This document shows, piece after piece, positions 1 through 64,000 of a DNA stretch of 64,000 nt (its first letter is position 1; every line of letters begins with the position of its first letter). The DNA lies in the NCBI GenBank assembly GCA_013822015.1, contig PNJU01000002.1, positions 1 through 64,000 on the forward strand, in the 5' to 3' direction. The stretch is from Candidatus Puniceispirillum sp. Its GTDB lineage: Bacteria > Pseudomonadota > Alphaproteobacteria > Caedimonadales > UBA1908. The position numbers were made by a program, and so were the translations under genes. The notes beneath the pieces were generated by a model, which saw nothing but the letters and a program-made list of their open reading frames with translations, ran no database searches and had not been told where the DNA came from.

Positions 1-76
1 GCGCCGAACACTTGGATCTTATATGCCAGCCAGCTTTCCCAGTCAATGGCTTTTTTCCCTTTTTTGCAAAAAAGTT

Positions 77-616
77 TCATGAGGGCCGCAGAAGTCCCAG
101 AAACTCTTTGTTTTTGCTACCGCGCGATGAGCCGAATTCAAAGGAGTATGCGTCCTTAAGGCAGGCACCAAAGATGCCGGCAATGGTTGAGATAATGCCA
201 ACTGCTTCGCCAGGTAAGTGCCCTTGGTAGACAACAAGTGAACCCAGACAGCAAATGAGACCAAGGGCAGCGCACACGACCATGATGTCTGCTCGTATAT
301 TATACCGTCCAGACTGCACAAGGGCGATATCACGGGCTCTGGCATTTTGTTTGTCGCCGATGAAAGCGCGTTCCATATCATGATCAAGGCGCATGACGGC
401 TGTTTGAAACTCGATAAGAAGTTTAGGGTCTTGGCGTAGTACGTCTGCGGCAGAGACCGCGTCCTTTTGCCCTGTGATTTTTTTGGCAACATCCACGACG
501 CGCGCTGCAATCATTTGTGTGGTGGATTCATTGCTCTTGTCGCCAGTGAACCAACGTGTGAGGGCTGGCACCATCTCTGCTAAGGCAAGGGCCGCACCTA
601 TAAAGGGAGCGCTCAT
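77..616 (-). CDS. Phage holin, gene-transfer-agent three-transmembrane type
   Basis: This 179-residue protein would sit in the inner membrane and help release particles or the neighbouring hydrolase. The N-terminal 90 residues are soluble. Two strong hydrophobic segments follow (about residues 110-130 and 137-153), and then the short signature DAYSFEFGSSRGSK, which I associate with the 3TM holin family described for gene transfer agents. It starts one base after the stop of the SleB-type hydrolase gene with no clear ribosome binding site, so translational coupling is likely. A lysis pair at the end of a minus-strand phage cassette fits. The family call is from memory of the motif, not from a search. 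Confidence 0.75.
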   Translation of the reverse strand: MSAPFIGAALALAEMVPALTRWFTGDKSNESTTQMIAARVVDVAKKITGQKDAVSAADVLRQDPKLLIEFQTAVMRLDHDMERAFIGDKQNARARDIALVQSGRYNIRADIMVVCAALGLICCLGSLVVYQGHLPGEAVGIISTIAGIFGACLKDAYSFEFGSSRGSKNKEFLGLLRPS

Positions 617-617
617 C

Positions 618-1079
618 TTACGCGCCCTGGTTGGTAGATGGGTTCAGTCTAAAAAAGAGGTGCTGTCCGAGTTTGACCCGTGGTTTAGCCCCTAAGCTCC
701 ATGCGGGAGCGCGTTGCATCCAAACAGCGTAGTAATGATCACTGTCCTTTGTCAGATCCGGCCACTTACCACTGAGTGCTCCTTCGGCCACCTCTAAGCA
801 GGTTGCATAGAGAGGGTCGCTGTCCTTTGAAACGTTAAGAAGGAGCGGCCTGTTGGGATCGGCTTGATTCCAACAAGAAAATTGGTAAGGTTTGAGACAA
901 ACCTCGCTGACAGATTTACCAAACCAAGATTTGCGTTTAGCGCGGTTGATAATAACGTTGGCCACCCCAATGAGGGCGCTGAGCCCCCCGTCAAGGCGAG
1001 CGTATTCTCCGCGCGCTTCTCCGTAAAGTGTGCGTGCCAGAACTTCCTTCTCGCACATAATGAATTTTGTCCCTGTCAT
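618..1079 (-). CDS. SleB-family cell wall hydrolase (phage endolysin)
   Basis: A 153-residue peptidoglycan hydrolase of the SleB type (hydrolase 2 family). The N-terminal stretch EKEVLARTLYGEARGE contains the conserved glutamate region. It is followed by VIINRAKRK and later by YQFSCWN and DSDHYYAVW, all typical of this fold. There is no signal peptide, so export would depend on the adjacent holin. The ATG at 1079 has a good ribosome binding site (AGGAGAGG, 3-4 bases upstream). It is the penultimate gene of the phage cassette and is followed at once by the holin. Confidence 0.85.
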   Translation of the reverse strand: MTGTKFIMCEKEVLARTLYGEARGEYARLDGGLSALIGVANVIINRAKRKSWFGKSVSEVCLKPYQFSCWNQADPNRPLLLNVSKDSDPLYATCLEVAEGALSGKWPDLTKDSDHYYAVWMQRAPAWSLGAKPRVKLGQHLFFRLNPSTNQGA

Positions 1080-1100
1080 TTTGCCTCTCCTGTTTGTTTT

Positions 1101-1652
1101 TCATACGCTGAAATTTACAACCTTTTGCCAACCTGTTTCTGTGCCAAGCATGAGGGATGCTCCATCGGGTCCTAGTGCGACAATGAGGGCGCCTAATTTT
1201 GGGTCTGGCATGTGTGATGCGTCACATAAGGGAATCTGCAGCCCTTCTCTTTGTGGTGGTTCTATTGTACTGGGGGGCTGGTCTTCTTGTTCGGTACCGA
1301 ACATAAGCATCCAAGCAGCTGATTGCACAGTCGTTGAGCCCTCGTGGGCGGCGTGACAAAAGTATAGAGCGCACTTATGTCTCACTATATCGCCATAGGT
1401 ATAGGCCTTCCCTTCTTTCCACGGGCCTTTGAAGTGCGCTTGTGGAATGGGAAGCCTCACGCGGCCAAGGATGGCATCAGTGCGGGTGAAGAAAACAAGC
1501 TCATCCCCTTCTAGGATGATTTTGTTTATGGGATCAGCAAAGCTGTCGAGCCCCTCCAGGAGCGAAACCCTTTGACCGAGGTCCTCAAAATTCCCATCTA
1601 TTTCCTCGTGGGTGAGAGCCACGCCTTTATGCTTCCAAAGTGTGATACTCAT
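1101..1652 (-). CDS. Phage tail or receptor-binding-like protein with carbohydrate-binding-like segment
   Basis: A 183-residue protein of unknown function. Its first 60 residues look like the start of a fibre (THEEIDGNFEDLGQRVSLLE). The middle segment GPWKEGKAYTYGDIVRH...LYFCHAAHEGS has the W/Y spacing of small chitin/carbohydrate-binding modules found on phage tail proteins. The tail end (GALIVALGPDGASLML) is short and beta-rich. The start overlaps the end of the upstream gene by 26 bases and has AAGGA seven bases ahead. Its position before the lysis genes supports a tail-tip or adhesin role, but this is inference. Confidence 0.5.
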   Translation of the reverse strand: MSITLWKHKGVALTHEEIDGNFEDLGQRVSLLEGLDSFADPINKIILEGDELVFFTRTDAILGRVRLPIPQAHFKGPWKEGKAYTYGDIVRHKCALYFCHAAHEGSTTVQSAAWMLMFGTEQEDQPPSTIEPPQREGLQIPLCDASHMPDPKLGALIVALGPDGASLMLGTETGWQKVVNFSV

Positions 1653-2586
1653 TCTCTGTTCCTTCTAATCCTTGTTGTTTCTTGAAATAAACATCGATCA
1701 GCCCAGATCCCGGATCGTTTTGATAGTGCCTCCAAGACGCGTAGGACGCGCTCGTGCCATCTGCGCGCGTGAGCGTGATGTGCGCGTAACCTATATCAAT
1801 CATGCCTGAAAAGCTGAGATGATCTTCCTGTGTGAACGAGTCTAGAAAAACGTATTTCGTTCCGTCAAAGCGGCCGCCATGGGGCGGAAGGATGTTGTTT
1901 GCACGCAGTTCTTGCAACGACCTGAGTGCTAAACGCCAACCGGAGCCGCCTGTGTTTTCAAGGGACGCGAAGATTTGATCAATGGTGTCAATCCCCCTAC
2001 CCTCTTTTATGTATCCACCATAGGGCATAAGACAGATGCCTGAGGAAACAGCGCCCACACCGTAAGCAGGGGTTGTGACCCAGCGCAGCGGTGATAGATC
2101 ACTGCGTCTTTCAAAAAGATGCCCCCTTGTTTGACGCATAAAGGTTTTCACCATCAAAGGTGCACCGCGGTTTTGCAGAACGTGGGGAGTATGCCCCAAA
2201 ACTTTATGTCCTCCATGCATATAGAGGACGCCATCACCGGTGGCGATCAAATGCACTTGGGCAAACTGTGCATAATCAACAAATCCGCGTTGTTTTTTTG
2301 CAAGAATCGTTGGCCCATAAAAGGATAGAGGGGCGTAGTTCTCATCGTTAACAGCAAATCCAAATGTTGTTACTTGATTTTCAAAGGGAAATGCCACCGC
2401 GCGGGCACGCAGCATGACCTCTTGCGGGTAAAGATCTGATCCTGAGCTTTCTAAAATGTTCTTCTCATCTCGGGTCCGCGTGTCGAGAGAGCCGAGTTGA
2501 GATGCACCTTCCACACTTGTCGTGTCCCAGTCCTGGGGGCCGTAAGGTGTGCGTGTGTGTTGTCTGATTTCTTTAATAAGTAACAT
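1627..2586 (-). CDS. Phage structural protein of unknown function
   Basis: A 319-residue protein that I do not recognise. It has no signal peptide or membrane segment. The composition is that of a beta-rich virion protein with many aromatic residues and glycines (for example HGGRFDGTKYVFLDSF and IDIGYAHITLTRADG). It lies in the phage operon 11 bases after the 626-residue tail protein and overlaps the next gene by 26 bases. A distal tail or baseplate component is the likeliest role from position only. Confidence 0.45.
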   Translation of the reverse strand: MLLIKEIRQHTRTPYGPQDWDTTSVEGASQLGSLDTRTRDEKNILESSGSDLYPQEVMLRARAVAFPFENQVTTFGFAVNDENYAPLSFYGPTILAKKQRGFVDYAQFAQVHLIATGDGVLYMHGGHKVLGHTPHVLQNRGAPLMVKTFMRQTRGHLFERRSDLSPLRWVTTPAYGVGAVSSGICLMPYGGYIKEGRGIDTIDQIFASLENTGGSGWRLALRSLQELRANNILPPHGGRFDGTKYVFLDSFTQEDHLSFSGMIDIGYAHITLTRADGTSASYASWRHYQNDPGSGLIDVYFKKQQGLEGTENEYHTLEA

Positions 2587-2597
2587 AGTGTGTATCC

Positions 2598-4478
2598 TTA
2601 GCTCTCTTTAGGGGCGCACAAATCGATATGACAAGGTCCTGCCCATGGACTGACACCCTCAACATGAATCCGGTGCTCTAAGTTTTGCCTGGCACGTAGG
2701 TCTTTCAGTTTTATAGATATTTCTGTTTTGACTTCCATCAGTGCGGACTTCAAGTTGTGCCGCGCGGGATATTGATTTTCTAGGATATGGGCATTTTGAT
2801 CGCTGGGCAGTCCTTCAATCCGGACATCTTCCACAAGATCAATGGCTGAAAGCCCTTGGGGATTCACAATGCCTAGGCGTGGCATTTGCGCAGAGACCCC
2901 TTGGAATTTTAGCCCAGAAGGGGTGCGCCACATGCCGGTGCCAAGATCTGTAGCCTGCACAGTGGTGTCTGCAAGCAATGATACGTTTTCTCGCGGCCCT
3001 ACGGCGCACCCCAGGGTAACCTCACACCGAAAGACTCCGCGGCCTCCATCTGCTGTGAGGCGGTAGGAGGTCACCTTGCCTCTAGCTCGTCCTCCGGGTA
3101 GGCGCGGATCTGTGAGCTCTAAGTGGTGATCACATGTAACCGACGAGAGAGCCTCTAGGCTGGAGGTCAGCGTGATCTCAACGGCCCGGCATGACGCGGC
3201 TAAGTGCGCTTTGCCAATTTCAATGGCGTGTGCAATGGCGGTGTGTCCCTCTTGGCGGGTGAAGAAGCTCGCTTGTGGCGCTTGGTTCCTCGCATCCTTT
3301 GAGCCGATGCGAACCCAGTTCTGCTCTTCGTCGGTGTCAAAGGTGTTCCCTGATGTGTGACGACGGGCGCACTCATAAACACCATCACTATATATAAGGC
3401 GAAAACCTGGGGTATAGCGCACATTGGGCTCCCAGACGGCCGTCACGTGGGCGTGCTCAAAGCCATAGATTGGAATCGTAAGGGTGCGCACTTTCCCTTG
3501 GGTTGCACCCAAGGGTTGCGTCTTTTGCTCTAGAAAAATATCTACTTTTTCTGTGCGCTTTTGTTTGTATCGCCAGCCCAAAATCAGTTTCATTTTGTAC
3601 CACTTGCGTTTAAAGCGAATTTGTTTAGGTACTGGTTCCTTTGACAAGGGGTCATGGGGGGACAGCCACACCTTTGATGAGTAAGCGGGATAGAGATCCA
3701 GTGGGCCTGTGTGCAAAGGTGGGACCTCTTGGAGAGCGCTATGATCAACCCAGTAGCCTGAGCGGCCAATTTTTTCCCCTGCCCTCCACCACTTAGAGCT
3801 TAGATTTTCTCCAGTCAGTGTGTTGACCATCCCCCCTGGAAAACGCGAACGAATGAGGGTTGTAAGGTCGCTCACGCCCTCATAGAACTGAACCCACGAG
3901 GTCTTGAGGCAAATCTGCACACCGCGCAGCGGAATTTCTTTCAGGCGTACATCAAGGGTGTCGGCAAAAAAGTTCTCTCCTAAATCAAGGCTTGCGCGGC
4001 CATAAAAGAGATCCGACAGCCCCACGTTTCCAGTACAGCGGTCCCAGTAAAAGAGCGCAGTTCTGCTTTCCAATACCTCGCTCGCAGTGGGTTCTTGATC
4101 TCCACTGACAAAAGAGTGATGCCATAGCGGATCTTTCTTCAGCTCCTGGCATAACGCGTCCAGCTGGCTCTCGTGATTGCTTGCGCGCGCGCATAAGCTC
4201 AACTCTATGCTTTCCCCCTCAAGTCGTTGTCCAACACACAAAAGTTGACCATAAAAAAGGATTTCTATCTCTCCGCTAGGCTTTTTCCATGAGAGGTAGG
4301 CCCACTGTTTTTCAAAGGATGCAAGGCCTTGTTTGGGGTTTTGGGCGCGTATCCTAGCCCAGGGGACTTGTCCTTCTTTTGCACTGATTTCAAAAGAAAA
4401 AATGGACACATCCTGGCGGGCATGGATGAGGGGAGAGAAAGCTTCCCCATCATCTACCCAGGCAAAGTAGAATGTCAT
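2598..4478 (-). CDS. Large phage tail/baseplate protein
   Basis: At 626 residues this is the largest protein of the cassette and probably a tail hub, baseplate or fibre protein. I chose the ATG at 4478 (MTFYFAWVDDGEAF) because it has GGAG seven bases upstream; an upstream in-frame start at 4538 would overlap the previous gene. The N-terminal ~120 residues (EISAKEGQVPWARIRAQNP, EILFYGQLLCVG) resemble the first domain of DUF2163/baseplate-hub-like proteins. The centre contains a W/Y-rich carbohydrate-binding-like patch (VWEPNVRYTPGFRLIYSDGVYECARRH is split around this). There is no tape-measure-like coiled coil. Confidence 0.5.
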   Translation of the reverse strand: MTFYFAWVDDGEAFSPLIHARQDVSIFSFEISAKEGQVPWARIRAQNPKQGLASFEKQWAYLSWKKPSGEIEILFYGQLLCVGQRLEGESIELSLCARASNHESQLDALCQELKKDPLWHHSFVSGDQEPTASEVLESRTALFYWDRCTGNVGLSDLFYGRASLDLGENFFADTLDVRLKEIPLRGVQICLKTSWVQFYEGVSDLTTLIRSRFPGGMVNTLTGENLSSKWWRAGEKIGRSGYWVDHSALQEVPPLHTGPLDLYPAYSSKVWLSPHDPLSKEPVPKQIRFKRKWYKMKLILGWRYKQKRTEKVDIFLEQKTQPLGATQGKVRTLTIPIYGFEHAHVTAVWEPNVRYTPGFRLIYSDGVYECARRHTSGNTFDTDEEQNWVRIGSKDARNQAPQASFFTRQEGHTAIAHAIEIGKAHLAASCRAVEITLTSSLEALSSVTCDHHLELTDPRLPGGRARGKVTSYRLTADGGRGVFRCEVTLGCAVGPRENVSLLADTTVQATDLGTGMWRTPSGLKFQGVSAQMPRLGIVNPQGLSAIDLVEDVRIEGLPSDQNAHILENQYPARHNLKSALMEVKTEISIKLKDLRARQNLEHRIHVEGVSPWAGPCHIDLCAPKES

Positions 4479-4504
4479 AGTGAACTCCAAATATGGTATT
4501 AGAT

Positions 4505-4939
4505 TTATTCGGTTAAAGGGATGTGTGGTGGTAAGCATGAGCGCTGCGCGACACCGAATGCCACGTCACCTGACCAGTGTTTGTACAAGACACGCACGTG
4601 GTAAAGCCGCCCTTCTGTCTTGACCGTTTTGGCAAGAGCCCCTAGGCAATATACAAAGTCATTACGCGTGAGAGGTGACGGGTCAGTGGGCGGCTTTGGT
4701 GCGCACCATAGTGCGCATCTTGCCGCGTGAGTGGGGAGCAAAGTGTCAGGCACGTAAGGCGGGATGCACTCTCTACCTGTGTTGTTTTGTACATCCTCAA
4801 AAAATGTTGTAAAGCGCGCGGTAAGCACATTGTCTTCAGGTGAAAGGTCACTAGGCCTCTTCCTATGGATCAGATACTTCGCGCGACCACTGGCCCAAAG
4901 CTTAGGATTTTCAAAAATCGTGCGCACACTGCGTTCCAT
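4505..4939 (-). CDS. Phage-cluster hypothetical protein
   Basis: A 144-residue soluble protein that I do not recognise. It has no ribosome binding site of note before the ATG at 4939. In the same frame upstream lies a 26-codon ORF with a signal-peptide-like sequence, separated from it only by an in-frame TGA and a 45-base duplicated unit. The real gene may therefore be longer and broken. Downstream, the gap to the large tail protein is only 26 bases, consistent with one transcript. It may be a tail component. Confidence 0.4.
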   Translation of the reverse strand: MERSVRTIFENPKLWASGRAKYLIHRKRPSDLSPEDNVLTARFTTFFEDVQNNTGRECIPPYVPDTLLPTHAARCALWCAPKPPTDPSPLTRNDFVYCLGALAKTVKTEGRLYHVRVLYKHWSGDVAFGVAQRSCLPPHIPLTE

Positions 4940-4940
4940 T

Positions 4941-5011
4941 TCTGTTTCGTCACAAGGTGACGCATACGGTGTACCTATTCATGTCTCTGTTTCGTCACAA
5001 GATAACGCATA
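4941..5011. repeat. Imperfect 26-bp direct repeat, 45-bp period
   Basis: Positions 4941-4966 and 4986-5011 are the same 26 bases apart from two substitutions (tctgtttcgtcacaag, then gtgacgcata or ataacgcata). The offset is 45 bases, exactly 15 codons, so the duplication keeps the minus-strand reading frame. Both copies encode (P)YA-x-x-CDETE. It looks like a slippage duplication. Confidence 0.7.
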
Positions 5012-5059
5012 AGGCATGCACATCAATGTTATCAAAACGCATGGGATCACGAATCGCAT
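4979..5059 (-). pseudogene. Signal-peptide-like 26-residue ORF, possible broken 5' end of the downstream gene
   Basis: The ORF reads MRFVIPCVLITLMCMPYALS then CDETET and stop. It has a basic start, a hydrophobic core and a cleavage-like end, and is preceded by AAAGGGAAC about nine bases before the ATG. The stop (TGA) is in frame with the gene starting at 4939, 40 codons downstream of this ATG. It is either the 5' end of a gene broken by a nonsense change or a left-over signal sequence from another gene. TGA is an ordinary stop elsewhere in this window, so recoding is unlikely. Confidence 0.4.
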
Positions 5060-5182
5060 TCTTTTGTTCCCTTTCGTTGTTTTGTCTTTTTGGTCTCGAC
5101 AAAGCGGGCCTTTCTCAGGCATAAGGCAAATGTCGTACTCATATGAAGGCAATGGCAACACGCGAGTAATTTTAGGAAGAAC

Positions 5183-6163
5183 ATGACAACTATGCAATCC
5201 CCTTCGTCTCGAAACTGGCTCTCAACACCTGGCTATATGCAAGGCGTTGTTTGGATTTGTCTTGTGGCGCTCACAAGTAACACCAATGATATTCTGATGC
5301 GCCTTGCGGGCTCGAATCTTCCCTCCATGGAAATTGCTTTTTTTCGCTTCTTTTTTGCGACACTCACGCTTTTGCCCATCATGCTCTATAATATCAAAAA
5401 AGGCTCCTTTTATACCAAGCGGCCTGCCCTTCACCTGCTGCGTGCGGCACTTTTGTTTGGTGCCATAGCCTGCTGGACTACAGGTCTGACCATGGTGCCC
5501 CTGGCAGCTGTGAGTACCTTTGCCCAAACAACGCAGCTATTTGTGCTTCCCATGGCGGCTGTGTTCCTTAAAGAGCGTGTTGGTTGGCAGCGCGCCCTTG
5601 CCACGTGCGTGGGTTTTGCCGGCATTTTGTGCATTGTGAAGGGACACTCCGGTGACGAAGGGCTTATCTCGTCTCTTCTTTCCATGAACAACGGCACGCT
5701 CTTCTTGATGGCGGCCGCCATGATGTTTGCGCTCAGTGATATTCTCAACAAGCGCTTTGTGGTTGAAGAGTCCACGCTTTCCATGATGTTCTATATTGCC
5801 CTTGGTACAACAGTGTTGGGTGCTTATCCTGCTTACCACGTGTGGGTTGAGCCATCCCTTGCGGATCTTGGGATCCTTGCACTTTTGGGTGCGGGAGGAA
5901 ACCTGATTCTCTTCTTCTTATTGCGCGCATTTGCGGCAACAGACGTGTCCGCCTTGGCGCCTTTCCGCTACGTCGAGATGATTTTTGCCGGCCTGTTTGG
6001 CTTTTTGATCTTCCAGGAAATTCCAACGTTTTGGACGCTCATGGGCGCGGCGATTATTGTGCCAAGCACCTTTGCCATTGCGTACTATGAAACCCATCAC
6101 ATGCGTCAAACACGCTGTACGCCTGATGAAAATGCGGCGCAGCCAGAGGGATCTTTGCTTTAG
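5183..6163 (+). CDS. EamA/DMT-family membrane transporter
   Basis: A 326-residue inner-membrane permease of the drug/metabolite transporter superfamily. It shows about ten hydrophobic segments arranged as two EamA repeats: the first covers roughly residues 15-155 (ending AFAGILCIVKG-like), the second roughly 170-300. The segment after the fourth helix (FAQTTQLFVLPMAAVFLKERV) has the conserved pre-E/R loop of the family. The substrate cannot be predicted. It is the only plus-strand gene inside the minus-strand phage cassette, and its stop overlaps the stop of the convergent tail gene by four bases. That placement suggests insertion as cargo or a replacement of lost tail genes. Confidence 0.85.
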   Translation: MTTMQSPSSRNWLSTPGYMQGVVWICLVALTSNTNDILMRLAGSNLPSMEIAFFRFFFATLTLLPIMLYNIKKGSFYTKRPALHLLRAALLFGAIACWTTGLTMVPLAAVSTFAQTTQLFVLPMAAVFLKERVGWQRALATCVGFAGILCIVKGHSGDEGLISSLLSMNNGTLFLMAAAMMFALSDILNKRFVVEESTLSMMFYIALGTTVLGAYPAYHVWVEPSLADLGILALLGAGGNLILFFLLRAFAATDVSALAPFRYVEMIFAGLFGFLIFQEIPTFWTLMGAAIIVPSTFAIAYYETHHMRQTRCTPDENAAQPEGSLL

Positions 6164-6672
6164 ATCTCCTCAAGTTCTAGGCGCCACCCAACGCGGGCCC
6201 CCCATTCATCCGTCTTGATCTCAAACGAGATCACACGCATATGAAGTCGGGGGGCGTAGCTCACAAACAAAGTCTCACCTTGTGCCAGCGGCGCGCGTAC
6301 ATCGCGCCCGCTCACCTCGGAACTGACCATCGTGCCACTTGTCCCTTGGACAGCAACCGATCCCTCCACGGGGGGGCGCAGAAGTGTTGCCCGCGCGTGG
6401 TCACTTTCTTGCTTCATTTCTTGATGAAGACGGGTTAAGCACCCGACCTCAACCTCTTGTCCGCGCCACAGACCATCAAGGCAGGGGCCTGCTTTGTCTT
6501 GGCATGCAATGACGGACTTATACTTGAAGTGCTTTTCTGCGCCTATGTGAATCAAGTTACCGTTGACCGTGCGACGCAACTCACCCGTTGGCAGAGGGGT
6601 AAGCGTCTGCGTACAGCCCCTTGCGGAAAAAGGGGGTAACTGTCCGCCCCCCAGTGTTAAAAACGTTTCCAT
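6160..6672 (-). CDS. Phage tail-associated protein
   Basis: A 170-residue soluble protein with a Gly/Pro-rich start (LTLGGGQLPPFSARG). A beta-rich body follows with NGNLIHIG, a Cys pair (ACQDKAGPCLDG) and LWRGQEVEVGC. I associate the pattern with small tail components of tailed phages in alphaproteobacteria but cannot name a family. The ATG at 6672 has GGAG five to six bases upstream and lies eight bases after the stop of the 56-residue gene, so it is co-transcribed with it. Confidence 0.5.
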   Translation of the reverse strand: METFLTLGGGQLPPFSARGCTQTLTPLPTGELRRTVNGNLIHIGAEKHFKYKSVIACQDKAGPCLDGLWRGQEVEVGCLTRLHQEMKQESDHARATLLRPPVEGSVAVQGTSGTMVSSEVSGRDVRAPLAQGETLFVSYAPRLHMRVISFEIKTDEWGARVGWRLELEEI

Positions 6673-6680
6673 GGGCTCTC

Positions 6681-6851
6681 CTACCAGCTGATCCAGCGCG
6701 GAAGTGGAACAGGGTTGGTGAAGGCTTGTTGGCGCAGATACATATCGAGTGCACGAATGACCGCCTCATCTTGTGTGTCTTGAGAAGACACCTCTGGCGC
6801 GCGCAGGTCCTCAACGACGGGTTTTTTGCGTGCAGTGTTTTGACTTGTCAT
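6681..6851 (-). CDS. Small phage-cluster protein, 56 residues
   Basis: A short ORF between the tail completion gene and the 170-residue tail gene. It begins MTSQNTARKKPVVEDLRAPE and ends NPVPLPRWISW. A strong ribosome binding site (GGAGGAATAAATC) lies directly upstream of the ATG at 6851, and only three bases separate it from the previous stop. The tight spacing and strong site argue that it is real. Size and position match small tail-assembly accessory proteins; function unknown. Confidence 0.65.
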   Translation of the reverse strand: MTSQNTARKKPVVEDLRAPEVSSQDTQDEAVIRALDMYLRQQAFTNPVPLPRWISW

Positions 6852-6854
6852 GAT

Positions 6855-7232
6855 TTATTCCTCCAAGTGTGTTTGTAATAGGACCTGACAGGTTAGTATG
6901 CTTGTGTGGGTAAAGTTGTCCCTTGCCACTTCCTGGGTGTGTCCGTTGACGCGTACACAGATATGTGGATGCTCCTCAAACTCGAGAAAACGCCTCAACC
7001 CTTCCAAAAGGCCTGTTCTAACCAAGGATCCCTCTGATTGCGTCACAAGCATCAGGGTTACGTTTGCAACATGGGCACTGTGCGTGCACAGGGTGTCACA
7101 GCTTTGAAGCTCAAGGACGCCGTAAGGCAGGTTTGCATCCTTTAAGTCATGGGTGTATAGCGCAACCCCTGCCTCGTCAGCCCACGTTTTGAGAAAGGCA
7201 AAAAGACGACGTTCAGCTTGTAACAAGCTCAT
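6855..7232 (-). CDS. DUF3168-like tail completion protein
   Basis: A 125-residue protein whose position (directly after the head-closure gene) and pattern fit the DUF3168 tail-completion/terminator family. The N-terminal helix is followed by VALYTHDLKDANLPYGVLEL, then alternating strands (VANVTLMLVTQS) and a C-terminal VLLQTHL. The start codon overlaps the stop of the upstream gene (ATGA-type) and has GGAGG nine bases upstream. The role would be capping the head-proximal end of the tail tube. No tube gene is visible nearby. Confidence 0.65.
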   Translation of the reverse strand: MSLLQAERRLFAFLKTWADEAGVALYTHDLKDANLPYGVLELQSCDTLCTHSAHVANVTLMLVTQSEGSLVRTGLLEGLRRFLEFEEHPHICVRVNGHTQEVARDNFTHTSILTCQVLLQTHLEE

Positions 7233-7582
7233 CTTGATTCCTCCCCAAGACTTGCCAGAAGCATCAGATCCCAGCCCGTGCGATCGCTCATCAGTTCGTG
7301 ACTAATGACGCCGTACAGTTTGTTATTCCACCGAATGCGCTCAAAGGGTTTGCGCGTGGGTGAAGTACGCAGGTAAAGCTTATACAGCCCCTGCTTGGGA
7401 CTATTTGTTGTATGCACAATGCCGGCAGCACTTTCTTGAGAAGGAAGGACGCGCTCTGTCGGTACGATGCTTGCCCACCGCTCTTCGCCATCGACCCAGT
7501 CGCGATTCATTCCTCCGTGTCCATCATTTGTGCGCACGCAGCGTATTACACGCACACGTACGCGTATTCCTTGGTTTTGCAT
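7229..7582 (-). CDS. Phage head-tail adaptor (head closure) protein
   Basis: A 117-residue protein of the SPP1 gp16-like head-tail joining family. It is a small beta-barrel with RVRVRVIRCVRTND at the start, GEERWASIVPTERV, and the closing pattern RIRWNNKLYGVISHELMSDR...WDLMLLAS, where the residues before the last strands match the family. It follows the connector gene by 33 bases with AAGGA ahead of the ATG, and overlaps the tail-completion gene. It would seal the connector after DNA packaging. Confidence 0.7.
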   Translation of the reverse strand: MQNQGIRVRVRVIRCVRTNDGHGGMNRDWVDGEERWASIVPTERVLPSQESAAGIVHTTNSPKQGLYKLYLRTSPTRKPFERIRWNNKLYGVISHELMSDRTGWDLMLLASLGEESR

Positions 7583-7615
7583 GGGAGTTTCCTTATGAGA
7601 TGAGGCGTATAATTT

Positions 7616-8239
7616 TTAAGAAAAAAGACGCTGCGCGCGGTAGGGCTTCAGGAGCTGAATCACAGCTGTGCTCAGTGGCATAGCAATGAGCCCCGTATCG
7701 TTGGCCACCGCGCGTCCTTCAAAAAGATTGGCCACAGTCATCAGGACTGCTTGTCGCAATGGTTCCGGTAAATCTTCAGGAGACTCTCCGTATCCAGCCC
7801 AAAAATCCACACGTACCGTCGCTTGCGGGTCAACTTGAGCGGCCAAGTGAATGCGCGCCACACGGCTTGAGGTATCAAGGCGGTAGTTTGGCAAAGGTGT
7901 CTCACCAATAGACGTTAGAATCACTGGCGTATCAATGAGTGCAACGAAGGGTGAGCGCGGCAGCTCAATGCCGCCAGTGCCGCGGCTATGTTCTTTATCC
8001 AGGTAACGCGTGTCTGAGCGCGACTGGGCAAACCCTCCATTAAAAGAGAAGGACCAGGCTTGTCGCAAAAACGAGCGGCTTGTGTAGGATTCAGCTCCCT
8101 GGCGTGCCGACTTGATGAGTCGCCCAAGCAGCTCGTCATGGGCATCGTCATCTATGCCTAAGTAAACTTTGGCTTGCAGGAGTGTGACGGGCTCCTCAGT
8201 TGGCGCGTGTCGCTGGCGCAGCCCCATTTCATTCCTCAT
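7616..8239 (-). CDS. Phage head-tail connector, gp6/phiE125 gp8-like
   Basis: A 207-residue protein with the layout of the phiE125 gp8/HK97 gp6 connector family. It starts with EPVTLLQAKVYLGIDDDAHDE and a long helix (LLGRLIKSARQGAESYTSR), the classic N-terminal adaptor motif. The body continues with ELPRSPFVALIDTPV and ends with AVLMTVANLFEGR. AAGGA lies eight bases before the ATG at 8239; a second ATG four codons in (8227) is also possible. It lies between capsid and head closure, as in tailed phages and gene transfer agents. Confidence 0.8.
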   Translation of the reverse strand: MRNEMGLRQRHAPTEEPVTLLQAKVYLGIDDDAHDELLGRLIKSARQGAESYTSRSFLRQAWSFSFNGGFAQSRSDTRYLDKEHSRGTGGIELPRSPFVALIDTPVILTSIGETPLPNYRLDTSSRVARIHLAAQVDPQATVRVDFWAGYGESPEDLPEPLRQAVLMTVANLFEGRAVANDTGLIAMPLSTAVIQLLKPYRAQRLFS

Positions 8240-8320
8240 TTTTATTTTCCTTCACATGGTTAGTATGAACGAGTTCAGTGCGAGGCTCAAGAACCCAAGC
8301 CCCGCACATGACACGTGAGC

Positions 8321-9445
8321 CTATTCTTGGAATCTGACAATCTTGAGGGCGTTAAAGTTGGTGACGTCACCACCTACACGCTTGACCGTGTAAAACTCCA
8401 CGTAGGGCTTGGCGCTATATGGATCGCGAAGCACATAGGTCCCTGCCCTATCAACGATCTGATAAGCTTCCTTGAAGTTTCCAAACACAATGGGACTAGA
8501 AGCTGTTCCTGATTTAAGCTCAGGCATGCCTTCCACAACAACAACAGGATATCCACAAAGTGTTTCCGGTGCGCCAGCACCAAGGCCGCCTTGCCACAGG
8601 TACTGGCCATTAGCGTCCTTGAGGCGACGTACTGCCGCGCGCGCAGAAGGTGACATCACCCAGACGGCACCTTGTGCGTAACGTGGATCAAGGGCCTCAA
8701 CGGTTGCCATCAGGATATCCGCTGGGTTTTCGCCCGCAAAAGCGCCGTTGGCACCTGTGACAAGATGCTCAAAGGTCTCCGGATCACGTGTGCTGCCCGT
8801 TGCGGAGGCGTAATGCAGGAATCCGCGCGGCTTATTTTCACCATCACCACTGATGAACGCAGCGTTTTCCAGTTGTGCCATGCGGCGCGCAATTTTGTCA
8901 GCAAGCCACGCTTCCACATCAATGAGGGAGTCCTCAAGGAGCTTCTGTGTCGCCCTTGGGCGCGCATAAAGCTCATTCACAGCAATGCGTTTTTTCAGCA
9001 AGCGAGGTGTTGCTGTTTCTTGACGGTTTCCTGTCTCACTGACCCAGCCAGCTTCTTCGCCGTCTTGGGACAAAAGAATCTCAACGGCACTTGCTGAGAT
9101 GGCCATCACACTTGCAAGCTGACGAATACTGGAGATGCTTTGAAGATCCTGCTGAATTTGGTCCGACAACACCTGCGGGACAAGGTATCCACCATCTACG
9201 TCCGACCCAACGCTTAGGGACTTGGACACGTGCGCCACTGACAGCGCGTGTGTGTCACCCTTGCGCAGGTAAGAGCCAAAGGCGCTCTTGTAGGCACAAA
9301 TGTCTTCATCCTGGGCGCTTGCGCTTAGGGCCGGACGCCGTGCCAAGCCTTTTTGCTCAAGCTTGTTCAGCCGCGTATTTTGCTTCACCTTGAAGTCCTC
9401 GAAGGACTTTGTCAGTTCTTCGACGGAGTTAATAATGTGTTCCAT
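8321..9445 (-). CDS. HK97-family major capsid protein
   Basis: A 374-residue capsid protein. A short charged helical N-terminus (about residues 5-40, the delta/scaffold-like part) is followed by the HK97 fold: GGYLVPQVLSDQI, the axial region around IRQLASVMAIS, AAFISGDGENKPRGFL, and the C-terminal GYPVVVVEGMP and VKRVGGDVTNFNALKIVRF. The ATG at 9445 has a perfect AGGAGG four bases upstream, so I prefer it over the start nine codons earlier. The delta domain is shorter than in HK97, as in gene-transfer-agent-like capsids. The neighbouring prohead protease would trim it. Confidence 0.92.
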   Translation of the reverse strand: MEHIINSVEELTKSFEDFKVKQNTRLNKLEQKGLARRPALSASAQDEDICAYKSAFGSYLRKGDTHALSVAHVSKSLSVGSDVDGGYLVPQVLSDQIQQDLQSISSIRQLASVMAISASAVEILLSQDGEEAGWVSETGNRQETATPRLLKKRIAVNELYARPRATQKLLEDSLIDVEAWLADKIARRMAQLENAAFISGDGENKPRGFLHYASATGSTRDPETFEHLVTGANGAFAGENPADILMATVEALDPRYAQGAVWVMSPSARAAVRRLKDANGQYLWQGGLGAGAPETLCGYPVVVVEGMPELKSGTASSPIVFGNFKEAYQIVDRAGTYVLRDPYSAKPYVEFYTVKRVGGDVTNFNALKIVRFQE

Positions 9446-9689
9446 GAAACCTCCTGTTATGTTGAGAGTCACATACTTTTTTGACTCTGCCTTATCTTGT
9501 AAGAATTATCCCTCTACTTGACAAAGGGATTTGTAAATAATTTTGTGCTTATTTTTCAATGAGATTGTTATTTGATAAGCTTGACGAGTAAGATGTGTTG
9601 AGAGGCGGCGCTTTCTCGCTAAACACTTTTTTTTGGGAAGGCAGGAAACAGCATCAGCAGAGGTAGACTTTTAATATATAGGATCATCT
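9446..9689. other. AT-rich non-coding gap between capsid and the secreted Cys-rich gene
   Basis: No ORF is supported here. On the minus strand there is a candidate promoter-like TTGTCA followed 17 bases later by TACAAG, about 60 bases before the capsid start. That would give the capsid its own transcript, but the match is weak. Confidence 0.35.
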
Positions 9690-10082
9690 TTACCTGTTGA
9701 TTGACTCGTTGCTTGAGTATACCTTTTCGAGAGCTTCGTCGAAGGCTGTCCTATTTATACAATTAGGTTCATCCTTATTTTCTTTTTGTGTGGTGCAGTA
9801 TTTTGCAGCCGTATCGGTGTTCTCTTTATTCAAGATCACATGTTTGCCTGCGCAACACTGACACCGCATGAATTCTGTAAACCTGCTGTTTGCGCATCTT
9901 GTTGATTTAGTGATATTTTCCGATACCTGATACTTGTGAGATTTCATAAGTCTGCCCATTGTCTCATTTTGATAATAGACCTTAAAGCTCTCGCGAAGCG
10001 TCCAGGACTGTGCCTGCCCACACATGAAGAGACAAAGAAGAAGACCACACACCCACTGCATTGTTTTTGCCTCTTGGTTCAT
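9690..10082 (-). CDS. Small secreted Cys-rich protein of unknown function
   Basis: A 130-residue protein with a clear signal peptide (MQWVCGLLLCLFMCGQAQSW, starting at residue 8). The mature part is about 105 residues and contains a Cys cluster (RCQCCAGKH) plus further Cys residues, suggesting disulfides in the envelope or outside the cell. It lies between the prohead protease and capsid genes, on the same strand but with gaps of 65 and 244 bases. That is unusual, because these two genes are normally adjacent. Its AT-richer sequence also differs from the flanking phage genes. It is probably a cargo (moron-like) gene. Start is ambiguous between 10082 and 10061. Confidence 0.6.
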   Translation of the reverse strand: MNQEAKTMQWVCGLLLCLFMCGQAQSWTLRESFKVYYQNETMGRLMKSHKYQVSENITKSTRCANSRFTEFMRCQCCAGKHVILNKENTDTAAKYCTTQKENKDEPNCINRTAFDEALEKVYSSNESINR

Positions 10083-10147
10083 TATTGCCTAAAATACAAG
10101 AGATAAATTAACAATGAATTAATGCGTGGCCTTGCCTCTTGGGGGCC

Positions 10148-10684
10148 CTACAGGCTTCTCAAGGTCATGATGGCGTTTTGGATGCTCTCTTGCAGACGCA
10201 TTTGATAATCATTCAAGATGCCATGTCCCTTTACCGCCAGCACCTTTGCCTTATCGTTGGCGGCAAAGGTAACAAGGGAGATCTCAAGGAGCTCAAGCTC
10301 TTTGAGTGTGCGCACTTTCTCGCGCTCACAAAAGGACGCACTGACGACTTGGCATCCAATGGACAGGCCTGAAACAACGCCTTTTTTCATGAGCGTATGC
10401 GCCTCGCGTCCCCTGCGTAGATCCATGAGAAGTTGCCCTTCCACAAAGAGGCCCTTTTGATCCTCCTTGATGGATTGCCACACGCCAATGGGCTCCTTTG
10501 TGTCGTGCTGCCACAGCATTTTCGGCATGTCGTCTCCCTTGTGGAGCGACTTCTCGAAGGCACCTCTTTCCACCCTGTCCTTTTGCCGATCGACAACGTC
10601 AAAAACGCTGGCATACCCGCAGAAATATCCCTCTTCTTGAATGTCATTCAGGCGCAGTTGTCCCTTTAAAATAAAATTACTCAC
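10148..10684 (-). CDS. HK97-family prohead protease
   Basis: A 178-residue serine protease that matures the capsid (U35/HK97 gp4-like). It shows GYASVFDVVDRQKDRVERGAF, then the His-containing MLWQHDTKEPIGVW, and the Ser-containing VVSGLSIG, the expected order of catalytic His and Ser. The GTG start at 10684 has GGAGG five bases upstream. It lies 54 bases after the portal gene. In comparable cassettes the capsid gene follows immediately; here a secreted protein intervenes. Confidence 0.9.
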   Translation of the reverse strand: MSNFILKGQLRLNDIQEEGYFCGYASVFDVVDRQKDRVERGAFEKSLHKGDDMPKMLWQHDTKEPIGVWQSIKEDQKGLFVEGQLLMDLRRGREAHTLMKKGVVSGLSIGCQVVSASFCEREKVRTLKELELLEISLVTFAANDKAKVLAVKGHGILNDYQMRLQESIQNAIMTLRSL

Positions 10685-10738
10685 GTGAACCTCCGTTATT
10701 TTTTATTATGTTTTTTATTCTCGCTTAAAGACGGATGA

Positions 10739-11911
10739 CTATAAGTTGTCTCCGCCTTCAATGGGTGGATACCCCATGGCCTTGCGCTTTTCATTGATGG
10801 TAAGAAAGGTTGCGCTGGCAAACTTTGTCCACACCTCTTCGCGGCGCGTGGCCAAGGCAGGGATCGCGTCCAGATGGTACCCAAGCCTTAAGTGCTCCCC
10901 AAAGGCTGGACAAAGCCAGCGGTTGAACTCGTCAATGAGATGATCCAAGAGGGGTAACACCGTGTCCTCCCACAGGTGATACCTGGCCTCTTTGTAGTTG
11001 GAAAAAGTCGCGTCTCCTGGAACGCCTGCCAGCATGGGTGGCACGCCGTAAGCCTGGGCAATTTCGCGCGCCGAGAGCTTTTTCCCTTCAATAAAATCAA
11101 GATCACGCGGAGAAAGTCCCATTTCTTGCCAGCGGAACTCACCTTCCAAAACCATGACACGACCTGCGTTCTGGTGCCCTTCGTAAAGGGATTGCAGTGT
11201 GTTTTTAAGATCCACGCGCTGCTCTTCCGTAAGCGGCACGTCGTGTGGGTCACCGCCCACAATGAGGGCGCCTGACGGCCTGCCCCCATTTTGCAGAAGG
11301 GCAAGGTTGTGGCCCGCAACGGTATTGTGCTGGTCAATGGCTTGGGCTGCCGCTTCCAGCGGGCTCATGCCATACCAATCATTAAGGGGATTGAAGAACT
11401 TGAGATGGAGCACGTCTTTCAAAATCCGACTTTGCCCATTAACGGTGTATTCGTATCCGGCAGGCGTACCGTCCGCGTTGGGAATGACCTTCACACGGTC
11501 AGGGCGAAGTGTGTGAAGCTCTGCCACCTCGCCGTTGTCAAAGCGCACCGCCTCCACATAGGCGTTACCCGCAAGAAGGAGATACGCCGTCACGCTTTCC
11601 ATGAAGGCTGCACCGGCTTGGGATGGGTTTGGCGCGTGCAAAAGATCAAGAAGTGGGTGCAGGCTGAGCTCATCACTGCCCTCATAAAGGCGCCACGGGA
11701 CGCTTGCAACGCCCCTTGAAATAAGATTGACGGCTCGGTAGGCGATTACATTCTTGTGGTATCCTTCCTGGGACAATTGATCATAGCGCCTTGGTGTCCA
11801 CACGGGCCTGCCGACACTTTGGCAGGCAATCATTGTGCCTGCTTGGCTTGCCTTTTGAAGGTCTGCTTCCTTGGCGCGCCCCTCCATCAACTTTTTTATA
11901 AACTGTTTCAT
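10739..11911 (-). CDS. HK97-family phage portal protein
   Basis: A 390-residue portal subunit that would form the DNA entry ring of the capsid. Family signs are YRAVNLISRGVASVPWRLYEG near residue 55-75, HPLLDLLHAPNPSQAG, LLLAGNAYVEAVR, LHLKFFNPLNDWYGMSPLEAA, and the C-terminal AREIAQAYGVPPMLAGV. I use the ATG at 11911, which has GAGG six bases upstream. An alternative GTG at 11950 would lie inside a terminator stem. It is the first gene of the cassette: no terminase gene precedes it, because a terminator and an unrelated transporter gene lie upstream. Confidence 0.93.
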   Translation of the reverse strand: MKQFIKKLMEGRAKEADLQKASQAGTMIACQSVGRPVWTPRRYDQLSQEGYHKNVIAYRAVNLISRGVASVPWRLYEGSDELSLHPLLDLLHAPNPSQAGAAFMESVTAYLLLAGNAYVEAVRFDNGEVAELHTLRPDRVKVIPNADGTPAGYEYTVNGQSRILKDVLHLKFFNPLNDWYGMSPLEAAAQAIDQHNTVAGHNLALLQNGGRPSGALIVGGDPHDVPLTEEQRVDLKNTLQSLYEGHQNAGRVMVLEGEFRWQEMGLSPRDLDFIEGKKLSAREIAQAYGVPPMLAGVPGDATFSNYKEARYHLWEDTVLPLLDHLIDEFNRWLCPAFGEHLRLGYHLDAIPALATRREEVWTKFASATFLTINEKRKAMGYPPIEGGDNL

Positions 11912-11934
11912 GAATTCCTCGCTGTTTATCCCAT

Positions 11935-11955
11935 AAAAAAAGCCCCGCACGGGGC
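11935..11955 (-). terminator. Rho-independent terminator
   Basis: Read on the minus strand, GCCCC-loop-GGGGC is followed by seven T residues. It lies between the solute-binding protein gene and the portal gene, so it ends transcription from the former and separates the phage cassette from it. Confidence 0.8.
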
Positions 11956-11992
11956 GGGGCCATAAGTCATTTTTGGGAGTGTGCCTTTTCTT

Positions 11993-13012
11993 TTAAGAAT
12001 TGTCCCGTTTTGGCACAAGCGGGAGGCTTTCATTTTTCTTATTTGCAAGGGCCAGCACGTCTTTTGGGAAGGTGATGCCAATCTTCTTTGCAACGCTTTC
12101 ATTGATAACGAGGGCATTTTCTTTGGGAAAGCCCACGTCCATTTGGCCTGGTGAGTCCCCTTTCAAGACGCGCACGATCATCTGTCCTGTTTGTCTGCCA
12201 AGCTGGTATTGATCGGGACCAAGGGCGGCAAGCGCTCCTTGGGGCACCATGTCCGTATCGCTGACAAACAAAGGAATCTTAAGGCTTGTTGCAACCTTGG
12301 CAATACTTGAAAAGCCCGCCAACGCCGTGTTGTCGTTGTCCACATACAGGGCGTCTACGCGCGTGGCAAGTGACTTTGCAGCCTGGGCAACCTCTGTGGT
12401 TTTGGAGGCTGCCGCTTGCACCAAAGTAATGCCCATTTCCCTTGCGGCCACCTCTAACAGCTTGTAGGCGGCCACAGAATTTGCGTCCCCGGGATTGAGC
12501 ACCACGCCTAGACGCTTCATGTTCGGGCATATTTTTATAAAGAGTGCCAGCTGATCTACCCTAGAGGACGCGTTACTCACTCCGCTCACACGTCCACCAG
12601 GTGCTTGGAGTTTTGCCACAAGCTTTGCGCTTAAGGGATCCGTGATGCTGGAAAAAATAAGGGGGATCTGTGTGCCTGCGGTTCCTTTGAGGGCGCTTTG
12701 GGCCATGGGTGTGCCAAGGGCCACAATGACATCAGCCGTTACCCCCTTGCATTTGCTTGCAATTTGAAGGGCTGTGCCTACCTGTCCCTGGGCATTTTCA
12801 AGGAAAATGCGTGCGCCCTTCCCGTCCGTATATCCTGCCAAGGCAAGCTCATCAAGGATTCCCTGACGTGTGGCATCAAGGGCGGGGTGTGCAACAATTT
12901 GCGAGAGACAGATGGTCGGCTGTGATGGTGATGAAAAAGTAGAGGTAATAAATACAATAGAAAAAGATAAGAAAACAGAACTAAGACGGATAAACCTGGA
13001 TAAGACAAACAT
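11993..13012 (-). CDS. ABC transporter substrate-binding protein, ABC_sub_bind (TrpX-like) family
   Basis: A 339-residue periplasmic solute-binding protein. A signal peptide covers about the first 28 residues. It is followed by ICLSQIVAHPALDATRQGI, VIVALGTPMAQSAL, IPLIFSSITDPL, GRVSGVSN and ALYVDNDNTA, typical of Pfam ABC_sub_bind (PF04392), whose characterised members bind aromatic amino acids. The ATG at 13012 has AGGAG eight bases upstream. No permease or ATPase gene follows, since a terminator comes next; partners must be elsewhere. A His-rich leader peptide lies 29 bases upstream on the same strand, suggesting control by histidine supply. Confidence 0.85.
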   Translation of the reverse strand: MFVLSRFIRLSSVFLSFSIVFITSTFSSPSQPTICLSQIVAHPALDATRQGILDELALAGYTDGKGARIFLENAQGQVGTALQIASKCKGVTADVIVALGTPMAQSALKGTAGTQIPLIFSSITDPLSAKLVAKLQAPGGRVSGVSNASSRVDQLALFIKICPNMKRLGVVLNPGDANSVAAYKLLEVAAREMGITLVQAAASKTTEVAQAAKSLATRVDALYVDNDNTALAGFSSIAKVATSLKIPLFVSDTDMVPQGALAALGPDQYQLGRQTGQMIVRVLKGDSPGQMDVGFPKENALVINESVAKKIGITFPKDVLALANKKNESLPLVPKRDNS

Positions 13013-13041
13013 TAAACAAACTCCTAAATACAATCAAATTT

Positions 13042-13095
13042 TTACGCATAATAAACTCCTTGTGTTTGATGATGATGGTGATGATGAAGTTGCAT
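13042..13095 (-). CDS. His-rich leader peptide (17 residues, six consecutive His)
   Basis: The ORF encodes MQLHHHHHHQTQGVYYA and stop. It has a near-perfect ribosome binding site (AAAAGGAGGAT, six bases before the ATG), and its stop lies 29 bases before the ATG of the solute-binding protein gene. The six His codons are mixed (CAT and CAC), not a pure repeat. Seven consecutive His in hisL of enterobacteria make ribosome stalling at low charged tRNA-His the obvious model. There is no room for a terminator hairpin between leader and gene, so any control would more likely act on translation initiation. AGGAGTTT occurs twice, before the gene start and just inside the leader end; a possible partner (ctcct on the transcript) lies at 13194-13198. 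Confidence 0.6.
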   Translation of the reverse strand: MQLHHHHHHQTQGVYYA

Positions 13096-13269
13096 GTGTT
13101 TATCCTCCTTTTGAATTACGCAAAATGCACAGATATTAAGCCAGATTCTGCCTGTCCGAATCAAGAACAAAAAAGCATGTATGCCATTTTGGCAGGAGAT
13201 GAACGGGAGTGTGTAAGAATTGATTTCCATTGAGCCGTGATCACTTAAACTCACTGAGTGCTTATATTC

Positions 13270-13299
13270 TTGACAAAATGTCTCGCTCAAAGGTATACG
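13270..13299 (+). promoter_or_regulatory. Sigma-70-type promoter for the secreted GNAT gene
   Basis: TTGACA at 13270-13275 and TATACG at 13294-13299 with an 18-base spacer, about 30 bases before the ATG at 13329. The -35 box is a perfect match. Confidence 0.6.
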
Positions 13300-13328
13300 T
13301 AGGCGCGTGATTTCAGATAAATTATATT

Positions 13329-14219
13329 ATGCGCCGTCTTCTTCTTTTTACTCTTTTTATTACTCATGTTTGTGCCTTTGCAAGCCCAGAGATCCAGGTT
13401 TTTTCCTTTGAAAACCCAGAAGCGGCGGAAAACATCCGTGTGCGCTTATCGGGCATGACCTCACGTGGCACGCCGTGGCAAAGCCGCAATATCTCAGGTG
13501 ATGATTTGCCCCTTCTCATGGGGCTCTATGGTGATGAGAAGGTCATGGCGCACTTTGCGGGAGGCTTGACTCTTGAGCAAGCGCAGGTCGAGCGCCGTCT
13601 TGACACCTGGACGCGGCGCGCACGTGAAGGGGTGCCAATTGGTGCCTGGGTTATCGAATCTGAGATTGATGATAAACTGCGCCCCCTGGGCTTTGTGGCT
13701 GTGGCCGCACAACACGCACCTGGCTATGCTGAGATGGGGGGCATGCTGTTTCCAGAATTCCAAAGTCTGGGCATTGCAAGCAGCTTAATGCATGTGACTG
13801 TCAACATCTGGGCTCCGCGCGTGCGGTGGCACGGGCGCTTTGACCCCAATCCACGAGTGAGAGAAAAGTTCTGCTGTTTTGGGGGTAAGGCGCTGCAAGC
13901 ACTCTACGCGACAGCGTCCCCTGAAAATGAGCGTTCATGGCGCTCTCAGCGCTCCGCCGGATTTGTACCCATAGAACCAAATGCAGGGTCCATCACACTG
14001 AAAACTGAGGTCAAGACATACAAAGAGACGGCACAAGCCCTGACAGAGCTCTTTACGGCTGACGTGGGCTCGTTACCGTTTGATACCCTTTTTAGTTTCA
14101 AGGACCACAAAGGCATCGCGCACACGCTCTCCTACGTCAGTGAGTATAAGTGTGTGAAGTTTCACATGATGCGCACCGTTGAGGACTGGTTACCGAGCCG
14201 CATTAGCGCTAGGTTGTAG
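13329..14219 (+). CDS. Secreted GNAT-like N-acetyltransferase
   Basis: A 296-residue protein with a signal peptide (MRRLLLFTLFITHVCAFASP). The mature part opens with an acetyltransferase-like domain: RGTPWQSRNISGDDLPLLMG, then YGDEKVMAHFAGG with the TLEQAQ helix, GAWVIE, LGFVAVA and GMLFPEFQSLGIASSLM. That last stretch matches the strand-4/P-loop region of RimJ/RimL-type GNAT proteins (Q/R-x-x-G-x-A). The C-terminal 90 residues are unknown. GNAT enzymes need cytosolic acetyl-CoA, so export is odd and would suit an effector delivered to a host cell. The 3' end overlaps the convergent esterase gene by 30 bases. Confidence 0.7.
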   Translation: MRRLLLFTLFITHVCAFASPEIQVFSFENPEAAENIRVRLSGMTSRGTPWQSRNISGDDLPLLMGLYGDEKVMAHFAGGLTLEQAQVERRLDTWTRRAREGVPIGAWVIESEIDDKLRPLGFVAVAAQHAPGYAEMGGMLFPEFQSLGIASSLMHVTVNIWAPRVRWHGRFDPNPRVREKFCCFGGKALQALYATASPENERSWRSQRSAGFVPIEPNAGSITLKTEVKTYKETAQALTELFTADVGSLPFDTLFSFKDHKGIAHTLSYVSEYKCVKFHMMRTVEDWLPSRISARL

Positions 14220-14858
14220 GCCCTCTTCCAGCTGGCTGATGATAAACCCACGACCCAAGTTCACAGCTTCCTCGTCAATGGCGTGGGAAAGCTCTGGGCG
14301 CGCATGTGAAGACACCTCAACATCCCAGCTCGACAAAGCGTTATGGGCATTTTCCATTTCGTGAAAGAGAACCACCTGATCTTCTTGGCCGTGCACCAAC
14401 ATGATGGGAGGCTTGCTGCGCACTTCTTGTGGCTCGCACAAAAGCGCGCCTGCATAACTTAAGACACCTGCGCACGGATACGGTCTTGTGAGCCCCGCGT
14501 GGAGGGCAACCATGGCGCCCTGTGAAAATCCCCCAAGGATCAGATCCTTGTCAGTGAGTCCATGCTCTTTAAGGGACGCGTCAATAAAAGCATTAAGTTG
14601 CGGGGCAACGGTGCGCACGCCTGCAAGAAGTGCTTCCTGGCTCCACTGGCTAAGATCGAACCATTGTCTGCCAAAAAAGGGAGAGTGTGCACAAGGATAC
14701 GGTGCATTTGGGGCTACAAAGGCTGTGTGGGGGAGATACTTTTGCCATACGCGCCCGAGCGCAATCAAATCGTCACCGTTAGCACCATAGCCATGCAGCA
14801 GAATGACGAGACTGCGTGCCTGTCCTTGGGTTGGTTCTATGCTTGGACCTGACATCAT
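14190..14858 (-). CDS. Alpha/beta-hydrolase, carboxylesterase/phospholipase family (YpfH-like)
   Basis: A 222-residue serine esterase of the carboxylesterase 2 family. Motifs in order: VILLHGYGANGDDLI (oxyanion region), APNAPYPC, WFDLSQ, LILGGFSQGAMVALH with the nucleophile Ser in GFSQG, then PPIMLVHGQEDQVV (Asp) and the C-terminal His region. The length is normal. It would hydrolyse small esters or acyl groups in the cytosol. AAGGAG lies nine bases before the first ATG. Its last ten codons overlap the convergent GNAT gene. Confidence 0.85.
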   Translation of the reverse strand: MMSGPSIEPTQGQARSLVILLHGYGANGDDLIALGRVWQKYLPHTAFVAPNAPYPCAHSPFFGRQWFDLSQWSQEALLAGVRTVAPQLNAFIDASLKEHGLTDKDLILGGFSQGAMVALHAGLTRPYPCAGVLSYAGALLCEPQEVRSKPPIMLVHGQEDQVVLFHEMENAHNALSSWDVEVSSHARPELSHAIDEEAVNLGRGFIISQLEEGLQPSANAAR

Positions 14859-14926
14859 GGGGCATTCTCCTTGTGCGATTTTTCTTATACTAGGATGCCT
14901 GGGACGCCATGAAATGCCAAGTTAAA

Positions 14927-15400
14927 TTACGCGCTCAGTTGGAGGAACAGTGTCTCCTGGGTGCCCTGGGGAACAAGGTTGGAGGTGAGCAGGTACCCTA
15001 AAAAGATGGACGGCGCATAGGGAAAATAGCCTCGTCTACCAATAAGGCGCAACCCAAGAGCCCAAATGCCACCAGCTAAACCAATGCACATGAGAAACTC
15101 AGGCAAAAGAAAAGGATCAACCCAGGGGCCGAGGGCTGCGATCAGCTTCACATCACCTAGCCCAATCCCCTCTCTGCCACGTGACCTTGCATAATAATAT
15201 TTAAAGGCACGCATAACAAAAAAAAGAACTATTGTGCTGACGAGAGCGTCAATGAGGGGTAAGTCAAGAAGCAAAACGCGCACGATTCCCAGTCCCCATA
15301 TGGATAATACAAGGCTATCGGGCAGGCGCATGGTGCGCATGTCACTGGCAACCAAGAGGGCGCCAAGAATGATGAACCCTCCCATTAATACCTGTACCAC
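14927..15400 (-). CDS. Prepilin peptidase, A24 family, short (CpaA/TadV-like)
   Basis: A 157-residue polytopic membrane aspartic peptidase without the N-terminal methylase domain. The two catalytic aspartates lie in VASDMRTMRLPD (near residue 20) and GIGLGDVKLIAALG (GxGD motif, near residue 82). About five hydrophobic segments are visible. It would process prepilin-like leader peptides of a Tad or type II/IV system not found in this window. The first start (15400) is GTG; an ATG at 15385 with AGGT upstream is equally plausible. Confidence 0.85.
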   Translation of the reverse strand: MVQVLMGGFIILGALLVASDMRTMRLPDSLVLSIWGLGIVRVLLLDLPLIDALVSTIVLFFVMRAFKYYYARSRGREGIGLGDVKLIAALGPWVDPFLLPEFLMCIGLAGGIWALGLRLIGRRGYFPYAPSIFLGYLLTSNLVPQGTQETLFLQLSA

Positions 15401-15461
15401 CGTACGCCTACTCTTTTCCTCGCCATCATCTCACGTTATATTTTGTCCTGAGAGCGCGAAA

Positions 15462-16205
15462 ATGGAAAGACATTTGGACACAACACACGATTTTTTGCTT
15501 AAAGGAAAGGTGAGTTTGACACAACTTTCCCAAGGCTACCGCGCAGGCATTGACCCAGTTTTGCTTGCAGCCGCCTGCCCTATCAAAACAAGTGAGCGCC
15601 TTTTAGACGTGGGGTGCGGTGTGGGTGCGGCCATGCTGTGCGCTGGAGCGCGCGTGCCTGGCGCCCAGATGGTGGGTCTTGAGCGTGAGGCCGCCGTCGC
15701 CGCCCTTGCCATTGAAAACCTGCGCGCCAATGGCGTGGGGGCGCAGGGACACGTTATTGAGGGGAATCTTTTTGAGTTTCCGAGTGCCCTTGTGCCACAG
15801 TCTTTTCATCACGTGATCACAAACCCGCCCTATGTGGCCGCCGGCGCAACCCCAAGCACCCATCCCCTTAAGCGCAATGCACACCATGAGGATGAGGCCT
15901 TTGGCCTCGAGGCGTGGCTTCGCGCCTGTTTGCGCTTTTTGAAAATGCGCGGATCACTTACGGTGATTCACCGAGCCGACCGTTTAGATGAGATTCTCAC
16001 ATGTCTCTATGGTCGCGTGGGAGAGCTCAAAGTGATTCCCATTTGGTCCAGGCAAGGTCAAGACGCAAAGCGGGTGATTGTGACGGGACGCAAGGGTATC
16101 AAAACGCCCATGCGCCTTCTGTCAGGCCTGGCTATGCACGGTGAGGATGGCGAATATACGCTTGCTGCGCGCCGGGTCCTTGAGGACGCCTGTGCGCTCA
16201 TTTAG
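15462..16205 (+). CDS. trmN6: tRNA1(Val) (adenine(37)-N6)-methyltransferase-like
   Basis: A 247-residue SAM-dependent methyltransferase of the TrmN6/YfiC family. It shows the SAM-binding LLDVGCGVGAAMLC, the acidic VGLERE, and the catalytic NPPY motif (HHVITNPPYVAAG) of N6-adenine enzymes acting on nucleic acid. The N-terminal THDFLLKGKVSLTQLSQGYRAGID is characteristic of the family. The ATG at 15462 is chosen because upstream in-frame codons overlap the divergent peptidase gene. The stop overlaps that of the convergent efflux gene by four bases. Confidence 0.85.
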   Translation: MERHLDTTHDFLLKGKVSLTQLSQGYRAGIDPVLLAAACPIKTSERLLDVGCGVGAAMLCAGARVPGAQMVGLEREAAVAALAIENLRANGVGAQGHVIEGNLFEFPSALVPQSFHHVITNPPYVAAGATPSTHPLKRNAHHEDEAFGLEAWLRACLRFLKMRGSLTVIHRADRLDEILTCLYGRVGELKVIPIWSRQGQDAKRVIVTGRKGIKTPMRLLSGLAMHGEDGEYTLAARRVLEDACALI

Positions 16206-17635
16206 CCTTTATCTGGCGTCTCTTCCTTGTCAAGGCCGCCACCTAGGGCTTTATAGAGCGTGACCAAGCTCTTCAAGTAAGACACGCGCCCTGTCACATA
16301 TTCTACGGATGCGTTAAGCAAGGTTTGTTGCAGCACAAGCACGTCCGTGAAGGAAGCAACACCGTGTGCGTAGCGGCTTTTTGCAATCTCATAGGCACGC
16401 ATATAGGCAGAAAGCCTATTCTTTTGAGCGTCGTCTTGAGCTTTGCCACCCTTAAGCCCTGCAAGATTGTCGGCGACCTCTTGGAAGGCGCTTTGGATGG
16501 CCTTCTCGTAATCTGCCACAGCTATTTTTTGATCAGCTTCAGCGACCTCAAGGCCCGCAACGGTGCGCCCTCCCTCAAAAATAGGAAGGTTGATTTGTGG
16601 AGCCAGGGTCCAGGCGAGTCTAGACCCGCTCGAGAAGAGGCTCGAGAGCTCGGCACTTGAAAAACCTGCCGTGCCCGTTAAGGAAATGGTTGGGAAAAAT
16701 GCGGCGCGCGCTGCCCCAATATTGGCGCCTGCCGCGCGCAGGGTATGCTCTGCCTGCATCACGTCAGGGCGCGCAAGAAGAACCTTTGATGGCAAATTCA
16801 CTGGAAGGACCTCCTGCACCAGGTGATCGTCGAGGTCTTCACTTCCAAGGTCACTTTCCTTTAAGGGCTTACCCACCAGCAAAGAGAGTGCATTGACGCT
16901 TTGGGCCAGTTGCGTCGTGATCTGCGCGACCGTAGACCTTGCATTTTCAATATCACCGCGCGCACTCTCAAGATCGGCCATGGAGGCAGAGCCTTGCGCC
17001 ACACGCGCCTCCACAAGCTTGAAAGCGTTCTCTTGCGCCTCGAGAATGATCCTCACCGCATAGAGAATTTTCTTTTGGGCAAGGTAGTCTACGTACCCTT
17101 GTGCCACTTGGGAGATTAAGGAAATGTGCGCTGCTTTTTGCGCCTCGCGTGTGGCGAAATACGTCTCGAGCGCATTTTCTGTGAGAGATCTCACGCGACC
17201 AAAAAGATCAAGCTCATAGGACGTAATGCCCACAGTTGCCGTATAGGTTGAACGGACCGAGCCACCATCGCTCGCATTGACATTTGTAGGCGTCCCCTTG
17301 CGGGACAGACTTCCCACAGCTTCAATGGAGGGGACAAGATCTGCCCACTGAATCTGGTACTGCGCCCTAGTTTTCTCGACATTCAGGACCGCAACACGCA
17401 GGTCACGATTATTGGCAAGAGAATCCTGGATCAAACGACTCAGAATTGGGCTCTTGAAGAACGCCTGCCAAGACACAAGCTCTGCTTCTTGCAGGGCGGG
17501 CCTGTCCGGATACGCGCTCGAGGTGGGCCAGGCGTCATCCACGGGCATTACTGGCCTCTCATAAGTCGGGGCCATGGTACACCCAGACGTGAGCACCACG
17601 CCCAGCATCAAGGTGAGGGTAAGGGGTTTTCCCAT
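16202..17635 (-). CDS. RND efflux outer membrane factor (OprM/NodT family lipoprotein)
   Basis: A 477-residue TolC-type outer membrane channel. The signal sequence ends in LTSGCTMAP, so the Cys at about residue 19 is probably lipidated. The NodT family signature APTYERPVMPV follows. The body consists of two repeats of long coiled helices (QLAQSVNALSLLVGKP; KNRLSAYMRAYEIAKSRY) with beta strands such as ARAAFFPTISLTG. It is the last gene of a three-gene efflux operon, two bases after the pump gene. Confidence 0.92.
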   Translation of the reverse strand: MGKPLTLTLMLGVVLTSGCTMAPTYERPVMPVDDAWPTSSAYPDRPALQEAELVSWQAFFKSPILSRLIQDSLANNRDLRVAVLNVEKTRAQYQIQWADLVPSIEAVGSLSRKGTPTNVNASDGGSVRSTYTATVGITSYELDLFGRVRSLTENALETYFATREAQKAAHISLISQVAQGYVDYLAQKKILYAVRIILEAQENAFKLVEARVAQGSASMADLESARGDIENARSTVAQITTQLAQSVNALSLLVGKPLKESDLGSEDLDDHLVQEVLPVNLPSKVLLARPDVMQAEHTLRAAGANIGAARAAFFPTISLTGTAGFSSAELSSLFSSGSRLAWTLAPQINLPIFEGGRTVAGLEVAEADQKIAVADYEKAIQSAFQEVADNLAGLKGGKAQDDAQKNRLSAYMRAYEIAKSRYAHGVASFTDVLVLQQTLLNASVEYVTGRVSYLKSLVTLYKALGGGLDKEETPDKG

Positions 17636-17637
17636 GA

Positions 17638-20600
17638 TTAACCTTCGCTTTCTGATGTTGACTTGCGATCGAAGAAACGGTGGATGGAGATGAAGAAAAG
17701 CGGCACGAAGAAAATTGCCAGGAACGTCGCCGCGATCATACCACCAATCACACCTGTCCCGATAGCGTTCTGACTTGCTGACCCTGCCCCCTTGGCAACG
17801 GCCAGCGGCGTCACGCCCAAAATGAAAGCAAAGGACGTCATGATGATGGGGCGAAGGCGCTGTTTAGCTGCGTGCAAGGTTGCCTCAACGAGTGCCACAC
17901 CCCGGTCGTGCTGCTCCTTGGCAAAGGCCACGATCAGAATGGCGTTTTTGGCAGATAGGCCTATGGTTGTGAGAAGGCCCACCTGGAAGTATACGTCATT
18001 GGACAGGCGGAAGGCCCATGTGGCCGCAACGGCCCCTAAAATACCAAGGGGCACCACCAAAATCACCGCAAAGGGCACGCTCCAGCTTTCATAGAGGGCG
18101 GCCAAGCAGAGGAAAACGATAAGGACAGACAACGAGTACAAAAGGCCCACCTGGGAACCTGCCTCACGCTCTTCATAGGACAAACCCGTCCACTCATAGC
18201 CCACACCTTTGGGAAGCTTTGCAATGAGTTCTGACATGATGTTCATGGCGTCGCCGGAGCTCACACCTGGGGCTGGCGCACCTTGAATTTCAAAGGACGG
18301 TGTACCGTTATAGCGCTCAAGTTTTGGCGAGCCGTATCTCCACTCACCCTTTGCCATAGTGGACACTGGCACCATGTTACCGCTGGTATTGCGTACGTAC
18401 CACTTGCTGACATCAATGGGATTCATACGAAACGCTGTATCCCCCTGGAGATAAACGCGCTTTGTGCGCCCTTCATGGAGGAAGTCATTGATGTATGACG
18501 AACCCCATCCTGTTTGAAGCGTGCCGTTAAGATCTGCAATGGACACGCCCTGTGCTTGGGCGCGCTCGTGGTCAATCACGAGATTATAGGTCGCTTGGTC
18601 AGGCAGGCCATTGGGGCGCACACCCACAAGGCGCTTGTCTTGTGAGGCCATACCTAGAAGCTGTCCTTCTGCTTTCATGAGGGTTTCGTGTCCCAGGGCT
18701 GCCCTGTCCAGAATTTGGACGTCAAAGCCAGATGCACGTCCCAGCTCAATAATGGGAGGCGGGAAAAACGCAAAGACAGATGCGTCTTTAATCCCTGATA
18801 AAGCGCCCATGGAACGTCCCACGAGATCAAACAGAGATTGGCCAGGCTTTTCCCGCAACTTCCAGTCCTTGAGACGGACAAAGGCAAGGCCCGTGTTTTG
18901 CGCCACACCCGAAAAACCCCAGCCTGTCACGGCGAACATGCTCCCAACAATGTCCTGCTCATTGTTCAAGAAATAGTCCTCTACCTTCTTCATACTTTCA
19001 AGGGTTCGCTCCAGCGGCGCCCCAGCAGGTGCCTGCACCATCACAAAGAGAATCCCCTGGTCTTCGTCGGGCAAGAATGCCGTGGGAATACGCTCAAAGA
19101 TGACAATGAGGCCTACAATAAGGACCCCATAGATGGCAAAGAAGCGCGCTGCCCTTTGAGTCACAAAGGTCGTTTTTTGTACATACCTGTCTCTGTTCCT
19201 CTCAAAAAACGCGTTGAACTTTTCAAAAAAGGCGTGGCCAAAGCCCTCCCCCGTTTTGTGTTCATGGGGCTTGAGGAGGCTTGCGCAAAGTGCGGGTGTC
19301 AAGATAAGGGCCACCAAAACGGACAAGACCATGGCGGACACAATGGTCAAAGAAAATTGGCGGTAAATGGCGCCCGTGGAGCCACTAAAGAAAGCCATGG
19401 GCACAAACACAGCGCTCAACACAAGGGCGATACCCACAAGGGCGCTGGTGATCTGGTACATGGATTTCTTGGTGGCATCACGGGGGGAGAGCCCCTCCTC
19501 CGCCATGACGCGCTCTACGTTCTCAACCACCACAATGGCGTCGTCCACAAGCAGACCAATGGCCAAGACCATGCCAAACATGGTCAGCACGTTGATGGAA
19601 AACCCAAACGCCGACAACACGCCAAAGGTCCCCAGAAGCACAATGGGCACCGCAATGGTGGGAATTAGGGTCGCGCGAAAGCTCTGCAAAAAGAGATACA
19701 TCACGCAAAAAACAAGAATGACCGCTTCAACTAAGGTTTCCACAACGGACTTGAGAGAGAGCTTCACAAAAGGCGTTGTGTCATAGGGGAAAACAACCTT
19801 CATGCCTTCGGGCATATAGGGCTCAAGCTCCGCCATACGTGCGCGCACGCGGTCCGCCGTCTCAAGGGCATTGGCGCCTGTGGCCAAAGAAATACCCACA
19901 CCTGCGGCTGGTCTGCGCATATAACGCGTGATAGGGCTATATGCTTCAGGGCCAAGCTCTACACGTGCAACATCTTTGAGGCGAATCTGAGATCCGTCCT
20001 TGTTGACACGCAAGAAAATGTTCTCGAACTCAGGCACTGTTTTGAGGCGGGTTTGGACGGTAATGGTTGCGTTGAGTTGCTGACCCTCACGTGCGGGGGC
20101 GCCGCCCAACTGACCTGCAGACACGTCCGCATTTTGAGCTGTAATTGCAGCTGAGACATCCGCAACGGATACGCCATAACTGTTAAGTTTATCCGCGTTG
20201 AGCCAAATACGCATGGCATACTGCTGGGCGAAAACCGTCGTGCTTCCCACGCCCTCAATACGGCTGATGGGGTCGACAATCTTGGAGACAACAAAGTCTT
20301 GGAGCTTGTACTGGGACAGATCATCGGTTTCCGCGTAAAATCCTAGGACTAGCAAAAAGCTGCCGTTGCTCTTTGTGACAGTCACACCTTGCTTCTGGAC
20401 CTCTTGTGGCAGGAGAGACATGGCGGCTTGAAGCTTGTTTTGCACCTGAACCTGGGCGATGTCGGGGTTGGCCTCGGGCTCAAAGGTCAGTGTGATGGTT
20501 GACGTCCCCGAAGATTGGCTCGAGGAGGCAAAGTATCTCAGATAATCAAGTCCTTTCATTTGCTGCTCGATAATCTGCGTCACACCATTTTCAATGGTTT

Positions 20601-20763
20601 GCGCACTGGCGCCGGGATAGTTGGCTGTAATTGTTACCGTGGGCGGGGCAATCTTTGGGTACTGCTCAATGGGCAGGCGCGAAATGGACATCACACCTGC
20701 CAGCATGATGACGATGGCAATCACCCATGCAAAGACAGGACGATCAATAAAAAACTGGGCCAT
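17638..20763 (-). CDS. RND multidrug efflux pump, HAE1 family (AcrB/MexB-like)
   Basis: A 1041-residue proton-driven inner-membrane pump, the normal length for the family. The N-terminus ([23 protein letters not shown] split here) is typical. It has twelve transmembrane segments with the duplicated topology, the essential Asp pair in [21 protein letters not shown], and large periplasmic loops with [14 protein letters not shown] and [10 protein letters not shown]. It captures hydrophobic compounds from the periplasm. It is co-transcribed with the adaptor (15 bases upstream) and the outer membrane factor. Confidence 0.96.
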
Positions 20764-20778
20764 GGGTGATCTTGCTCC

Positions 20779-21951
20779 TTACGCGGCGTGTTTGTCTTGG
20801 TGGTTGCTTGGTGTCTTAGAGCCTTCTTCAACGGCCTTCACACTGGCGCCAGGCTGCATTTTGGGCAGTCCTTGCACAACAACGCGGTCACCGGGCTTGA
20901 GGCCAGAGACGACCTTCCACTGCGCGCCCACCTCTTCGCCAATTGTAACCTTTTGAGAGTATGCTTTTTGGTCCTGCCCCACGCACCAAACAGTTGTGGA
21001 CCCGTCAGGCTGCCTGATGAGTGTTTTTTGCGGGATAAGCAGAACCCCCTTTTGTGTGGGCGCCTCTAAGCGCGCGCGCACAAACATACCGGGCATCAAA
21101 TGGGCATCTGGATTGGGAAAATGAAGACGAATGGCAACGGTGCCTGTGCCCTCATCAACGCTCACCTCGTCAAAGGCAACTTTGCCCTTGTGCGCGTAGG
21201 ACTCCCCTTCGTTTTCAAAGGAGAGTGTTGCCTGCGCCTCTAGCGCCCTTGCTTTACTTGAGCCTGGGCGTAAAACCCTCAGGTCTGACAAGGACGCTGT
21301 CACATCAACGAAGATTGGATCCATCTCATAGATGACCGCAAGGGCGTCCGTTTGGTTGGATGTGACGAGGGCGCCCTGGGTGACGAAGGATCTGCCGATG
21401 CGCCCAGATATAGGGGCGTACATCTTTGTGTAATTGAGATCTATTTTGGCAGAGGTCACCGAAGCCTTGGCCACGCCCACATCAGCCTTTGATTGCATAA
21501 AGGCCGCAACCGCGTCGTCATAGTCTTGATGGCTGACCCCCCCAATACGCAAAAGAGCCTTGTACCGGTTGACTTTTGCTTGATTGGTGGCAAGGGAAGC
21601 TTTGGCTTTTTCGAGGTTTGCCAGTGCGCTTTCATAGGCCGCTTGAAAGGGGGCGGGATCAACTTGATAGAGCTGCTGCCCTGCCTTGACAAAACCACCC
21701 TCCTCAAAGGTGCGCTTGAGAATGATACCCGAGACCTGTGGGCGCACTTGCGCAACCTTGTGGGGCTGGACGCGACCGGGCAACTCACGCGACGGGCGTA
21801 TGTCTTGGGGTTTAAGGGTCACAACGGTTACCTCAACGCTTTGGGCATGGGGTCCTTGGGCTTTGCCACGAAAGTGCTGTACCGCCCAGTATGTCAGGCC
21901 TGCGGCCACCACAAAATATCCAATGCGCCTAAGGCTTTCTTTCTTTTCCAC
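20779..21951 (-). CDS. RND efflux periplasmic adaptor (MexA/AcrA-like)
   Basis: A 390-residue membrane fusion protein. An N-terminal anchor (GYFVVAAGLTYWAVQHF) is followed by the lipoyl half-motif VQPHKVAQVRPQVSGII, the alpha-hairpin (residues about 105-165), the second half-motif TKMYAPISGRIG, and the beta-barrel (GMFVRARLEAP). It bridges the pump and the outer membrane channel. The GTG start has a G-rich site (AGGGGGGGG). It is the first gene of the operon. No regulator gene adjoins it; the neighbour is ada on the same strand 129 bases upstream. Confidence 0.93.
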   Translation of the reverse strand: MEKKESLRRIGYFVVAAGLTYWAVQHFRGKAQGPHAQSVEVTVVTLKPQDIRPSRELPGRVQPHKVAQVRPQVSGIILKRTFEEGGFVKAGQQLYQVDPAPFQAAYESALANLEKAKASLATNQAKVNRYKALLRIGGVSHQDYDDAVAAFMQSKADVGVAKASVTSAKIDLNYTKMYAPISGRIGRSFVTQGALVTSNQTDALAVIYEMDPIFVDVTASLSDLRVLRPGSSKARALEAQATLSFENEGESYAHKGKVAFDEVSVDEGTGTVAIRLHFPNPDAHLMPGMFVRARLEAPTQKGVLLIPQKTLIRQPDGSTTVWCVGQDQKAYSQKVTIGEEVGAQWKVVSGLKPGDRVVVQGLPKMQPGASVKAVEEGSKTPSNHQDKHAA

Positions 21952-22080
21952 TGGGCGCCCCCCCCTATCTCTATTTTTTGTTAAATGAATGAATATCTAT
22001 AACATCATGTTTCGAGGTCCAGGAAAAGATACAAAAAAATAAGATTTTCTCGTCTGCTACGAACGTTTGTGTGATGAGGC

Positions 22081-23130
22081 CTAGGCGTGTCTTGTTTCGT
22101 GGGCTAGGAGCCACTTTTCGCGCACGACCCCGCCGGCATAACCGCCAGTCTCGCCTGAGCTGTTGATGACCCTGTGGCAAGGGATCACAATGGCGAGGAG
22201 ATTTGCAGCGTTGGCGGCAGCCACGGCACGGGTAGCGCTTCCTTCCTGAATACAGGCTGCTTGCTCCTTGTAGCTTCTCGCTTGGCCGTACGGGATTGCC
22301 ATGAGTGCCTCCCATGCCCGCACTTGAAAAGGCGTTCCACCAAGGTGAAGAGGCGTTTCAAAAACATGTAGCGTGCCTGCAAAATAAGCGGTTAACTCTG
22401 CCTCAACCTTCTCCAAAACAGCGTTTGTTCCCGGTAGAACTACGGCAGAATTTTGGCTGCGTAGATATTCGATTTGGCGCTCAAGAAGTGTACTATTGGC
22501 AAAAGAAAGTAGGAAAAGGCCCGTTTCATCAGCCACAGCCATCATTGGTCCAAGGGGGGTGTCAATCCAGGATGCTTTGAGGACAGCGAGCTGCGCCTTA
22601 GCTTGGGTCGGGGGCGCTCCCATGGTTTTGGCAAATGCCTCACGAAATCCGCTGGCAGAATCGTATCCGGCGTTAAGTTGCGCCTCTATAACCCGCTCAC
22701 CTTCGTGCATTTGTTGGGAGGCAATGTCCATTCTGCGCGCACGAGCATACGCTGCAAATGTCATCCCAAAGCGCTTTTTAAACTGGCGGCGTACGGTTGA
22801 TGCGTCAGCGCCGTGTTTTTCCAAGTCCCTCACGCTCCAACGCTTTGTGGGATCATTTTCGACAGCTTCCATGAGAGCTTGAACCAGACGCGACATGCTT
22901 TCGGGCAGCTCAAGGGGATTGCAGCGCTTGCAGGGCCGATATGACGCCCGCAGCGCATCCTGGGCACACGCAAAAAAAGTACAATTTTCAAGCTTTGGTT
23001 TACGCGCAGGGCATGTGGGCCTGCAAAAGATACCTGTGGACATCACGCCCACAAAGAAAACACCCTCGTAATCAGCATTCTTGCTCACAAATGCCTGATA
23101 AAACTCTTCCTTCTGCTTTGCTGCGATCAT
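22081..23130 (-). CDS. ada: Ada: methylphosphotriester-sensing regulator / O6-methylguanine-DNA methyltransferase
   Basis: A 349-residue protein with the full Ada architecture. The N-terminal Zn/methyl-acceptor domain has Cys36, Cys40, Cys67 and Cys70 (GIFCRPTCPARKP and RPCKRC). An AraC-type helix-turn-helix follows (about residues 85-165; FGMTFAAYARARRM). The C-terminal suicide methyltransferase has the acceptor Cys318 in IVIPCHRV. All key residues are present, so it should both repair alkylated DNA and activate its own regulon. It lies just upstream of the efflux operon on the same strand with 129 bases between. Confidence 0.95.
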   Translation of the reverse strand: MIAAKQKEEFYQAFVSKNADYEGVFFVGVMSTGIFCRPTCPARKPKLENCTFFACAQDALRASYRPCKRCNPLELPESMSRLVQALMEAVENDPTKRWSVRDLEKHGADASTVRRQFKKRFGMTFAAYARARRMDIASQQMHEGERVIEAQLNAGYDSASGFREAFAKTMGAPPTQAKAQLAVLKASWIDTPLGPMMAVADETGLFLLSFANSTLLERQIEYLRSQNSAVVLPGTNAVLEKVEAELTAYFAGTLHVFETPLHLGGTPFQVRAWEALMAIPYGQARSYKEQAACIQEGSATRAVAAANAANLLAIVIPCHRVINSSGETGGYAGGVVREKWLLAHETRHA

Positions 23131-23266
23131 CTTGCTCGCCCTTACACATCTGCATCATAGGAATAGTATAGGAGGTTTCGCTCAGCTGTGTGGCCGATAT
23201 TGAGGCATCGTTTTAAAAATGTTTGGATTTATTTCTTAGGCAGCGGCGACCAAATCCGCGTAAAAA

Positions 23267-23358
23267 TGGCGGAGGGGATGGGATTCGAACCCACGATACG
23301 CGTTTCCACGTATAACGGTTTAGCAAACCGCCGCCTTCAGCCTCTCGGCCACCCCTCC
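23267..23358 (-). tRNA. tRNA-Ser(GCU)
   Basis: A 92-base tRNA including encoded CCA. The acceptor stem is GGAGGGG/CCCCTCC, the anticodon loop TTTGCTAAA (anticodon GCT), there is a long variable arm typical of tRNA-Ser, and the T loop GGTTCGAATCC. Discriminator base G. Confidence 0.95.
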
Positions 23359-23380
23359 AGGGATAAGTGCTGGTAATATC

Positions 23381-23407
23381 AGTATACGTATCCCACAGGT
23401 CTGTCAA
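23381..23407 (-). promoter_or_regulatory. Promoter for tRNA-Ser
   Basis: On the minus strand TTGACA (23402-23407) and TATACT (23381-23386), spacer 15 bases, about 22 bases before the tRNA 5' end. The spacer is short, but both boxes are strong. Confidence 0.5.
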
Positions 23408-23527
23408 GCAACGAATCTCTCAAAAGCATAAAAACTCAAATACTAAATTGTTTACTTTGTGTATTTTTATAATTACTAAGTAAGAAATGAATTAATAATT
23501 TATAAACCAATCTTAACCAAAAAAAGC

Positions 23528-23555
23528 TTGAATTTTTATTTTGCCGGTGTAGGAT
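23528..23555 (+). promoter_or_regulatory. Candidate promoter for the IhfA-like gene
   Basis: TTGAAT at 23528-23533 and TAGGAT at 23550-23555 with a 16-base spacer, giving a leader of about 40 bases before the ATG at 23604. The rest of 23359-23603 is AT-rich and non-coding. Confidence 0.4.
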
Positions 23556-23603
23556 GAAAGAAATGTGGATTGATATTTATTCTAATAAAAACAAGGGGGT
23601 CAC

Positions 23604-23891
23604 ATGTCAGAAAAAACTCTCACGCGCGCTGAAATCAGTGATTGCATCGCGTCTCGTCTCAATCTTTCAAGGCGCCGTGCTATGGAGTTGCTCGAGGAAA
23701 CACTTGAAGAAATGTCCATGGGGCTTGAGCGTGAAGGTCAGTTGAAGCTGTCTTCCTTTGGAAGTTTTTCCATTCGTAAGAAGAAAAACCGTGTTGGGCG
23801 TAACCCAAAGACGGGTCAAGAGGTCATGATTGAGCCACGTCAAGTGATTTCATTCAGGGCGTCTTTGTCACTCAAAGAGCTAGTTGAGTAA
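23604..23891 (+). CDS. ihfA: Integration host factor subunit alpha-like (HU/IHF family)
   Basis: A 95-residue DNA-bending protein. The N-terminal EKTLTRAEISDCIASRLNLS and the central LKLSSFGSFSIRKKKNRVGR and NPKTGQEVMIEPR are the HU/IHF signature. The KTLTRA start and the RNPKTG arm tip favour IHF alpha over HU. GGGGG lies five bases before the ATG. It would form a heterodimer with IhfB, not seen here, and bend DNA at promoters and recombination sites. A terminator follows at once. Confidence 0.88.
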   Translation: MSEKTLTRAEISDCIASRLNLSRRRAMELLEETLEEMSMGLEREGQLKLSSFGSFSIRKKKNRVGRNPKTGQEVMIEPRQVISFRASLSLKELVE

Positions 23892-23920
23892 GCAAACCGC
23901 TTATAAAAAGAGTAAATATA

Positions 23921-23950
23921 AGCCCCCGGCGCGAGCTGGGGGCTTTTTTT
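23921..23950 (+). terminator. Rho-independent terminator after ihfA
   Basis: AGCCCCC (23921-23927), a ten-base loop, GGGGGCT (23938-23944) and a run of seven T. It also abuts the end of the convergent channel gene and may serve both. Confidence 0.85.
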
Positions 23951-24545
23951 ATGCCTTTTGCCTCTCTGTTTGGGCCAGAAGCTCTTCGATCTTTCTATCG
24001 GGCACAATCCACATCCCTGCAACTCCCGCAAAGCATGTCATGGCAAGCCACCCGATATCATGGAAGGCAACCACAATACCTGCCGCGTAAAGAACCGACG
24101 AGAGACAGCCTTTTTTTGCGCCACCCAGTGCCATAGCAAGGATACTGTCTTGACCATGGTGGATGAGAAGGCACTTTTGGAGCAAAAGATATGCAGCCGC
24201 GCAAGCCAGAAGATTCACACCGTACACAACCATGGGCCATCTCGCGAAATCATTTTCCCCAAGCCACCCTGTTGTGAACGGCAAGAGAGACAGCCAGAAT
24301 AACAAGTGCAGATTTGCCCAAAGAATACGCCCATTGACCTTGCGTGTTGCGCCCAGCATGTGATGATGGCTGTTCCAGTAAATCCCGAGGTAAATGAAGC
24401 TCAATATATAGCTCAAAATAATGGGGTAGAGCGGCAGAAGGGCTTTGATATCTGGAGACAGGGGGATTTTTAGGTTCAACACCATGATCGTAATCAGGAT
24501 GGCAAGTACACCATCACTAAAGGCCTCAAGCCTAGCCTTATTCAT
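23949..24545 (-). CDS. TMEM175/DUF1211-family potassium channel-like membrane protein
   Basis: A 198-residue membrane protein with about six hydrophobic segments. The N-terminal RLEAFSDGVLAILITIMVL carries the RxxxFSDGVxAIAxTL-like filter helix that defines the TMEM175 (DUF1211) family. It then has SYILSFIYLGIYWNSHHHM, also typical. Bacterial members conduct potassium as tetramers. The length is normal for a single-repeat bacterial form. It is monocistronic and convergent with ihfA. Confidence 0.85.
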   Translation of the reverse strand: MNKARLEAFSDGVLAILITIMVLNLKIPLSPDIKALLPLYPIILSYILSFIYLGIYWNSHHHMLGATRKVNGRILWANLHLLFWLSLLPFTTGWLGENDFARWPMVVYGVNLLACAAAYLLLQKCLLIHHGQDSILAMALGGAKKGCLSSVLYAAGIVVAFHDIGWLAMTCFAGVAGMWIVPDRKIEELLAQTERQKA

Positions 24546-24626
24546 GCGCCCTGCCCTGTTTTTGTGTCGCTAGACTATTCTAGCGCGCTGGTGCGAACTT
24601 TGAAAGCCCGCACCAGAGGCAGCTTG

Positions 24627-25454
24627 CTAGGCGGCGATTTTCTTCATGAGTGCCATGGTTGTTGTGTGGACACGCTCATTGGCCACAACAATGCTGCGTG
24701 TTTGAAAGATATCGTCCTTGCCGTAAATATCCGTCACAACAGCGCCGGCTTCCCTGGCAATGAGAAGTCCTGCGGCCATATCCCAGGGGGACAAATCAAG
24801 ACCTACATAAAGATCATAGCGTCCCGCAGCCAGATAGCACAGATCAAGGGTTGCCGAGCCCATGCGGCGAAGACCCGCCACTTGGGAGGAAACAACGGCC
24901 ACCTTGTGGAGTTCTGCTGCAAAGGACTTGGACCCTTCTGCCTGTGCATGGGGGCGGCTTGCCGCCATGAGGCAATCAGGTAGGCGCTCGCGCGCAGAGA
25001 CCCGCAGGCGCCTGTCGTTCAAATAGGCGCCCATTCCCTTAGCTGCGTAATACATCTCATCTGTAATGGGATTGTAGATGAGCCCTGCAATCACTTGACC
25101 TCGCTCCTCATAAGCCATTGAAATAGCAAAGTGAGGTACGCCGTGCATAAAGTTTGTGGTGCCGTCTAAGGGATCAATGATCCAGCGTCCCATACCGGGT
25201 TGAGCCGGAACTTCACCGGATTCCTCCAGGAGGAAACCCGCGCCTTCTTTTGCTTTTTCAAGCTCTTCACGCAAAATCTTCTCTGCGCGAAGGTCGGCTG
25301 CTGTGACAAAGTCCCCGGGGCCTTTGCGAGAGACTTGGAGGTTTTCCACTTCACCAAAATCACGCACAAGTTTGCGCGCAGCCTTAAGTGCCGCGCGTGC
25401 CATCATGGTCACAAGGGGAAACTGAATCGATAGTCTTGGAAGATGCTCTGACAT
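24627..25454 (-). CDS. suhB: Inositol monophosphatase family protein (SuhB-like)
   Basis: A 275-residue Mg-dependent phosphatase. Metal-binding motifs: FLLEESGE (Glu), WIIDPLDGTTNFMHG (the IMPase signature DPxDGT) and LSPWDMAAGLLIAREAG (WD). The N-terminal VTMMARAALKAARKLVRDFG is usual. Substrates may be inositol phosphate or related sugar phosphates. It lies eight bases after efp, so the two genes form an operon, an arrangement common in alphaproteobacteria. Confidence 0.92.
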   Translation of the reverse strand: MSEHLPRLSIQFPLVTMMARAALKAARKLVRDFGEVENLQVSRKGPGDFVTAADLRAEKILREELEKAKEGAGFLLEESGEVPAQPGMGRWIIDPLDGTTNFMHGVPHFAISMAYEERGQVIAGLIYNPITDEMYYAAKGMGAYLNDRRLRVSARERLPDCLMAASRPHAQAEGSKSFAAELHKVAVVSSQVAGLRRMGSATLDLCYLAAGRYDLYVGLDLSPWDMAAGLLIAREAGAVVTDIYGKDDIFQTRSIVVANERVHTTTMALMKKIAA

Positions 25455-25462
25455 GTTTTTCC

Positions 25463-26029
25463 TTAGTCCTTCGCGCGCTCAACGTATGTGGCGTCCGCGG
25501 TATTCACGACAATGCGCGTGCCGGAGTCCACGTGGGGTGGTACCATGACGCGGACGCCGTTCTCTAAGGTCGCAGGCTTGAAGGACGCGGAAGCTGTTTG
25601 GCCCTTCACAACTGGCTCTGTATCTTGAATACGCACGGTGACCTTATCTGGCAAGCACAGACCAACGACATCGCCTTCATGGCTGGAAACTGTCAGCATC
25701 ATGCCTTCTTCAAGGAAGGGTAGCGCGTCCCCAACGAGGTCTTCTGCCACTGTGATTTGGTCAAAGGTCTCTTGGTCCATCAATGTCAAAAGTCCTGAGT
25801 CGGAAAAGAGGTACTGAAAGGGACGCTCGTCAAGGCGTACGCGCTCAACACTTTCGCTGGAGCGAAAGCGCTCATTGAGTTTTGTGCCATCTCGGATGTC
25901 TTTCATCTCTACCTGTAGGTAAGCACCGCCCTTACCAGGCTGGGTATGTTGAATCTTGACCGCAAGCCACAGCCGGTTTTTGTGCTCAATAATGTAACCA
26001 GGACGAACGGCATTTCCGCTGATTTTCAT
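25463..26029 (-). CDS. efp: Translation elongation factor P
   Basis: A 188-residue three-domain (OB-fold) factor that rescues ribosomes stalled on polyproline. The start MKISGNAVRPGYIIEH has AGGTGAG five bases upstream. A GTG three codons earlier is less likely. The tip lysine is Lys33 in TQPGKGGAY, equivalent to the modified Lys34 of E. coli. Domain III carries VNTADATYVERAKD near the end. No EpmA/B or YmfI modifier gene is in the window. Confidence 0.95.
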   Translation of the reverse strand: MKISGNAVRPGYIIEHKNRLWLAVKIQHTQPGKGGAYLQVEMKDIRDGTKLNERFRSSESVERVRLDERPFQYLFSDSGLLTLMDQETFDQITVAEDLVGDALPFLEEGMMLTVSSHEGDVVGLCLPDKVTVRIQDTEPVVKGQTASASFKPATLENGVRVMVPPHVDSGTRIVVNTADATYVERAKD

Positions 26030-26342
26030 AGGTCTCACCTCATGTAATATGGAACTTGTCTCAACATGACCCGGGAGGCTTATTTTTTCAAGGAAAAAAG
26101 CTCTTATACAGACACACTAGAGCTTACATTGATTCACTTTAGTCAGCGTGATACCAAAAAGAAAAGTCATAGAGTCACCAAAAATAAATGTTTGTGAAAT
26201 TATTTATTCATTGTTATGACTTAATTTTTCATGATCGTTGTTTTAAAATATTTTTGTGGAGAGTGACGCCTTTTTTCTCAGATATTGCCATTTCCGATTA
26301 AAAGGGTCAGAATAAAGATGCAGCTTATGGGGGGCAATCACA
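26030..26342. other. AT-rich intergenic region between divergent genes
   Basis: A 313-base region without a supported ORF. It must hold the minus-strand promoter of efp-suhB and the plus-strand promoter of the 588-residue secreted protein. I see no box pair convincing enough to call. A G-rich ribosome binding site (GGGGGG) lies eight bases before the ATG at 26343. Confidence 0.5.
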
Positions 26343-28109
26343 ATGAAATATTCCATATTCGCGTTTTTAGTTATTGTATTTACAAATCAAAATTCATTTT
26401 CAAGTGCAGCCGAACCACCAAACCTGCAAGAGCAATATCCTGAGATTGTTTTCTGGAGGACGCCTGATGGTGTGCGTGCGATGTATGAGGAGCCAACGCC
26501 CTATCCAAGGGCTGACTTCGAAATATATATGAGAGCACGTAATCTTGCGGGCAATTATGCACCGAATGCACCTCGAGATGAAGCGGAAGAAACCCTACGC
26601 AATGTAGAAAAGCTTCTTGGTGATAAAAGTTTCACCCCGGCCAGGGACCAATTCTACAGAACCCATCTTCGTGCGTGGCTCCAAACTTCTGATTTTCTCG
26701 AACGTGTAAGTGTTTTGACAGAGTACGAAGATTTTCTCTTTCCTCCATCGCTTCCGGCCCAAAGAGAGACTGCGCCATCCTCATTATTTCTACCAACCTA
26801 TCTTCTTGATCCCCTTGCCCAGGCTGCTCAGTGTTACCCCTATGATCGCAGCGTGCTTTTGCCGTCATATCTTTCACAAAGCCCAGAAGAACTGCACGCC
26901 AAAATTAAAGTTCTCATTGCCCATAAAGAAGATCTGTTCTCCAATGCGTTTGGACCCAACTACTCCCGGCGTCGTGCGCATATGATGCGGGGCCTCATGC
27001 AGCAATCCCTTGACAGCATCGAATCTGGCCTCGTGTATGCACGCGCACAGCTCACACGAGAATCGTCCCATGATCTCCTTGTAAATATGATGCTGCTCGA
27101 AAATTATGCCTGCCATGATCCCGCGTTGCAGCAGGCAAGGTTAAAGGCCGTTGAAGACAAAATCCCCGCGCTTGCGCCAGCAAAATCACAGGGAACTGAT
27201 TTGTATTTACTGAGAAAGTCCACATGTTCAAGTTTGCCTGAGACGAAAATTGAAAAGTTTGCAATGGCGCACTCTCAGGTATTCTTTACGGACTGCGAGC
27301 CGGAATCCTCCCATATGCTGCGAGTTGTCGGCGCGCAAGAACAGCGGACATCTTTAAGTATTAATAATTTTCTGGTGCGCATACCAGAAGATAAAATACT
27401 TCCCTTTGCTAGCTTCTTTGTGAATCTTAACGATATTCCATCAGCCGAAAATATCCGTAACTTGAGCTTAGCACTCTCGAAGCTCTCCCACGATCGTCTT
27501 CAAACAATTTTTGAGTGCTATCAAGATCTTTGTACGCCCAATATGCAAGTGGCGGATGTCGTAAACTTTGCCGTCTTTGAACGGTTTTCCGGAGATCAAA
27601 TTCGCGCGAGTGCTCGACTTTTCCGCTCAAGTAATGAACCGTCTGGAACACCCTTTAGCTTCGCGTCTTGGTCGCGCATTCCCCATTTGGTCTATCACTC
27701 TTTGAGCGCGGAGCAGATAAGTGTCCTACTATCCAGTGACGCCGAGAAGTTTCTCAGTAACTTGGGGCGCCGTGCTCGGCAAGTTTTTATTTTTGGTCAG
27801 AGCGCTGGTGATCAGATGATTTTTGGTGGGATGAAAGAGCTTGACGCACCACAACTAGAAAACCTCTTTGCCCATGGTTTGGGTTTGTTTCCTAAGCCCC
27901 TTAATAAGGATCCTAATTATCTTATGGAGACAACCTCTCAAATCAAGGAGCTTGAGCCGGAAGAAATTCCAATGCTAGCCACAAGTTTCATTGATGAAGT
28001 GGAGCCACCCAGCTCACCGCGTATCGCCCATGCCGTCGAGCTACTTGTGCAAAAACGTGGAAACACGCCGCGTGGCATGCAGGCACATGCCATCGATGTG
28101 TGTAACTAG
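26343..28109 (+). CDS. Large secreted protein of unknown function (588 residues)
   Basis: A 588-residue protein with a signal peptide (MKYSIFAFLVIVFTNQNS, cleavage near SSAAE). I do not recognise the mature protein. It is mostly helical, with no membrane segment. Short recurring patterns such as EIPMLATSFID, LENLFAHGLGLF, and LSLALSKLSHDRLQ with spacing of roughly 35-40 residues in the C-terminal half suggest an alpha-solenoid-like repeat array; this is a visual impression. It is flanked by AT-rich DNA upstream, and its stop overlaps the convergent secreted gene by four bases. A secreted effector or surface protein is possible. Confidence 0.6.
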   Translation: MKYSIFAFLVIVFTNQNSFSSAAEPPNLQEQYPEIVFWRTPDGVRAMYEEPTPYPRADFEIYMRARNLAGNYAPNAPRDEAEETLRNVEKLLGDKSFTPARDQFYRTHLRAWLQTSDFLERVSVLTEYEDFLFPPSLPAQRETAPSSLFLPTYLLDPLAQAAQCYPYDRSVLLPSYLSQSPEELHAKIKVLIAHKEDLFSNAFGPNYSRRRAHMMRGLMQQSLDSIESGLVYARAQLTRESSHDLLVNMMLLENYACHDPALQQARLKAVEDKIPALAPAKSQGTDLYLLRKSTCSSLPETKIEKFAMAHSQVFFTDCEPESSHMLRVVGAQEQRTSLSINNFLVRIPEDKILPFASFFVNLNDIPSAENIRNLSLALSKLSHDRLQTIFECYQDLCTPNMQVADVVNFAVFERFSGDQIRASARLFRSSNEPSGTPFSFASWSRIPHLVYHSLSAEQISVLLSSDAEKFLSNLGRRARQVFIFGQSAGDQMIFGGMKELDAPQLENLFAHGLGLFPKPLNKDPNYLMETTSQIKELEPEEIPMLATSFIDEVEPPSSPRIAHAVELLVQKRGNTPRGMQAHAIDVCN

Positions 28110-29317
28110 CGTGCGCGACGTCTTGCTTTGTGCTTACCTCTGGAGGAAGCCGTTTGCTTCTTTGTGGCGCGTGGGGCGTGACCTTGAGAGGCCATAACAA
28201 TAATGCGCCCCCGTCCTTCTAGGTGCGCGGCGGCTGTGCGGAAAAAACACTTAAAACGAAGGGCGGCTAGTTCATCAAGGGGATTAAACTGCTCCATCAG
28301 GGCCGCCAGTATGGTAAATTGAGCACTGACTTTCGCAATAGTAAGCTTGTCTGCGTGAATGAACCAGCTCACGAAGGCGTCGTGTTGGGTTTGGTTCTTA
28401 TGGGGGGAGATTGACCACAGCGCATCGCTCATAAGCGGTTTTAGCTTTGGGGAGGCAAGTGTGTTATTAACTTGCGTCAGTAAAGCATGGCGTGGGTCAG
28501 GATCTAGGATCAAGTCTATGCCCCGATTCAAAGGAGGGGTTTGAAAGATACTGGCAAAGTACTCAAGACCCTCATGGACAAAGACCAAGCGCGCAACATA
28601 GTTCACACGCGCGAGTGAAAAGGGTTCCTGTACCTTGGGGCTCTGTCTATAAGCAATCACTTGGCGATCCAGCCACTGCGCCTCATTTTGAACGCGGCCA
28701 AACGCGTGAAGTGCCTCTTGCCACGCTGGTGCAAAATAAACCGCTCTGCGTAAAGTAGAAAACACATTGCCTATTAAGGCAAAGGACGCCGTATAGAGGC
28801 GCATGTGCGTATTAAAGGTGTGCATCTGCGCATAGAAATTTTGCCCCTCTTGGCTAAAGCATTTTCTCAGCTTAATGGGAAGCTTGGCGCACACACCAGG
28901 CAGAAGTAGTAACGCCCTGTACTGTATAAGCGGCAGTTGCGTCTGAAGGACTTCATTGGTTTGAAACAGTTTATTGACTGCGTCAACTGAGGCATCGTCA
29001 GGCTGCTTGTCAGCAGAGAAAGCAGTTTTGCACAGGGCGGCAGTCTCTTCGTCGGCCAGGACTACCTCTGAAAACGCCCCTACGCATTGATTGATCTGAT
29101 CGATATAGTAGTTTGCCGACTCAAGCGTACTTGGGTCAAGGGTTTGGGGAAAGGGAAGGTCTTGCAGGAAATCGAGTATATCGCCATCCCTGGGGACCTC
29201 GCGCGGCGAGGACAAGGGTGGCACCTCCCATGACTCCCCATGAGTGGCTTTCACAAGTATGGGTAAAAAGCAAAAGAGAAGCGGTCCCAATTGAAGGAGG
29301 GAACGCCAACGCGTCAT
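28106..29317 (-). CDS. Secreted protein of unknown function with basic C-terminal tail
   Basis: A 403-residue protein with a signal peptide (MTRWRSLLQLGPLLFCFLPI). The mature protein is helical with scattered Cys. The last ~25 residues are strongly basic (ATKKQTASSRGKHKARRRAR), resembling a nucleic-acid-binding or nuclear-targeting tail. The ATG overlaps the stop of the carbonic anhydrase gene (ATGA), so the two are translationally coupled. No family recognised. Confidence 0.6.
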   Translation of the reverse strand: MTRWRSLLQLGPLLFCFLPILVKATHGESWEVPPLSSPREVPRDGDILDFLQDLPFPQTLDPSTLESANYYIDQINQCVGAFSEVVLADEETAALCKTAFSADKQPDDASVDAVNKLFQTNEVLQTQLPLIQYRALLLLPGVCAKLPIKLRKCFSQEGQNFYAQMHTFNTHMRLYTASFALIGNVFSTLRRAVYFAPAWQEALHAFGRVQNEAQWLDRQVIAYRQSPKVQEPFSLARVNYVARLVFVHEGLEYFASIFQTPPLNRGIDLILDPDPRHALLTQVNNTLASPKLKPLMSDALWSISPHKNQTQHDAFVSWFIHADKLTIAKVSAQFTILAALMEQFNPLDELAALRFKCFFRTAAAHLEGRGRIIVMASQGHAPRATKKQTASSRGKHKARRRAR

Positions 29318-29931
29318 AGCATGGCCTCTTCCAGGGGTTTAAAGCCCTTTGTTTGATCACAGAAAAAGCCAACGATTCCAGTGCTAATATCAAAGAACCA
29401 CCTGTGGATAGCCAAGTCGCCAGCATCGAACCGTTCCTTCACCCATGGGAATGCAAGGCAATTGTCATAGGATTGTGACATGGCGTGCTTGGCGTATAAG
29501 TCAGCGTCACATGTATGCTCACTTTCGTCCTTAACAAGGCTGACCCAGTTATTAATAAAGTCGTTTTCTGTGGCCGCGCCCTGCTTGAGAAGTGTCTGGA
29601 TACCACCACATTGGCTGTGTCCCAATATGATAATGTGTTTCACCTTTAAAAACCGCACAGCAAACTCGAGGGCGGCACTTGTGCCGTGGTGTGCTTCATC
29701 CCTTTCATAGGGAGGAATGATGTTTGCAACATTGCGTACAACAAATAGCTCGCCAGGGTCGCACTGTAAAATAAGGGCCGGATCAACCCGTGAGTCACAA
29801 CATGCCACAACAAGCACCTTTGGGCTTTGTCCCTCCTGTGACAAAGCACGCATCATAGAGTACTCACCCTGGGCATATTTTGAGCGAAACTCTTTATATC
29901 CATTCAATATTTTTGCAAACTGCTGCTGCAT
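29314..29931 (-). CDS. Beta-class carbonic anhydrase
   Basis: A 205-residue zinc enzyme interconverting carbon dioxide and bicarbonate. Zn ligands and catalytic dyad: VVACCDSRVDP (Cys and Asp-Arg) and IIILGHSQCGGI (His and Cys). Also GELFVVRNVANIIPP and the C-terminal WFFDISTG. I chose the ATG at 29931 (MQQQFAKILNGY), since upstream in-frame codons run into the divergent aminotransferase leader. It overlaps the downstream secreted-protein gene by four bases. Confidence 0.93.
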   Translation of the reverse strand: MQQQFAKILNGYKEFRSKYAQGEYSMMRALSQEGQSPKVLVVACCDSRVDPALILQCDPGELFVVRNVANIIPPYERDEAHHGTSAALEFAVRFLKVKHIIILGHSQCGGIQTLLKQGAATENDFINNWVSLVKDESEHTCDADLYAKHAMSQSYDNCLAFPWVKERFDAGDLAIHRWFFDISTGIVGFFCDQTKGFKPLEEAML

Positions 29932-30067
29932 GGTCTGCTTTCCAGCTCTCAAATCCTGAGGCATCTTAGCACATTTGACACACCTGGCAAGAATGCGTGA
30001 TTTCCCTTGCACAGTGGGCCTGCGCACGTTAGTAAGAAAGGAGTTTTTTACTCACAAAGGCATTTCC

Positions 30068-31270
30068 ATGACATACCTTGCAAAGCGTCTTTCCCAAATC
30101 AAGCCCTCGCCAACACTTAGCCTCATGAAACAAGCACAAGAGATGCGCGAAAGGGGCCTGGACGTCCTTATTTTGGCAGCCGGTGAGCCTGATTTTTTTA
30201 CGCCAGACTGGATTGCGACCGCCGCAAAAGGCGCCATCGATGCGCACAAAACAAAGTACACAGATGTGGTGGGCACCCCTGCCCTGCGCAAAGCAGTATG
30301 TGAAAAATTTGAAAAAGAAAATAACCTGCACTATACGCCCGACGAGGTTATCGTCAGCACTGGGGGAAAACAGGTTATTTTCAACGCGTTCCTCGCGACC
30401 TTAGATGCGGGTGACGAAGTCATCATCCCAGCGCCCTTTTGGGTCTCTTACCCAGACATGGCGCTTTTGGCTGAGGGCAAACCCGTTTTTGTCTCGTGCC
30501 CAGAAGAGGATGGCTTTAAGCTGACACCCAAGCGTCTTCGCGACGCCATTACGCCGCGCACAAAGTGGCTTGTTTTGAACTCGCCCAGCAATCCCACAGG
30601 CGCCATCTACAGCAAAGAAGAGCTCATAGCGCTTGGCCAAGTTCTGCTTGAACACCCCCATGTGCTGACCCTTTGCGATGATATTTATGAGCATATTCAA
30701 TACACGGGACGCCCGTTTGAAACGCTCGCGTCAGTCGAGCCTCTCTTAAAGGACCGCGTTCTGACCCTCAATGGCGTCTCAAAAGCCTATGCCATGACGG
30801 GGTGGCGCATTGGCTTTGCAGGTGGACCACTCCCGCTTATTAAAGCCATGGGAATGATTCAATCACAGAGCACCTCGAATCCGTGCTCCATTGCACAGGA
30901 GGCGGCTTTGGCTGCCCTTTCAGGGCCAAAAGAGTTTCTAGGTGACTTTCGTGCCTCATTCCAAGGGCGCCGTGATGAGACTGTAAGAGCCATAGAAGCC
31001 TGTGATGGTCTGACCTGCGCTGCCCCCGAGGGCGCCTTTTACCTGTATGTTGGGTGCAAGGGTTTGCTTGGAAGGACAACACCGGCAGGCGCAACACTCC
31101 AAACAGATGCCCAAGTGTGCCAGTACTTTCTTGAAGAGGCCCTTGTGGCGGCCGTGGCTGGAGAAGCCTTTGGATTGTCACCATACTTTCGCATTTCCTA
31201 CGCAACAGATATGAAAACATTGGTGGAGGCCTGCCGTCGCCTGGCCGAGGCCATTAAAAAATTGAAATAA
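30068..31270 (+). CDS. aspC: Pyridoxal-phosphate aminotransferase, aspartate aminotransferase type (class I/II)
   Basis: A 400-residue fold-type I aminotransferase. Motifs: LAAGEPDFFTPDWI, YTDVVGTPALRKAV, NSPSNPTGAIYS, LCDDIYEHIQY and the PLP-binding lysine in GVSKAYAMTGWRIGF; the C-terminal substrate-binding Arg is in YFRISYATD. It transfers amino groups between aspartate and 2-oxoglutarate, possibly also aromatic substrates, which would fit the HppD gene in this genome. The ATG at 30068 is preceded by AAAGG. The gene is divergent from the carbonic anhydrase. Confidence 0.92.
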   Translation: MTYLAKRLSQIKPSPTLSLMKQAQEMRERGLDVLILAAGEPDFFTPDWIATAAKGAIDAHKTKYTDVVGTPALRKAVCEKFEKENNLHYTPDEVIVSTGGKQVIFNAFLATLDAGDEVIIPAPFWVSYPDMALLAEGKPVFVSCPEEDGFKLTPKRLRDAITPRTKWLVLNSPSNPTGAIYSKEELIALGQVLLEHPHVLTLCDDIYEHIQYTGRPFETLASVEPLLKDRVLTLNGVSKAYAMTGWRIGFAGGPLPLIKAMGMIQSQSTSNPCSIAQEAALAALSGPKEFLGDFRASFQGRRDETVRAIEACDGLTCAAPEGAFYLYVGCKGLLGRTTPAGATLQTDAQVCQYFLEEALVAAVAGEAFGLSPYFRISYATDMKTLVEACRRLAEAIKKLK

Positions 31271-31302
31271 AAGCGCAGGATACTGCTCTTCTTAACTCTT
31301 TT

Positions 31303-31332
31303 TTGACTTATTTTTGGCTAAAATTGTTTAGT
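31303..31332 (+). promoter_or_regulatory. Candidate promoter for patatin-MscS genes
   Basis: TTGACT at 31303-31308 and TTTAGT at 31327-31332 with an 18-base spacer, 24 bases before the ATG at 31356. Confidence 0.4.
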
Positions 31333-31355
31333 TAGGAATAAGACAGGGGTCAAAA

Positions 31356-32414
31356 ATGGCTGATAATGCTCACAATGCAAACGACAAGTCTGCATCCAAA
31401 GAAGAAAAGAAGGTGATTGCCGTCGCCCTCCAGGGGGGTGGTTCACACGGCGCATATACCTGGGGCGTGCTGGACGCCCTTCTGGAGGATGAGCGCATTT
31501 CCATCGAGGGCCTGAGTGGTACGAGTGCCGGTGGCCTCAACGCCACCGCCGCTGCCCAAGGAATTGCCATGCATGGCAACAAGGGCGCGAGGGAGACCCT
31601 TGCCAAACTCTGGCACTTAGTGGGTGAAGAAGGACGCAAGAGTCCCCTAAAAGCCTTCCCATGGGACAAGGCTGTGAAGAACTTTAGTGTTTCTAACACG
31701 CCAGCCTATAAGGCGCTTCAGTTCTTCACGGGGATCCTGTCTCCTTATCAGTTTAATCCTCGCAACAAACATCCCCTTGCGCCTGTCATTGATGAGGTAT
31801 TTGATTTTGAGACACTCTCCCAAACGGATAAGGTGGGTCTTTTCCTGTGCGCGACCCACATTGCCACTGGTAAGTTGAAGATCTTCACAGGCAAGGAGCT
31901 TTCACGTGAGGCTGTCATGGCGTCTGCGTGCGTCCCGACCCTCTTCCAAGCCATGGAAGTTGAAGGTGAGTTCTACTGGGACGGTGGATTCATTGGAAAT
32001 CCGGCTATTTATCCTTTGATCTACAATCTTAAAACACCCGACATCCTGGTGATCCAGATTCGCCGTGTCCATGATCCCATGGTCCCCATCACAGTTCATG
32101 ATATCCATAACCGCTTAGGTGAGATTACCCAGAACTCGTGCTTAACACGCGAGATGCGCTCCATTGCCTTTATTACCAAGCTCATCGAGGACGGTGTGAT
32201 TCCCGCGGACAAGATCAAAAAACTCAACATGCACTTGATCCGTGATGACGGTTTCTTTGGCAGCATTGACCGTGCCAGCGGATTTTGCTCAGATCCAGAC
32301 TTCCTTGACTACCTCTTCAAGGCCGGCCGGCGTTCTGGCAAAGCGTGGCTCAATGAGAACTTTAAAAGCATCGGCCATAAGTCGACCGCGCGCATTGAAG
32401 AAGATTTTATCTAA
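31356..32414 (+). CDS. Patatin-like phospholipase
   Basis: A 352-residue lipid acyl hydrolase. The oxyanion loop GGGSHG is at residues 27-32, the nucleophile Ser57 is in GLSGTSAGG, and the catalytic Asp is in YWDGGFIGNP (about residue 208), so the Ser-Asp dyad is intact. There is no signal peptide; the N-terminal 18 residues are polar and charged. Members in intracellular bacteria can act on host membranes after non-classical export, but a housekeeping lipid role is equally possible. It lies 50 bases upstream of the mechanosensitive channel gene, so co-transcription is likely. Confidence 0.9.
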   Translation: MADNAHNANDKSASKEEKKVIAVALQGGGSHGAYTWGVLDALLEDERISIEGLSGTSAGGLNATAAAQGIAMHGNKGARETLAKLWHLVGEEGRKSPLKAFPWDKAVKNFSVSNTPAYKALQFFTGILSPYQFNPRNKHPLAPVIDEVFDFETLSQTDKVGLFLCATHIATGKLKIFTGKELSREAVMASACVPTLFQAMEVEGEFYWDGGFIGNPAIYPLIYNLKTPDILVIQIRRVHDPMVPITVHDIHNRLGEITQNSCLTREMRSIAFITKLIEDGVIPADKIKKLNMHLIRDDGFFGSIDRASGFCSDPDFLDYLFKAGRRSGKAWLNENFKSIGHKSTARIEEDFI

Positions 32415-32464
32415 GAGCACGCTGCATAGCAAAAAGGAAGACAACGGAAGGGACAGGCAAAACC

Positions 32465-33919
32465 ATGGCGCTACTGATCGGAGTCGCGGTATGTGTCATC
32501 CTTTCCCTTCTTTTATACCTGACGCACTTTATTGAGTTTGTGCACTTTCCCTCTGCGCACTTAGCAACACAAATCCTTCAATCAGTTATAATCATCGCGC
32601 AGTTTTTTGTGATTAAGCGACTTTTTGCGACGCTTATCTGGATCCCATACGAAAAGTTGCGGGGCAAACCTGCGCCCAGGCTCTTCATTGATCTTGGCTC
32701 CTGGATCTTGCTGACCGTTGCCGTACTGTGCATTACGGTGCTGGTTTTTGAACAGCCAGTCATCAGCCTTTTCACCTTTGGTGGTTTGATCAGTGCCGGC
32801 ATCGCCTTCGCCCTTCAGTCCATGGTTCTTGACGTTTTTTCGGGTATCGTGATGGATCTGGAGCGCCCGTATGACATCAAGGATTGGCTGAAAATTCCTG
32901 ATTTTCCTGAAGGCATGGTGACAAAGATTGGTGCCCGTGTCACGACGTTGGTCACCATGGACAATACGTCCATCATTATTCCCCATGGAAAGCTGGCCCA
33001 AAACCCATTCATCAATTATAGCAAGCCAACACCTGCCTATTGGGATCAAATTCAAATTGGTCTAGATCACGTGGTCCCCATTGACCGCGCTGAGCGTCTT
33101 ATGAAAGCCGCCATCATCCATCTCAAAGAAGTTCATAATGGTAAGTGCCATGTGTGGGCAACCAGTGCGGTATCGGCGGGTATTTATTATACCGTGCGTT
33201 ACTTGGTTGAGGATCATTTTTACTGGTACCAAGCCAGGAGCGCCGTGATTACCGCCATTGCTGACCACCTTCACCGGTATGGTTTGCGCATCTCTGAGTC
33301 ACTGGGTGAATACGCCCTCACACGGGGCGGCAGGCCCTACAAAGAGGTAGACGCCCTCGATCGAAATACTGTGATTGCGCAGGTGCCACTATTTACCTCC
33401 CTTGACGAGGATATTATTTCCCATCTATGCCTCAATGCCAACGCGCACTTTTTTAGGGAAGGCGAAACCATCATCACGAAGGGAGATGCGGGGGACTCCA
33501 TGTTTATTGTTGGTGAGGGGGTTGCAGAAGTATTGCTCGATGACCATGAGAACGCTCAAAATGGCCGCAAGGACACACGCATTGAACTAGGCCCTTGGGG
33601 AGGGCATCTTGAGAAAAGCCGCTCACATCGTCCCATCCACGCGGGACAGTACTTTGGTGAAATGGCTCTTTTGCTTGGTCAACAAAGAAGCGCAACGGTT
33701 ATTGCAAAAACAGATGTGCTTCTCTATGAAATCTCTAAGGAAATGATGACACCGCTTTTGAAAGCGCACCCAGAGATTGCCCAGCACATGAGCGATATGA
33801 TGGCCAGGCGTCAGATAGAGCTTTCACACGCCATGGGTAAAAAGGCAGAGCTTGAGAAGCAACGTGAGCTTGCCTCAACAAAAATTCTCGAAGGCATGAA
33901 AACATTTTTTGATCTCTAA
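32465..33919 (+). CDS. MscS-family mechanosensitive channel with C-terminal cyclic-nucleotide-binding domain
   Basis: A 484-residue membrane protein. About four hydrophobic segments end in the pore helix (GGLISAGIAFALQSMVLDVFSG), followed by the MscS beta domain (DIKDWLKIPD, NTSIIIPHGKLAQNPFINY). Residues about 310-440 form a cyclic-nucleotide-binding fold: VPLFTSLDEDIISHL, FREGETIITKGDAGDSMFIV, and YFGEMALLLGQQRSATVIA with the phosphate-binding cassette. Such fusions are known as bCNG-type channels and can be ligand-gated. The nucleotide is unknown. It follows the patatin gene. Confidence 0.92.
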   Translation: MALLIGVAVCVILSLLLYLTHFIEFVHFPSAHLATQILQSVIIIAQFFVIKRLFATLIWIPYEKLRGKPAPRLFIDLGSWILLTVAVLCITVLVFEQPVISLFTFGGLISAGIAFALQSMVLDVFSGIVMDLERPYDIKDWLKIPDFPEGMVTKIGARVTTLVTMDNTSIIIPHGKLAQNPFINYSKPTPAYWDQIQIGLDHVVPIDRAERLMKAAIIHLKEVHNGKCHVWATSAVSAGIYYTVRYLVEDHFYWYQARSAVITAIADHLHRYGLRISESLGEYALTRGGRPYKEVDALDRNTVIAQVPLFTSLDEDIISHLCLNANAHFFREGETIITKGDAGDSMFIVGEGVAEVLLDDHENAQNGRKDTRIELGPWGGHLEKSRSHRPIHAGQYFGEMALLLGQQRSATVIAKTDVLLYEISKEMMTPLLKAHPEIAQHMSDMMARRQIELSHAMGKKAELEKQRELASTKILEGMKTFFDL

Positions 33920-33939
33920 GCGCTGCGCCCCTAATCCCA

Positions 33940-33967
33940 TTGACTATGCTCGTTTTTATGCTACTGT
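33940..33967 (+). promoter_or_regulatory. Candidate promoter for the 306-residue secreted protein gene
   Basis: TTGACT at 33940-33945 and TACTGT at 33962-33967 with a 16-base spacer, 24 bases before the ATG at 33992. Confidence 0.4.
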
Positions 33968-33991
33968 TTTTTATTTTTAGACTGGTTTACT

Positions 33992-34912
33992 ATGCGCTTT
34001 ATTCATCTTTTGTTGCTCGCCCTTCACACTTCAACCCTTTGTTTTTCAAGCAGCTTTAGTGGGCCCCTTTTGGAACAAGACGAAAGAGGGCTCCTTCGTG
34101 ACCATTGCCAACTGGTTGCAGAGGCTGCGCAAAGGGCATATACACGCATAAATCAGCATTGGTCTTATCCTGACGCAGCAATCGCAGAAAAGGGGTCAAC
34201 CACGTCACCGTACTGGACTTTGGAGGATGAGCTCTTTCTCCTCGTGCCCAATAAGACCTATTTTGCTGAAATTGCTCAAAATGGACCTATTGATTTTTGT
34301 GCTGCCTTTAATTCCTTGCTTGACTCCCCGGCCCAACTTGAATGTCGCTTGGCCATGCAAGTCAGCAAAATCATGTGCACATGCGCTCTTTTAGGAGAGG
34401 ACAGTTTTAATAAACTAGCACGCTCAATTTGGGAGGATGTGCACGCAAAGGAAGAAGAGCAATTCTTTCTGGAGGTGTTGTCTGAAAAATTCTGGGGGCA
34501 TGCACCAGTTCCCCAAAGAAGTGCTCAACTGATTGGACGCTCACTCTACATTGCAAACGTGTCAGATTATGTGACACGTTTCCCAAAAGGCTCATTTCGG
34601 GGACATAACCTCATGTGTGTGGGTCTTGATCTGTTCATGGGTTTTGGGGACATTTTTAAAAACGGCCCAGTATCCATTGAGGATGTGCTCAAGGATCTCC
34701 ATCGGGCCTATGCAGATACAACACTCAGCTTCGATAAGTTTTTGCTCCGGCAAGGCCTAGCTCAACGAGAGTATGCTCTATACAGTATGACAGGCGTTTT
34801 GGATGTGCGGGGCATTCGGGACTTTAAAGAAACAAAGCAGTTGGCCATAGCACATGATCTGCCTGAAGATTCAGAGGCTTCACACAGGTCTCAAGCAAGC
34901 AGCTCCCTATGA
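33992..34912 (+). CDS. Secreted protein of unknown function (306 residues)
   Basis: It starts with a signal peptide (MRFIHLLLLALHTSTLCFSS). The mature ~285 residues are helical and acidic, with several Cys (AALGEDSF region: ICTCALLGED-like), no membrane segment and a Ser/Gln/Ala-rich tail. No family recognised. The stop is TGA, showing that TGA is used as a stop in this genome. It has its own candidate promoter and stands alone between the channel gene and a convergent kinase-like gene. Confidence 0.55.
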   Translation: MRFIHLLLLALHTSTLCFSSSFSGPLLEQDERGLLRDHCQLVAEAAQRAYTRINQHWSYPDAAIAEKGSTTSPYWTLEDELFLLVPNKTYFAEIAQNGPIDFCAAFNSLLDSPAQLECRLAMQVSKIMCTCALLGEDSFNKLARSIWEDVHAKEEEQFFLEVLSEKFWGHAPVPQRSAQLIGRSLYIANVSDYVTRFPKGSFRGHNLMCVGLDLFMGFGDIFKNGPVSIEDVLKDLHRAYADTTLSFDKFLLRQGLAQREYALYSMTGVLDVRGIRDFKETKQLAIAHDLPEDSEASHRSQASSSL

Positions 34913-34984
34913 GAGGAGCCTTCCGCCACCGCATTGACACACAGGGGCTGATGTTCTTCATGCCCTAAAGGCCCCTTGGATTCC

Positions 34985-35527
34985 TTAGAACGGCGATGGG
35001 AGAAGCTCTTCCCGTTCAAAGGCCTCAACATCATTGGGTGATCCCAAGACAATGACATGTCTTTCTCCGGGTTGCGAAAAGATTGTTTCAAGCATCCAGG
35101 AACGCTTGGCGTTAAAGGTCAGGGCGTACTTGAAAAAAGGCCAGGTGATCACCTCGGGACAGTCCTCACGCTTTGAGCTTCTTGGGGTATGGTGTGTTCT
35201 AAGGCGACGCTTCACAACACGCCACAGGCAAAGGACGAGCGGCAGATCAAGATATATGACCACATCAGCGCGCATGGTGCGCAGGCTTAAATTATTGCGC
35301 TGTCCCTCCATGACCCAAGTGTCTTGGGTAACAAGCTCTTCAAGATGTTTGCGCCAAGCCTCTGGATTAGGTTGAGCCCAATTTGCCCCAAAGAAGTAAT
35401 GATCAAGGTGAATGAGGGGTAGCCCTGTTGCGCGCGCAATTTTTTCAGCCAACGTCGATTTTCCAGCGCCCGGGGGGCCAAGGATCAGAATGCGCTTGGC
35501 GTGTGTGAGGATACTCTTGTCGCGCAT
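34985..35527 (-). CDS. P-loop kinase-like protein (FlaR/adenylate-kinase-like)
   Basis: A 180-residue NTPase related to the so-called DNA topology modulation (FlaR) group. The Walker A motif is ILGPPGAGKSTLAEKIA; the first strand-helix is followed by LIHLDHYFFGANW and WVMEGQ, then VVIYLDLPLVLCLWRVVKRR with the lid region RTHHTPRSSKREDCPE. The substrate is unknown; small-molecule or nucleotide kinase is most likely. It lies 55 bases after the TetR gene on the same strand. Confidence 0.75.
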   Translation of the reverse strand: MRDKSILTHAKRILILGPPGAGKSTLAEKIARATGLPLIHLDHYFFGANWAQPNPEAWRKHLEELVTQDTWVMEGQRNNLSLRTMRADVVIYLDLPLVLCLWRVVKRRLRTHHTPRSSKREDCPEVITWPFFKYALTFNAKRSWMLETIFSQPGERHVIVLGSPNDVEAFEREELLPSPF

Positions 35528-35582
35528 ATAAACCTCTTGAACTGAAAAACGATCTATCCCTAATGCAAGGAGGGATGATTGT

Positions 35583-36227
35583 CTAGGGTTCTTTTGTCTG
35601 GCCCAACACGCACGTCAGCACATCATCAACTGTGTCAATAAGCTCTTCGGGTTGAGCACCCGAACGCGCGCGCAGGGCATTGGCCAGGATCAAACTCACA
35701 AAAAGACGCGCACGGCGCGTTACAGGAAAGGAGTGGGGCAAATCTGCCTCATCCAGTGCACGCGCCATGCGTCTGGCAATGTCTTCTTCAAACTGGCGGG
35801 TGGCTTGGGTGAAGATCTCTCCTGCCTCCGGATGGGAGTGTGTTTCCGCCACCGCAACACAGGCCAGAAAACACCCCTGGGGCTCATGGGGCTTGGATGC
35901 GTTTTCGTTTGCTTGCATGAGAAGCCGCTCTAGCGCCTCACGTAGGTGGATTGGCGCCTCAAGGACCTCAAGATACTGACGCCTGGATTTCTCGGCGTAG
36001 TGCTTGAGCGCCTCAAGGAAAAGTGTTTTCTTGCAGCCGAACAGCCTGTAAAGACTAGGCTTTGTGGCGCCAAGGGCGCTGGCAATCTGGGCAAGATCTG
36101 TTCCCTCGTAACCACTGCGCCAAAAGGCGCACACGGCTTCATCAAGGGCTGCGTCTGCTTCAAAGGCTGCCGGTCTGCCTGCTTTTTTTTGAAGCTTCTT
36201 CTCTTTGAAAGGACAGGTTTCTTTCAT
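35583..36227 (-). CDS. TetR-family transcriptional regulator
   Basis: A 214-residue repressor-like protein. The N-terminal helix-turn-helix is AVCAFWRSGYEGTDLAQIASALGATKPSLYRLFG-like (about residues 30-65; shown here only in outline). The C-terminal ligand domain begins near residue 80, with a Cys-containing PQGCFLACVAVAE patch seen in YxaF/LmrA-like members. It is divergent from the SDR gene with 184 bases between, so it probably represses that gene and itself. The inducer is unknown. Confidence 0.88.
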   Translation of the reverse strand: MKETCPFKEKKLQKKAGRPAAFEADAALDEAVCAFWRSGYEGTDLAQIASALGATKPSLYRLFGCKKTLFLEALKHYAEKSRRQYLEVLEAPIHLREALERLLMQANENASKPHEPQGCFLACVAVAETHSHPEAGEIFTQATRQFEEDIARRMARALDEADLPHSFPVTRRARLFVSLILANALRARSGAQPEELIDTVDDVLTCVLGQTKEP

Positions 36228-36255
36228 AATAAGTTACTTTCGGGTACGAATGTTG

Positions 36256-36285
36256 TTGACATAAGCCTGTTTCATACTCTATAGT
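36256..36285 (+). promoter_or_regulatory. Promoter of the SDR gene with possible operator
   Basis: TTGACA at 36256-36261 and TATAGT at 36280-36285, spacer 18. The -10 box is part of the imperfect inverted repeat TACT-CTAT-AGTA (36275-36286), a possible TetR-type half-site pair. The leader to the ATG at 36412 would be about 120 bases. Confidence 0.55.
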
Positions 36286-36411
36286 AATATATATAAGGGA
36301 ATTAATCAAGTCCCATGATGGGCCGCTCTTGCAAATGGCGATCCCCCCCTTCAAAAAGACGCGACATTTGAGGGGCGGCCACACGCAAAAACTGTACACG
36401 GGAGGCATAAG

Positions 36412-37302
36412 ATGAAAAAAACACATGAGAAGAAAATCGTTCTTATCACTGGCACCAGCAGTGGCTTTGGGTATCTCACAGCCAAATCACTCCTTGAGCA
36501 CGGGCACACGGTCATTGCCACCATGCGCGACATCAAAACGCGTAACGCTCATGTGGCGAAGGATCTTGAGGCACTGGCCATACAGACAGGCTCCAGCCTC
36601 TCCCTTGTGGAGATGGACGTGACCAGTGATGCGTCCGTGGCCATCGCTGCCGAAGATGTCATGAAAAAGCACACCCATGTTGACGTAATCGTCAATAACG
36701 CAGGAACCCTCATCATGGGGATCAGCGAGGCCTTTACCGTTGACGAAATCAAGGAACAGTTTGAGACCAACACCTTTGGTCCCGCCCGCGTTGCACGCGC
36801 CTTTTTACCAAGCATGCGCGCGCGCCGTCAGGGCCTATTAATCCAAGTCACCTCGGTCTCAGGACGCTTGGTATTTCCCTTCTTTGGGCACTATAGTGCC
36901 AGTAAGTTCGCGGCAGAAGCCCTTGCAGAGACTTATCATTACGAGCTGTCTAGCTTTGGTATTGAAAGCGTGATTGTAGAGCCTGGCCCCTACCCTTCCA
37001 ACATCATGTCCAGCAGCCAAGGGCCACGTGATGAAAAACGTGTGAGTGCCTACGGGGAGCTCGCAAAAATGCCAGATGCGATGAAAGAATCTTTTAAGGA
37101 GCTTTTTGCAAGTGAAAACGCGCCCGACGCACAGGACGTGGCCGACGCCATTGTGGGGCTCGTTGAGCAAGAGGGTAAACGCCCCTTACGCACCGTCGTT
37201 ATGCCAAAGGGTATGGAGTTTGGGGTTGATGCACTCAATCATTCAACCCAGGATGTTCAGAACACGCTTTTGAAATCCCTTCAAATGGAATCACTTATCT
37301 AA
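36412..37302 (+). CDS. Short-chain dehydrogenase/reductase (SDR) family oxidoreductase
   Basis: A 296-residue classical SDR. The cofactor motif is VLITGTSSGFG (TGxxxGxG), then VDVIVNNAGTL (NNAG), and the catalytic Tyr-Lys in HYSASKFAAEALAE with the upstream Ser in QVTSVSGR. The family length is normal. The dinucleotide and substrate cannot be predicted. It is divergent from a TetR regulator and likely induced through it. It resembles stand-alone detoxification or aldehyde/ketone reductases paired with TetR. Confidence 0.9.
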   Translation: MKKTHEKKIVLITGTSSGFGYLTAKSLLEHGHTVIATMRDIKTRNAHVAKDLEALAIQTGSSLSLVEMDVTSDASVAIAAEDVMKKHTHVDVIVNNAGTLIMGISEAFTVDEIKEQFETNTFGPARVARAFLPSMRARRQGLLIQVTSVSGRLVFPFFGHYSASKFAAEALAETYHYELSSFGIESVIVEPGPYPSNIMSSSQGPRDEKRVSAYGELAKMPDAMKESFKELFASENAPDAQDVADAIVGLVEQEGKRPLRTVVMPKGMEFGVDALNHSTQDVQNTLLKSLQMESLI

Positions 37303-37334
37303 ACACATGGAAGGAGGTGGGAGAGAAGATCAAG

Positions 37335-37410
37335 TGGCGTCCCCAAGGGGATTCGAACCCCTGTTACCGCCGTGAAAGGGCGGTGTCCTAGGCCTCTAGA
37401 CGATGGGGAC
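37335..37410 (-). tRNA. tRNA-Glu(UUC)
   Basis: A 76-base tRNA with encoded CCA. The acceptor stem is GTCCCCA/TGGGGAC, the anticodon loop CTTTCAC (anticodon TTC), and the T arm AGGGGTTCGAATCCCCT. Discriminator G. Confidence 0.96.
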
Positions 37411-37429
37411 AAAGTCTTGAAGTGATCTC

Positions 37430-37458
37430 TATATAACCTGCTCCAAGCCTTAAATCAA
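37430..37458 (-). promoter_or_regulatory. Promoter for tRNA-Glu
   Basis: On the minus strand TTGATT (37453-37458) and TATATA (37430-37435) with a 17-base spacer, about 20 bases before the tRNA 5' end. Confidence 0.6.
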
Positions 37459-37468
37459 GCCCTCTTTG

Positions 37469-37502
37469 AAAAAAAAGTCCCCGCGTCCAGCGGGGATTTT
37501 TT
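37469..37502 (-). terminator. Rho-independent terminator
   Basis: The stem TCCCCGC...GCGGGGA (37478-37496) is flanked by A-rich and T-rich runs, so it can act in both directions. On the minus strand it follows the stop of the glycine-rich secreted gene by a few bases. Confidence 0.85.
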
Positions 37503-37503
37503 G

Positions 37504-38175
37504 CTATTGCTGGGCGACCTGTACGCCTCCGCCACCCGCCTGGACCTGCAAGACCGGAAGTCCCACGCCTGGTGCTTGGGCAACAGTGGCAACGTTTCGT
37601 TCTGCCAACTGGCCACGGCGCCCTTTAGCGGCTCCTGCCATATACGCGCCGATGGCATTAAGGGCGGTGATCGTTGTAAAAACGGCAGTTGCGCTTATTT
37701 GTAGAATGCCAGCTGTTTCTGGGGAAAATGTTGTTGCGATGTAGTCGCTGCTGGCGAGTGAGGAAACGATCACCCCCCCTGCTCCCGTCACAGCTGCCGC
37801 CAAATGCAAACCCATACTGGACCACTCATCGATGCGCAGCCATCTGGCCAGGGTATTCACCTCTTCAACGAACATACGGTTGGTGACCGTTAGGGCATAA
37901 GCTTGTCTTGCCCGGTCCGCATCCCCTTGATTTAAAAAAACAACTGCGCCCGCAGGTAGGCCCATTTGCTGGCGCACCAGGACCTGGATTTGGTTGTCGG
38001 TCAGTCCGCCTTGGGGTGCGGGCACAACGGGAGCTCCCCCGCCACCTGCGGCCCCTGCTGGGCCAGGTAAAAGACCCGCCTCCAAATCACCCTGCTGGTC
38101 AGCGGCTGACCCCCATGAAAGGGTGGCGCTTAAACTGAGCACAACACCACACATCAAAAGATTTTTTATCACCAC
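37504..38175 (-). CDS. Secreted/membrane protein with Gly-Pro-Ala-rich segments, unknown function
   Basis: A 223-residue protein. I use a GTG start at 38175 (GTG at 38172 is also possible) because GGAGG lies six to nine bases upstream, giving a signal peptide (IKNLLMCGVVLSLSATLSWGSA). A Gly/Ala/Pro-rich linker follows (GPAGAAGGGGAPVVPAPQGG), then a helical region with two hydrophobic stretches (LHLAAAVTGAGGVIVSSLA and LQISATAVFTTITALNAIGAYMAG, the latter truncated here), and a Gly/Val/Gln tail. Function unknown. It has its own terminator. Confidence 0.5.
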   Translation of the reverse strand: MVIKNLLMCGVVLSLSATLSWGSAADQQGDLEAGLLPGPAGAAGGGGAPVVPAPQGGLTDNQIQVLVRQQMGLPAGAVVFLNQGDADRARQAYALTVTNRMFVEEVNTLARWLRIDEWSSMGLHLAAAVTGAGGVIVSSLASSDYIATTFSPETAGILQISATAVFTTITALNAIGAYMAGAAKGRRGQLAERNVATVAQAPGVGLPVLQVQAGGGGVQVAQQ

Positions 38176-38240
38176 AAGCCACCTCCATCCGATTTTCGAC
38201 AAAGGTGAGCTTGTGGGATAATGATTAACAAAAAATTAAC

Positions 38241-38262
38241 AAGCCTCTGAAATGAGAGGCTT
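38241..38262 (-). terminator. Probable terminator of the NlpC/P60-like gene
   Basis: AAGCCTCT-loop-AGAGGCTT is an eight-base-pair stem with a six-base loop, located 22 bases after the stop at 38285. On the minus strand it is followed by an interrupted T-rich tract. Confidence 0.6.
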
Positions 38263-38284
38263 TTGACCTGATTGAAGTGAGCGC

Positions 38285-39580
38285 CTAGTTGTCCTTCTTC
38301 TCAAGATACGTCACGAGTCTGTCCTTGGTGCTGAAAAAGGATCTTGCTTCCACACCATAGATGAACTCTATTCCAGAGCCTTCTAAGTCGCGGTTTGCAC
38401 TGATGGTGAGCGCCTTCGTATCTGGTCCTGACCCAACGGTTCCTAGATAGATGCCCGTGTGCCCCCCAAGACCCTGGATAGAGGACGCGTTAAAGGTGCG
38501 CTCATTATGCACGATGCCCGGGCGCAACAGGTGAGACGCGGGATCCACTATCTTCCCGTGGGGGCGTAGGGTTTTGCGCAAGTTTTCAAGTGTTGACTGG
38601 GCTTCTTCGGTGCTGCGCGAGGCAAGCCATGCAGCCTCTTGGGCAGCGTCTAGTTGCTCATCGGGAAAGCCAATGACGTCTTCGCTCAAATAGAGAAGAT
38701 CCCTTGTGGAGAACACATAGGGGCTCCCCAGATACTTTGCAACAAAAGACGAGCAGTCCTGTGGACCAAAGGCGGCACCTTGGGTGCCATATCTTGTTTC
38801 CCAGCGCTGTCCACCAAAGGCGTAGCCGTTATGAATTGTCAGAAGGCCACTGGGCGTTTTGGCGTCACTGAAATAGTACGGGGACGTTTCAAAGCCAGGC
38901 ACCTCCGTGAGTGTTGGCACGGGTGTGACATGTACGAAGGTGCTGCGGTCAATCCACCCCCCTCCAAATAGGTTATCAAGGCCTGTCAGGTTGGTCTGTT
39001 GGTGTTGGATAGACCAAGCGCGAAGCAGGAGTGCCTTGAGGGCGTTTCCTCTTCTGCCATTTGAGTAAATGTGGGTTTCATTGGGAAAAATATTGCAGAC
39101 TGGAGCGTTGAGGTCATACCCAAATGGCAATTTCTCTTCGAGAAGCAAGTCGAAGAATTCAGTTTGCCTTGCCAAATCAAGGGCATGCTGGGTTACAACA
39201 CCCATCTTATGGGTGGACAATTGAATGAGGCGTCTTTGCTCATTTTTAGGATCGTTCTTCATGGTTTGTCCGAAGACTTCAAAGAAGCTAGTGTCCGCCT
39301 CAAGGCTTGCCACCACTTGCGCCTGAAGGGACGGTGCGTCATGGGGAGCGTCATGTGTTTGCTCAAACCGTGAAACTGCATCGAAAAGCACGCCAAGATC
39401 TCTAGAGGTAATCTGCCCATAGCCTAGAGCGTCCTCATGAATCTTTTTAACAGCGGGATTGGACCTCACTGCATTCTCATAAACATGTTCAAAATCACTT
39501 GTGTTGATGGCTGGTTGACTGCTTGCAAGGGCGCTCGTCACACACAGCGCGAGGGATAGGGAAGAAAGAACTTTCAACAT
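38285..39580 (-). CDS. Secreted NlpC/P60-like protein
   Basis: A 431-residue protein with a signal peptide (MLKVLSSLSLALCVTSALAS). A helical N-terminal half is followed by a Cys-peptidase-like module. FGPQDCSSFVAKYLGSP carries the nucleophile motif DCSSFV of the NlpC/P60 and amidase folds (about residue 280), and GLGGHTGIYLGTV provides the conserved His about 110 residues later. The spacing between Cys and His is longer than usual because of an insertion. It may cleave cell-wall peptides or act outside the cell. The assignment rests on these two motifs. Confidence 0.65.
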   Translation of the reverse strand: MLKVLSSLSLALCVTSALASSQPAINTSDFEHVYENAVRSNPAVKKIHEDALGYGQITSRDLGVLFDAVSRFEQTHDAPHDAPSLQAQVVASLEADTSFFEVFGQTMKNDPKNEQRRLIQLSTHKMGVVTQHALDLARQTEFFDLLLEEKLPFGYDLNAPVCNIFPNETHIYSNGRRGNALKALLLRAWSIQHQQTNLTGLDNLFGGGWIDRSTFVHVTPVPTLTEVPGFETSPYYFSDAKTPSGLLTIHNGYAFGGQRWETRYGTQGAAFGPQDCSSFVAKYLGSPYVFSTRDLLYLSEDVIGFPDEQLDAAQEAAWLASRSTEEAQSTLENLRKTLRPHGKIVDPASHLLRPGIVHNERTFNASSIQGLGGHTGIYLGTVGSGPDTKALTISANRDLEGSGIEFIYGVEARSFFSTKDRLVTYLEKKDN

Positions 39581-39752
39581 TTTCTATTGACCACCTTTTT
39601 CTGACGAATTGACACACTTAGGTCCTAGAGGAGATGGACCGCGACGTCAACACTAACACGCATGCTTAGGCACACCATGGTGAAAAAGGAGTGTGGATTT
39701 TACCGCCAAGGTGTGCTTAAGTGCCAAGAGAGACGTGACACAGGAATACCCC

Positions 39753-40688
39753 ATGGCTGAAGGCGCATTTGTCAAGAAAATCGAAGACTTACAGGACGAA
39801 AGTGCCCAACTCCTAACGGGGCGTGCAACGGTACCGGCCCTGGAGGAAATCCTCTATCACCCCTTCCCTCTTTTGGATCATGGTTTTGTGCGCGTTGTGG
39901 ATTATATGGGCGATGATAACGCCATTGTGCAAGCGGCGCGTGTGTCCTACGGGCGTGGTACAAAGAAATCGACCCAGGACAAGGCCCTGATTGCCTATCT
40001 CATGCGTCACCGTCATACGACCCCTTTCGAGATGTGTGAAATTAAGTTCCACGTAAAGATGCCTATTTTTGTGGCGCGTCAGTGGCTGCGTCACCGCACG
40101 GCCAGTGTGAATGAGTACTCGGCGCGATACTCTATTCTTTCCAAAGAGTTCTACGTACCATCCCTGGAGCATTTGGCACCTCAGTCCTCCATCAACAATC
40201 AAGGACGTGAAGGAGCGCTCTCTTCCGCTGAGGCCGCGCGTGTTCTCGATATTTTGCGCTCAGACGCCCAGAGCGCTTATGCGCACTATGAAGAGATGAT
40301 GAACGCCCGCGAAGACGGAAGCGTCATCGATGAAAACCGTACAGGCATTGCAAGGGAACTTGCGCGCATGAATCTATCTCTCAATTTCTACACGGAATTT
40401 TATTGGAAGATTGACCTGCATAATCTTCTTCACTTTATTAGCTTGCGGGCAGACTCCCACGCGCAATACGAAATTCGCGTTTATGCAGAGGAAATGGCCC
40501 GTATCGTTGAGAAGTGGACGCCCTTTGCCCATGAGGCCTTCACAAACTACCGCATGAACGCAACAACGCTTTCTGGCGGCGCCTGGCAAGTAGTCCAACG
40601 GATGCTTCGCGGTGAGAAGGTTTCCCAAGAAGACTCAGGCCTTGGGGCACGCGAGTGGCGTGAGCTCATGGAACAAATTGAAAAGTAA
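39753..40688 (+). CDS. thyX: Flavin-dependent thymidylate synthase ThyX
   Basis: A 311-residue FAD- and folate-dependent enzyme making dTMP from dUMP. The ThyX motif is intact in [20 protein letters not shown] (RHRx7S). [13 protein letters not shown] and the C-terminal [17 protein letters not shown] (flavin/nucleotide contacts) are also present. I choose the ATG at 39753 with AGGA seven bases upstream; the 20 extra upstream codons are not family-like. ThyX replaces ThyA in many host-associated alphaproteobacteria. Confidence 0.95.
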
Positions 40689-40728
40689 GATATAAAAAAT
40701 TATAACATATAAAAACTGGCAGGGAAAA

Positions 40729-41016
40729 ATGACACATAAAAATCCATTTGGCGCGTCCACTGGACGCACGTCCTTGAATATTGAGAAAGAAGACGCTGTT
40801 CTAATTCTTAAAAAAGAGGGAGAACTTGACTTCATCTTTCCTGAAATGGAGGAAGATTTTGTGCCTGAGAATGCCCTAATGGCAGCAGCCATGGCATACG
40901 CCCTTGAGGATGATGATCTTTACGAGAAAATCAGAAACGCGTTTTTGGCCTCCATGTACCCGCACTTAGCATACGGCGCAAAAAACGATAACAGCGATAA
41001 AGTTTCAAGGAACTAA
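40729..41016 (+). CDS. Small conserved-looking hypothetical protein (95 residues)
   Basis: A soluble, acidic protein (VLILKKEGELDFIFPEMEED, then ALMAAAMAYALEDDDLYEKI). It has AGGGA four bases before the ATG and lies 41 bases downstream of thyX on the same strand, so it may be co-transcribed. No family recognised. The helical second half with hydrophobic alternation suggests a folded domain. Confidence 0.6.
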   Translation: MTHKNPFGASTGRTSLNIEKEDAVLILKKEGELDFIFPEMEEDFVPENALMAAAMAYALEDDDLYEKIRNAFLASMYPHLAYGAKNDNSDKVSRN

Positions 41017-41020
41017 TAAG

Positions 41021-41953
41021 TTATTTTTGTTCTGAGTCTTTAACGGCGCCTTCTGGATTTTCTTTTTCTTGAGGTAAAATCCAACTTATTGCCGCCTGTA
41101 AAACGTTATCCTGGGATCCATCGTTATCTGCCACCGGTTCATCGGGCTGAAGCAGCCCTGCCCCGCCCTCCAACTGAAGGGAGGCCTCCTTAAGCAGAAG
41201 CGTGTGCCCGGACCCAAGGGGATATTCCTTGAGAACATAGGGCATCCCTTGGGTCGCCTGACCGAAGGTGCGCACATTGGTGTTTGTTGAAAGGAGCATT
41301 ACAAGAGCCTCCCCAGCCATGCGCGTTTGGGGGCCGTGGAGCACGGCAACGGGCATATTTGGGCGCAGAGGCACGTTCATGCTTGGTGTAAAGGGAATGA
41401 GGGTGCGCAGCTCCCCGCTGCACAGGTACAGCCGCTTTGCTTGTTTCCCCATAAGGGCAGTGACCGTTGAAAGCATCTCTTGGGACATGTATCCCGATGC
41501 GTCCCGTGCATCAATGATCCAACCTGCAAGGGGGCGCCTGGCCATGCGTATAAAAAGCGGACCAAGACTGCGGTAAAACTGTTTTTCGACTGCAAGGTCG
41601 CCTTCAAGGGGGGGAAGGTACAAGTATCCAATACCTCCGTCGAGAATACGGGCGACAGCGCGCGCACGTACGTTTTTCTTGGGCGTAAGGGGCGGCGCTA
41701 AATAGACGCCGCTTAAGTGGGCACTTTTAATAGCGTCCTCAAGAACGCTTCGCAGATCTTTCATGGGATAGGCGGATAGAAAACGCTCTTTTTCCTGATG
41801 CCAGTTATGAAGGCCTGACAAATTTGCTTGGGTCTCTATGATCTCGAGACCGCGCACAAGCACCTCTTTGTTGGGGTCTTGGCTTGCCTGCGCGCAGGAA
41901 AAATCAAGCAGTGCCAGAGATCCAGCCACCACCCAAAACGCGGTCCTGCGCAT
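41021..41953 (-). CDS. Secreted S41-peptidase-like protein, probably without the catalytic Ser
   Basis: A 310-residue protein starting with a signal peptide (MRRTAFWVVAGSLALLDFSC). Residues from about 110 follow the C-terminal-processing peptidase fold: GIGYLYLPPLEG, GWIIDARDASGYMS (the IDLRxNxGG-like strand), MPVAVLHGPQTRMAGEALVML and LLKEASLQLEGG. In active S41 enzymes the nucleophile Ser sits in TASAxE; here the aligned stretch is TRMAGE, so Met replaces Ser. The start overlaps the 3' end of mnmA by 50 bases. A start at 41986 is possible. Likely a pseudoenzyme or binding protein; alignment by eye. Confidence 0.6.
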   Translation of the reverse strand: MRRTAFWVVAGSLALLDFSCAQASQDPNKEVLVRGLEIIETQANLSGLHNWHQEKERFLSAYPMKDLRSVLEDAIKSAHLSGVYLAPPLTPKKNVRARAVARILDGGIGYLYLPPLEGDLAVEKQFYRSLGPLFIRMARRPLAGWIIDARDASGYMSQEMLSTVTALMGKQAKRLYLCSGELRTLIPFTPSMNVPLRPNMPVAVLHGPQTRMAGEALVMLLSTNTNVRTFGQATQGMPYVLKEYPLGSGHTLLLKEASLQLEGGAGLLQPDEPVADNDGSQDNVLQAAISWILPQEKENPEGAVKDSEQK

Positions 41954-43013
41954 AAAACACACAAGCTTGTCCAAGAGCCACTCCATACTCGGGATTGTCC
42001 AAAGTTATCATGGCGCGGGACGCGTCATTTCTCAAGAGAACAGTTGCAGGAACTGCTTCCTGGGCGGAGCGAATTTTGACCCAAATACGGTGGGCTTCCC
42101 CCTCCTCACCCAGCCAATTCACTCCCTCAAGATTCAGGTGAGTGCGTCCCAGGGACTCTTTTTCACCCACGATCACCTTTTTTTGAATCGGATCTATGTG
42201 AACCACATAGAGGGGCTCACCCGTTGGAGAAGACACACCAAGGCCACGCCTTTGGCCAATTGTGTAGTGGATCGTGCCCGCGTGTTCGCCTAAAACTTGG
42301 CCATTTGTGTGGACAATCTCGCCTGGCTCCTTGGTGCCGGGGCGCAGACGTTCGACTAAACTTGCATAATCTCCATCGGGCACAAAGCAAATATCCTGGC
42401 TATCAGGCTTATCGGCAACTTCCAGTCCAAATCGCCTTGCGTGGGCGCGCGTTTCATCCTTAGAAAGACCACCCACAGGGAAATGCAGCATAGCGAGCTG
42501 ATGGGGTGTTGTTGCAAAGAGAAAATAGCTCTGGTCGCGCTTATGATCAGCGCCGCGCCAAAGGGCTGGACCTCTATCGGTTTCGACACGTTGGACATAG
42601 TGCCCTGTTGCAAGGGCTTGCGCACCAAGGTTCTTGGCAGCCTCAAGCATGTCCACAAATTTGACGCTTTGATTGCACTGTACGCACGGAATAGGCGTGT
42701 GACCCTTTGTGTAGCTATCCACAAACTGATCAATCACCGCCTGGCGAAAGCGTGTCTCATAATTGAGAACATAGTGGTGAATGCCGAGCTTCTGGGCAAC
42801 TTGCGAGGCGTCGTAGATGTCAATACCCGCACAACACGTCTTCCGCTTTCCGTCCACGAATCCGTGGTCGTAAAGCTGCATGGTCATGCCGATGACCTCG
42901 TATCCTGCCTCATGCAAAAGCGCAGCCGTTACTGAGCTATCCACGCCTCCCGACATGGCCACCACGACGCGCGCGCCTTTTTCAACGCCATTGAGAAGGA
43001 AAGAAGCACTCAC
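41904..43013 (-). CDS. mnmA: tRNA-specific 2-thiouridylase MnmA
   Basis: A 369-residue enzyme that thiolates U34 of tRNA-Glu, -Gln and -Lys. The PP-loop is VVAMSGGVDSSVTAALL (residues about 17-33). The catalytic Cys pair is Cys113 in IPCVQCNQSVKF and the Cys of DSQDICFVPDG. TIHYTIGQRRGLGVS and VLGGGWI complete the family pattern. The GTG start at 43013 has no clear ribosome binding site and follows the stop of the Bax-like gene by three bases. Interestingly, its substrate tRNA-Glu(UUC) lies 4.5 kb away. Confidence 0.95.
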   Translation of the reverse strand: MSASFLLNGVEKGARVVVAMSGGVDSSVTAALLHEAGYEVIGMTMQLYDHGFVDGKRKTCCAGIDIYDASQVAQKLGIHHYVLNYETRFRQAVIDQFVDSYTKGHTPIPCVQCNQSVKFVDMLEAAKNLGAQALATGHYVQRVETDRGPALWRGADHKRDQSYFLFATTPHQLAMLHFPVGGLSKDETRAHARRFGLEVADKPDSQDICFVPDGDYASLVERLRPGTKEPGEIVHTNGQVLGEHAGTIHYTIGQRRGLGVSSPTGEPLYVVHIDPIQKKVIVGEKESLGRTHLNLEGVNWLGEEGEAHRIWVKIRSAQEAVPATVLLRNDASRAMITLDNPEYGVALGQACVFYAQDRVLGGGWISGTA

Positions 43014-43016
43014 GTC

Positions 43017-43970
43017 TTACGAGAATGCCTCAGCTTGTTTGTCCGACGCTTGCAAAACTTGTGGCGTTGTTCCCTTAAAATAGGCGCCATCAAAGCGGTT
43101 CAAGGAATTGGACTGAATCATATTTTTTACTTCGCGCACATAGGATTGCCCGCGTGTTGAATACTGATGAAGGCCTTCCGCAAGCTTGAGAGAGCAGATA
43201 CGATCGTTCCTGCGACGCAGCTCTGCCCTGATTTTACGCATGGAGCGATAGGCCTCATGTCGGTTGAGATTAAGGACATAATGGTCAACACACTCTTGTA
43301 AGGAGTCGTAGGACATCACCTTGTTGGACCTCGACATCATGCCAAAGGTCGAGTTCTTGCCCCTGGCTGCGTGGGATACACCCCAGCCAGATTCAACAAC
43401 CGCTTGCCCCAAAGCCAAAGAGGGTGGGATCACATCAACACGGTGCTTGAGTTCGTTGATGTTCACAGTCTTAAGGCCGTAGCGCTTGGAAAGCTCACTG
43501 AGCCACGTGATGTCTTTTTTACGAATGGCAAAACCGCTGTCCTTCATATGGAGAAGCGCCATAAGACGCTCACGGTCCTCTAGAATCTTCTCGTTTGCCT
43601 TCAAAATTAAAGGAAGGTGTGTGCGCAAGAAAAGCGTCTTCTTTTCCCCAAGGCCCGCCTTTGCAAGGTCCGATGGCAAAGAGACAAGCTCTAAGCGTGG
43701 CACCGCAAGGTTCGTCTCACCTTTGGGAAGATCAAGTGTGTAATCATGATCCAAGAAGACAGCGCGCAATTCCTTGGCTGTCCCCACTTTAACCTGTGTA
43801 TGGATCTTCTCGTCCACATGTGCGACCTGGGCCGTCATGTGCGGCGTGTGATTCACTTTTAATTTTTCGCTCAGTCCTAAAACGGTTACGGTCACGACCA
43901 TAGCACTCACGCTCAGCAAAATTGCAGACGTGCCAAAAGACTTTTTGCCAGAAAAACTCAAAAGATTCAT
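43017..43970 (-). CDS. Bax-like glucosaminidase-domain protein
   Basis: A 317-residue envelope protein. An N-terminal anchor (GTSAILLSVSAMVVTVTVLGL) is followed by a linker, and the glucosaminidase (Flg_J/Bax-type) domain occupies about residues 180-290. PPSLALGQAVVESGWGVS carries the catalytic Glu, then KNSTFGMM, and QECVDHYVLNLNRHEAYRSMR. It would cut the glycan strands of peptidoglycan. I use the ATG at 43970 with AGGAG further upstream. It is followed closely by mnmA and preceded by the Nfu-like gene on the same strand. Confidence 0.85.
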   Translation of the reverse strand: MNLLSFSGKKSFGTSAILLSVSAMVVTVTVLGLSEKLKVNHTPHMTAQVAHVDEKIHTQVKVGTAKELRAVFLDHDYTLDLPKGETNLAVPRLELVSLPSDLAKAGLGEKKTLFLRTHLPLILKANEKILEDRERLMALLHMKDSGFAIRKKDITWLSELSKRYGLKTVNINELKHRVDVIPPSLALGQAVVESGWGVSHAARGKNSTFGMMSRSNKVMSYDSLQECVDHYVLNLNRHEAYRSMRKIRAELRRRNDRICSLKLAEGLHQYSTRGQSYVREVKNMIQSNSLNRFDGAYFKGTTPQVLQASDKQAEAFS

Positions 43971-44007
43971 TGTGATGGATGCTCCTGAATTGTTTGGATG
44001 AAAGAGT

Positions 44008-44568
44008 TTAGACAGCCCGTACTTCTTCCACTTCGGGAATGTAGTGACGTAGCATGTTCTCAACTCCCGACTTCAATGTCAAGGTTGAACTTGGGCAGCC
44101 GGAGCATGCCCCCTGGAGATGGACATAGACAATGCCATCTTCGAAACGGTCAAAAACGATGTCTCCACCGTCTTGGGCCACTGCTGGACGCACACGGGTG
44201 TCGAGCAGTTCAATAATATCTTTTTCGATTTGGCTTAAGGACGCCGCATCATAGGTTGGCTTTTGCGCCGGCGCGCCCGCATCGAGCGTTTCCTGGTTGC
44301 GACTATAGTAATCCATGATGGCCCCCAGGATATGGGGTCTTAGGAGCGCCCAATCAGCGTCTGCGCTCTTTGTCACGGAAATAAAGTCACCTGACAAGAA
44401 TACGGACACAACGCCAGCAATGGTCAAAAGCTTTTGGACCAACAGCGGCGCCGTACCAATGTCATCAGGCACATAGGACGCCGTGCCTTGGGCCAGCACC
44501 TCACGTCCAGGCAAAAACTTGACGGTTAAGGGATTGGGGGTGTCTTCCGTTTGAATGAACACGCGCAC
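44008..44568 (-). CDS. NifU-like iron-sulfur scaffold/carrier protein (Nfu type)
   Basis: A 186-residue protein. The N-terminal Nfu_N domain (RVFIQTEDTPNPLTVKFLPG) is followed by the NifU C-terminal domain with the cluster-binding CxxC in QGACSGCPSSTLTLKSGVE. It delivers 4Fe-4S clusters to apoproteins; this two-domain form is typical of alphaproteobacteria and mitochondria. The GTG at 44568 is chosen because AAGGAG lies four to five bases upstream, and the family normally starts MRxFIQTE. Confidence 0.92.
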   Translation of the reverse strand: MRVFIQTEDTPNPLTVKFLPGREVLAQGTASYVPDDIGTAPLLVQKLLTIAGVVSVFLSGDFISVTKSADADWALLRPHILGAIMDYYSRNQETLDAGAPAQKPTYDAASLSQIEKDIIELLDTRVRPAVAQDGGDIVFDRFEDGIVYVHLQGACSGCPSSTLTLKSGVENMLRHYIPEVEEVRAV

Positions 44569-44882
44569 AAAGCTCCTTTTCGTTAACGACAAAGGCACCC
44601 TGGCACAAAAAGAAAAGCTTTGTCAAGATAAAGAGGACATTGGGCGCGTGCGTGTATCCCGGAAAATATACTTGACATGTACATTTCCAACCAAAGACGA
44701 TCCGTAACTTCAATCAACAATATTTAAATTTATCTTCATTTCCAAAAAATACTTAAAATCTAACTGATTAGTGCCTTTTGAGGGCCGCGCTACAGTGTGC
44801 GGCCAGCACGCAGAATCCCTCTTGTTGAAGTGCCATTTCACTGATTAATGTAAGGGAGGATTTTTTAACAAAATGGCAGCTT
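44569..44882. other. Intergenic region between divergent nfu and the coiled-coil secreted gene
   Basis: A 314-base region without a supported ORF. On the plus strand, TTGTTG (about 44823) and TAATGT 18 bases later form a possible promoter for the gene at 44883. It overlaps a short inverted repeat, AGTG-CCATTT-CACT. The left part is AT-rich. Confidence 0.4.
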
Positions 44883-45566
44883 ATGAAAAAAAATATGCTC
44901 ACACTTTCTGCGTCATGCGCGCTTTTAACACTTGGATCTGTGTGCTGGACCCACAGCGCTTTTGGAAGTGCTCAGGAAGAGGGTGAGGCGCCAACGCAAG
45001 CCGCCCCCGCCATCAATCCCCTTCCCATCATTGATACGCTTAAGATAGTCCTTGAGGAAATGCGCGCTCAAAAAGAACAAGGTGCCTATGTTGTCGTTCA
45101 AAAGAAAAGGCGCTCCGTTGCGAGTGTACGCAGTGAGTTGGACGACTTGAAGATTTTGCTTGCAAACGCCCAGGAGGACCTCACGCTTCTCCTAGACCAG
45201 AAGTCTCAGATTTGCGTACTGACATCTGCTTACGTTGATGTGCTCAGTGAGATGGAAGACTCAGATGACGAAGAAGCAGACGCCCTGCGTGACATTATTC
45301 AAGGAGTCTACGCGGAGGCAGGCGTTACGTCACGGCGCGTTCTAGAGGAAAAATTAAAAGAAAAACGCGCCCAGATCAACTCACTGAAGCAAAAGTCGAC
45401 TGCCCGCGAGGCCCTTTTAAAGGATCAGGGGGACACATTCGTGCCCACCCAGGAGGAGGTGTTGGGGTATCTCCAAGAAAGCAAAAAAAATGTTCTAGAT
45501 CTTGGTAATCCCGCCACTTTAGGCGAGATCACCAAAATCCTGAGGGACGTCTATTGTATTGAGTAA
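44883..45566 (+). CDS. Secreted coiled-coil protein of unknown function (227 residues)
   Basis: A signal peptide (MKKNMLTLSASCALLTLGSV, cleavage near AFGSA) precedes a charged helical protein. Long heptad-like stretches occur at about 70-110 (VASVRSELDDLKILLANAQE) and 150-185 (RVLEEKLKEKRAQINSLKQK). There are two Cys in the mature part. No family recognised. It may be a periplasmic structural or surface protein. A G+A-rich segment lies upstream, but the ribosome binding site is not obvious. Confidence 0.55.
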   Translation: MKKNMLTLSASCALLTLGSVCWTHSAFGSAQEEGEAPTQAAPAINPLPIIDTLKIVLEEMRAQKEQGAYVVVQKKRRSVASVRSELDDLKILLANAQEDLTLLLDQKSQICVLTSAYVDVLSEMEDSDDEEADALRDIIQGVYAEAGVTSRRVLEEKLKEKRAQINSLKQKSTAREALLKDQGDTFVPTQEEVLGYLQESKKNVLDLGNPATLGEITKILRDVYCIE

Positions 45567-45569
45567 CTG

Positions 45570-46619
45570 TTAGGAGCTCGCGGTCTTTTGAACAGGGAGT
45601 GCACCATCACTGCAGCGTAGCGGTGAGGAGGCAACCACACTGCAAGGCGCACTGTAGGGGTCGGGTGATGGCACAAACTCAAGGTCGCCCGGAGGTGACT
45701 CATACCCGTCATCCACATAGGTGACGCTGGGGATCGCTGGTGCGGTGAGGACCCTATAGGCCTCCACAAGACGAGGGATAAGGAGCCCTTCGCTGTATTC
45801 AGTGGCAAGGGCAAGGGCGTGCTTGCGCCACAAGATGAGGTGTAGATTGATGCTGTCCTTTGGAAAAGCACCAGCCACTTTTTCTAGGGTCTCCAGGTGA
45901 TTATCCACGAAGTAGAGATCGGTGATCTGAGGCTGAGCATTTTCCAAACGATGCGCATTGGACGCGCGCACAAAGCTCTCAAGATAAGGTGCCTTATTGC
46001 CGGGTGCATAGATCCAACCCGGCGTTTGTTTGTAAAAGAGTTTTGACACATGCGGGTTATCTGTGAAGTGCCCACTCCAATCAAGACCTTGCTTTGTCAG
46101 GTGATCAACCTTGTTTGGGTGAGGATGCAGTCCTGTGCACACAAAGGTCTCAACCCCACGCTCCCACAAACTTTTGTTAAGCCCAGGTAAAGCCTCGTCC
46201 ACAAGCTCAAAGTGCGGCGGCGTATAGCGCAGCAGTGTAACGCAAAAACCCGGAAATGCCTCAGCTTGGCCCAAGAAAAGCCCTTGGCTGATGGCCTGCG
46301 TGCCGGCAAGGCGCCAGTATGCTTGGTGCTCCCGGTCCATCTCAAAGTCATAAAGGTCGCGGGTTTTGCTCGTGACCAAAGTGTTATCACTATCCCAGGC
46401 GCACACAGACCCCTTCTTGGCTGACCCTAGGATGGCCTGCAACTCCTCAAATGTTTCTGCGACACGAATACTAAACGGTGAGTTGCATGGTGTCTGTGAC
46501 GCATGAGATGCGCCATCGTAAATGATCTCAAGTGAAGCGACATCTTTCTCTTCTTGAGCACTTGCCATCAACGAACAAAAGGAAAGCAAAAAGTAAAAAA
46601 TATGTAAAACATGTTTCAT
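45570..46619 (-). CDS. Secreted DUF2608/HAD-like protein
   Basis: A 349-residue protein with a signal peptide (MKHVLHIFYFLLSFCSLMAS). The mature part has HAD-like motifs: VCAWDSDNTLVTS (DxDxT type), a loop with FVCTGLHPH, and DLYFVDNHLETLEKV (the last acidic motif), in the order expected for the DUF2608 family described in Legionella and other intracellular bacteria. The presence of both acidic motifs suggests an active phosphatase. The C-terminal 70 residues are Pro/Ser-rich. I use the ATG at 46619 with AGGGA eight bases upstream. Confidence 0.7.
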   Translation of the reverse strand: MKHVLHIFYFLLSFCSLMASAQEEKDVASLEIIYDGASHASQTPCNSPFSIRVAETFEELQAILGSAKKGSVCAWDSDNTLVTSKTRDLYDFEMDREHQAYWRLAGTQAISQGLFLGQAEAFPGFCVTLLRYTPPHFELVDEALPGLNKSLWERGVETFVCTGLHPHPNKVDHLTKQGLDWSGHFTDNPHVSKLFYKQTPGWIYAPGNKAPYLESFVRASNAHRLENAQPQITDLYFVDNHLETLEKVAGAFPKDSINLHLILWRKHALALATEYSEGLLIPRLVEAYRVLTAPAIPSVTYVDDGYESPPGDLEFVPSPDPYSAPCSVVASSPLRCSDGALPVQKTASS

Positions 46620-46953
46620 TATAATTATCCCTAGTAAATATATCGCGAAATATTTCAACGCCCCTACACTGTCAATATAAACAATTTAAGCTTCAATGGC
46701 AAAAGGCAAAAACCCTTCAAAATCATTTAACAAAAAAATTGCGAAAAAATTCTCTTTATTTTTCCTCACCCATTGTTATCACTTTTCAAATAGATAAACG
46801 CATTAAGGTAAGTGGAATTAATACATTTTACTTCAAATTTTAGGCTATTGTTAATATTAAATTAAAATACTCTTAATACTCGTTCCTTAGACTGGATTCT
46901 CCATATGCCAGGGTTTTGTGAAATGAATGGCATTGCAACAGGGAGAATCAACA
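46620..46953. other. AT-rich divergent intergenic region
   Basis: This 334-base region separates two divergent secreted-protein genes and holds no supported ORF. It is much richer in A and T than the flanks. It should contain both promoters; several -10-like boxes (TAATAC, TTAATA) can be read, so I do not call a single one. Confidence 0.5.
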
Positions 46954-48378
46954 ATGAAAAGAAATCAACTTATTGCTGCGTGTTTGGGATCTGTATTTTG
47001 CCTTGCAACGCAATCTTGGTCCACAGCCGCGGTTGCAGGACAAATTGCTGCAGCAGAGCTTAAAGATACAGATCTGATCGCGGCAATTGACAAGCTTGCC
47101 CCTGCGTATACACGCGCAACAGCAGATCCCATTGACATTGCAGCAATTGATTCTGGGTTGGAAAACTACAACGGCGCAACTTATGTTGTGGGATCCACAT
47201 CACTTCCTATTACGGCCGCTTTTGATACAGCATCAAAAACACTTACCGTTCTTTCCTCCAGAGCGGGAGCGTGGCGCACATATTCGCTGGTACTGACAGG
47301 GCCTTGGAATGCGACGACAACGCTCAATGTCCCTGAGACAGTGCGCGACGGTGGCGCTGCTGCAAGCCCGGAGAACTTCAATGTTATCCTTACAAAGGGT
47401 ACTGGCACGCCGCCTGATTTGACAGCTGACGCCCTTGGTGCCTGGATGGCAAAGTGCAACATAACAGGCAGCCTTGGAAATACATCGACAGGTGTTGCAC
47501 TCACATCAACCGCCGCGGCCATCACTGGTTGGTCCTTTAAAGGGTACTTTTCTGACAACGGAGGAACGGCTCAAGCTGCAAGTCTAGATCCAATTGGCAT
47601 TACAGTTCCACTTACAGTCACAAAGCCAGGCACGACCACTGGAACCACCATTGTCTCAAACGTGACTGGACTTAATGCATGGAACGTAACCACCTCGGAC
47701 GGTAATGCGAAGCGGTTAACCTTCAATATTACTGGTGGATTATCCATCGATATGGACTTTTATCCTGGGACTTTTGGCCGCTCCGCAAGCATTTCAGCGG
47801 GGCTTGTTAATTCCTTTGCACTTATGCCTAAAAGACTGGATCAAAGGACTGGTGTGGTAGGCTTCAAAAATGATCTCGCAGCAGCAGTTAATAAGTGTTT
47901 GGGCATGATCGCCTCCCCTGCTCCAGCTTCTGTACAGGCTGGTCTTGTCAAAATCGCGGCCGACGCTTTGAACGCAGCAAATACAACAGCTGCTGACACG
48001 CCAACAACAGCTGACACAAACAAGCTCGGCATCACAGGTCTTGCAACCCCTGCTTTGGCTTCTGTCACATGGGCCACAGACGACACGAAGCTTACGCTCA
48101 CGGGTGCTTACACAGGGAAGGCTCCACTGACCTTTACTGGTGACTTGGGGGCAGCCACAAGCCTGACATCGGCAAGCACGCCACGTGTTGTTTCTCTAAG
48201 CGCCAAAAACGGGGATACTGTGGGCGTTGTATGCTATGACGCAACTGGCTATGACGCATCATCTGCGCCAGCATACCCAACAAAAATCCTGGCCATTGAC
48301 CTCTACGCTGTTTTGAATGGTGTCGCTGCCATTACGACCCTCACAACAGCTGAGGCGGTTACGGCATCCCAATCCTAA
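46954..48378 (+). CDS. Secreted Thr/Ala-rich beta protein, probable surface protein
   Basis: A 474-residue protein with a signal peptide (MKRNQLIAACLGSVFCLATQ, cleavage near VAGQ). The mature part is rich in Thr, Ala, Gly and Ser and low in charge. It has alternating strand-like segments (KTLTVLSSRAGAWRTYSLVLTG; SVTWATDDTKLTLTGAYTGK shortened) and a helical stretch with ATTAAADTPT-like repeats. This composition is typical of exported surface or fibre proteins. It has GGGAG before the ATG, its own large upstream region and a very strong terminator, all suggesting high expression. Family unknown. Confidence 0.6.
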   Translation: MKRNQLIAACLGSVFCLATQSWSTAAVAGQIAAAELKDTDLIAAIDKLAPAYTRATADPIDIAAIDSGLENYNGATYVVGSTSLPITAAFDTASKTLTVLSSRAGAWRTYSLVLTGPWNATTTLNVPETVRDGGAAASPENFNVILTKGTGTPPDLTADALGAWMAKCNITGSLGNTSTGVALTSTAAAITGWSFKGYFSDNGGTAQAASLDPIGITVPLTVTKPGTTTGTTIVSNVTGLNAWNVTTSDGNAKRLTFNITGGLSIDMDFYPGTFGRSASISAGLVNSFALMPKRLDQRTGVVGFKNDLAAAVNKCLGMIASPAPASVQAGLVKIAADALNAANTTAADTPTTADTNKLGITGLATPALASVTWATDDTKLTLTGAYTGKAPLTFTGDLGAATSLTSASTPRVVSLSAKNGDTVGVVCYDATGYDASSAPAYPTKILAIDLYAVLNGVAAITTLTTAEAVTASQS

Positions 48379-48403
48379 TTTCAAAACATCGGCTAAAAAA
48401 CTC

Positions 48404-48437
48404 AGCCCCTCCTTGTTTCAAGGAGGGGCTTTCTTTT
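48404..48437 (+). terminator. Strong rho-independent terminator
   Basis: AGCCCCTCCTT (48404-48414), loop GTTTC, AAGGAGGGGCT (48420-48430), then a T-rich tail. It is an 11-base-pair perfect stem, 26 bases after the stop of the Thr/Ala-rich gene. The remaining gap to 48676 holds no supported gene. Confidence 0.92.
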
Positions 48438-48676
48438 GCGCGTAAAAGGCTGACCACAGCGCATGTTCAATGAAGTCACAAAAAAGGCAGGTCTCAAGCC
48501 GCGCATCGCCTAACGCTATGAAAGCGAGTGTGCTTATCGCCAAGCCTGAGGCTGTGCGACTTTCAAAGGGTGTGCACGATATGTGCCACGGGCGCATCTC
48601 GGGGGCGATAGTTGAATTTGTCACCCTATTTTAAAAAAACATTCGCTATATTTTTCTTTTCAAGCGACTGGGCGCC

Positions 48677-49927
48677 ATGGTAGGCCTTGGTGAGACACAC
48701 GAAAACATAGAGGCTTTTTTGTCTTTACTCATCAAAATTGAGAACACAATCTCCCAGCGCAGCGCCCAGGTTCTTTTAGTGCTTTTGGCGTACTTCTCCT
48801 TTGTGGACCACATTCCTATTGCGTGGCAGCAGGGATTCCTCACCTTCAGTACCCTCATCAAAGACTGTCTGATGTGGGTGATTCCAGCGGCGGTGACCTT
48901 TTTTATTGCCGCCACCATTCGGTCCTTTGAGCGGCGCGCGCCTGTGCTCATTCTCAGTCTCTTAGTGTTTGAAATTTGCTCCAATGTCTTAAGTGTGACT
49001 TACGGGGCGGCGTGCGCCGGACTTTCCCAGTCCTTCGTGACCCTTGCGCCCATTTCAGATTCTGGCGCTTCACTTCCCCTCTTGTGGCGCCTTGGCGTTA
49101 AGATCCCGTCTTGGTGGGCAGCGGATAAAGGGGCGATTTTGGGTGTGACCCTGGGACTTGTGACGGCCTTTGCGCGCACCCCGCACCTTGACGAGGCGCT
49201 CAAGCGCGGCGCACACTTTTTTACCACACTCCTTACGAAGGGATTTGCACGTCTCATCCCTCTCTTTGTATTGGGGTTTGTCGCCCAGATGTATCATAAG
49301 GGCTTAGTGGCTCAGCTATCGTCCTTTGCGCCTCTTCTCATCGCCCTGGTCATCTTTATTGTGCTTTATGTAAGCTTCTTGTTCCTTGTGAGCGCGGCCG
49401 GTGTACGCAACTGGTGGTCCCATGTGCGCAACCTCTTGCCGGCCGGCGCCATTGCGCTCACATCTGGATGCAGCCTGTCCACTATGCCCTGGACGATTAA
49501 GGGCGCTGCCAAAAACATGGAAAGTCCTGAGCTTGCCCAGGCGGTCATTCCCGCCACCACCAATTTCCAGCAAATTGGGGACGCCATCGCCAATGCCTTC
49601 TTTTGCTTCTTGATCTACACCCACTTCATGGGGCACACACCGAGCGTGAGTGTGTGGAGCATTTTTACCGTGGCCTTTGTCATGGGGCGCTTTGCGGCGA
49701 CAGCCATGCTGGGCGGAGCGATCTTTGTGATGCTGCCCATCTATATCAAGTATTTGAATTTCAATGCTGAAATGGTGACCCTGATCTTGGCACTCAATGT
49801 GCTGTTTGATCCCATTATCACCAGCAGCAATGTGATGGCTAACGGTGCGTTGTGCCGGGTCTTTGAGCGCGCGTGGCAAAGAGTGCAGCGCTTTGCTGGT
49901 GCAAAGGCCGCACCCTCCCTGTCCTAG
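48677..49927 (+). CDS. Dicarboxylate/amino acid:cation symporter family protein
   Basis: A 416-residue inner-membrane transporter of the DAACS (SDF) family. About eight hydrophobic segments are followed by the family hairpin loops: SGCSLSTMPWTIKGAAKNM in place of the Ser-rich loop, ATTNFQQIGDAIANAFF in place of the NMDGT helix, and VLFDPIITSSNVMANGALCRV in place of the D-x-x-R-T-x-x-N-V helix. Several canonical substrate residues differ (FQQIGDAI for MDGTAI; FDPIITSSNV for DRFRTMVNV), so the substrate may not be glutamate or dicarboxylate. Stop overlaps the convergent stress-protein gene. Confidence 0.8.
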   Translation: MVGLGETHENIEAFLSLLIKIENTISQRSAQVLLVLLAYFSFVDHIPIAWQQGFLTFSTLIKDCLMWVIPAAVTFFIAATIRSFERRAPVLILSLLVFEICSNVLSVTYGAACAGLSQSFVTLAPISDSGASLPLLWRLGVKIPSWWAADKGAILGVTLGLVTAFARTPHLDEALKRGAHFFTTLLTKGFARLIPLFVLGFVAQMYHKGLVAQLSSFAPLLIALVIFIVLYVSFLFLVSAAGVRNWWSHVRNLLPAGAIALTSGCSLSTMPWTIKGAAKNMESPELAQAVIPATTNFQQIGDAIANAFFCFLIYTHFMGHTPSVSVWSIFTVAFVMGRFAATAMLGGAIFVMLPIYIKYLNFNAEMVTLILALNVLFDPIITSSNVMANGALCRVFERAWQRVQRFAGAKAAPSLS

Positions 49928-50757
49928 TGGTGGAGAAAAACGGGGATCTTCGCACCCGCCATCAGTTTCTTTGTGCATGAACCAAAGAACAGCTCCCGGA
50001 AGAAGGAGTGGCTAAAGCCGCCCATCACAAGCATGTTTGCCTGCACGTCCTTGGCTGCACTCAGGATCAGCTCGCCCCTGTTACCGGCTGCGTGAATGGG
50101 GCGCGCCGACGCCTTGACGCCGTACAGCCCGCACATACGCACGCCGCGCTCAGCGATAATGGTGGCAAGCTCCTCATCCTCATGAATGGAGAGAACCTCT
50201 ACCTCATCCCCCATGGCAAGCCCCAAAAGTAGGAACATATGAAGCGCACGAGATGATTGCAGGGAATTATCAAGGGCCACGAGAATCTTGCCGCCCTTGG
50301 CGGGATTTTCAGGAATAATCATCAGCGGACGTGGGTTGTCCCTGGCCACATGGCGCACGGTCATATCACTGTCCTCATCAAGGTCAAAGTGGAAGTCCGT
50401 TGTTTTTCCAATAACGATCAAGTCATGCTCATGGGAAAGGCGCTCGATTTCCGTTGCGGGAAAGCCTTCCGCCTCAACGGCTTCAACATTGATGCCGTGA
50501 ACCTTGGCTTCATGGGCAAAGTCTTCAAGCAAATGGACCACTTGCTCTTGGGAGTGTTCAATCATGGCCTCATCGCGCTGGAGCTTAAAGGCGGCTCCTC
50601 CAATGGGCTCAGGTTGGGCGGCTGTAATCCAAGGTGTATCCAAAACACCAATGGCTGTCATACCCGCATTGGTTGCCTTAGAAAGACGAAGGGCGTACTC
50701 ACGCGCGGCAGCGCCTGCGGGAGATCCATCAAGAACGAGTAGAATTTTTTTGATCAT
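49924..50757 (-). CDS. Universal stress protein, two UspA domains
   Basis: A 277-residue cytosolic protein made of two UspA folds. The first (residues 1-150) begins MIKKILLVLDGSPAGAAARE and contains DLIVIGKT. The second begins KILVALDNSLQSSRALHM and ends NMLVMGGFSHSFFRELFFGS, the ATP-binding GxxGS-like loop. The ATG at 50757 has AGGAGG four bases upstream. The C-terminal copy carries the better nucleotide motif. It lies convergent to the symporter. Confidence 0.92.
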   Translation of the reverse strand: MIKKILLVLDGSPAGAAAREYALRLSKATNAGMTAIGVLDTPWITAAQPEPIGGAAFKLQRDEAMIEHSQEQVVHLLEDFAHEAKVHGINVEAVEAEGFPATEIERLSHEHDLIVIGKTTDFHFDLDEDSDMTVRHVARDNPRPLMIIPENPAKGGKILVALDNSLQSSRALHMFLLLGLAMGDEVEVLSIHEDEELATIIAERGVRMCGLYGVKASARPIHAAGNRGELILSAAKDVQANMLVMGGFSHSFFRELFFGSCTKKLMAGAKIPVFLHH

Positions 50758-50858
50758 AGTGCCTCCTTTGTTTTTACGGGGCTCCACAAAAAGCCCCTTC
50801 TCAAATCCCTTGTTCATCAAGAAGTTGCCACGAATCCACCTCTTCCACAAGAGCCTTG

Positions 50859-51830
50859 TTAGGCGGACTTCTTGATGTAACTTTCCTCCACAGCCTTAAA
50901 TAGCGCCGTGATATTGCCTTCACCAAACCCCCGTTTTTCATGGCGCTCAATGACTTCGATGAAAAAAGGACCCAGCACATTTTGGGTGAATGTTTGGGCA
51001 AGATAGGCGTCCTCACCTTTGGCTTTTTCAAGCAGAAGCCCCGCTTTTTGAAACCGCTCTTTATCTTGGGGAGCGAGGCGACCTTGACTTACGAGGGTAT
51101 CGTAATAGGATTTTGGCACGTCAACAAAGGTGACTCCTTCACCCCTTAGCGCGTCCAGGGTTTGGTGCAGGGTGTTTGTGGCAAAAGCCAAATGTTGCAC
51201 CCCTGCTCCGCCGGCCTCCTCAAGGTACTGACTAATCTGGGAATGAGGGTCCTGGGATGTGCTCAAGACAACGGAGAACATTGCGCAGCGACTTTCAAAG
51301 GGCGCGCAGGTAAATGAGGTTTTGTTTCCTTCAATATGAAAAGGGTCTTGGGCGCTCAGCTCCAAATGCGCCTGGCACCACGCGCCCATTTCATGCTTTT
51401 GCGACTCAAAGACATTAATGGCCACATGATCAATGTGCGTAAAGAGCGGTTCATCTGACTTTTGGTCCACGATGTGCTGATCGCGCCAAGTCTGCCAAGC
51501 GACGGGATCCATGAAGAAAAAGCTAAGTCCAATAGGACTTACGAGATCTTGGGCCACATCAAAGGGAGATAAGACGGCGTTTTTGTGCGCGCCCAAGATA
51601 CCCACCCGTGTCATAACAGTGTCGAGTAAGGGCGTCAGGTCCGGTGGTGCAAACAAGCGTGGCTTCACGTAAAGGCACAGGCTGCCCTGGGTCAGAATAT
51701 GCGCGTTGCTCGGGAGGGCATTGCAGGGGGTCCTATGAAAGCCAAATCGCTCAAAGAGCACAACAACGTCTTGGGGTTTTTGCGTTTCTATCTGAATAAA
51801 AAACCCCTGCCACAGCCCCGAATTCTCCAT
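50859..51830 (-). CDS. hppD: 4-hydroxyphenylpyruvate dioxygenase
   Basis: A 323-residue Fe(II) enzyme of tyrosine catabolism (VOC fold). Iron ligands are recognisable: His in THIDHVAINV, His in GVQHLAFAT and Glu in GPFFIEVIER; GFGEGNITALFKAVEE is the conserved C-terminal segment. The N-terminal VOC half is degenerate, as usual. It is shorter than the common ~355 residues. The ATG at 51830 has GGAGG seven bases upstream. It is divergent from secD. Other tyrosine-degradation genes are not in the window. Confidence 0.9.
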   Translation of the reverse strand: MENSGLWQGFFIQIETQKPQDVVVLFERFGFHRTPCNALPSNAHILTQGSLCLYVKPRLFAPPDLTPLLDTVMTRVGILGAHKNAVLSPFDVAQDLVSPIGLSFFFMDPVAWQTWRDQHIVDQKSDEPLFTHIDHVAINVFESQKHEMGAWCQAHLELSAQDPFHIEGNKTSFTCAPFESRCAMFSVVLSTSQDPHSQISQYLEEAGGAGVQHLAFATNTLHQTLDALRGEGVTFVDVPKSYYDTLVSQGRLAPQDKERFQKAGLLLEKAKGEDAYLAQTFTQNVLGPFFIEVIERHEKRGFGEGNITALFKAVEESYIKKSA

Positions 51831-51977
51831 TATATTCCCTCCGCATTGCCTCTTATATGGCATAAACTTTTCACCACTTATGGCAATATCACGTCCCATT
51901 GTAAAGACGCACATCACTCCAAACACGCAAGAAAATAAGGAGGATTGTGCGTTGACTCTTCACCCATATGGGATAAA

Positions 51978-53576
51978 ATGCCCTATTATTTTCATATCAC
52001 TTGGAGATCTGTGGTGCAGTTTCCCACTTGGAAGGCCATTCTCATTATTGTTGTATCGATTGTGGGTTCTCTTTTTGCGATCCCGTCGTTTTTGTCCCCT
52101 AAAGCCCTTGACGAACTTCCTTCATGGATGCCGCGCTCCCAGGTAAGTCTGGGCCTTGATCTACAAGGTGGCTCTCACATTCTGTTGGAGGTGGATGTGG
52201 CTGCCGGCATTAAAGACCGCCTGAATGTGACCATACCAGACGTGCGTCGCGCGCTGCGCAAGGAGAATATCGGGTACACGGCTTTGGCGCTGCGCGGCGA
52301 AGCCCTTCACTTGCACCTGCGTGATGTGGCGGATCGTGAAAAGGCTATTAAGACGCTGCGCGCCATTGATCGCACCTTCACCGTTGAGGCAACGCCACAG
52401 GGTGAAATTACCCTTGGCTACAGCCCGGACGCCATGAAGGAAATCAAGAAGAACCTCCTTGATCGCTCCCTTGAAATTGTTAGCCGCCGTATCAACGAGC
52501 TTGGTACGAAAGAGCCCAATATCCAACGCCAAGGAGATGACCGCATTATTGTTCAGCTTCCTGGTGTTCAAGATCCAAGCCATGTAAAGGAGCTTCTAGG
52601 ACAAACGGCTAAGCTCACCTTCCGCATGGTCAACGCCAAAATGCCCTATGTGGACAACCCGCGCGCAAGCATCCCCCTTGGCACAGAGATCCTCGAGGAC
52701 AAAGACGGAAAAGGCGTATACTACGTCGTTGATAAGCAAGTGCTTCTGACCGGTGAAAACCTGGTGGACGCCCAAACAAGCTTTGACGAGTACGGTGCGC
52801 CACAGGTTGCCTTCCGCCTTGACACCAAGGGTGGGCGTAAGTTTGCAGAGGTCACAACCAACCACGTGGGCGAACCCTTTGCCATTATCCTTGATAAAAA
52901 GGTTTTGAGCGCGCCGCGCATCAACGGCCCCATCCCTGGGGGAAGCGGCGTGATTACCGGTAACTTTACGGCCCAAGAGGTCCATGACTTGGCCCTTCTC
53001 ATGCGCGCTGGCGCCCTGCCCGCCCCCTTGACTGTCATTGAGGAGCGTACCGTTGGTCCAGACCTAGGTGCCGACTCCATTGAGGCCGGTAAGATCGCAA
53101 CGGTGGCTTCCGTGGCGCTCGTGGCGGTCTTTATGGTCATCCTTTACATGTTCTTCGGACTTGTTGCCAACGTTGCCCTTGTGCTCAACCTGATTCTCCT
53201 TATGGGGGGGCTTGCTGTGACGGGATCTACCCTGACCCTTCCAGGTATTGCCGGTATTGCCCTTACCCTTGGCATGGCCGTTGACGCCAACGTTCTGATC
53301 TTTGAGCGCATCAAGGAAGAGCTGCGCGGCGGCAAGAAAGCGCGCGCTGCCATTGACGCGGGGTACGAGCGCGCCATGGAGACCATTGTTGACTCCAACA
53401 TCACAACGCTTTTTGGTGCAGCAGCCCTTTACATTTTTGGCTCAGGACCCATCCGCGGCTTTGGGGTGACCCTTGCCCTTGGTATTGTGATTTCCATGTT
53501 TACGGCCATTAGCCTGACGCGCCTCATTGTTGAGGCCTGGATGGCATGGCGCCGCCCCCAAACACTTTCGATCTAG
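51978..53576 (+). CDS. secD: Protein translocase subunit SecD
   Basis: A 532-residue membrane component of the Sec auxiliary complex, using the proton gradient to aid export. It shows the N-terminal helix (WKAILIIVVSIVGSLFAIPS), the P1 region start MPRSQVSLGLDLQGGSHILLEVD (conserved LGLDLxGG), and the C-terminal six-helix domain with GIAGIALTLGMAVDANVLIFERIKEELR (truncated quote avoided elsewhere). The start is uncertain: a TTG at 51945 is nearer to AAGGAGG but too close; the ATG at 51978 is chosen. It is co-transcribed with secF 15 bases downstream. Confidence 0.93.
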   Translation: MPYYFHITWRSVVQFPTWKAILIIVVSIVGSLFAIPSFLSPKALDELPSWMPRSQVSLGLDLQGGSHILLEVDVAAGIKDRLNVTIPDVRRALRKENIGYTALALRGEALHLHLRDVADREKAIKTLRAIDRTFTVEATPQGEITLGYSPDAMKEIKKNLLDRSLEIVSRRINELGTKEPNIQRQGDDRIIVQLPGVQDPSHVKELLGQTAKLTFRMVNAKMPYVDNPRASIPLGTEILEDKDGKGVYYVVDKQVLLTGENLVDAQTSFDEYGAPQVAFRLDTKGGRKFAEVTTNHVGEPFAIILDKKVLSAPRINGPIPGGSGVITGNFTAQEVHDLALLMRAGALPAPLTVIEERTVGPDLGADSIEAGKIATVASVALVAVFMVILYMFFGLVANVALVLNLILLMGGLAVTGSTLTLPGIAGIALTLGMAVDANVLIFERIKEELRGGKKARAAIDAGYERAMETIVDSNITTLFGAAALYIFGSGPIRGFGVTLALGIVISMFTAISLTRLIVEAWMAWRRPQTLSI

Positions 53577-53591
53577 AGAAGGACACGCCCC

Positions 53592-54533
53592 ATGAAAGGT
53601 ATTCAAATCGTCCCTTATAACACCAAAATTGACTTCGTCGGTAAGCGGTGGGTTGGGTATATCGTGGCCATTTGTATTGTGCTTGGCACAGCTGTCAGCC
53701 TCATGACAAAAGGCCTGAACCTCGGCATCGACTTTCGCGGAGGTATCCTCTTAGAGGTGCGCCTACCGGAAGCACCGGATCTGGCCAAACTACGTACTCA
53801 GATGAACGACCTTGGACTTGGCGATGTGAAGCTTCAAAGCATTGGCAATGACCCCCGTGATATCCTGATGCGCCTTGAGCGCCAGAAGGGTGCCGAAGAC
53901 GCACAGGGGCATGCTGTCGCCAAAATCAAGGAAAGTCTTGGCTCGAAGGTGGATTATCGCCGTGTGGAGACCGTGGGACCAAAGGTCAGTGATGATCTGA
54001 TTCACAGTGGTCTGATGGCGACTGTCATGGCGCTAGGTCTTATGCTTGTGTATATCTGGTTCCGGTTCGAGTGGCAGTTTGGCGTGTGCGGTGTGATCGC
54101 CCTCGTCCATGACGCCATTGCGGTGATTGGCTTTTACGCTATCTCAGGCCTTGAGTTCAGTGAAGGGGCCCTGGCGGCGATTTTGACCACCGTTGGTTAC
54201 TCCATCAATGACACGGTTGTGATCTATGACCGTCTGCGCGAAAATCTGCGCAAGTACAAGAAAACCTCAGTTGCTGAGATCATGAACCTCAGTATGAACG
54301 AGACCCTCTCACGAACGGTTTTGACATCCAGCACCACCATCTTGGCGCTTTTTGCTCTCTACTGGTTGGGAGGCCCTGTCATTGAAGCCTTTAGCCTGCC
54401 CATTTTGGTGGGTATCTTAGTGGGTACACTCTCATCCATTTTCTTGTCCGTGACACTTCTTTTGAACTTTGACATCCGTGCCCATCTTCAAAAGAAGGAA
54501 GAAGAAGCGGCCCAAGCCGACGCCCAAGCATAA
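53592..54533 (+). CDS. secF: Protein translocase subunit SecF
   Basis: A 313-residue membrane partner of SecD. The N-terminal [17 protein letters not shown] holds the conserved GIDFxGG; the membrane domain contains [20 protein letters not shown], typical of SecF. Six transmembrane segments are visible. The end overlaps the upstream extension of the tyrosyl-tRNA synthetase ORF, but that gene's likely start lies after this stop. Normal length, part of secD-secF-tyrS-lysC. Confidence 0.95.
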
Positions 54534-54549
54534 AGAAAGGAATAAAACC

Positions 54550-55809
54550 GTGACGCTTACCTCATTCAAATCAGCGTTTCTCCACGAATCCCTGGAGCGC
54601 GGTTTTATCCACCAAGGGACAGACATGGACCTTTTGGACGACCTTATGTCCAAGGGGCCTATTGTGGCTTATCTTGGGTTCGACATGACCGCCAGAAGCC
54701 TCCACGTGGGCTCACTTTTGCAAATCATGTGGTTGCGCCTTTTGCAAAAGACTGGTCACAAGCCTGTGGTGCTTTTGGGTGATGGTACAACGCGCATTGG
54801 GGATCCTTCCTTTAAGGACGCCTCACGCCCCATGATTTCTGAAGAAGAGATTGAGCTTAACGCTGCCGGTATCGGCCAAGTATTTGCCAAGTACCTCTCC
54901 TTTGGAGGCGGACCCACGGACGCCGTGACTGTGCGCAACTACAGTTGGCTCAAGGATCTCAATTACCTCGATTTTTTGGACAAGTACGGGCGACATTTTT
55001 CCGTCAACCGGATGCTTTCCTTTGACAGCGTGAAGCTGCGCATGGAGCGGGAGCAGAACCTTAGCTTCCTGGAGTTCAACTACATGATCCTCCAGGCTTA
55101 CGACTTCTTAGCGCTCCACCGCTCCCATGGATGCATTTTGCAGCTGGGAGGGAGCGATCAGTGGGGCAATATCCTCAACGGTGTGGAGCTTATCCGCCGC
55201 TTGTCAGATGGCCAGGGTTTTGGCCTGACATCGCCCCTTGTGACAACGGCCTCAGGTCAAAAGATGGGGAAGACGTCCCAGGGCGCTGTATGGCTCAACG
55301 CAGATATGCGCTCTCCCTTCGAGTATTGGCAGTTCTGGCGCAATACCCAGGACGCGGACGTTGAGCGCTTCTTAGGCCTATTTACAGAACTTCCCATGGA
55401 TGAGGTCGCGCGCCTCGCTGCTCTGCAAGGCGCCGAGATTAATGAGGCCAAGAAAATCCTTGCCGATGAAGCTACGCGCCTGTGCCACGGGGACGCAGCG
55501 CTTCAACAAGCGCAAGAAACCGCTAAAGGACTTTTTGAGGACAAATCAGCCTCCCTTGACGCCCTGCCCCGCCACATGGTCTCCCGGGCACAGCTTTCAC
55601 AAGGGCTCTTGCTCATCGACCTTTTTGTGGCAACGGGTCTTGCCCAAAGTAAAGGTGAGGCCAGGCGCCTCATTCGCGGCCAAGGCGCGCGCCTCAACGA
55701 GGTGGTCATCACCAATGAGGAAGCGTATTTGCTAGAAAGTGACATTCAAGACGCCGTCGCCAAGCTCTCTAGTGGACGCAAGCGTCACGCTCTGGTATGT
55801 GTGTCGTAA
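54550..55809 (+). CDS. tyrS: Tyrosyl-tRNA synthetase
   Basis: A 419-residue class I synthetase. The HIGH-type motif is SLHVGSLLQ, tyrosine-binding residues lie in YLGFDMTA and [18 protein letters not shown] is conserved, and the KMSKS-type loop is [13 protein letters not shown]. The C-terminal S4 RNA-binding domain covers about residues 355-419 ([18 protein letters not shown]). The GTG at 54550 is preferred, with AAAGGA eight bases upstream. Follows secF by 16 bases and precedes lysC by 25. Confidence 0.95.
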
Positions 55810-55834
55810 GTTCCTTATGGGATAACGCGCACCC

Positions 55835-57040
55835 ATGCTGATCATCCAGAAGTTCGGAGGCACCTCCGTTGCGACCCCTGCCCTCATTCAAAAATGCGCG
55901 GCCCACGCGCAAAAAGAAATTTTAAAGGGTAACAAGGTCGTGGTGGTTGTCTCCGCCATGGCCGGTGTCACCGATCAGCTAGACGCCTATGTGCGCGAGA
56001 TTTCCCTTGCCCCCAGCATGCGTGAGTACGACGTTGTGGTCTCTTCAGGCGAGCAGGTCACATGTGGCCTCATGGCCATAGCGCTGCGCGCCATGGGGCT
56101 TCCTGCCGTCTCAAACCTTGGCTGGCAAGTGCCCGTGCGCACCTGTGCAACCTTTGGCCACAGCCGCATTGAAGGCGTTGACCCAGCCGGCTTAGAAGAC
56201 GCCCTGTCCCAAGGACTCATTCCCGTTGTGGCGGGCTTTCAAGGTGTGACCGCGGATAATGAGCTGACAACCTTCGGGCGAGGAGGCTCGGACATCACGG
56301 CCGTGGCGCTGGCCGTCGCCCTCAAAGCAGATCGCTGCGACCTTTATAAAGACGTACCGGGTATTCTCACCGCAGACCCGCGCCTTGTTCCCCAAGCCCG
56401 CCTTATCCCCGTGATGACGGGACAGGAAATGCTGGAGCTGGCTTCCCTTGGCGCCAAAGTCCTTCAGCCACGCGCTGTAGAAATGGCCTTGAATCTGGGA
56501 GCGCGCCTGCGTATCTTATCCACCTTTGAGCCTGGACAGGGCACACTGATCGACCTTCAGGAGAAGACCATGGAAAAAGCCCACGTGCGCGCCCTTGTGT
56601 GCCAGAAGTCCCAGGCCCATGTGAGCCTGTCCCATGGTGGGCGTGTGAGCGATTTTCTCAAGTCCCTTGAGCGGGCCCATATACCAACAGACATGATTTC
56701 CTTTGTGAAAGATGATCTTGTCCTGAGCCTGCCCCAAGATAAAAGCGCACAAGCCGTCAGCCTGCTTGGACAGATCACAAATGCCTCCATCGCGCTTACG
56801 GGCGGCCTTGCGAAAGTCTCCCTTGTGGGTAACGGCCTGCGGGCTCACCCAGAGATCTTGCGTACCGTCTTTGATATTCTGGACGAGCGTAAGATTGCCG
56901 TTCATGCTTCATGCGTGTCCGAGACACGTATGAGTCTTTTGATTGATGAAGTGTACGCGGAACTTGTCCTGCGTCTGCTTCATACTGCTTTTGACCTAGA
57001 TAAAGAGGATCCCCATGCCCCACACCTTCAATCAGCTTAA
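55835..57040 (+). CDS. lysC: Aspartate kinase
   Basis: A 401-residue enzyme phosphorylating aspartate, the first step to lysine, threonine, methionine and diaminopimelate. The N-terminal IIQKFGGTSVAT is the nucleotide-binding signature; TFGRGGSDITAVALAVAL is the aspartokinase phosphate loop; CDLYKDVPGILTADPR follows. The C-terminal part has two ACT domains (VSLSHGGRVSDFLKSLE and LVGNGLRAHPEILR) for feedback control. Its end overlaps the next gene by 26 bases. Confidence 0.94.
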   Translation: MLIIQKFGGTSVATPALIQKCAAHAQKEILKGNKVVVVVSAMAGVTDQLDAYVREISLAPSMREYDVVVSSGEQVTCGLMAIALRAMGLPAVSNLGWQVPVRTCATFGHSRIEGVDPAGLEDALSQGLIPVVAGFQGVTADNELTTFGRGGSDITAVALAVALKADRCDLYKDVPGILTADPRLVPQARLIPVMTGQEMLELASLGAKVLQPRAVEMALNLGARLRILSTFEPGQGTLIDLQEKTMEKAHVRALVCQKSQAHVSLSHGGRVSDFLKSLERAHIPTDMISFVKDDLVLSLPQDKSAQAVSLLGQITNASIALTGGLAKVSLVGNGLRAHPEILRTVFDILDERKIAVHASCVSETRMSLLIDEVYAELVLRLLHTAFDLDKEDPHAPHLQSA

Positions 57041-58028
57041 CGCCCTGTGGTCACGCGGCCAAGAGTTCCTTGGCACACCTTACGCCATTTTAGGCGGCGC
57101 CATGAGTTGGGTTTCTGAGCGGAGTTTAGTCAGCGCCATTTCCAACGCGGGCGGCTTTGGTGTCCTTGCCTGTGGGGCCATGACGCCTGCCCTTTTGGAT
57201 GAGGAAGTGCGTGCAACAAAAACGCTGACAACCAAACCCTTTGGCGTGAACCTCATCACCCTCCATCCAGACCTTGACGCCCTTATTGACGTATGTATCC
57301 GTCATGGCGTGTCACACGTGGTTCTGGCAGGCGGCGTGCCGGCAGCCCCCTCCATTGCGAAGCTGAAGGACGCTGGCATCAAAGTTATCTGCTTTACCCC
57401 GACGCTGGCCCTTGGCAAGCGCCTCATCAAGGCGGGAGTAGACGCCCTTGTCATTGAAGGCAGCGAAGCGGGTGGCCACATCGGTCCCGTCTCCACAAGC
57501 GTCCTTGCCCAGGAGATCCTGCCCAACCTCCAAGACGTTCCCATCTTTGTGGCCGGCGGCATTGGACGCGGTGAGTGCATGCTGTCTTACCTTGAGATGG
57601 GTGCCTCAGGATGCCAGTTGGGCACGCGCTTTGTGTGCGCCCTGGAGTCCCGCGCCCATCCCAACTTCAAGAAAGCCTTCATTCGTGCCAACGCCCGTGA
57701 CGCGGTTTCGTCAACCCAAATTGACCCGCGCTTTCCCGTGATCCCCGTGCGGGCGCTGGCAAATGAAGGCATGACAACCTTTGCCGCCACACAGCGTGAG
57801 ATGATCGCAAAAGTGGACAGCGGCGAGATGGAGCTTCAGGAAGCGCAGCTGGCCATTGAGCACTTTTGGGCCGGTGCGCTTCGCCGCGCCGTTGTGGACG
57901 GAGACGTCACACACGGCTCCCTCATGGCCGGACAAAGTGTCGGCCTTGTGACTGCAGAAGAGTCCATTGATGATATCATGAAGATGCTCATCGAACAGGC
58001 GCGCGCCAAACTGCGCACCCGTCATTAG
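57015..58028 (+). CDS. NAD(P)H-dependent flavin oxidoreductase / nitronate monooxygenase-like
   Basis: A 337-residue FMN TIM-barrel protein of the 2-nitropropane dioxygenase/FabK group. It shows YAILGGAMSWVSERSLVSA, NAGGFGVLACGAM, FGVNLITLHP, VIEGSEAGGHIGPVS and VAGGIGRG, then GTRFVCALES. The family includes nitronate monooxygenases and enoyl-ACP reductase II; key residues do not let me decide. Starts inside the lysC 3' end (26-base overlap in another frame), so it is translationally coupled to it. Confidence 0.85.
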   Translation: MPHTFNQLNALWSRGQEFLGTPYAILGGAMSWVSERSLVSAISNAGGFGVLACGAMTPALLDEEVRATKTLTTKPFGVNLITLHPDLDALIDVCIRHGVSHVVLAGGVPAAPSIAKLKDAGIKVICFTPTLALGKRLIKAGVDALVIEGSEAGGHIGPVSTSVLAQEILPNLQDVPIFVAGGIGRGECMLSYLEMGASGCQLGTRFVCALESRAHPNFKKAFIRANARDAVSSTQIDPRFPVIPVRALANEGMTTFAATQREMIAKVDSGEMELQEAQLAIEHFWAGALRRAVVDGDVTHGSLMAGQSVGLVTAEESIDDIMKMLIEQARAKLRTRH

Positions 58029-58048
58029 GCAAACAGAAGGAGCGTTCC

Positions 58049-58861
58049 ATGAAGAGACTGAAGTTTTTTTTCGCTTTGTTATTCTTCACAGGGACCTCCT
58101 TCGGCTCTTGCGGTGACGAAATTCTGGGCGCTGACTTGTCACCTGAGCTTTTGGCAAAGCTGCACAGCGACCATATCCACATCACATTCTGGGACTTGCA
58201 TGAGCTGCTGCCACTGGATGAAATACGCCGCATCCAAAAGGAAAGAGGGGATTGTGCCTCCATGGACGCGATCGAGCGCGCCCATCAAGGGCTGGCCGCC
58301 TTGATCGCGGACCAACTCAAAAGCACTCCAGCACCGACCTTCCTTGACATTGATGGGTTCCATGGGGATCTTGCCGGTGCGCTTTTGCCATTCCTGAGCG
58401 CAAAGAATGAAGACGGATCTTTTCGCCTGACCCACCTAGGCCTTGATGGCCGCGTCTTTTGCGGGCTTTTTCAAAACCCGGATACCATGTACGCTCTCAC
58501 GCAAAACACAAACCTAAGAAGTCTGCGCCTTCATAGGTTTTTACCACAAGAATGCTATAGGGGTCTTCAGGCACTCACCTCTCTTGATGAGCTCGATTTA
58601 TCGTCGACCTACCTTCGGGTTGCTCCAGATCATCACTTCATGCATTACCTCCTGACAGGGTCACTGCTTTCCTTTAAAGCGCCTCAAAGTGCTCACGACG
58701 AGCCTGCGCATTTACAGGCATTTCTTCCTGCGCTCTGGCAGGCTGAAGGGATTATCGACGAAAGACGTACCACCCATGGCGCAGAAGCGCAAAGTGCATC
58801 TTCTTTACCCCCCTCGTTTAAGCCTCTCCCCCCAATACCCTCAACGATTAGGGAGCTCTAA
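58049..58861 (+). CDS. Secreted leucine-rich-repeat-like protein, tandem family member 1
   Basis: A 270-residue protein with a signal peptide (MKRLKFFFALLFFTGTSFGS). The central part has leucine-rich-repeat-like units: FRLTHLGLD, then QNTNLRSLRLHRF, then LTSLDELDLSSTYL. An FKAP element follows, where the other copies have F-x-(A/M)-P. The C-terminus is Pro/Ser-rich. Three paralogues follow downstream with the same order of blocks. AGGAG lies six bases before the ATG. It is 20 bases after the flavin oxidoreductase stop, so it may be read from the lysC transcript. LRR proteins usually bind other proteins; in a host-associated bacterium an effector role is plausible. Confidence 0.65.
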   Translation: MKRLKFFFALLFFTGTSFGSCGDEILGADLSPELLAKLHSDHIHITFWDLHELLPLDEIRRIQKERGDCASMDAIERAHQGLAALIADQLKSTPAPTFLDIDGFHGDLAGALLPFLSAKNEDGSFRLTHLGLDGRVFCGLFQNPDTMYALTQNTNLRSLRLHRFLPQECYRGLQALTSLDELDLSSTYLRVAPDHHFMHYLLTGSLLSFKAPQSAHDEPAHLQAFLPALWQAEGIIDERRTTHGAEAQSASSLPPSFKPLPPIPSTIREL

Positions 58862-59003
58862 ACAGGATGCTAACCCAGGAACGCTTTGCACGGTTGTATA
58901 AAATTGCATTAGCTCTTCAACACAAGGGAGCCTCAGGCGTCAAAAAACATGCCAAGCAGGAGCTGCTTCTCAATACAGATTCATCCGGCCAACCAAGGAA
59001 AGT

Positions 59004-59903
59004 ATGCCGTTCATGACGCCCCATGTTATCCTTTCCCTCACCCTTCTGGCCGTTCAGTCTTCCTGCGCTTGGGCGAGCAACTCCGATAAAATCCCCCCAG
59101 ACGCCTTAGAGGAAGAACACCCTGCACCCGCTACTTTTCATATGAGCGCCACGGATTTAGAGCGCGCTGTCCCAGATCTGTGTATGTTTCGGCGGATGCG
59201 AAAAAAGGATCTTGCCTTCTTGGGGCAGCACCATGAGTTTATTAGCACATCACCAATTCATGATGGCTATATAGACGCCAAATTTGCATCTTTATCCCAG
59301 CCAGCCTCCATTGATTTGCAGCACCACTCTCCTTCGCTCACGCCCCATTACATACGCTACTTGAAGGCGCAAAATGAAGACGGGTTATTTCCCCTCATCC
59401 ACCTGGGACTTCCCGCGCTGACCTTTGGTGCCATTTTACACCACCCCGCAGGGCCGGGCGCCCTTCGCCAAAATACCTCGCTCACAAGCGTGCGTGTATA
59501 CGGCTCTTTGACCACAGACACTCTCCTTTTTCTTGAACATGTGACTCAACTTAGAAACCTAGATCTATCACAAGCAAGACTAACCCTAGAGACGGCGCCC
59601 ATCCTTTCCTCGTACTTGCAGACCCACCCTGGCCTCACAGCCTTTCAAATGCCACAGCACGCGCCCCAGACATGGATCACCGAAGCAGTTGTGCTTTTTT
59701 TACGCTTTGGTTCATATCTTTCTCAAGCACTTCCTCAGAGTGAACAGGCGGCTCCTCTTCGAAGTTTTGGCACCCTTGCACAGAGACTGCCATCCACACT
59801 CGTGTGTGCTCATCAACATGTTGACGCCATACGTACTTTTGATGAAAACACGCGCTTAAAAGATCTGAGATTATTAACAGTGCTGCTTGAAAATCTTGAT
59901 TAG
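59004..59903 (+). CDS. Secreted leucine-rich-repeat-like protein, tandem family member 2
   Basis: A 299-residue paralogue of the genes at 58049, 60079 and 61902. Signal peptide MTPHVILSLTLLAVQSSCAWA. Matching blocks: FPLIHLGLP, QNTSLTSVRVYGS, LRNLDLSQARL and LTAFQMPQ. The ~100 residues before the repeats carry a member-specific region with CMFRRMRKKDLAF. AAGGA lies five bases before the first ATG. The 142-base gap before it contains a TATAAA-like box near 58895 that could drive it separately. Confidence 0.65.
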   Translation: MPFMTPHVILSLTLLAVQSSCAWASNSDKIPPDALEEEHPAPATFHMSATDLERAVPDLCMFRRMRKKDLAFLGQHHEFISTSPIHDGYIDAKFASLSQPASIDLQHHSPSLTPHYIRYLKAQNEDGLFPLIHLGLPALTFGAILHHPAGPGALRQNTSLTSVRVYGSLTTDTLLFLEHVTQLRNLDLSQARLTLETAPILSSYLQTHPGLTAFQMPQHAPQTWITEAVVLFLRFGSYLSQALPQSEQAAPLRSFGTLAQRLPSTLVCAHQHVDAIRTFDENTRLKDLRLLTVLLENLD

Positions 59904-60078
59904 TGCCTTTCTCCTCTGTTGCATTATGAAGCGCCTTAAGTGAGATAAACGCCTGCCAAAGATCCCAGAGCTATGCTAAGAATATTCTCACAAGGCTCAC
60001 ACGCCTCAAATTGTCTGAATCTATACGCCCAAGATACAACGCGTTAGGTTTTAACAATAAACGACGGGAGAATACAAA

Positions 60079-60912
60079 ATGGGTCCAGTCATCTTTGCGC
60101 TTGCGCTCTTTACCTGCCTCCAAAATGCCCATGGCTGCGCCATAGACGACGGGGAAGATCGTCTCGCGCTGGCGGCGCGTCCTGCACCTGGGTCGACCCA
60201 TGATAAAGTCGCGACTTCACTGAGCTCAGATCACATGCATGTCTCGCAAGAAGACATCAGTAATCTTATCTGCGAGCATATCTTCCTTCAACTTCAATGC
60301 GGGGGCCTAGGCGCGCCTCAACGATCAATAGAGCTGTCCATATCTACAGACGCGTTAGTCAAACGTACCCTCACACACCTCCTGGCGCGGTCAAAGCCCT
60401 CAAGAACTCCTATCTCACTTGATCTTGAGTTTCATCACGAAGAACTTGCCGGTGCTGTTTTGCCGTATTTGTGTGCACAGCGTGAAGAAGAACCCTTCCG
60501 ATTGACCCATCTTGGGCTTGATGCAGGCGTCCTTTCGTCACTTTCCCAAAACCCAGAGGTCGCCCGGGCCCTTACACCAAACGCAAGTCTTACTCGCCTA
60601 CGTCTCTATGGCGTGCTTGACACGTGTGATTTTCTCACCCTCTTCCCCCATCTGACCTATCTTGACGCGTCGAGCGTGACGATATCTGACGAGAAAGCAG
60701 GGACCCTTGTTGATAAAATTCAAGGGATGACGTCTCTTCGCTCTTTCACAGCACCAAACTCGGAAATGCAAGAAGTGACACAGTCGATCTTTCAAGCTTT
60801 AGGGCTCTGCCCGCCCTCCAGCACACATCTGGCTGCTCTCAAACAAATCGAAGAAAATCTGCGTCAGGCAGCCCGGCCTTCACCTCAACTTGGCAAGTCA
60901 CAAGCGCGCTAG
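60079..60912 (+). CDS. Secreted leucine-rich-repeat-like protein, tandem family member 3
   Basis: A 277-residue paralogue. Signal peptide MGPVIFALALFTCLQNAHGC. Matching blocks: LAGAVLPYLCAQREEEPFRL, THLGLDAG, PNASLTRLRLYGV, LTYLDASSVTI and LRSFTAPN. It is closest to member 1 in the first block (LAGALLPFLSAKNEDGSFRL). GGGAG lies about eight bases before the ATG. It sits 175 bases after member 2 and 264 bases before the AT-rich VOC-like gene. Confidence 0.65.
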   Translation: MGPVIFALALFTCLQNAHGCAIDDGEDRLALAARPAPGSTHDKVATSLSSDHMHVSQEDISNLICEHIFLQLQCGGLGAPQRSIELSISTDALVKRTLTHLLARSKPSRTPISLDLEFHHEELAGAVLPYLCAQREEEPFRLTHLGLDAGVLSSLSQNPEVARALTPNASLTRLRLYGVLDTCDFLTLFPHLTYLDASSVTISDEKAGTLVDKIQGMTSLRSFTAPNSEMQEVTQSIFQALGLCPPSSTHLAALKQIEENLRQAARPSPQLGKSQAR

Positions 60913-60989
60913 CCGCCACCTAAGAAAAGAAAGCCATTCGCACATCATATAGACCCTCACACCTGTACGTCGAGGCCTTGGCTAAACAC

Positions 60990-61043
60990 ATGAAAAAGGA
61001 TATCTTCATCCTGTGCTTATCTTCAGATTTGAATTTGTCCTAG
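60990..61043 (+). pseudogene. Short signal-peptide-like ORF, possible gene remnant
   Basis: ATG at 60990 encodes MKKDIFILCLSSDLNLS and stop. It looks like the start of an exported protein cut short. No ribosome binding site is clear. It may be the decayed 5' end of another family member; very tentative. Confidence 0.2.
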
Positions 61044-61176
61044 AACGAAAGCCTGCGTTTTCAGCAAGAATGAGTGACACGAAAGACAAGACTACAGAGA
61101 AATTGCATTCCCAAAATAGATTTGGCGCATTCATACGTGGGTTTGGAGGGTTAAATGGTAAAAAAGCGACATCAAA

Positions 61177-61833
61177 ATGTTTGCGGCTTTTATAGTCTCT
61201 TCCTTTAGTGCGATGCCCCATATGTCTGCTTCATCAATTCAACCAGTACGCACAGCTTTGTTCTCCTCAACACCCCAAAAATTGTGCAATTTTTATAAAA
61301 ATTATGGGCTTTTGTTTAAGAGTTGTAGAACAGCAGACATGGAACATTACCCTTCCTTAAATAGTAGCTTATGGATAATAAAAACCCCACCCCACTTATC
61401 AGAAAGTAAGTGCTTGGGAGGGTTTATCACATGTCATTTAACCCCAGAATTAAATGAGGGATTCAAATTTATATATGACCCCAAAAAAAGTCTCGTATCC
61501 GGACAAGCGTATGTGGCTCAGGAGTTGTACAGCCAAATAGCGTCCATAAACAATGATACTTGGGTTAGCATCGTGCGTCACTCCCCCATAGACGAATTAA
61601 AGGAATTCTATAGCGATATTCCTGGGTGGAATATGGAACAACATGGTGCAGGTCCTCGTCATTATGCGGCTGAATATAAAAAAAACGTATTTGAAATATA
61701 TCCTAACCGTTTAGAAAATTCGTCAAAAATGGAATTTGTGGTAATAGCCCCTGATAGTCGGTATGTTCCACATGGGCGCGAAGACAGTCCCACCGAGGAT
61801 TTAGACGGAAGACAAATACGATTTTTTCAGTAA
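61177..61833 (+). CDS. Exported VOC/glyoxalase-like protein in AT-rich DNA
   Basis: A 218-residue protein. Both halves have the start of a vicinal-oxygen-chelate module: VRTALFSSTPQKLCNFYKN and then WVSIVRHSPIDELKEFYSDI, followed by FEIYP. Metal residues are not well conserved, so activity is doubtful. The N-terminus is hydrophobic but lacks the usual basic residues. A 17-codon ORF in another frame (61154-61207, MVKKRHQNVCGFYSLFL) has GGAGG five bases before its ATG and overlaps the start, so a frameshift may have separated the true 5' end. The AT-rich sequence suggests separate origin from the LRR genes around it. Confidence 0.5.
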   Translation: MFAAFIVSSFSAMPHMSASSIQPVRTALFSSTPQKLCNFYKNYGLLFKSCRTADMEHYPSLNSSLWIIKTPPHLSESKCLGGFITCHLTPELNEGFKFIYDPKKSLVSGQAYVAQELYSQIASINNDTWVSIVRHSPIDELKEFYSDIPGWNMEQHGAGPRHYAAEYKKNVFEIYPNRLENSSKMEFVVIAPDSRYVPHGREDSPTEDLDGRQIRFFQ

Positions 61834-61901
61834 GGAAGAGCACAAATGAAAAAAGCCACAAAACCCTTATGCGGCACCTACGTAACTGAGCACCACATCA
61901 T

Positions 61902-62774
61902 ATGAAGCTGTCCATCGAAGCCTTAGCAAAGCACATTTTGTGCTCGGGAATTGTAAGCACCTTATCTGCATTTTTTTTCGGTGCCCATGCGTGCTTTGGG
62001 TCATCGGGCCACAGCGTGCAAGATCCCTTCACTACCCATGACCCTAGATACGCTACTCTGACAGGGAGGGCCTTCCCCACACCTCGCCACATGTGCGAAC
62101 CGGACACCTTACCATTGCCACAAAAACTCCACGCATACGCCGTTACTGCACTTGAAGAGGCAATCATCATGCAAAGCGCATGGCCTGAGCAATATCATGA
62201 TGTCATGATGGGATCCTATGAATCCCCTCGCGAGCATGTTGTCTGGGATCTTGTGCTTTTTCTACAAAGACGCAATACCACTGGGACGTGCTTCTTCACA
62301 CATTTAGAAATCCACGCAGACGCCCTGGATGCCTTAATAGCGCACCAGGATGGTCCCAAAATCTTGCAGGAAAACGCGGGTCTGATTTCTTTGGCACTTT
62401 ACGGGCAAGCAGGGGAGAATACATATACAGCGCTCAGATACTTTCCCTATTTGAAACGACTAGACTTATCAAAATCACAGTTTCTTTCGTGGACAACGCC
62501 GACATTGATAACGTGCATAAGTCATCTGCACGCCCTCCAGTCATTCACGGCGCCAGACCAATTATACGAATACATGATAGTCAACGCTGTCATTGTCGCA
62601 AATAGCCCGTGCAGATCTGAGAAACCGCTGTGCGAAGACGCCCTCGGGCACTATCGAACACTTAGGGAGTTGTGCAAAACCATCAACGAAAATCATCGCA
62701 AAAGGAGTGCATTCATGCTGACCATGCTCTTAACCGACTTAATGAGCGAGAACTCACAAGATGCGCCATCATAA
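61902..62774 (+). CDS. Secreted leucine-rich-repeat-like protein, tandem family member 4
   Basis: A 290-residue, most divergent paralogue. It has a longer N-terminus before the hydrophobic signal (HILCSGIVSTLSAFFFGAHA). Matching blocks: FFTHLEIHADAL, ENAGLISLALYGQ, LKRLDLSKSQF and LQSFTAPD. The ATG at 61902 has only a weak ribosome binding site. It lies 68 bases after the VOC-like gene and is the last gene before sucC. Confidence 0.6.
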   Translation: MKLSIEALAKHILCSGIVSTLSAFFFGAHACFGSSGHSVQDPFTTHDPRYATLTGRAFPTPRHMCEPDTLPLPQKLHAYAVTALEEAIIMQSAWPEQYHDVMMGSYESPREHVVWDLVLFLQRRNTTGTCFFTHLEIHADALDALIAHQDGPKILQENAGLISLALYGQAGENTYTALRYFPYLKRLDLSKSQFLSWTTPTLITCISHLHALQSFTAPDQLYEYMIVNAVIVANSPCRSEKPLCEDALGHYRTLRELCKTINENHRKRSAFMLTMLLTDLMSENSQDAPS

Positions 62775-62812
62775 CCACGAAGCCTACACATGATTTTCTC
62801 GCCCTTTTCCCT

Positions 62813-62840
62813 TGATCGCACGCATGTTATAATGCGATCA
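62813..62840 (+). promoter_or_regulatory. sucC promoter with overlapping inverted repeat
   Basis: An extended -10 promoter element TGTTATAAT (62825-62833) lies 39 bases before the sucC ATG. It is framed by a perfect seven-base inverted repeat, TGATCGC (62813-62819) and GCGATCA (62834-62840). This placement over the -10 region is what a repressor operator would look like. Confidence 0.5.
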
Positions 62841-62871
62841 GCATGCGTATAATGAAAGGCAGGGCAAAAAA

Positions 62872-64000
62872 ATGAAAATACATGAATATCAAGCCAAAGA
62901 GCTGTTAAAAGCTTGTGGCGTACCGGTGCTGGCTGGGCGCATTGCCTACACGCCAGAAGAGGCCAAAGAGGCTGCCACCGCACTGGGGGGCAATGTCTGG
63001 GTCGTCAAAGCGCAAATCCACGCAGGTGGTCGCGGCAAGGGTGGCGGCATTAAGCTTGCAAAGTCCGTGGACGAAGTCGCCTCTTACGCCAAAGACATGT
63101 TGGGGATGCACCTTGTGACACCTCAAACGGGTCCCCAGGGTCAAGAAGTGCGCCGTCTTTATATCGAGCAAGGCTGCGCCCTTGAAAAAGAACTCTATTT
63201 CAGCCTTCTTGTTGACCGCGCCACAAGTCGGGTCAGCGCCATTGCGTCCTCCTGTGGTGGCATGGACATTGAAGAAGTTGCAGCCACCATGCCCGATAAG
63301 ATCATGACCATTGAGATTGATCCGGCCCTTGGACTCATGCCCTACCAAGCACGTAATATTGCCTTTGGCTTGGGGCTGGCGGGTAAGGCCGCCCTGCGCG
63401 CCGCCACCCTTTTTGAAGGATGTTACCGCACATTTATGGCCCATGATGCCTCGTTGGTGGAAATCAATCCTGTGGCGGTCACATCAAACGGGGACGTTTA
63501 CGCCCTTGACGCCAAGGTCACCTTTGAGGAAAACGCCCTTTTCCGTCACGAGTACTTGGAAGAGCTGCGTGACATTACGGAAGAGGATCCAACGGAGCGC
63601 GAGGCCTCCAAGCATTCACTCAGCTACATCAAGCTTGACGGCAATATTGGATGCCTCGTCAACGGTGCGGGTCTTGCCATGGCCACCATGGACGTGATCA
63701 AGCTTTATGGGGGTGAGCCTGCCAACTTCCTCGACGTGGGAGGAGGCGCGCCGCGTGAGCGTGTAACAACAGCCTTCAAGCTGATCTTGGCCGACAAAAA
63801 CGTGGAAGGTATCCTCGTGAATATTTTTGGTGGCATTATGCGCTGCGACATCATTGCCGAGGGCATTGTGGCGGCCGCGCGCGATGTGGGCATGACGGTT
63901 CCCCTTGTTGTGCGCCTAGAGGGCACAAACGTTGATTTGGGTAAGAAAATTTTGGCCGAGTCTGGTCTTGCCATTATTCCTGCCAATGATTTGGGAGACG
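62872..64000 (+). CDS. sucC: Succinyl-CoA synthetase beta subunit (3' end outside window)
   Basis: The first ~376 residues of the ADP/GDP-forming succinyl-CoA ligase beta chain, an enzyme of the citric acid cycle. [19 protein letters not shown] and [20 protein letters not shown] form the ATP-grasp region; [27 protein letters not shown] and [19 protein letters not shown] are the conserved C-terminal blocks. AGGG lies seven bases before the ATG. The usual length is about 386-390 residues, so only a few codons are missing. sucD is expected just beyond the edge. Confidence 0.96.

Follow-up and report, generated by a model that had tools for sequence, protein, structure and literature searches.

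A six-histidine-codon leader ahead of a TrpX-like solute-binding protein gene points to a probable translational switch worked by ribosome traffic

Introduction

The leader peptides hisL and trpL stand at the head of biosynthetic operons and act by transcription attenuation. What, then, is a short open reading frame (ORF) with six consecutive His codons doing directly in front of a gene for a transport protein? We address this question for a TrpX-like solute-binding protein (SBP) gene in the window, by which we mean the whole 64,000-nucleotide stretch of alphaproteobacterial DNA that was analysed. Judged by its sequence, the leader is a member of a conserved family of putative amino-acid-sensing leaders in little-known alphaproteobacteria, and below we consider how it might act on the SBP gene.

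Results

The leader and a second, overlapping reading frame

The SBP gene occupies positions 11993..13012 of the minus strand and encodes 339 amino acids from an ATG at 13012. Its product scores 269.3 bits against the ABC_sub_bind model PF04392 (cut-off 25.9; 5e-80), and its sole NCBIfam match is the TrpX equivalog NF041285, at 253.3 bits and under the 390-bit cut-off of that model. Behind the upstream in-frame stop codon, the first candidate start is TTG 13033 and the next is ATG 13012; we take the ATG as the start, the TTG being the less likely alternative. Directly 3' of the SBP gene lie phage-type portal, prohead protease and major capsid genes (8321-11950, minus strand), and the order SBP–portal–protease–capsid is kept in both relatives from the genus (L248 and L249; Pfam names were tested for genome G001). 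A search with Rfam at gathering scores returned two tRNAs and nothing else across the window.

ORF1 (13042..13095, minus strand; MQLHHHHHHQTQGVYYA) comprises 17 codons and is preceded by the Shine-Dalgarno sequence AAGGAGG at 13104..13110 (minus strand). It starts 83 nt 5' of the SBP ATG, and its stop leaves a gap of 29 nt to that ATG, which confirms the initial annotation of a 17-codon His-run ORF with a ribosome binding site 29 nt before an ABC_sub_bind gene. The six His codons, CAT CAT CAC CAT CAT CAT, have their first bases at -74 to -59 relative to the SBP ATG on the same strand. Runs of at least five CAY codons occur at two sites in the 1.98-Mb genome, the second of which lies within a 121-codon frame.

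The tail of ORF1 contains a further Shine-Dalgarno sequence, AAGGAG (13056..13061, minus strand), and this belongs to ORF2 (12981..13049, minus strand; MRKNLIVFRSLFNVCLIQVYPS), which had been overlooked. The ATG of ORF2 overlaps the ORF1 stop by 8 nt, a length that fits because 4-nt and 8-nt ORF overlaps are reported to be enriched (PMC12548453). ORF2 passes over the SBP start, including the Shine-Dalgarno sequence AGGAG of the SBP gene at 13021..13025 (minus strand), and its stop codon begins 29 nt inside the SBP gene.

Conservation within the genus

The other two genus genomes compared, G001 and G002, carry SBPs with 50-51% identity to the window SBP at the same locus, and the three genes form one starred clade of the SBP tree (support 97) in which all have His leaders. 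The leaders of G001 and G002, which begin MRHHHHPHHRLSEQIKSQ and MRHHYHPHHRLSEQIKSQ, start 82 nt before the SBP ATG and remain open to +38, as a single long frame across the SBP start; relative to the SBP gene, ORF2 uses that same frame. In the alignment of the three genomes, the stretch between the leader ATG and the SBP ATG contains one single-base gap. It reflects an extra base after the His codons in the window, and because of this base ORF1 ends early compared with its kin; the extra base may be a sequencing error. The same two-ORF plan is found at L164, from another order, where MRHHHHHHHIHKGDNA is followed through an ATGA overlap by an ORF2 that extends to +53.

A wider family of leaders

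Homologs of the SBP are present in 11/11 genomes of the window's order, 17/17 of the G015 order and 42/42 of the G030 order. For some of these homologs the upstream region was also read: 281 genes were collected and 280 were tested by a rule, fixed after the first examples had been seen, that requires an ATG or GTG start, a Shine-Dalgarno sequence and a run of the residue in question. By this rule 33 of the 280 genes have His (H) leaders, whereas 20 shuffles gave 0.3 on average; one of the 33, at L189, looks like a false match. Paralogous SBP genes bear Trp (W), Tyr (Y) or Arg-type (R) leaders. The 31 genes from the window's order divide into 3 H, 5 W, 2 R, 1 Y and 20 without a leader; the 71 from the G015 order into 13 H, 17 W, 21 R and 20 without; and the 60 from the G030 order into 13 H, 1 W and 46 without. 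Other families of the class contributed 20 genes (1 H, 2 R, 17 none), named alphaproteobacterial metagenome-assembled genomes 12 (3 H, 1 W, 8 none) and other named organisms 86 (0 H, 2 R, 84 none). In a scan of named genomes the window protein used as sole query confirmed no relative; with a profile built from 7 proteins, at least 567 stretches were confirmed, of which the best 80 were kept.

Leader class follows the SBP tree: a quick tree of 202 SBPs needs 23 class changes compared with 74.8 after shuffling (0/200 shuffles as low), a figure inflated by near-copies. The initial annotation had named loss of the His codons beside preserved flanks as the sign of a repeat accident. On the contrary, the His-rich leader is kept in 3/3 genomes of the genus and in 15/17 of the G015 order, two of the latter through loci matching named contigs; within that order, no His-leader SBP was seen in G141 or in the incomplete G149. 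In the window's order, 3/11 genomes have a His-leader SBP. Among relatives CAT and CAC are swapped while the remainder of the leader diverges, that is, the sensor codons are conserved above the rest, as expected of a leader ORF.

These data also bear on the idea that the His-rich peptide is not an amino-acid sensor at all but a metal-binding peptide or the product of a repeat accident. His-rich peptides do bind metals, as is generally known. Nevertheless, in the paralogs runs of the Trp, Tyr or Arg type lie about as far from the start as the His run does, and we reject the metal-binding peptide on account of these sensor residues. The tails of the leaders are variable. A repeat accident is rejected given the mixture of codons (118 CAT and 19 CAC among the codons listed), the 33 H leaders against 0.3 in shuffles and the conservation within the genus. 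We regard either explanation as very improbable, and it is very likely that ORF1 of the window is a real His-sensing leader.

Several loci add to the variety of the family. The Arg-type class is the least sure, in that Arg, Phe and Leu all recur (LRLRL, FRFRSG); an FRFRSG or RFS motif recurs in the leaders of L200, L206, L178 and L050, from two orders. Mixed Trp/His leaders of the HWRWHH type (L044, L180, L193, L196, L199 and L226) end before the SBP start, are structured on average as a class, and may sense two amino acids at once. At L259, near base 1140 of the minus strand, five His codons are found in a short ORF that starts with TTG and lies ~70 nt before another open frame; it is possibly another His leader. 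L017 (genome G008) has a His-rich ORF before an SBP gene whose matches fall into two overlapping parts, as though the frame had been interrupted, and was left uncounted. TrpX-like SBP genes at L240, L005, L006, L009 and L024 stand directly behind an apparent TrpR-related gene (Pfam-tested in L240), and no leader was found before these five; the TrpR-related neighbour looks like a third control route for TrpX-like SBP genes.

Sensor position and an open frame over the SBP start

Distances were taken from 80 of 85 leaders, with the doubtful L011, L028, L189, L082 and L088 removed and the starts of L034 and L171 corrected by hand. In the 24 His leaders that overlap the SBP gene, the last sensor codon lies at -59.0 on average from the SBP start (sd 5.1, range -77 to -53), and in the 19 overlapping Trp leaders at -58.0 (sd 3.0, range -67 to -55), with leader starts from -106 to -143. 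The position scatters more among Arg-type leaders (-58.3, sd 8.7, n=23) and among the 8 His leaders whose stop precedes the SBP start (-55.9, sd 10.0). Sensor codons therefore end ~58 nt before the SBP start irrespective of leader length. Given the usual size of a ribosome, one stalled on the His codons of the window should leave ~40 nt free before the SBP start.

At the other end, the overlapping H, R and Y leaders stop 16-59 nt within the SBP gene. For a test of the frame between sensor and start, the H, R and Y leaders were clustered to 22 representatives of 56; the six mixed His/Trp leaders, all of which end before the SBP start, were left out, and L164 is not among the representatives. 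The leader frame is open from the sensor to the SBP ATG in 21/22, where shuffles expect 6.0 (P 4.8e-12), compared with 4/22 for the third frame and 5/22 for the SBP frame. His leaders alone give 10/11 (expected 2.8, P 3.5e-6). The sole representative without an open frame is the window itself, where ORF2 crosses the SBP start; the leader frame of L164 is likewise not open, with a relay to its ORF2 through the ATGA overlap. Since ORF1 ends before the SBP start, occlusion of that start in the window requires translation of ORF2. The clustered Trp leaders are open in 6/10 (expected 3.3, P 0.066), with 8/11 for the third frame; the Trp class failed the test, and we therefore do not claim occlusion for it.

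RNA structure

The leader has the consecutive His codons of hisL, but no terminator with antiterminator between leader and gene. A pattern scan of 12900-13400 found no terminator-like site, in agreement with the initial annotation, and the predicted fold of 12980-13180 is worse than 179 of 200 shuffles (z +1.23). Attenuation by a terminator is rejected on these two results. The earlier suspicion that the mechanism differs from classical attenuation gains further support from RNAalifold, which returned 0 consensus pairs for 12 His leaders.

For 12 Trp leaders, RNAalifold instead returned a 9-pair stem that joins the Trp codons to bases just 5' of the SBP ribosome binding site, and none of its pairs shows a change on both sides. 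Mean folding z values separate the classes in the same way: +0.99 for His (n=26), -0.15 for Arg-type (n=23) and +1.08 for Tyr (n=1), against -1.68 for Trp (n=22) and -1.44 for mixed His/Trp leaders (n=8). The difference between the His, Arg-type and Tyr leaders and the Trp and mixed leaders has a P value of 2e-8, uncorrected for relatedness. Together with the frame test, these predictions suggest translational attenuation through a hairpin for the Trp class, and for the His class plain occlusion by ribosomes that pass. Stalling is predicted to make the SBP site more open by 0.04 for His, 0.08 for Arg-type, -0.01 for Tyr, 0.12 for Trp and 0.07 for mixed leaders, a difference between classes that is not significant (P 0.11).

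Could the His leader nonetheless work through structure, with the His codons or their flanks paired to the SBP Shine-Dalgarno sequence until a stalled ribosome breaks the pairing? Such translational attenuation would account for the near-constant distance from sensor to start and has a precedent in the 12-sequence stem and the low z values of the Trp paralogs. Within the genus, 24 pairs are predicted from the three-sequence alignment, 3 of them changed on both sides, and G001 and G002 show a weak predicted pairing of the His codons with the SBP Shine-Dalgarno sequence. By our reading, however, the window breaks 4/9 pairs of the helix at that site. The His leaders are moreover on average less structured than their shuffles, as is the window leader, and 12 of them share no consensus pair. 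We consider structure-based attenuation unlikely for the His leader, and judge it fairly probable that the switch operates by ribosome occlusion without RNA structure. The proposal of the initial annotation that a second AGGAG becomes exposed comes near to this reading; the likely agent is ribosome traffic over the start and not a hairpin.

Amino-acid supply and transport

Pathway tests covered histidinol dehydrogenase (HisD), indole-glycerol-phosphate synthase and argininosuccinate synthase. HisD had no match in 14/14 genomes and was found in 13/14 controls; indole-glycerol-phosphate synthase also had no match in 14/14, and argininosuccinate synthase had none over the cut-off in 14/14, with weak part matches in 13.

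Permeases of family PF02653 number one in 7/8 genomes and two in G003. The permease of the window's genome is encoded on another contig, with an ATPase adjoining and no SBP adjoining. The genome has two SBPs, that of the window with its His leader and one on contig 10 with a Trp leader (L002, 91161-92078); the latter leader is Trp-rich (...ARWWRWRN...) and overlaps the SBP start in a strongly folded region. A related permease adjoins an SBP in G003, G007, G015, G030 and G142, and this adjacency in five genomes makes it likely that the SBP partners a permease of this family. One permease/ATPase pair may serve several SBPs, as HisJ and ArgT share HisQMP. In view of the leader codons, the ligand of the window SBP is probably histidine.

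Discussion

The proposed switch

Several results form the computed basis of our proposal: (i) the leader itself, (ii) its conservation, (iii) the near-fixed distance from sensor to start, (iv) the open frame in relatives, (v) the structure-free His class, (vi) the lack of a HisD match and (vii) the single permease. From these we infer the stall on the His codons, the direction of control and the occlusion. The reading that we favour, and regard as reasonably likely, is a histidine-responsive translational switch in which ribosomes passing along the leader block the SBP start and a stall frees it. Any ribosome that initiates at the leader has six His codons to translate. As long as charged tRNA-His is abundant, ribosomes would continue over the SBP Shine-Dalgarno sequence and start and terminate ~30 nt inside the SBP gene; in the window they would run on through ORF2, coupled to the ORF1 stop. 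The SBP start would then often be covered and little SBP made. Under histidine shortage, ribosomes would halt at the His codons, ~75-57 nt upstream; no more of them would then cross the SBP start, and the free start would allow SBP to be made. The SBP would in turn supply histidine to the single permease/ATPase pair of the genome, encoded elsewhere. That histidine shortage induces the SBP seems to us likely.

The same arrangement might be read with the opposite sign, the leader delivering ribosomes to the SBP gene such that histidine shortage would lower SBP synthesis. Overlapping ORFs can be coupled, and the ORF1/ORF2 overlaps (8 nt in the window, ATGA at L164) have spacings typical of coupling; phage gene pairs are even reported to be coupled at overlaps of 38 and 50 nt (PMC12548453). 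The overlapping H, R and Y leaders, however, stop 16-59 nt inside the SBP gene, and the same source reports that longer overlaps generally weaken coupling, with none at 25 nt in one study (PMC12548453). The SBP binding site is weakly structured and seemingly needs no unwinding, and shutting off an importer during shortage of its substrate makes little sense in a genome that lacks HisD. We therefore hold positive coupling of this kind to be quite improbable.

Some observations also weigh against occlusion by passing ribosomes. The near-fixed distance from sensor to start is more than plain occlusion needs, ORF1 of the window ends early with L164 as a second such case, and the six mixed leaders end before the start. 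Further points on this side are the non-significant class difference in predicted openness, the weak pairing predicted in G001 and G002 (partly lost in the window), the near-neutral folding of the Arg-type leaders, and a leader rule fixed with the first examples already known. On a wider view, the chances seem to us about even that there is a whole family of structure-free traffic switches in which elongating ribosomes act as the repressor and a stall ~58 nt upstream as the inducer; His, Tyr and Arg-type paralogs would swap the sensor codons alone, Trp paralogs would use a hairpin, and one permease/ATPase core would be re-aimed by whichever SBP shortage induces. If true, ribosome traffic without RNA structure can be an amino-acid switch, and the family would show how a common transporter is adjusted to each of several amino acids in bacteria unable to synthesise them.

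Comparison with known systems

Among the open-licence papers listed by literature searches, no title or abstract opening described amino-acid leader peptides before TrpX-like SBP genes. A terminator-based search reported His leader peptides before hisS paralogs and predicted 205 ABC-transporter genes to be under attenuation (PMC2965389). Those leaders, like hisL and trpL, share with ours a short ORF that has a ribosome binding site to itself, contains a run of codons for the amino acid being sensed, and lies ahead of a gene serving that amino acid. The present locus differs in that there is no terminator-like site, the controlled gene is a transport SBP and, in relatives, the leader overlaps the gene.

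Mycobacterial poly-Cys leaderless short ORFs (Canestrari 2020) lie upstream of Cys-linked genes, and elongation speed on them is said to control the downstream gene (PMC9031893, PMC4633059). The run of one codon in a short ORF before genes linked to that amino acid is the same, whereas the leaders described here are led by Shine-Dalgarno sequences, address several amino acids among paralogs, and precede importer SBPs in alphaproteobacteria. In Staphylococcus aureus, the rbfL leader takes its cue from arginine supply and reportedly acts through leader ribosomes that directly obstruct the ribosome binding site downstream (PMC13009471). This direct block by leader ribosomes is what we propose as well, but the sign is opposite: in rbfL it is the paused ribosome that occupies the site, with repression upon starvation, while in our proposal ribosomes would stall ~58 nt upstream and block the site when in motion.

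TrpX of the streptococcal trpXYZ genes (S. suis TrpX) is reported to be under a Trp T-box in an auxotrophic host (PMC9382623). It resembles the present case as a related SBP induced by shortage through tRNA charging in an auxotroph, and differs in that here a ribosome and codons would take the place of the T-box, the SBP gene stands apart from the permease and ATPase, and the amino acid is His and not Trp. T-box specifiers have been used to predict transporter substrates (PMC2494555), and the logic that leads from leader codons to an SBP substrate is the same. Just as those specifiers do, the leader codons indicate what each uncharacterised TrpX-like SBP is likely to bind, and they therefore provide testable ligands for SBPs that match the TrpX model below its cut-off.
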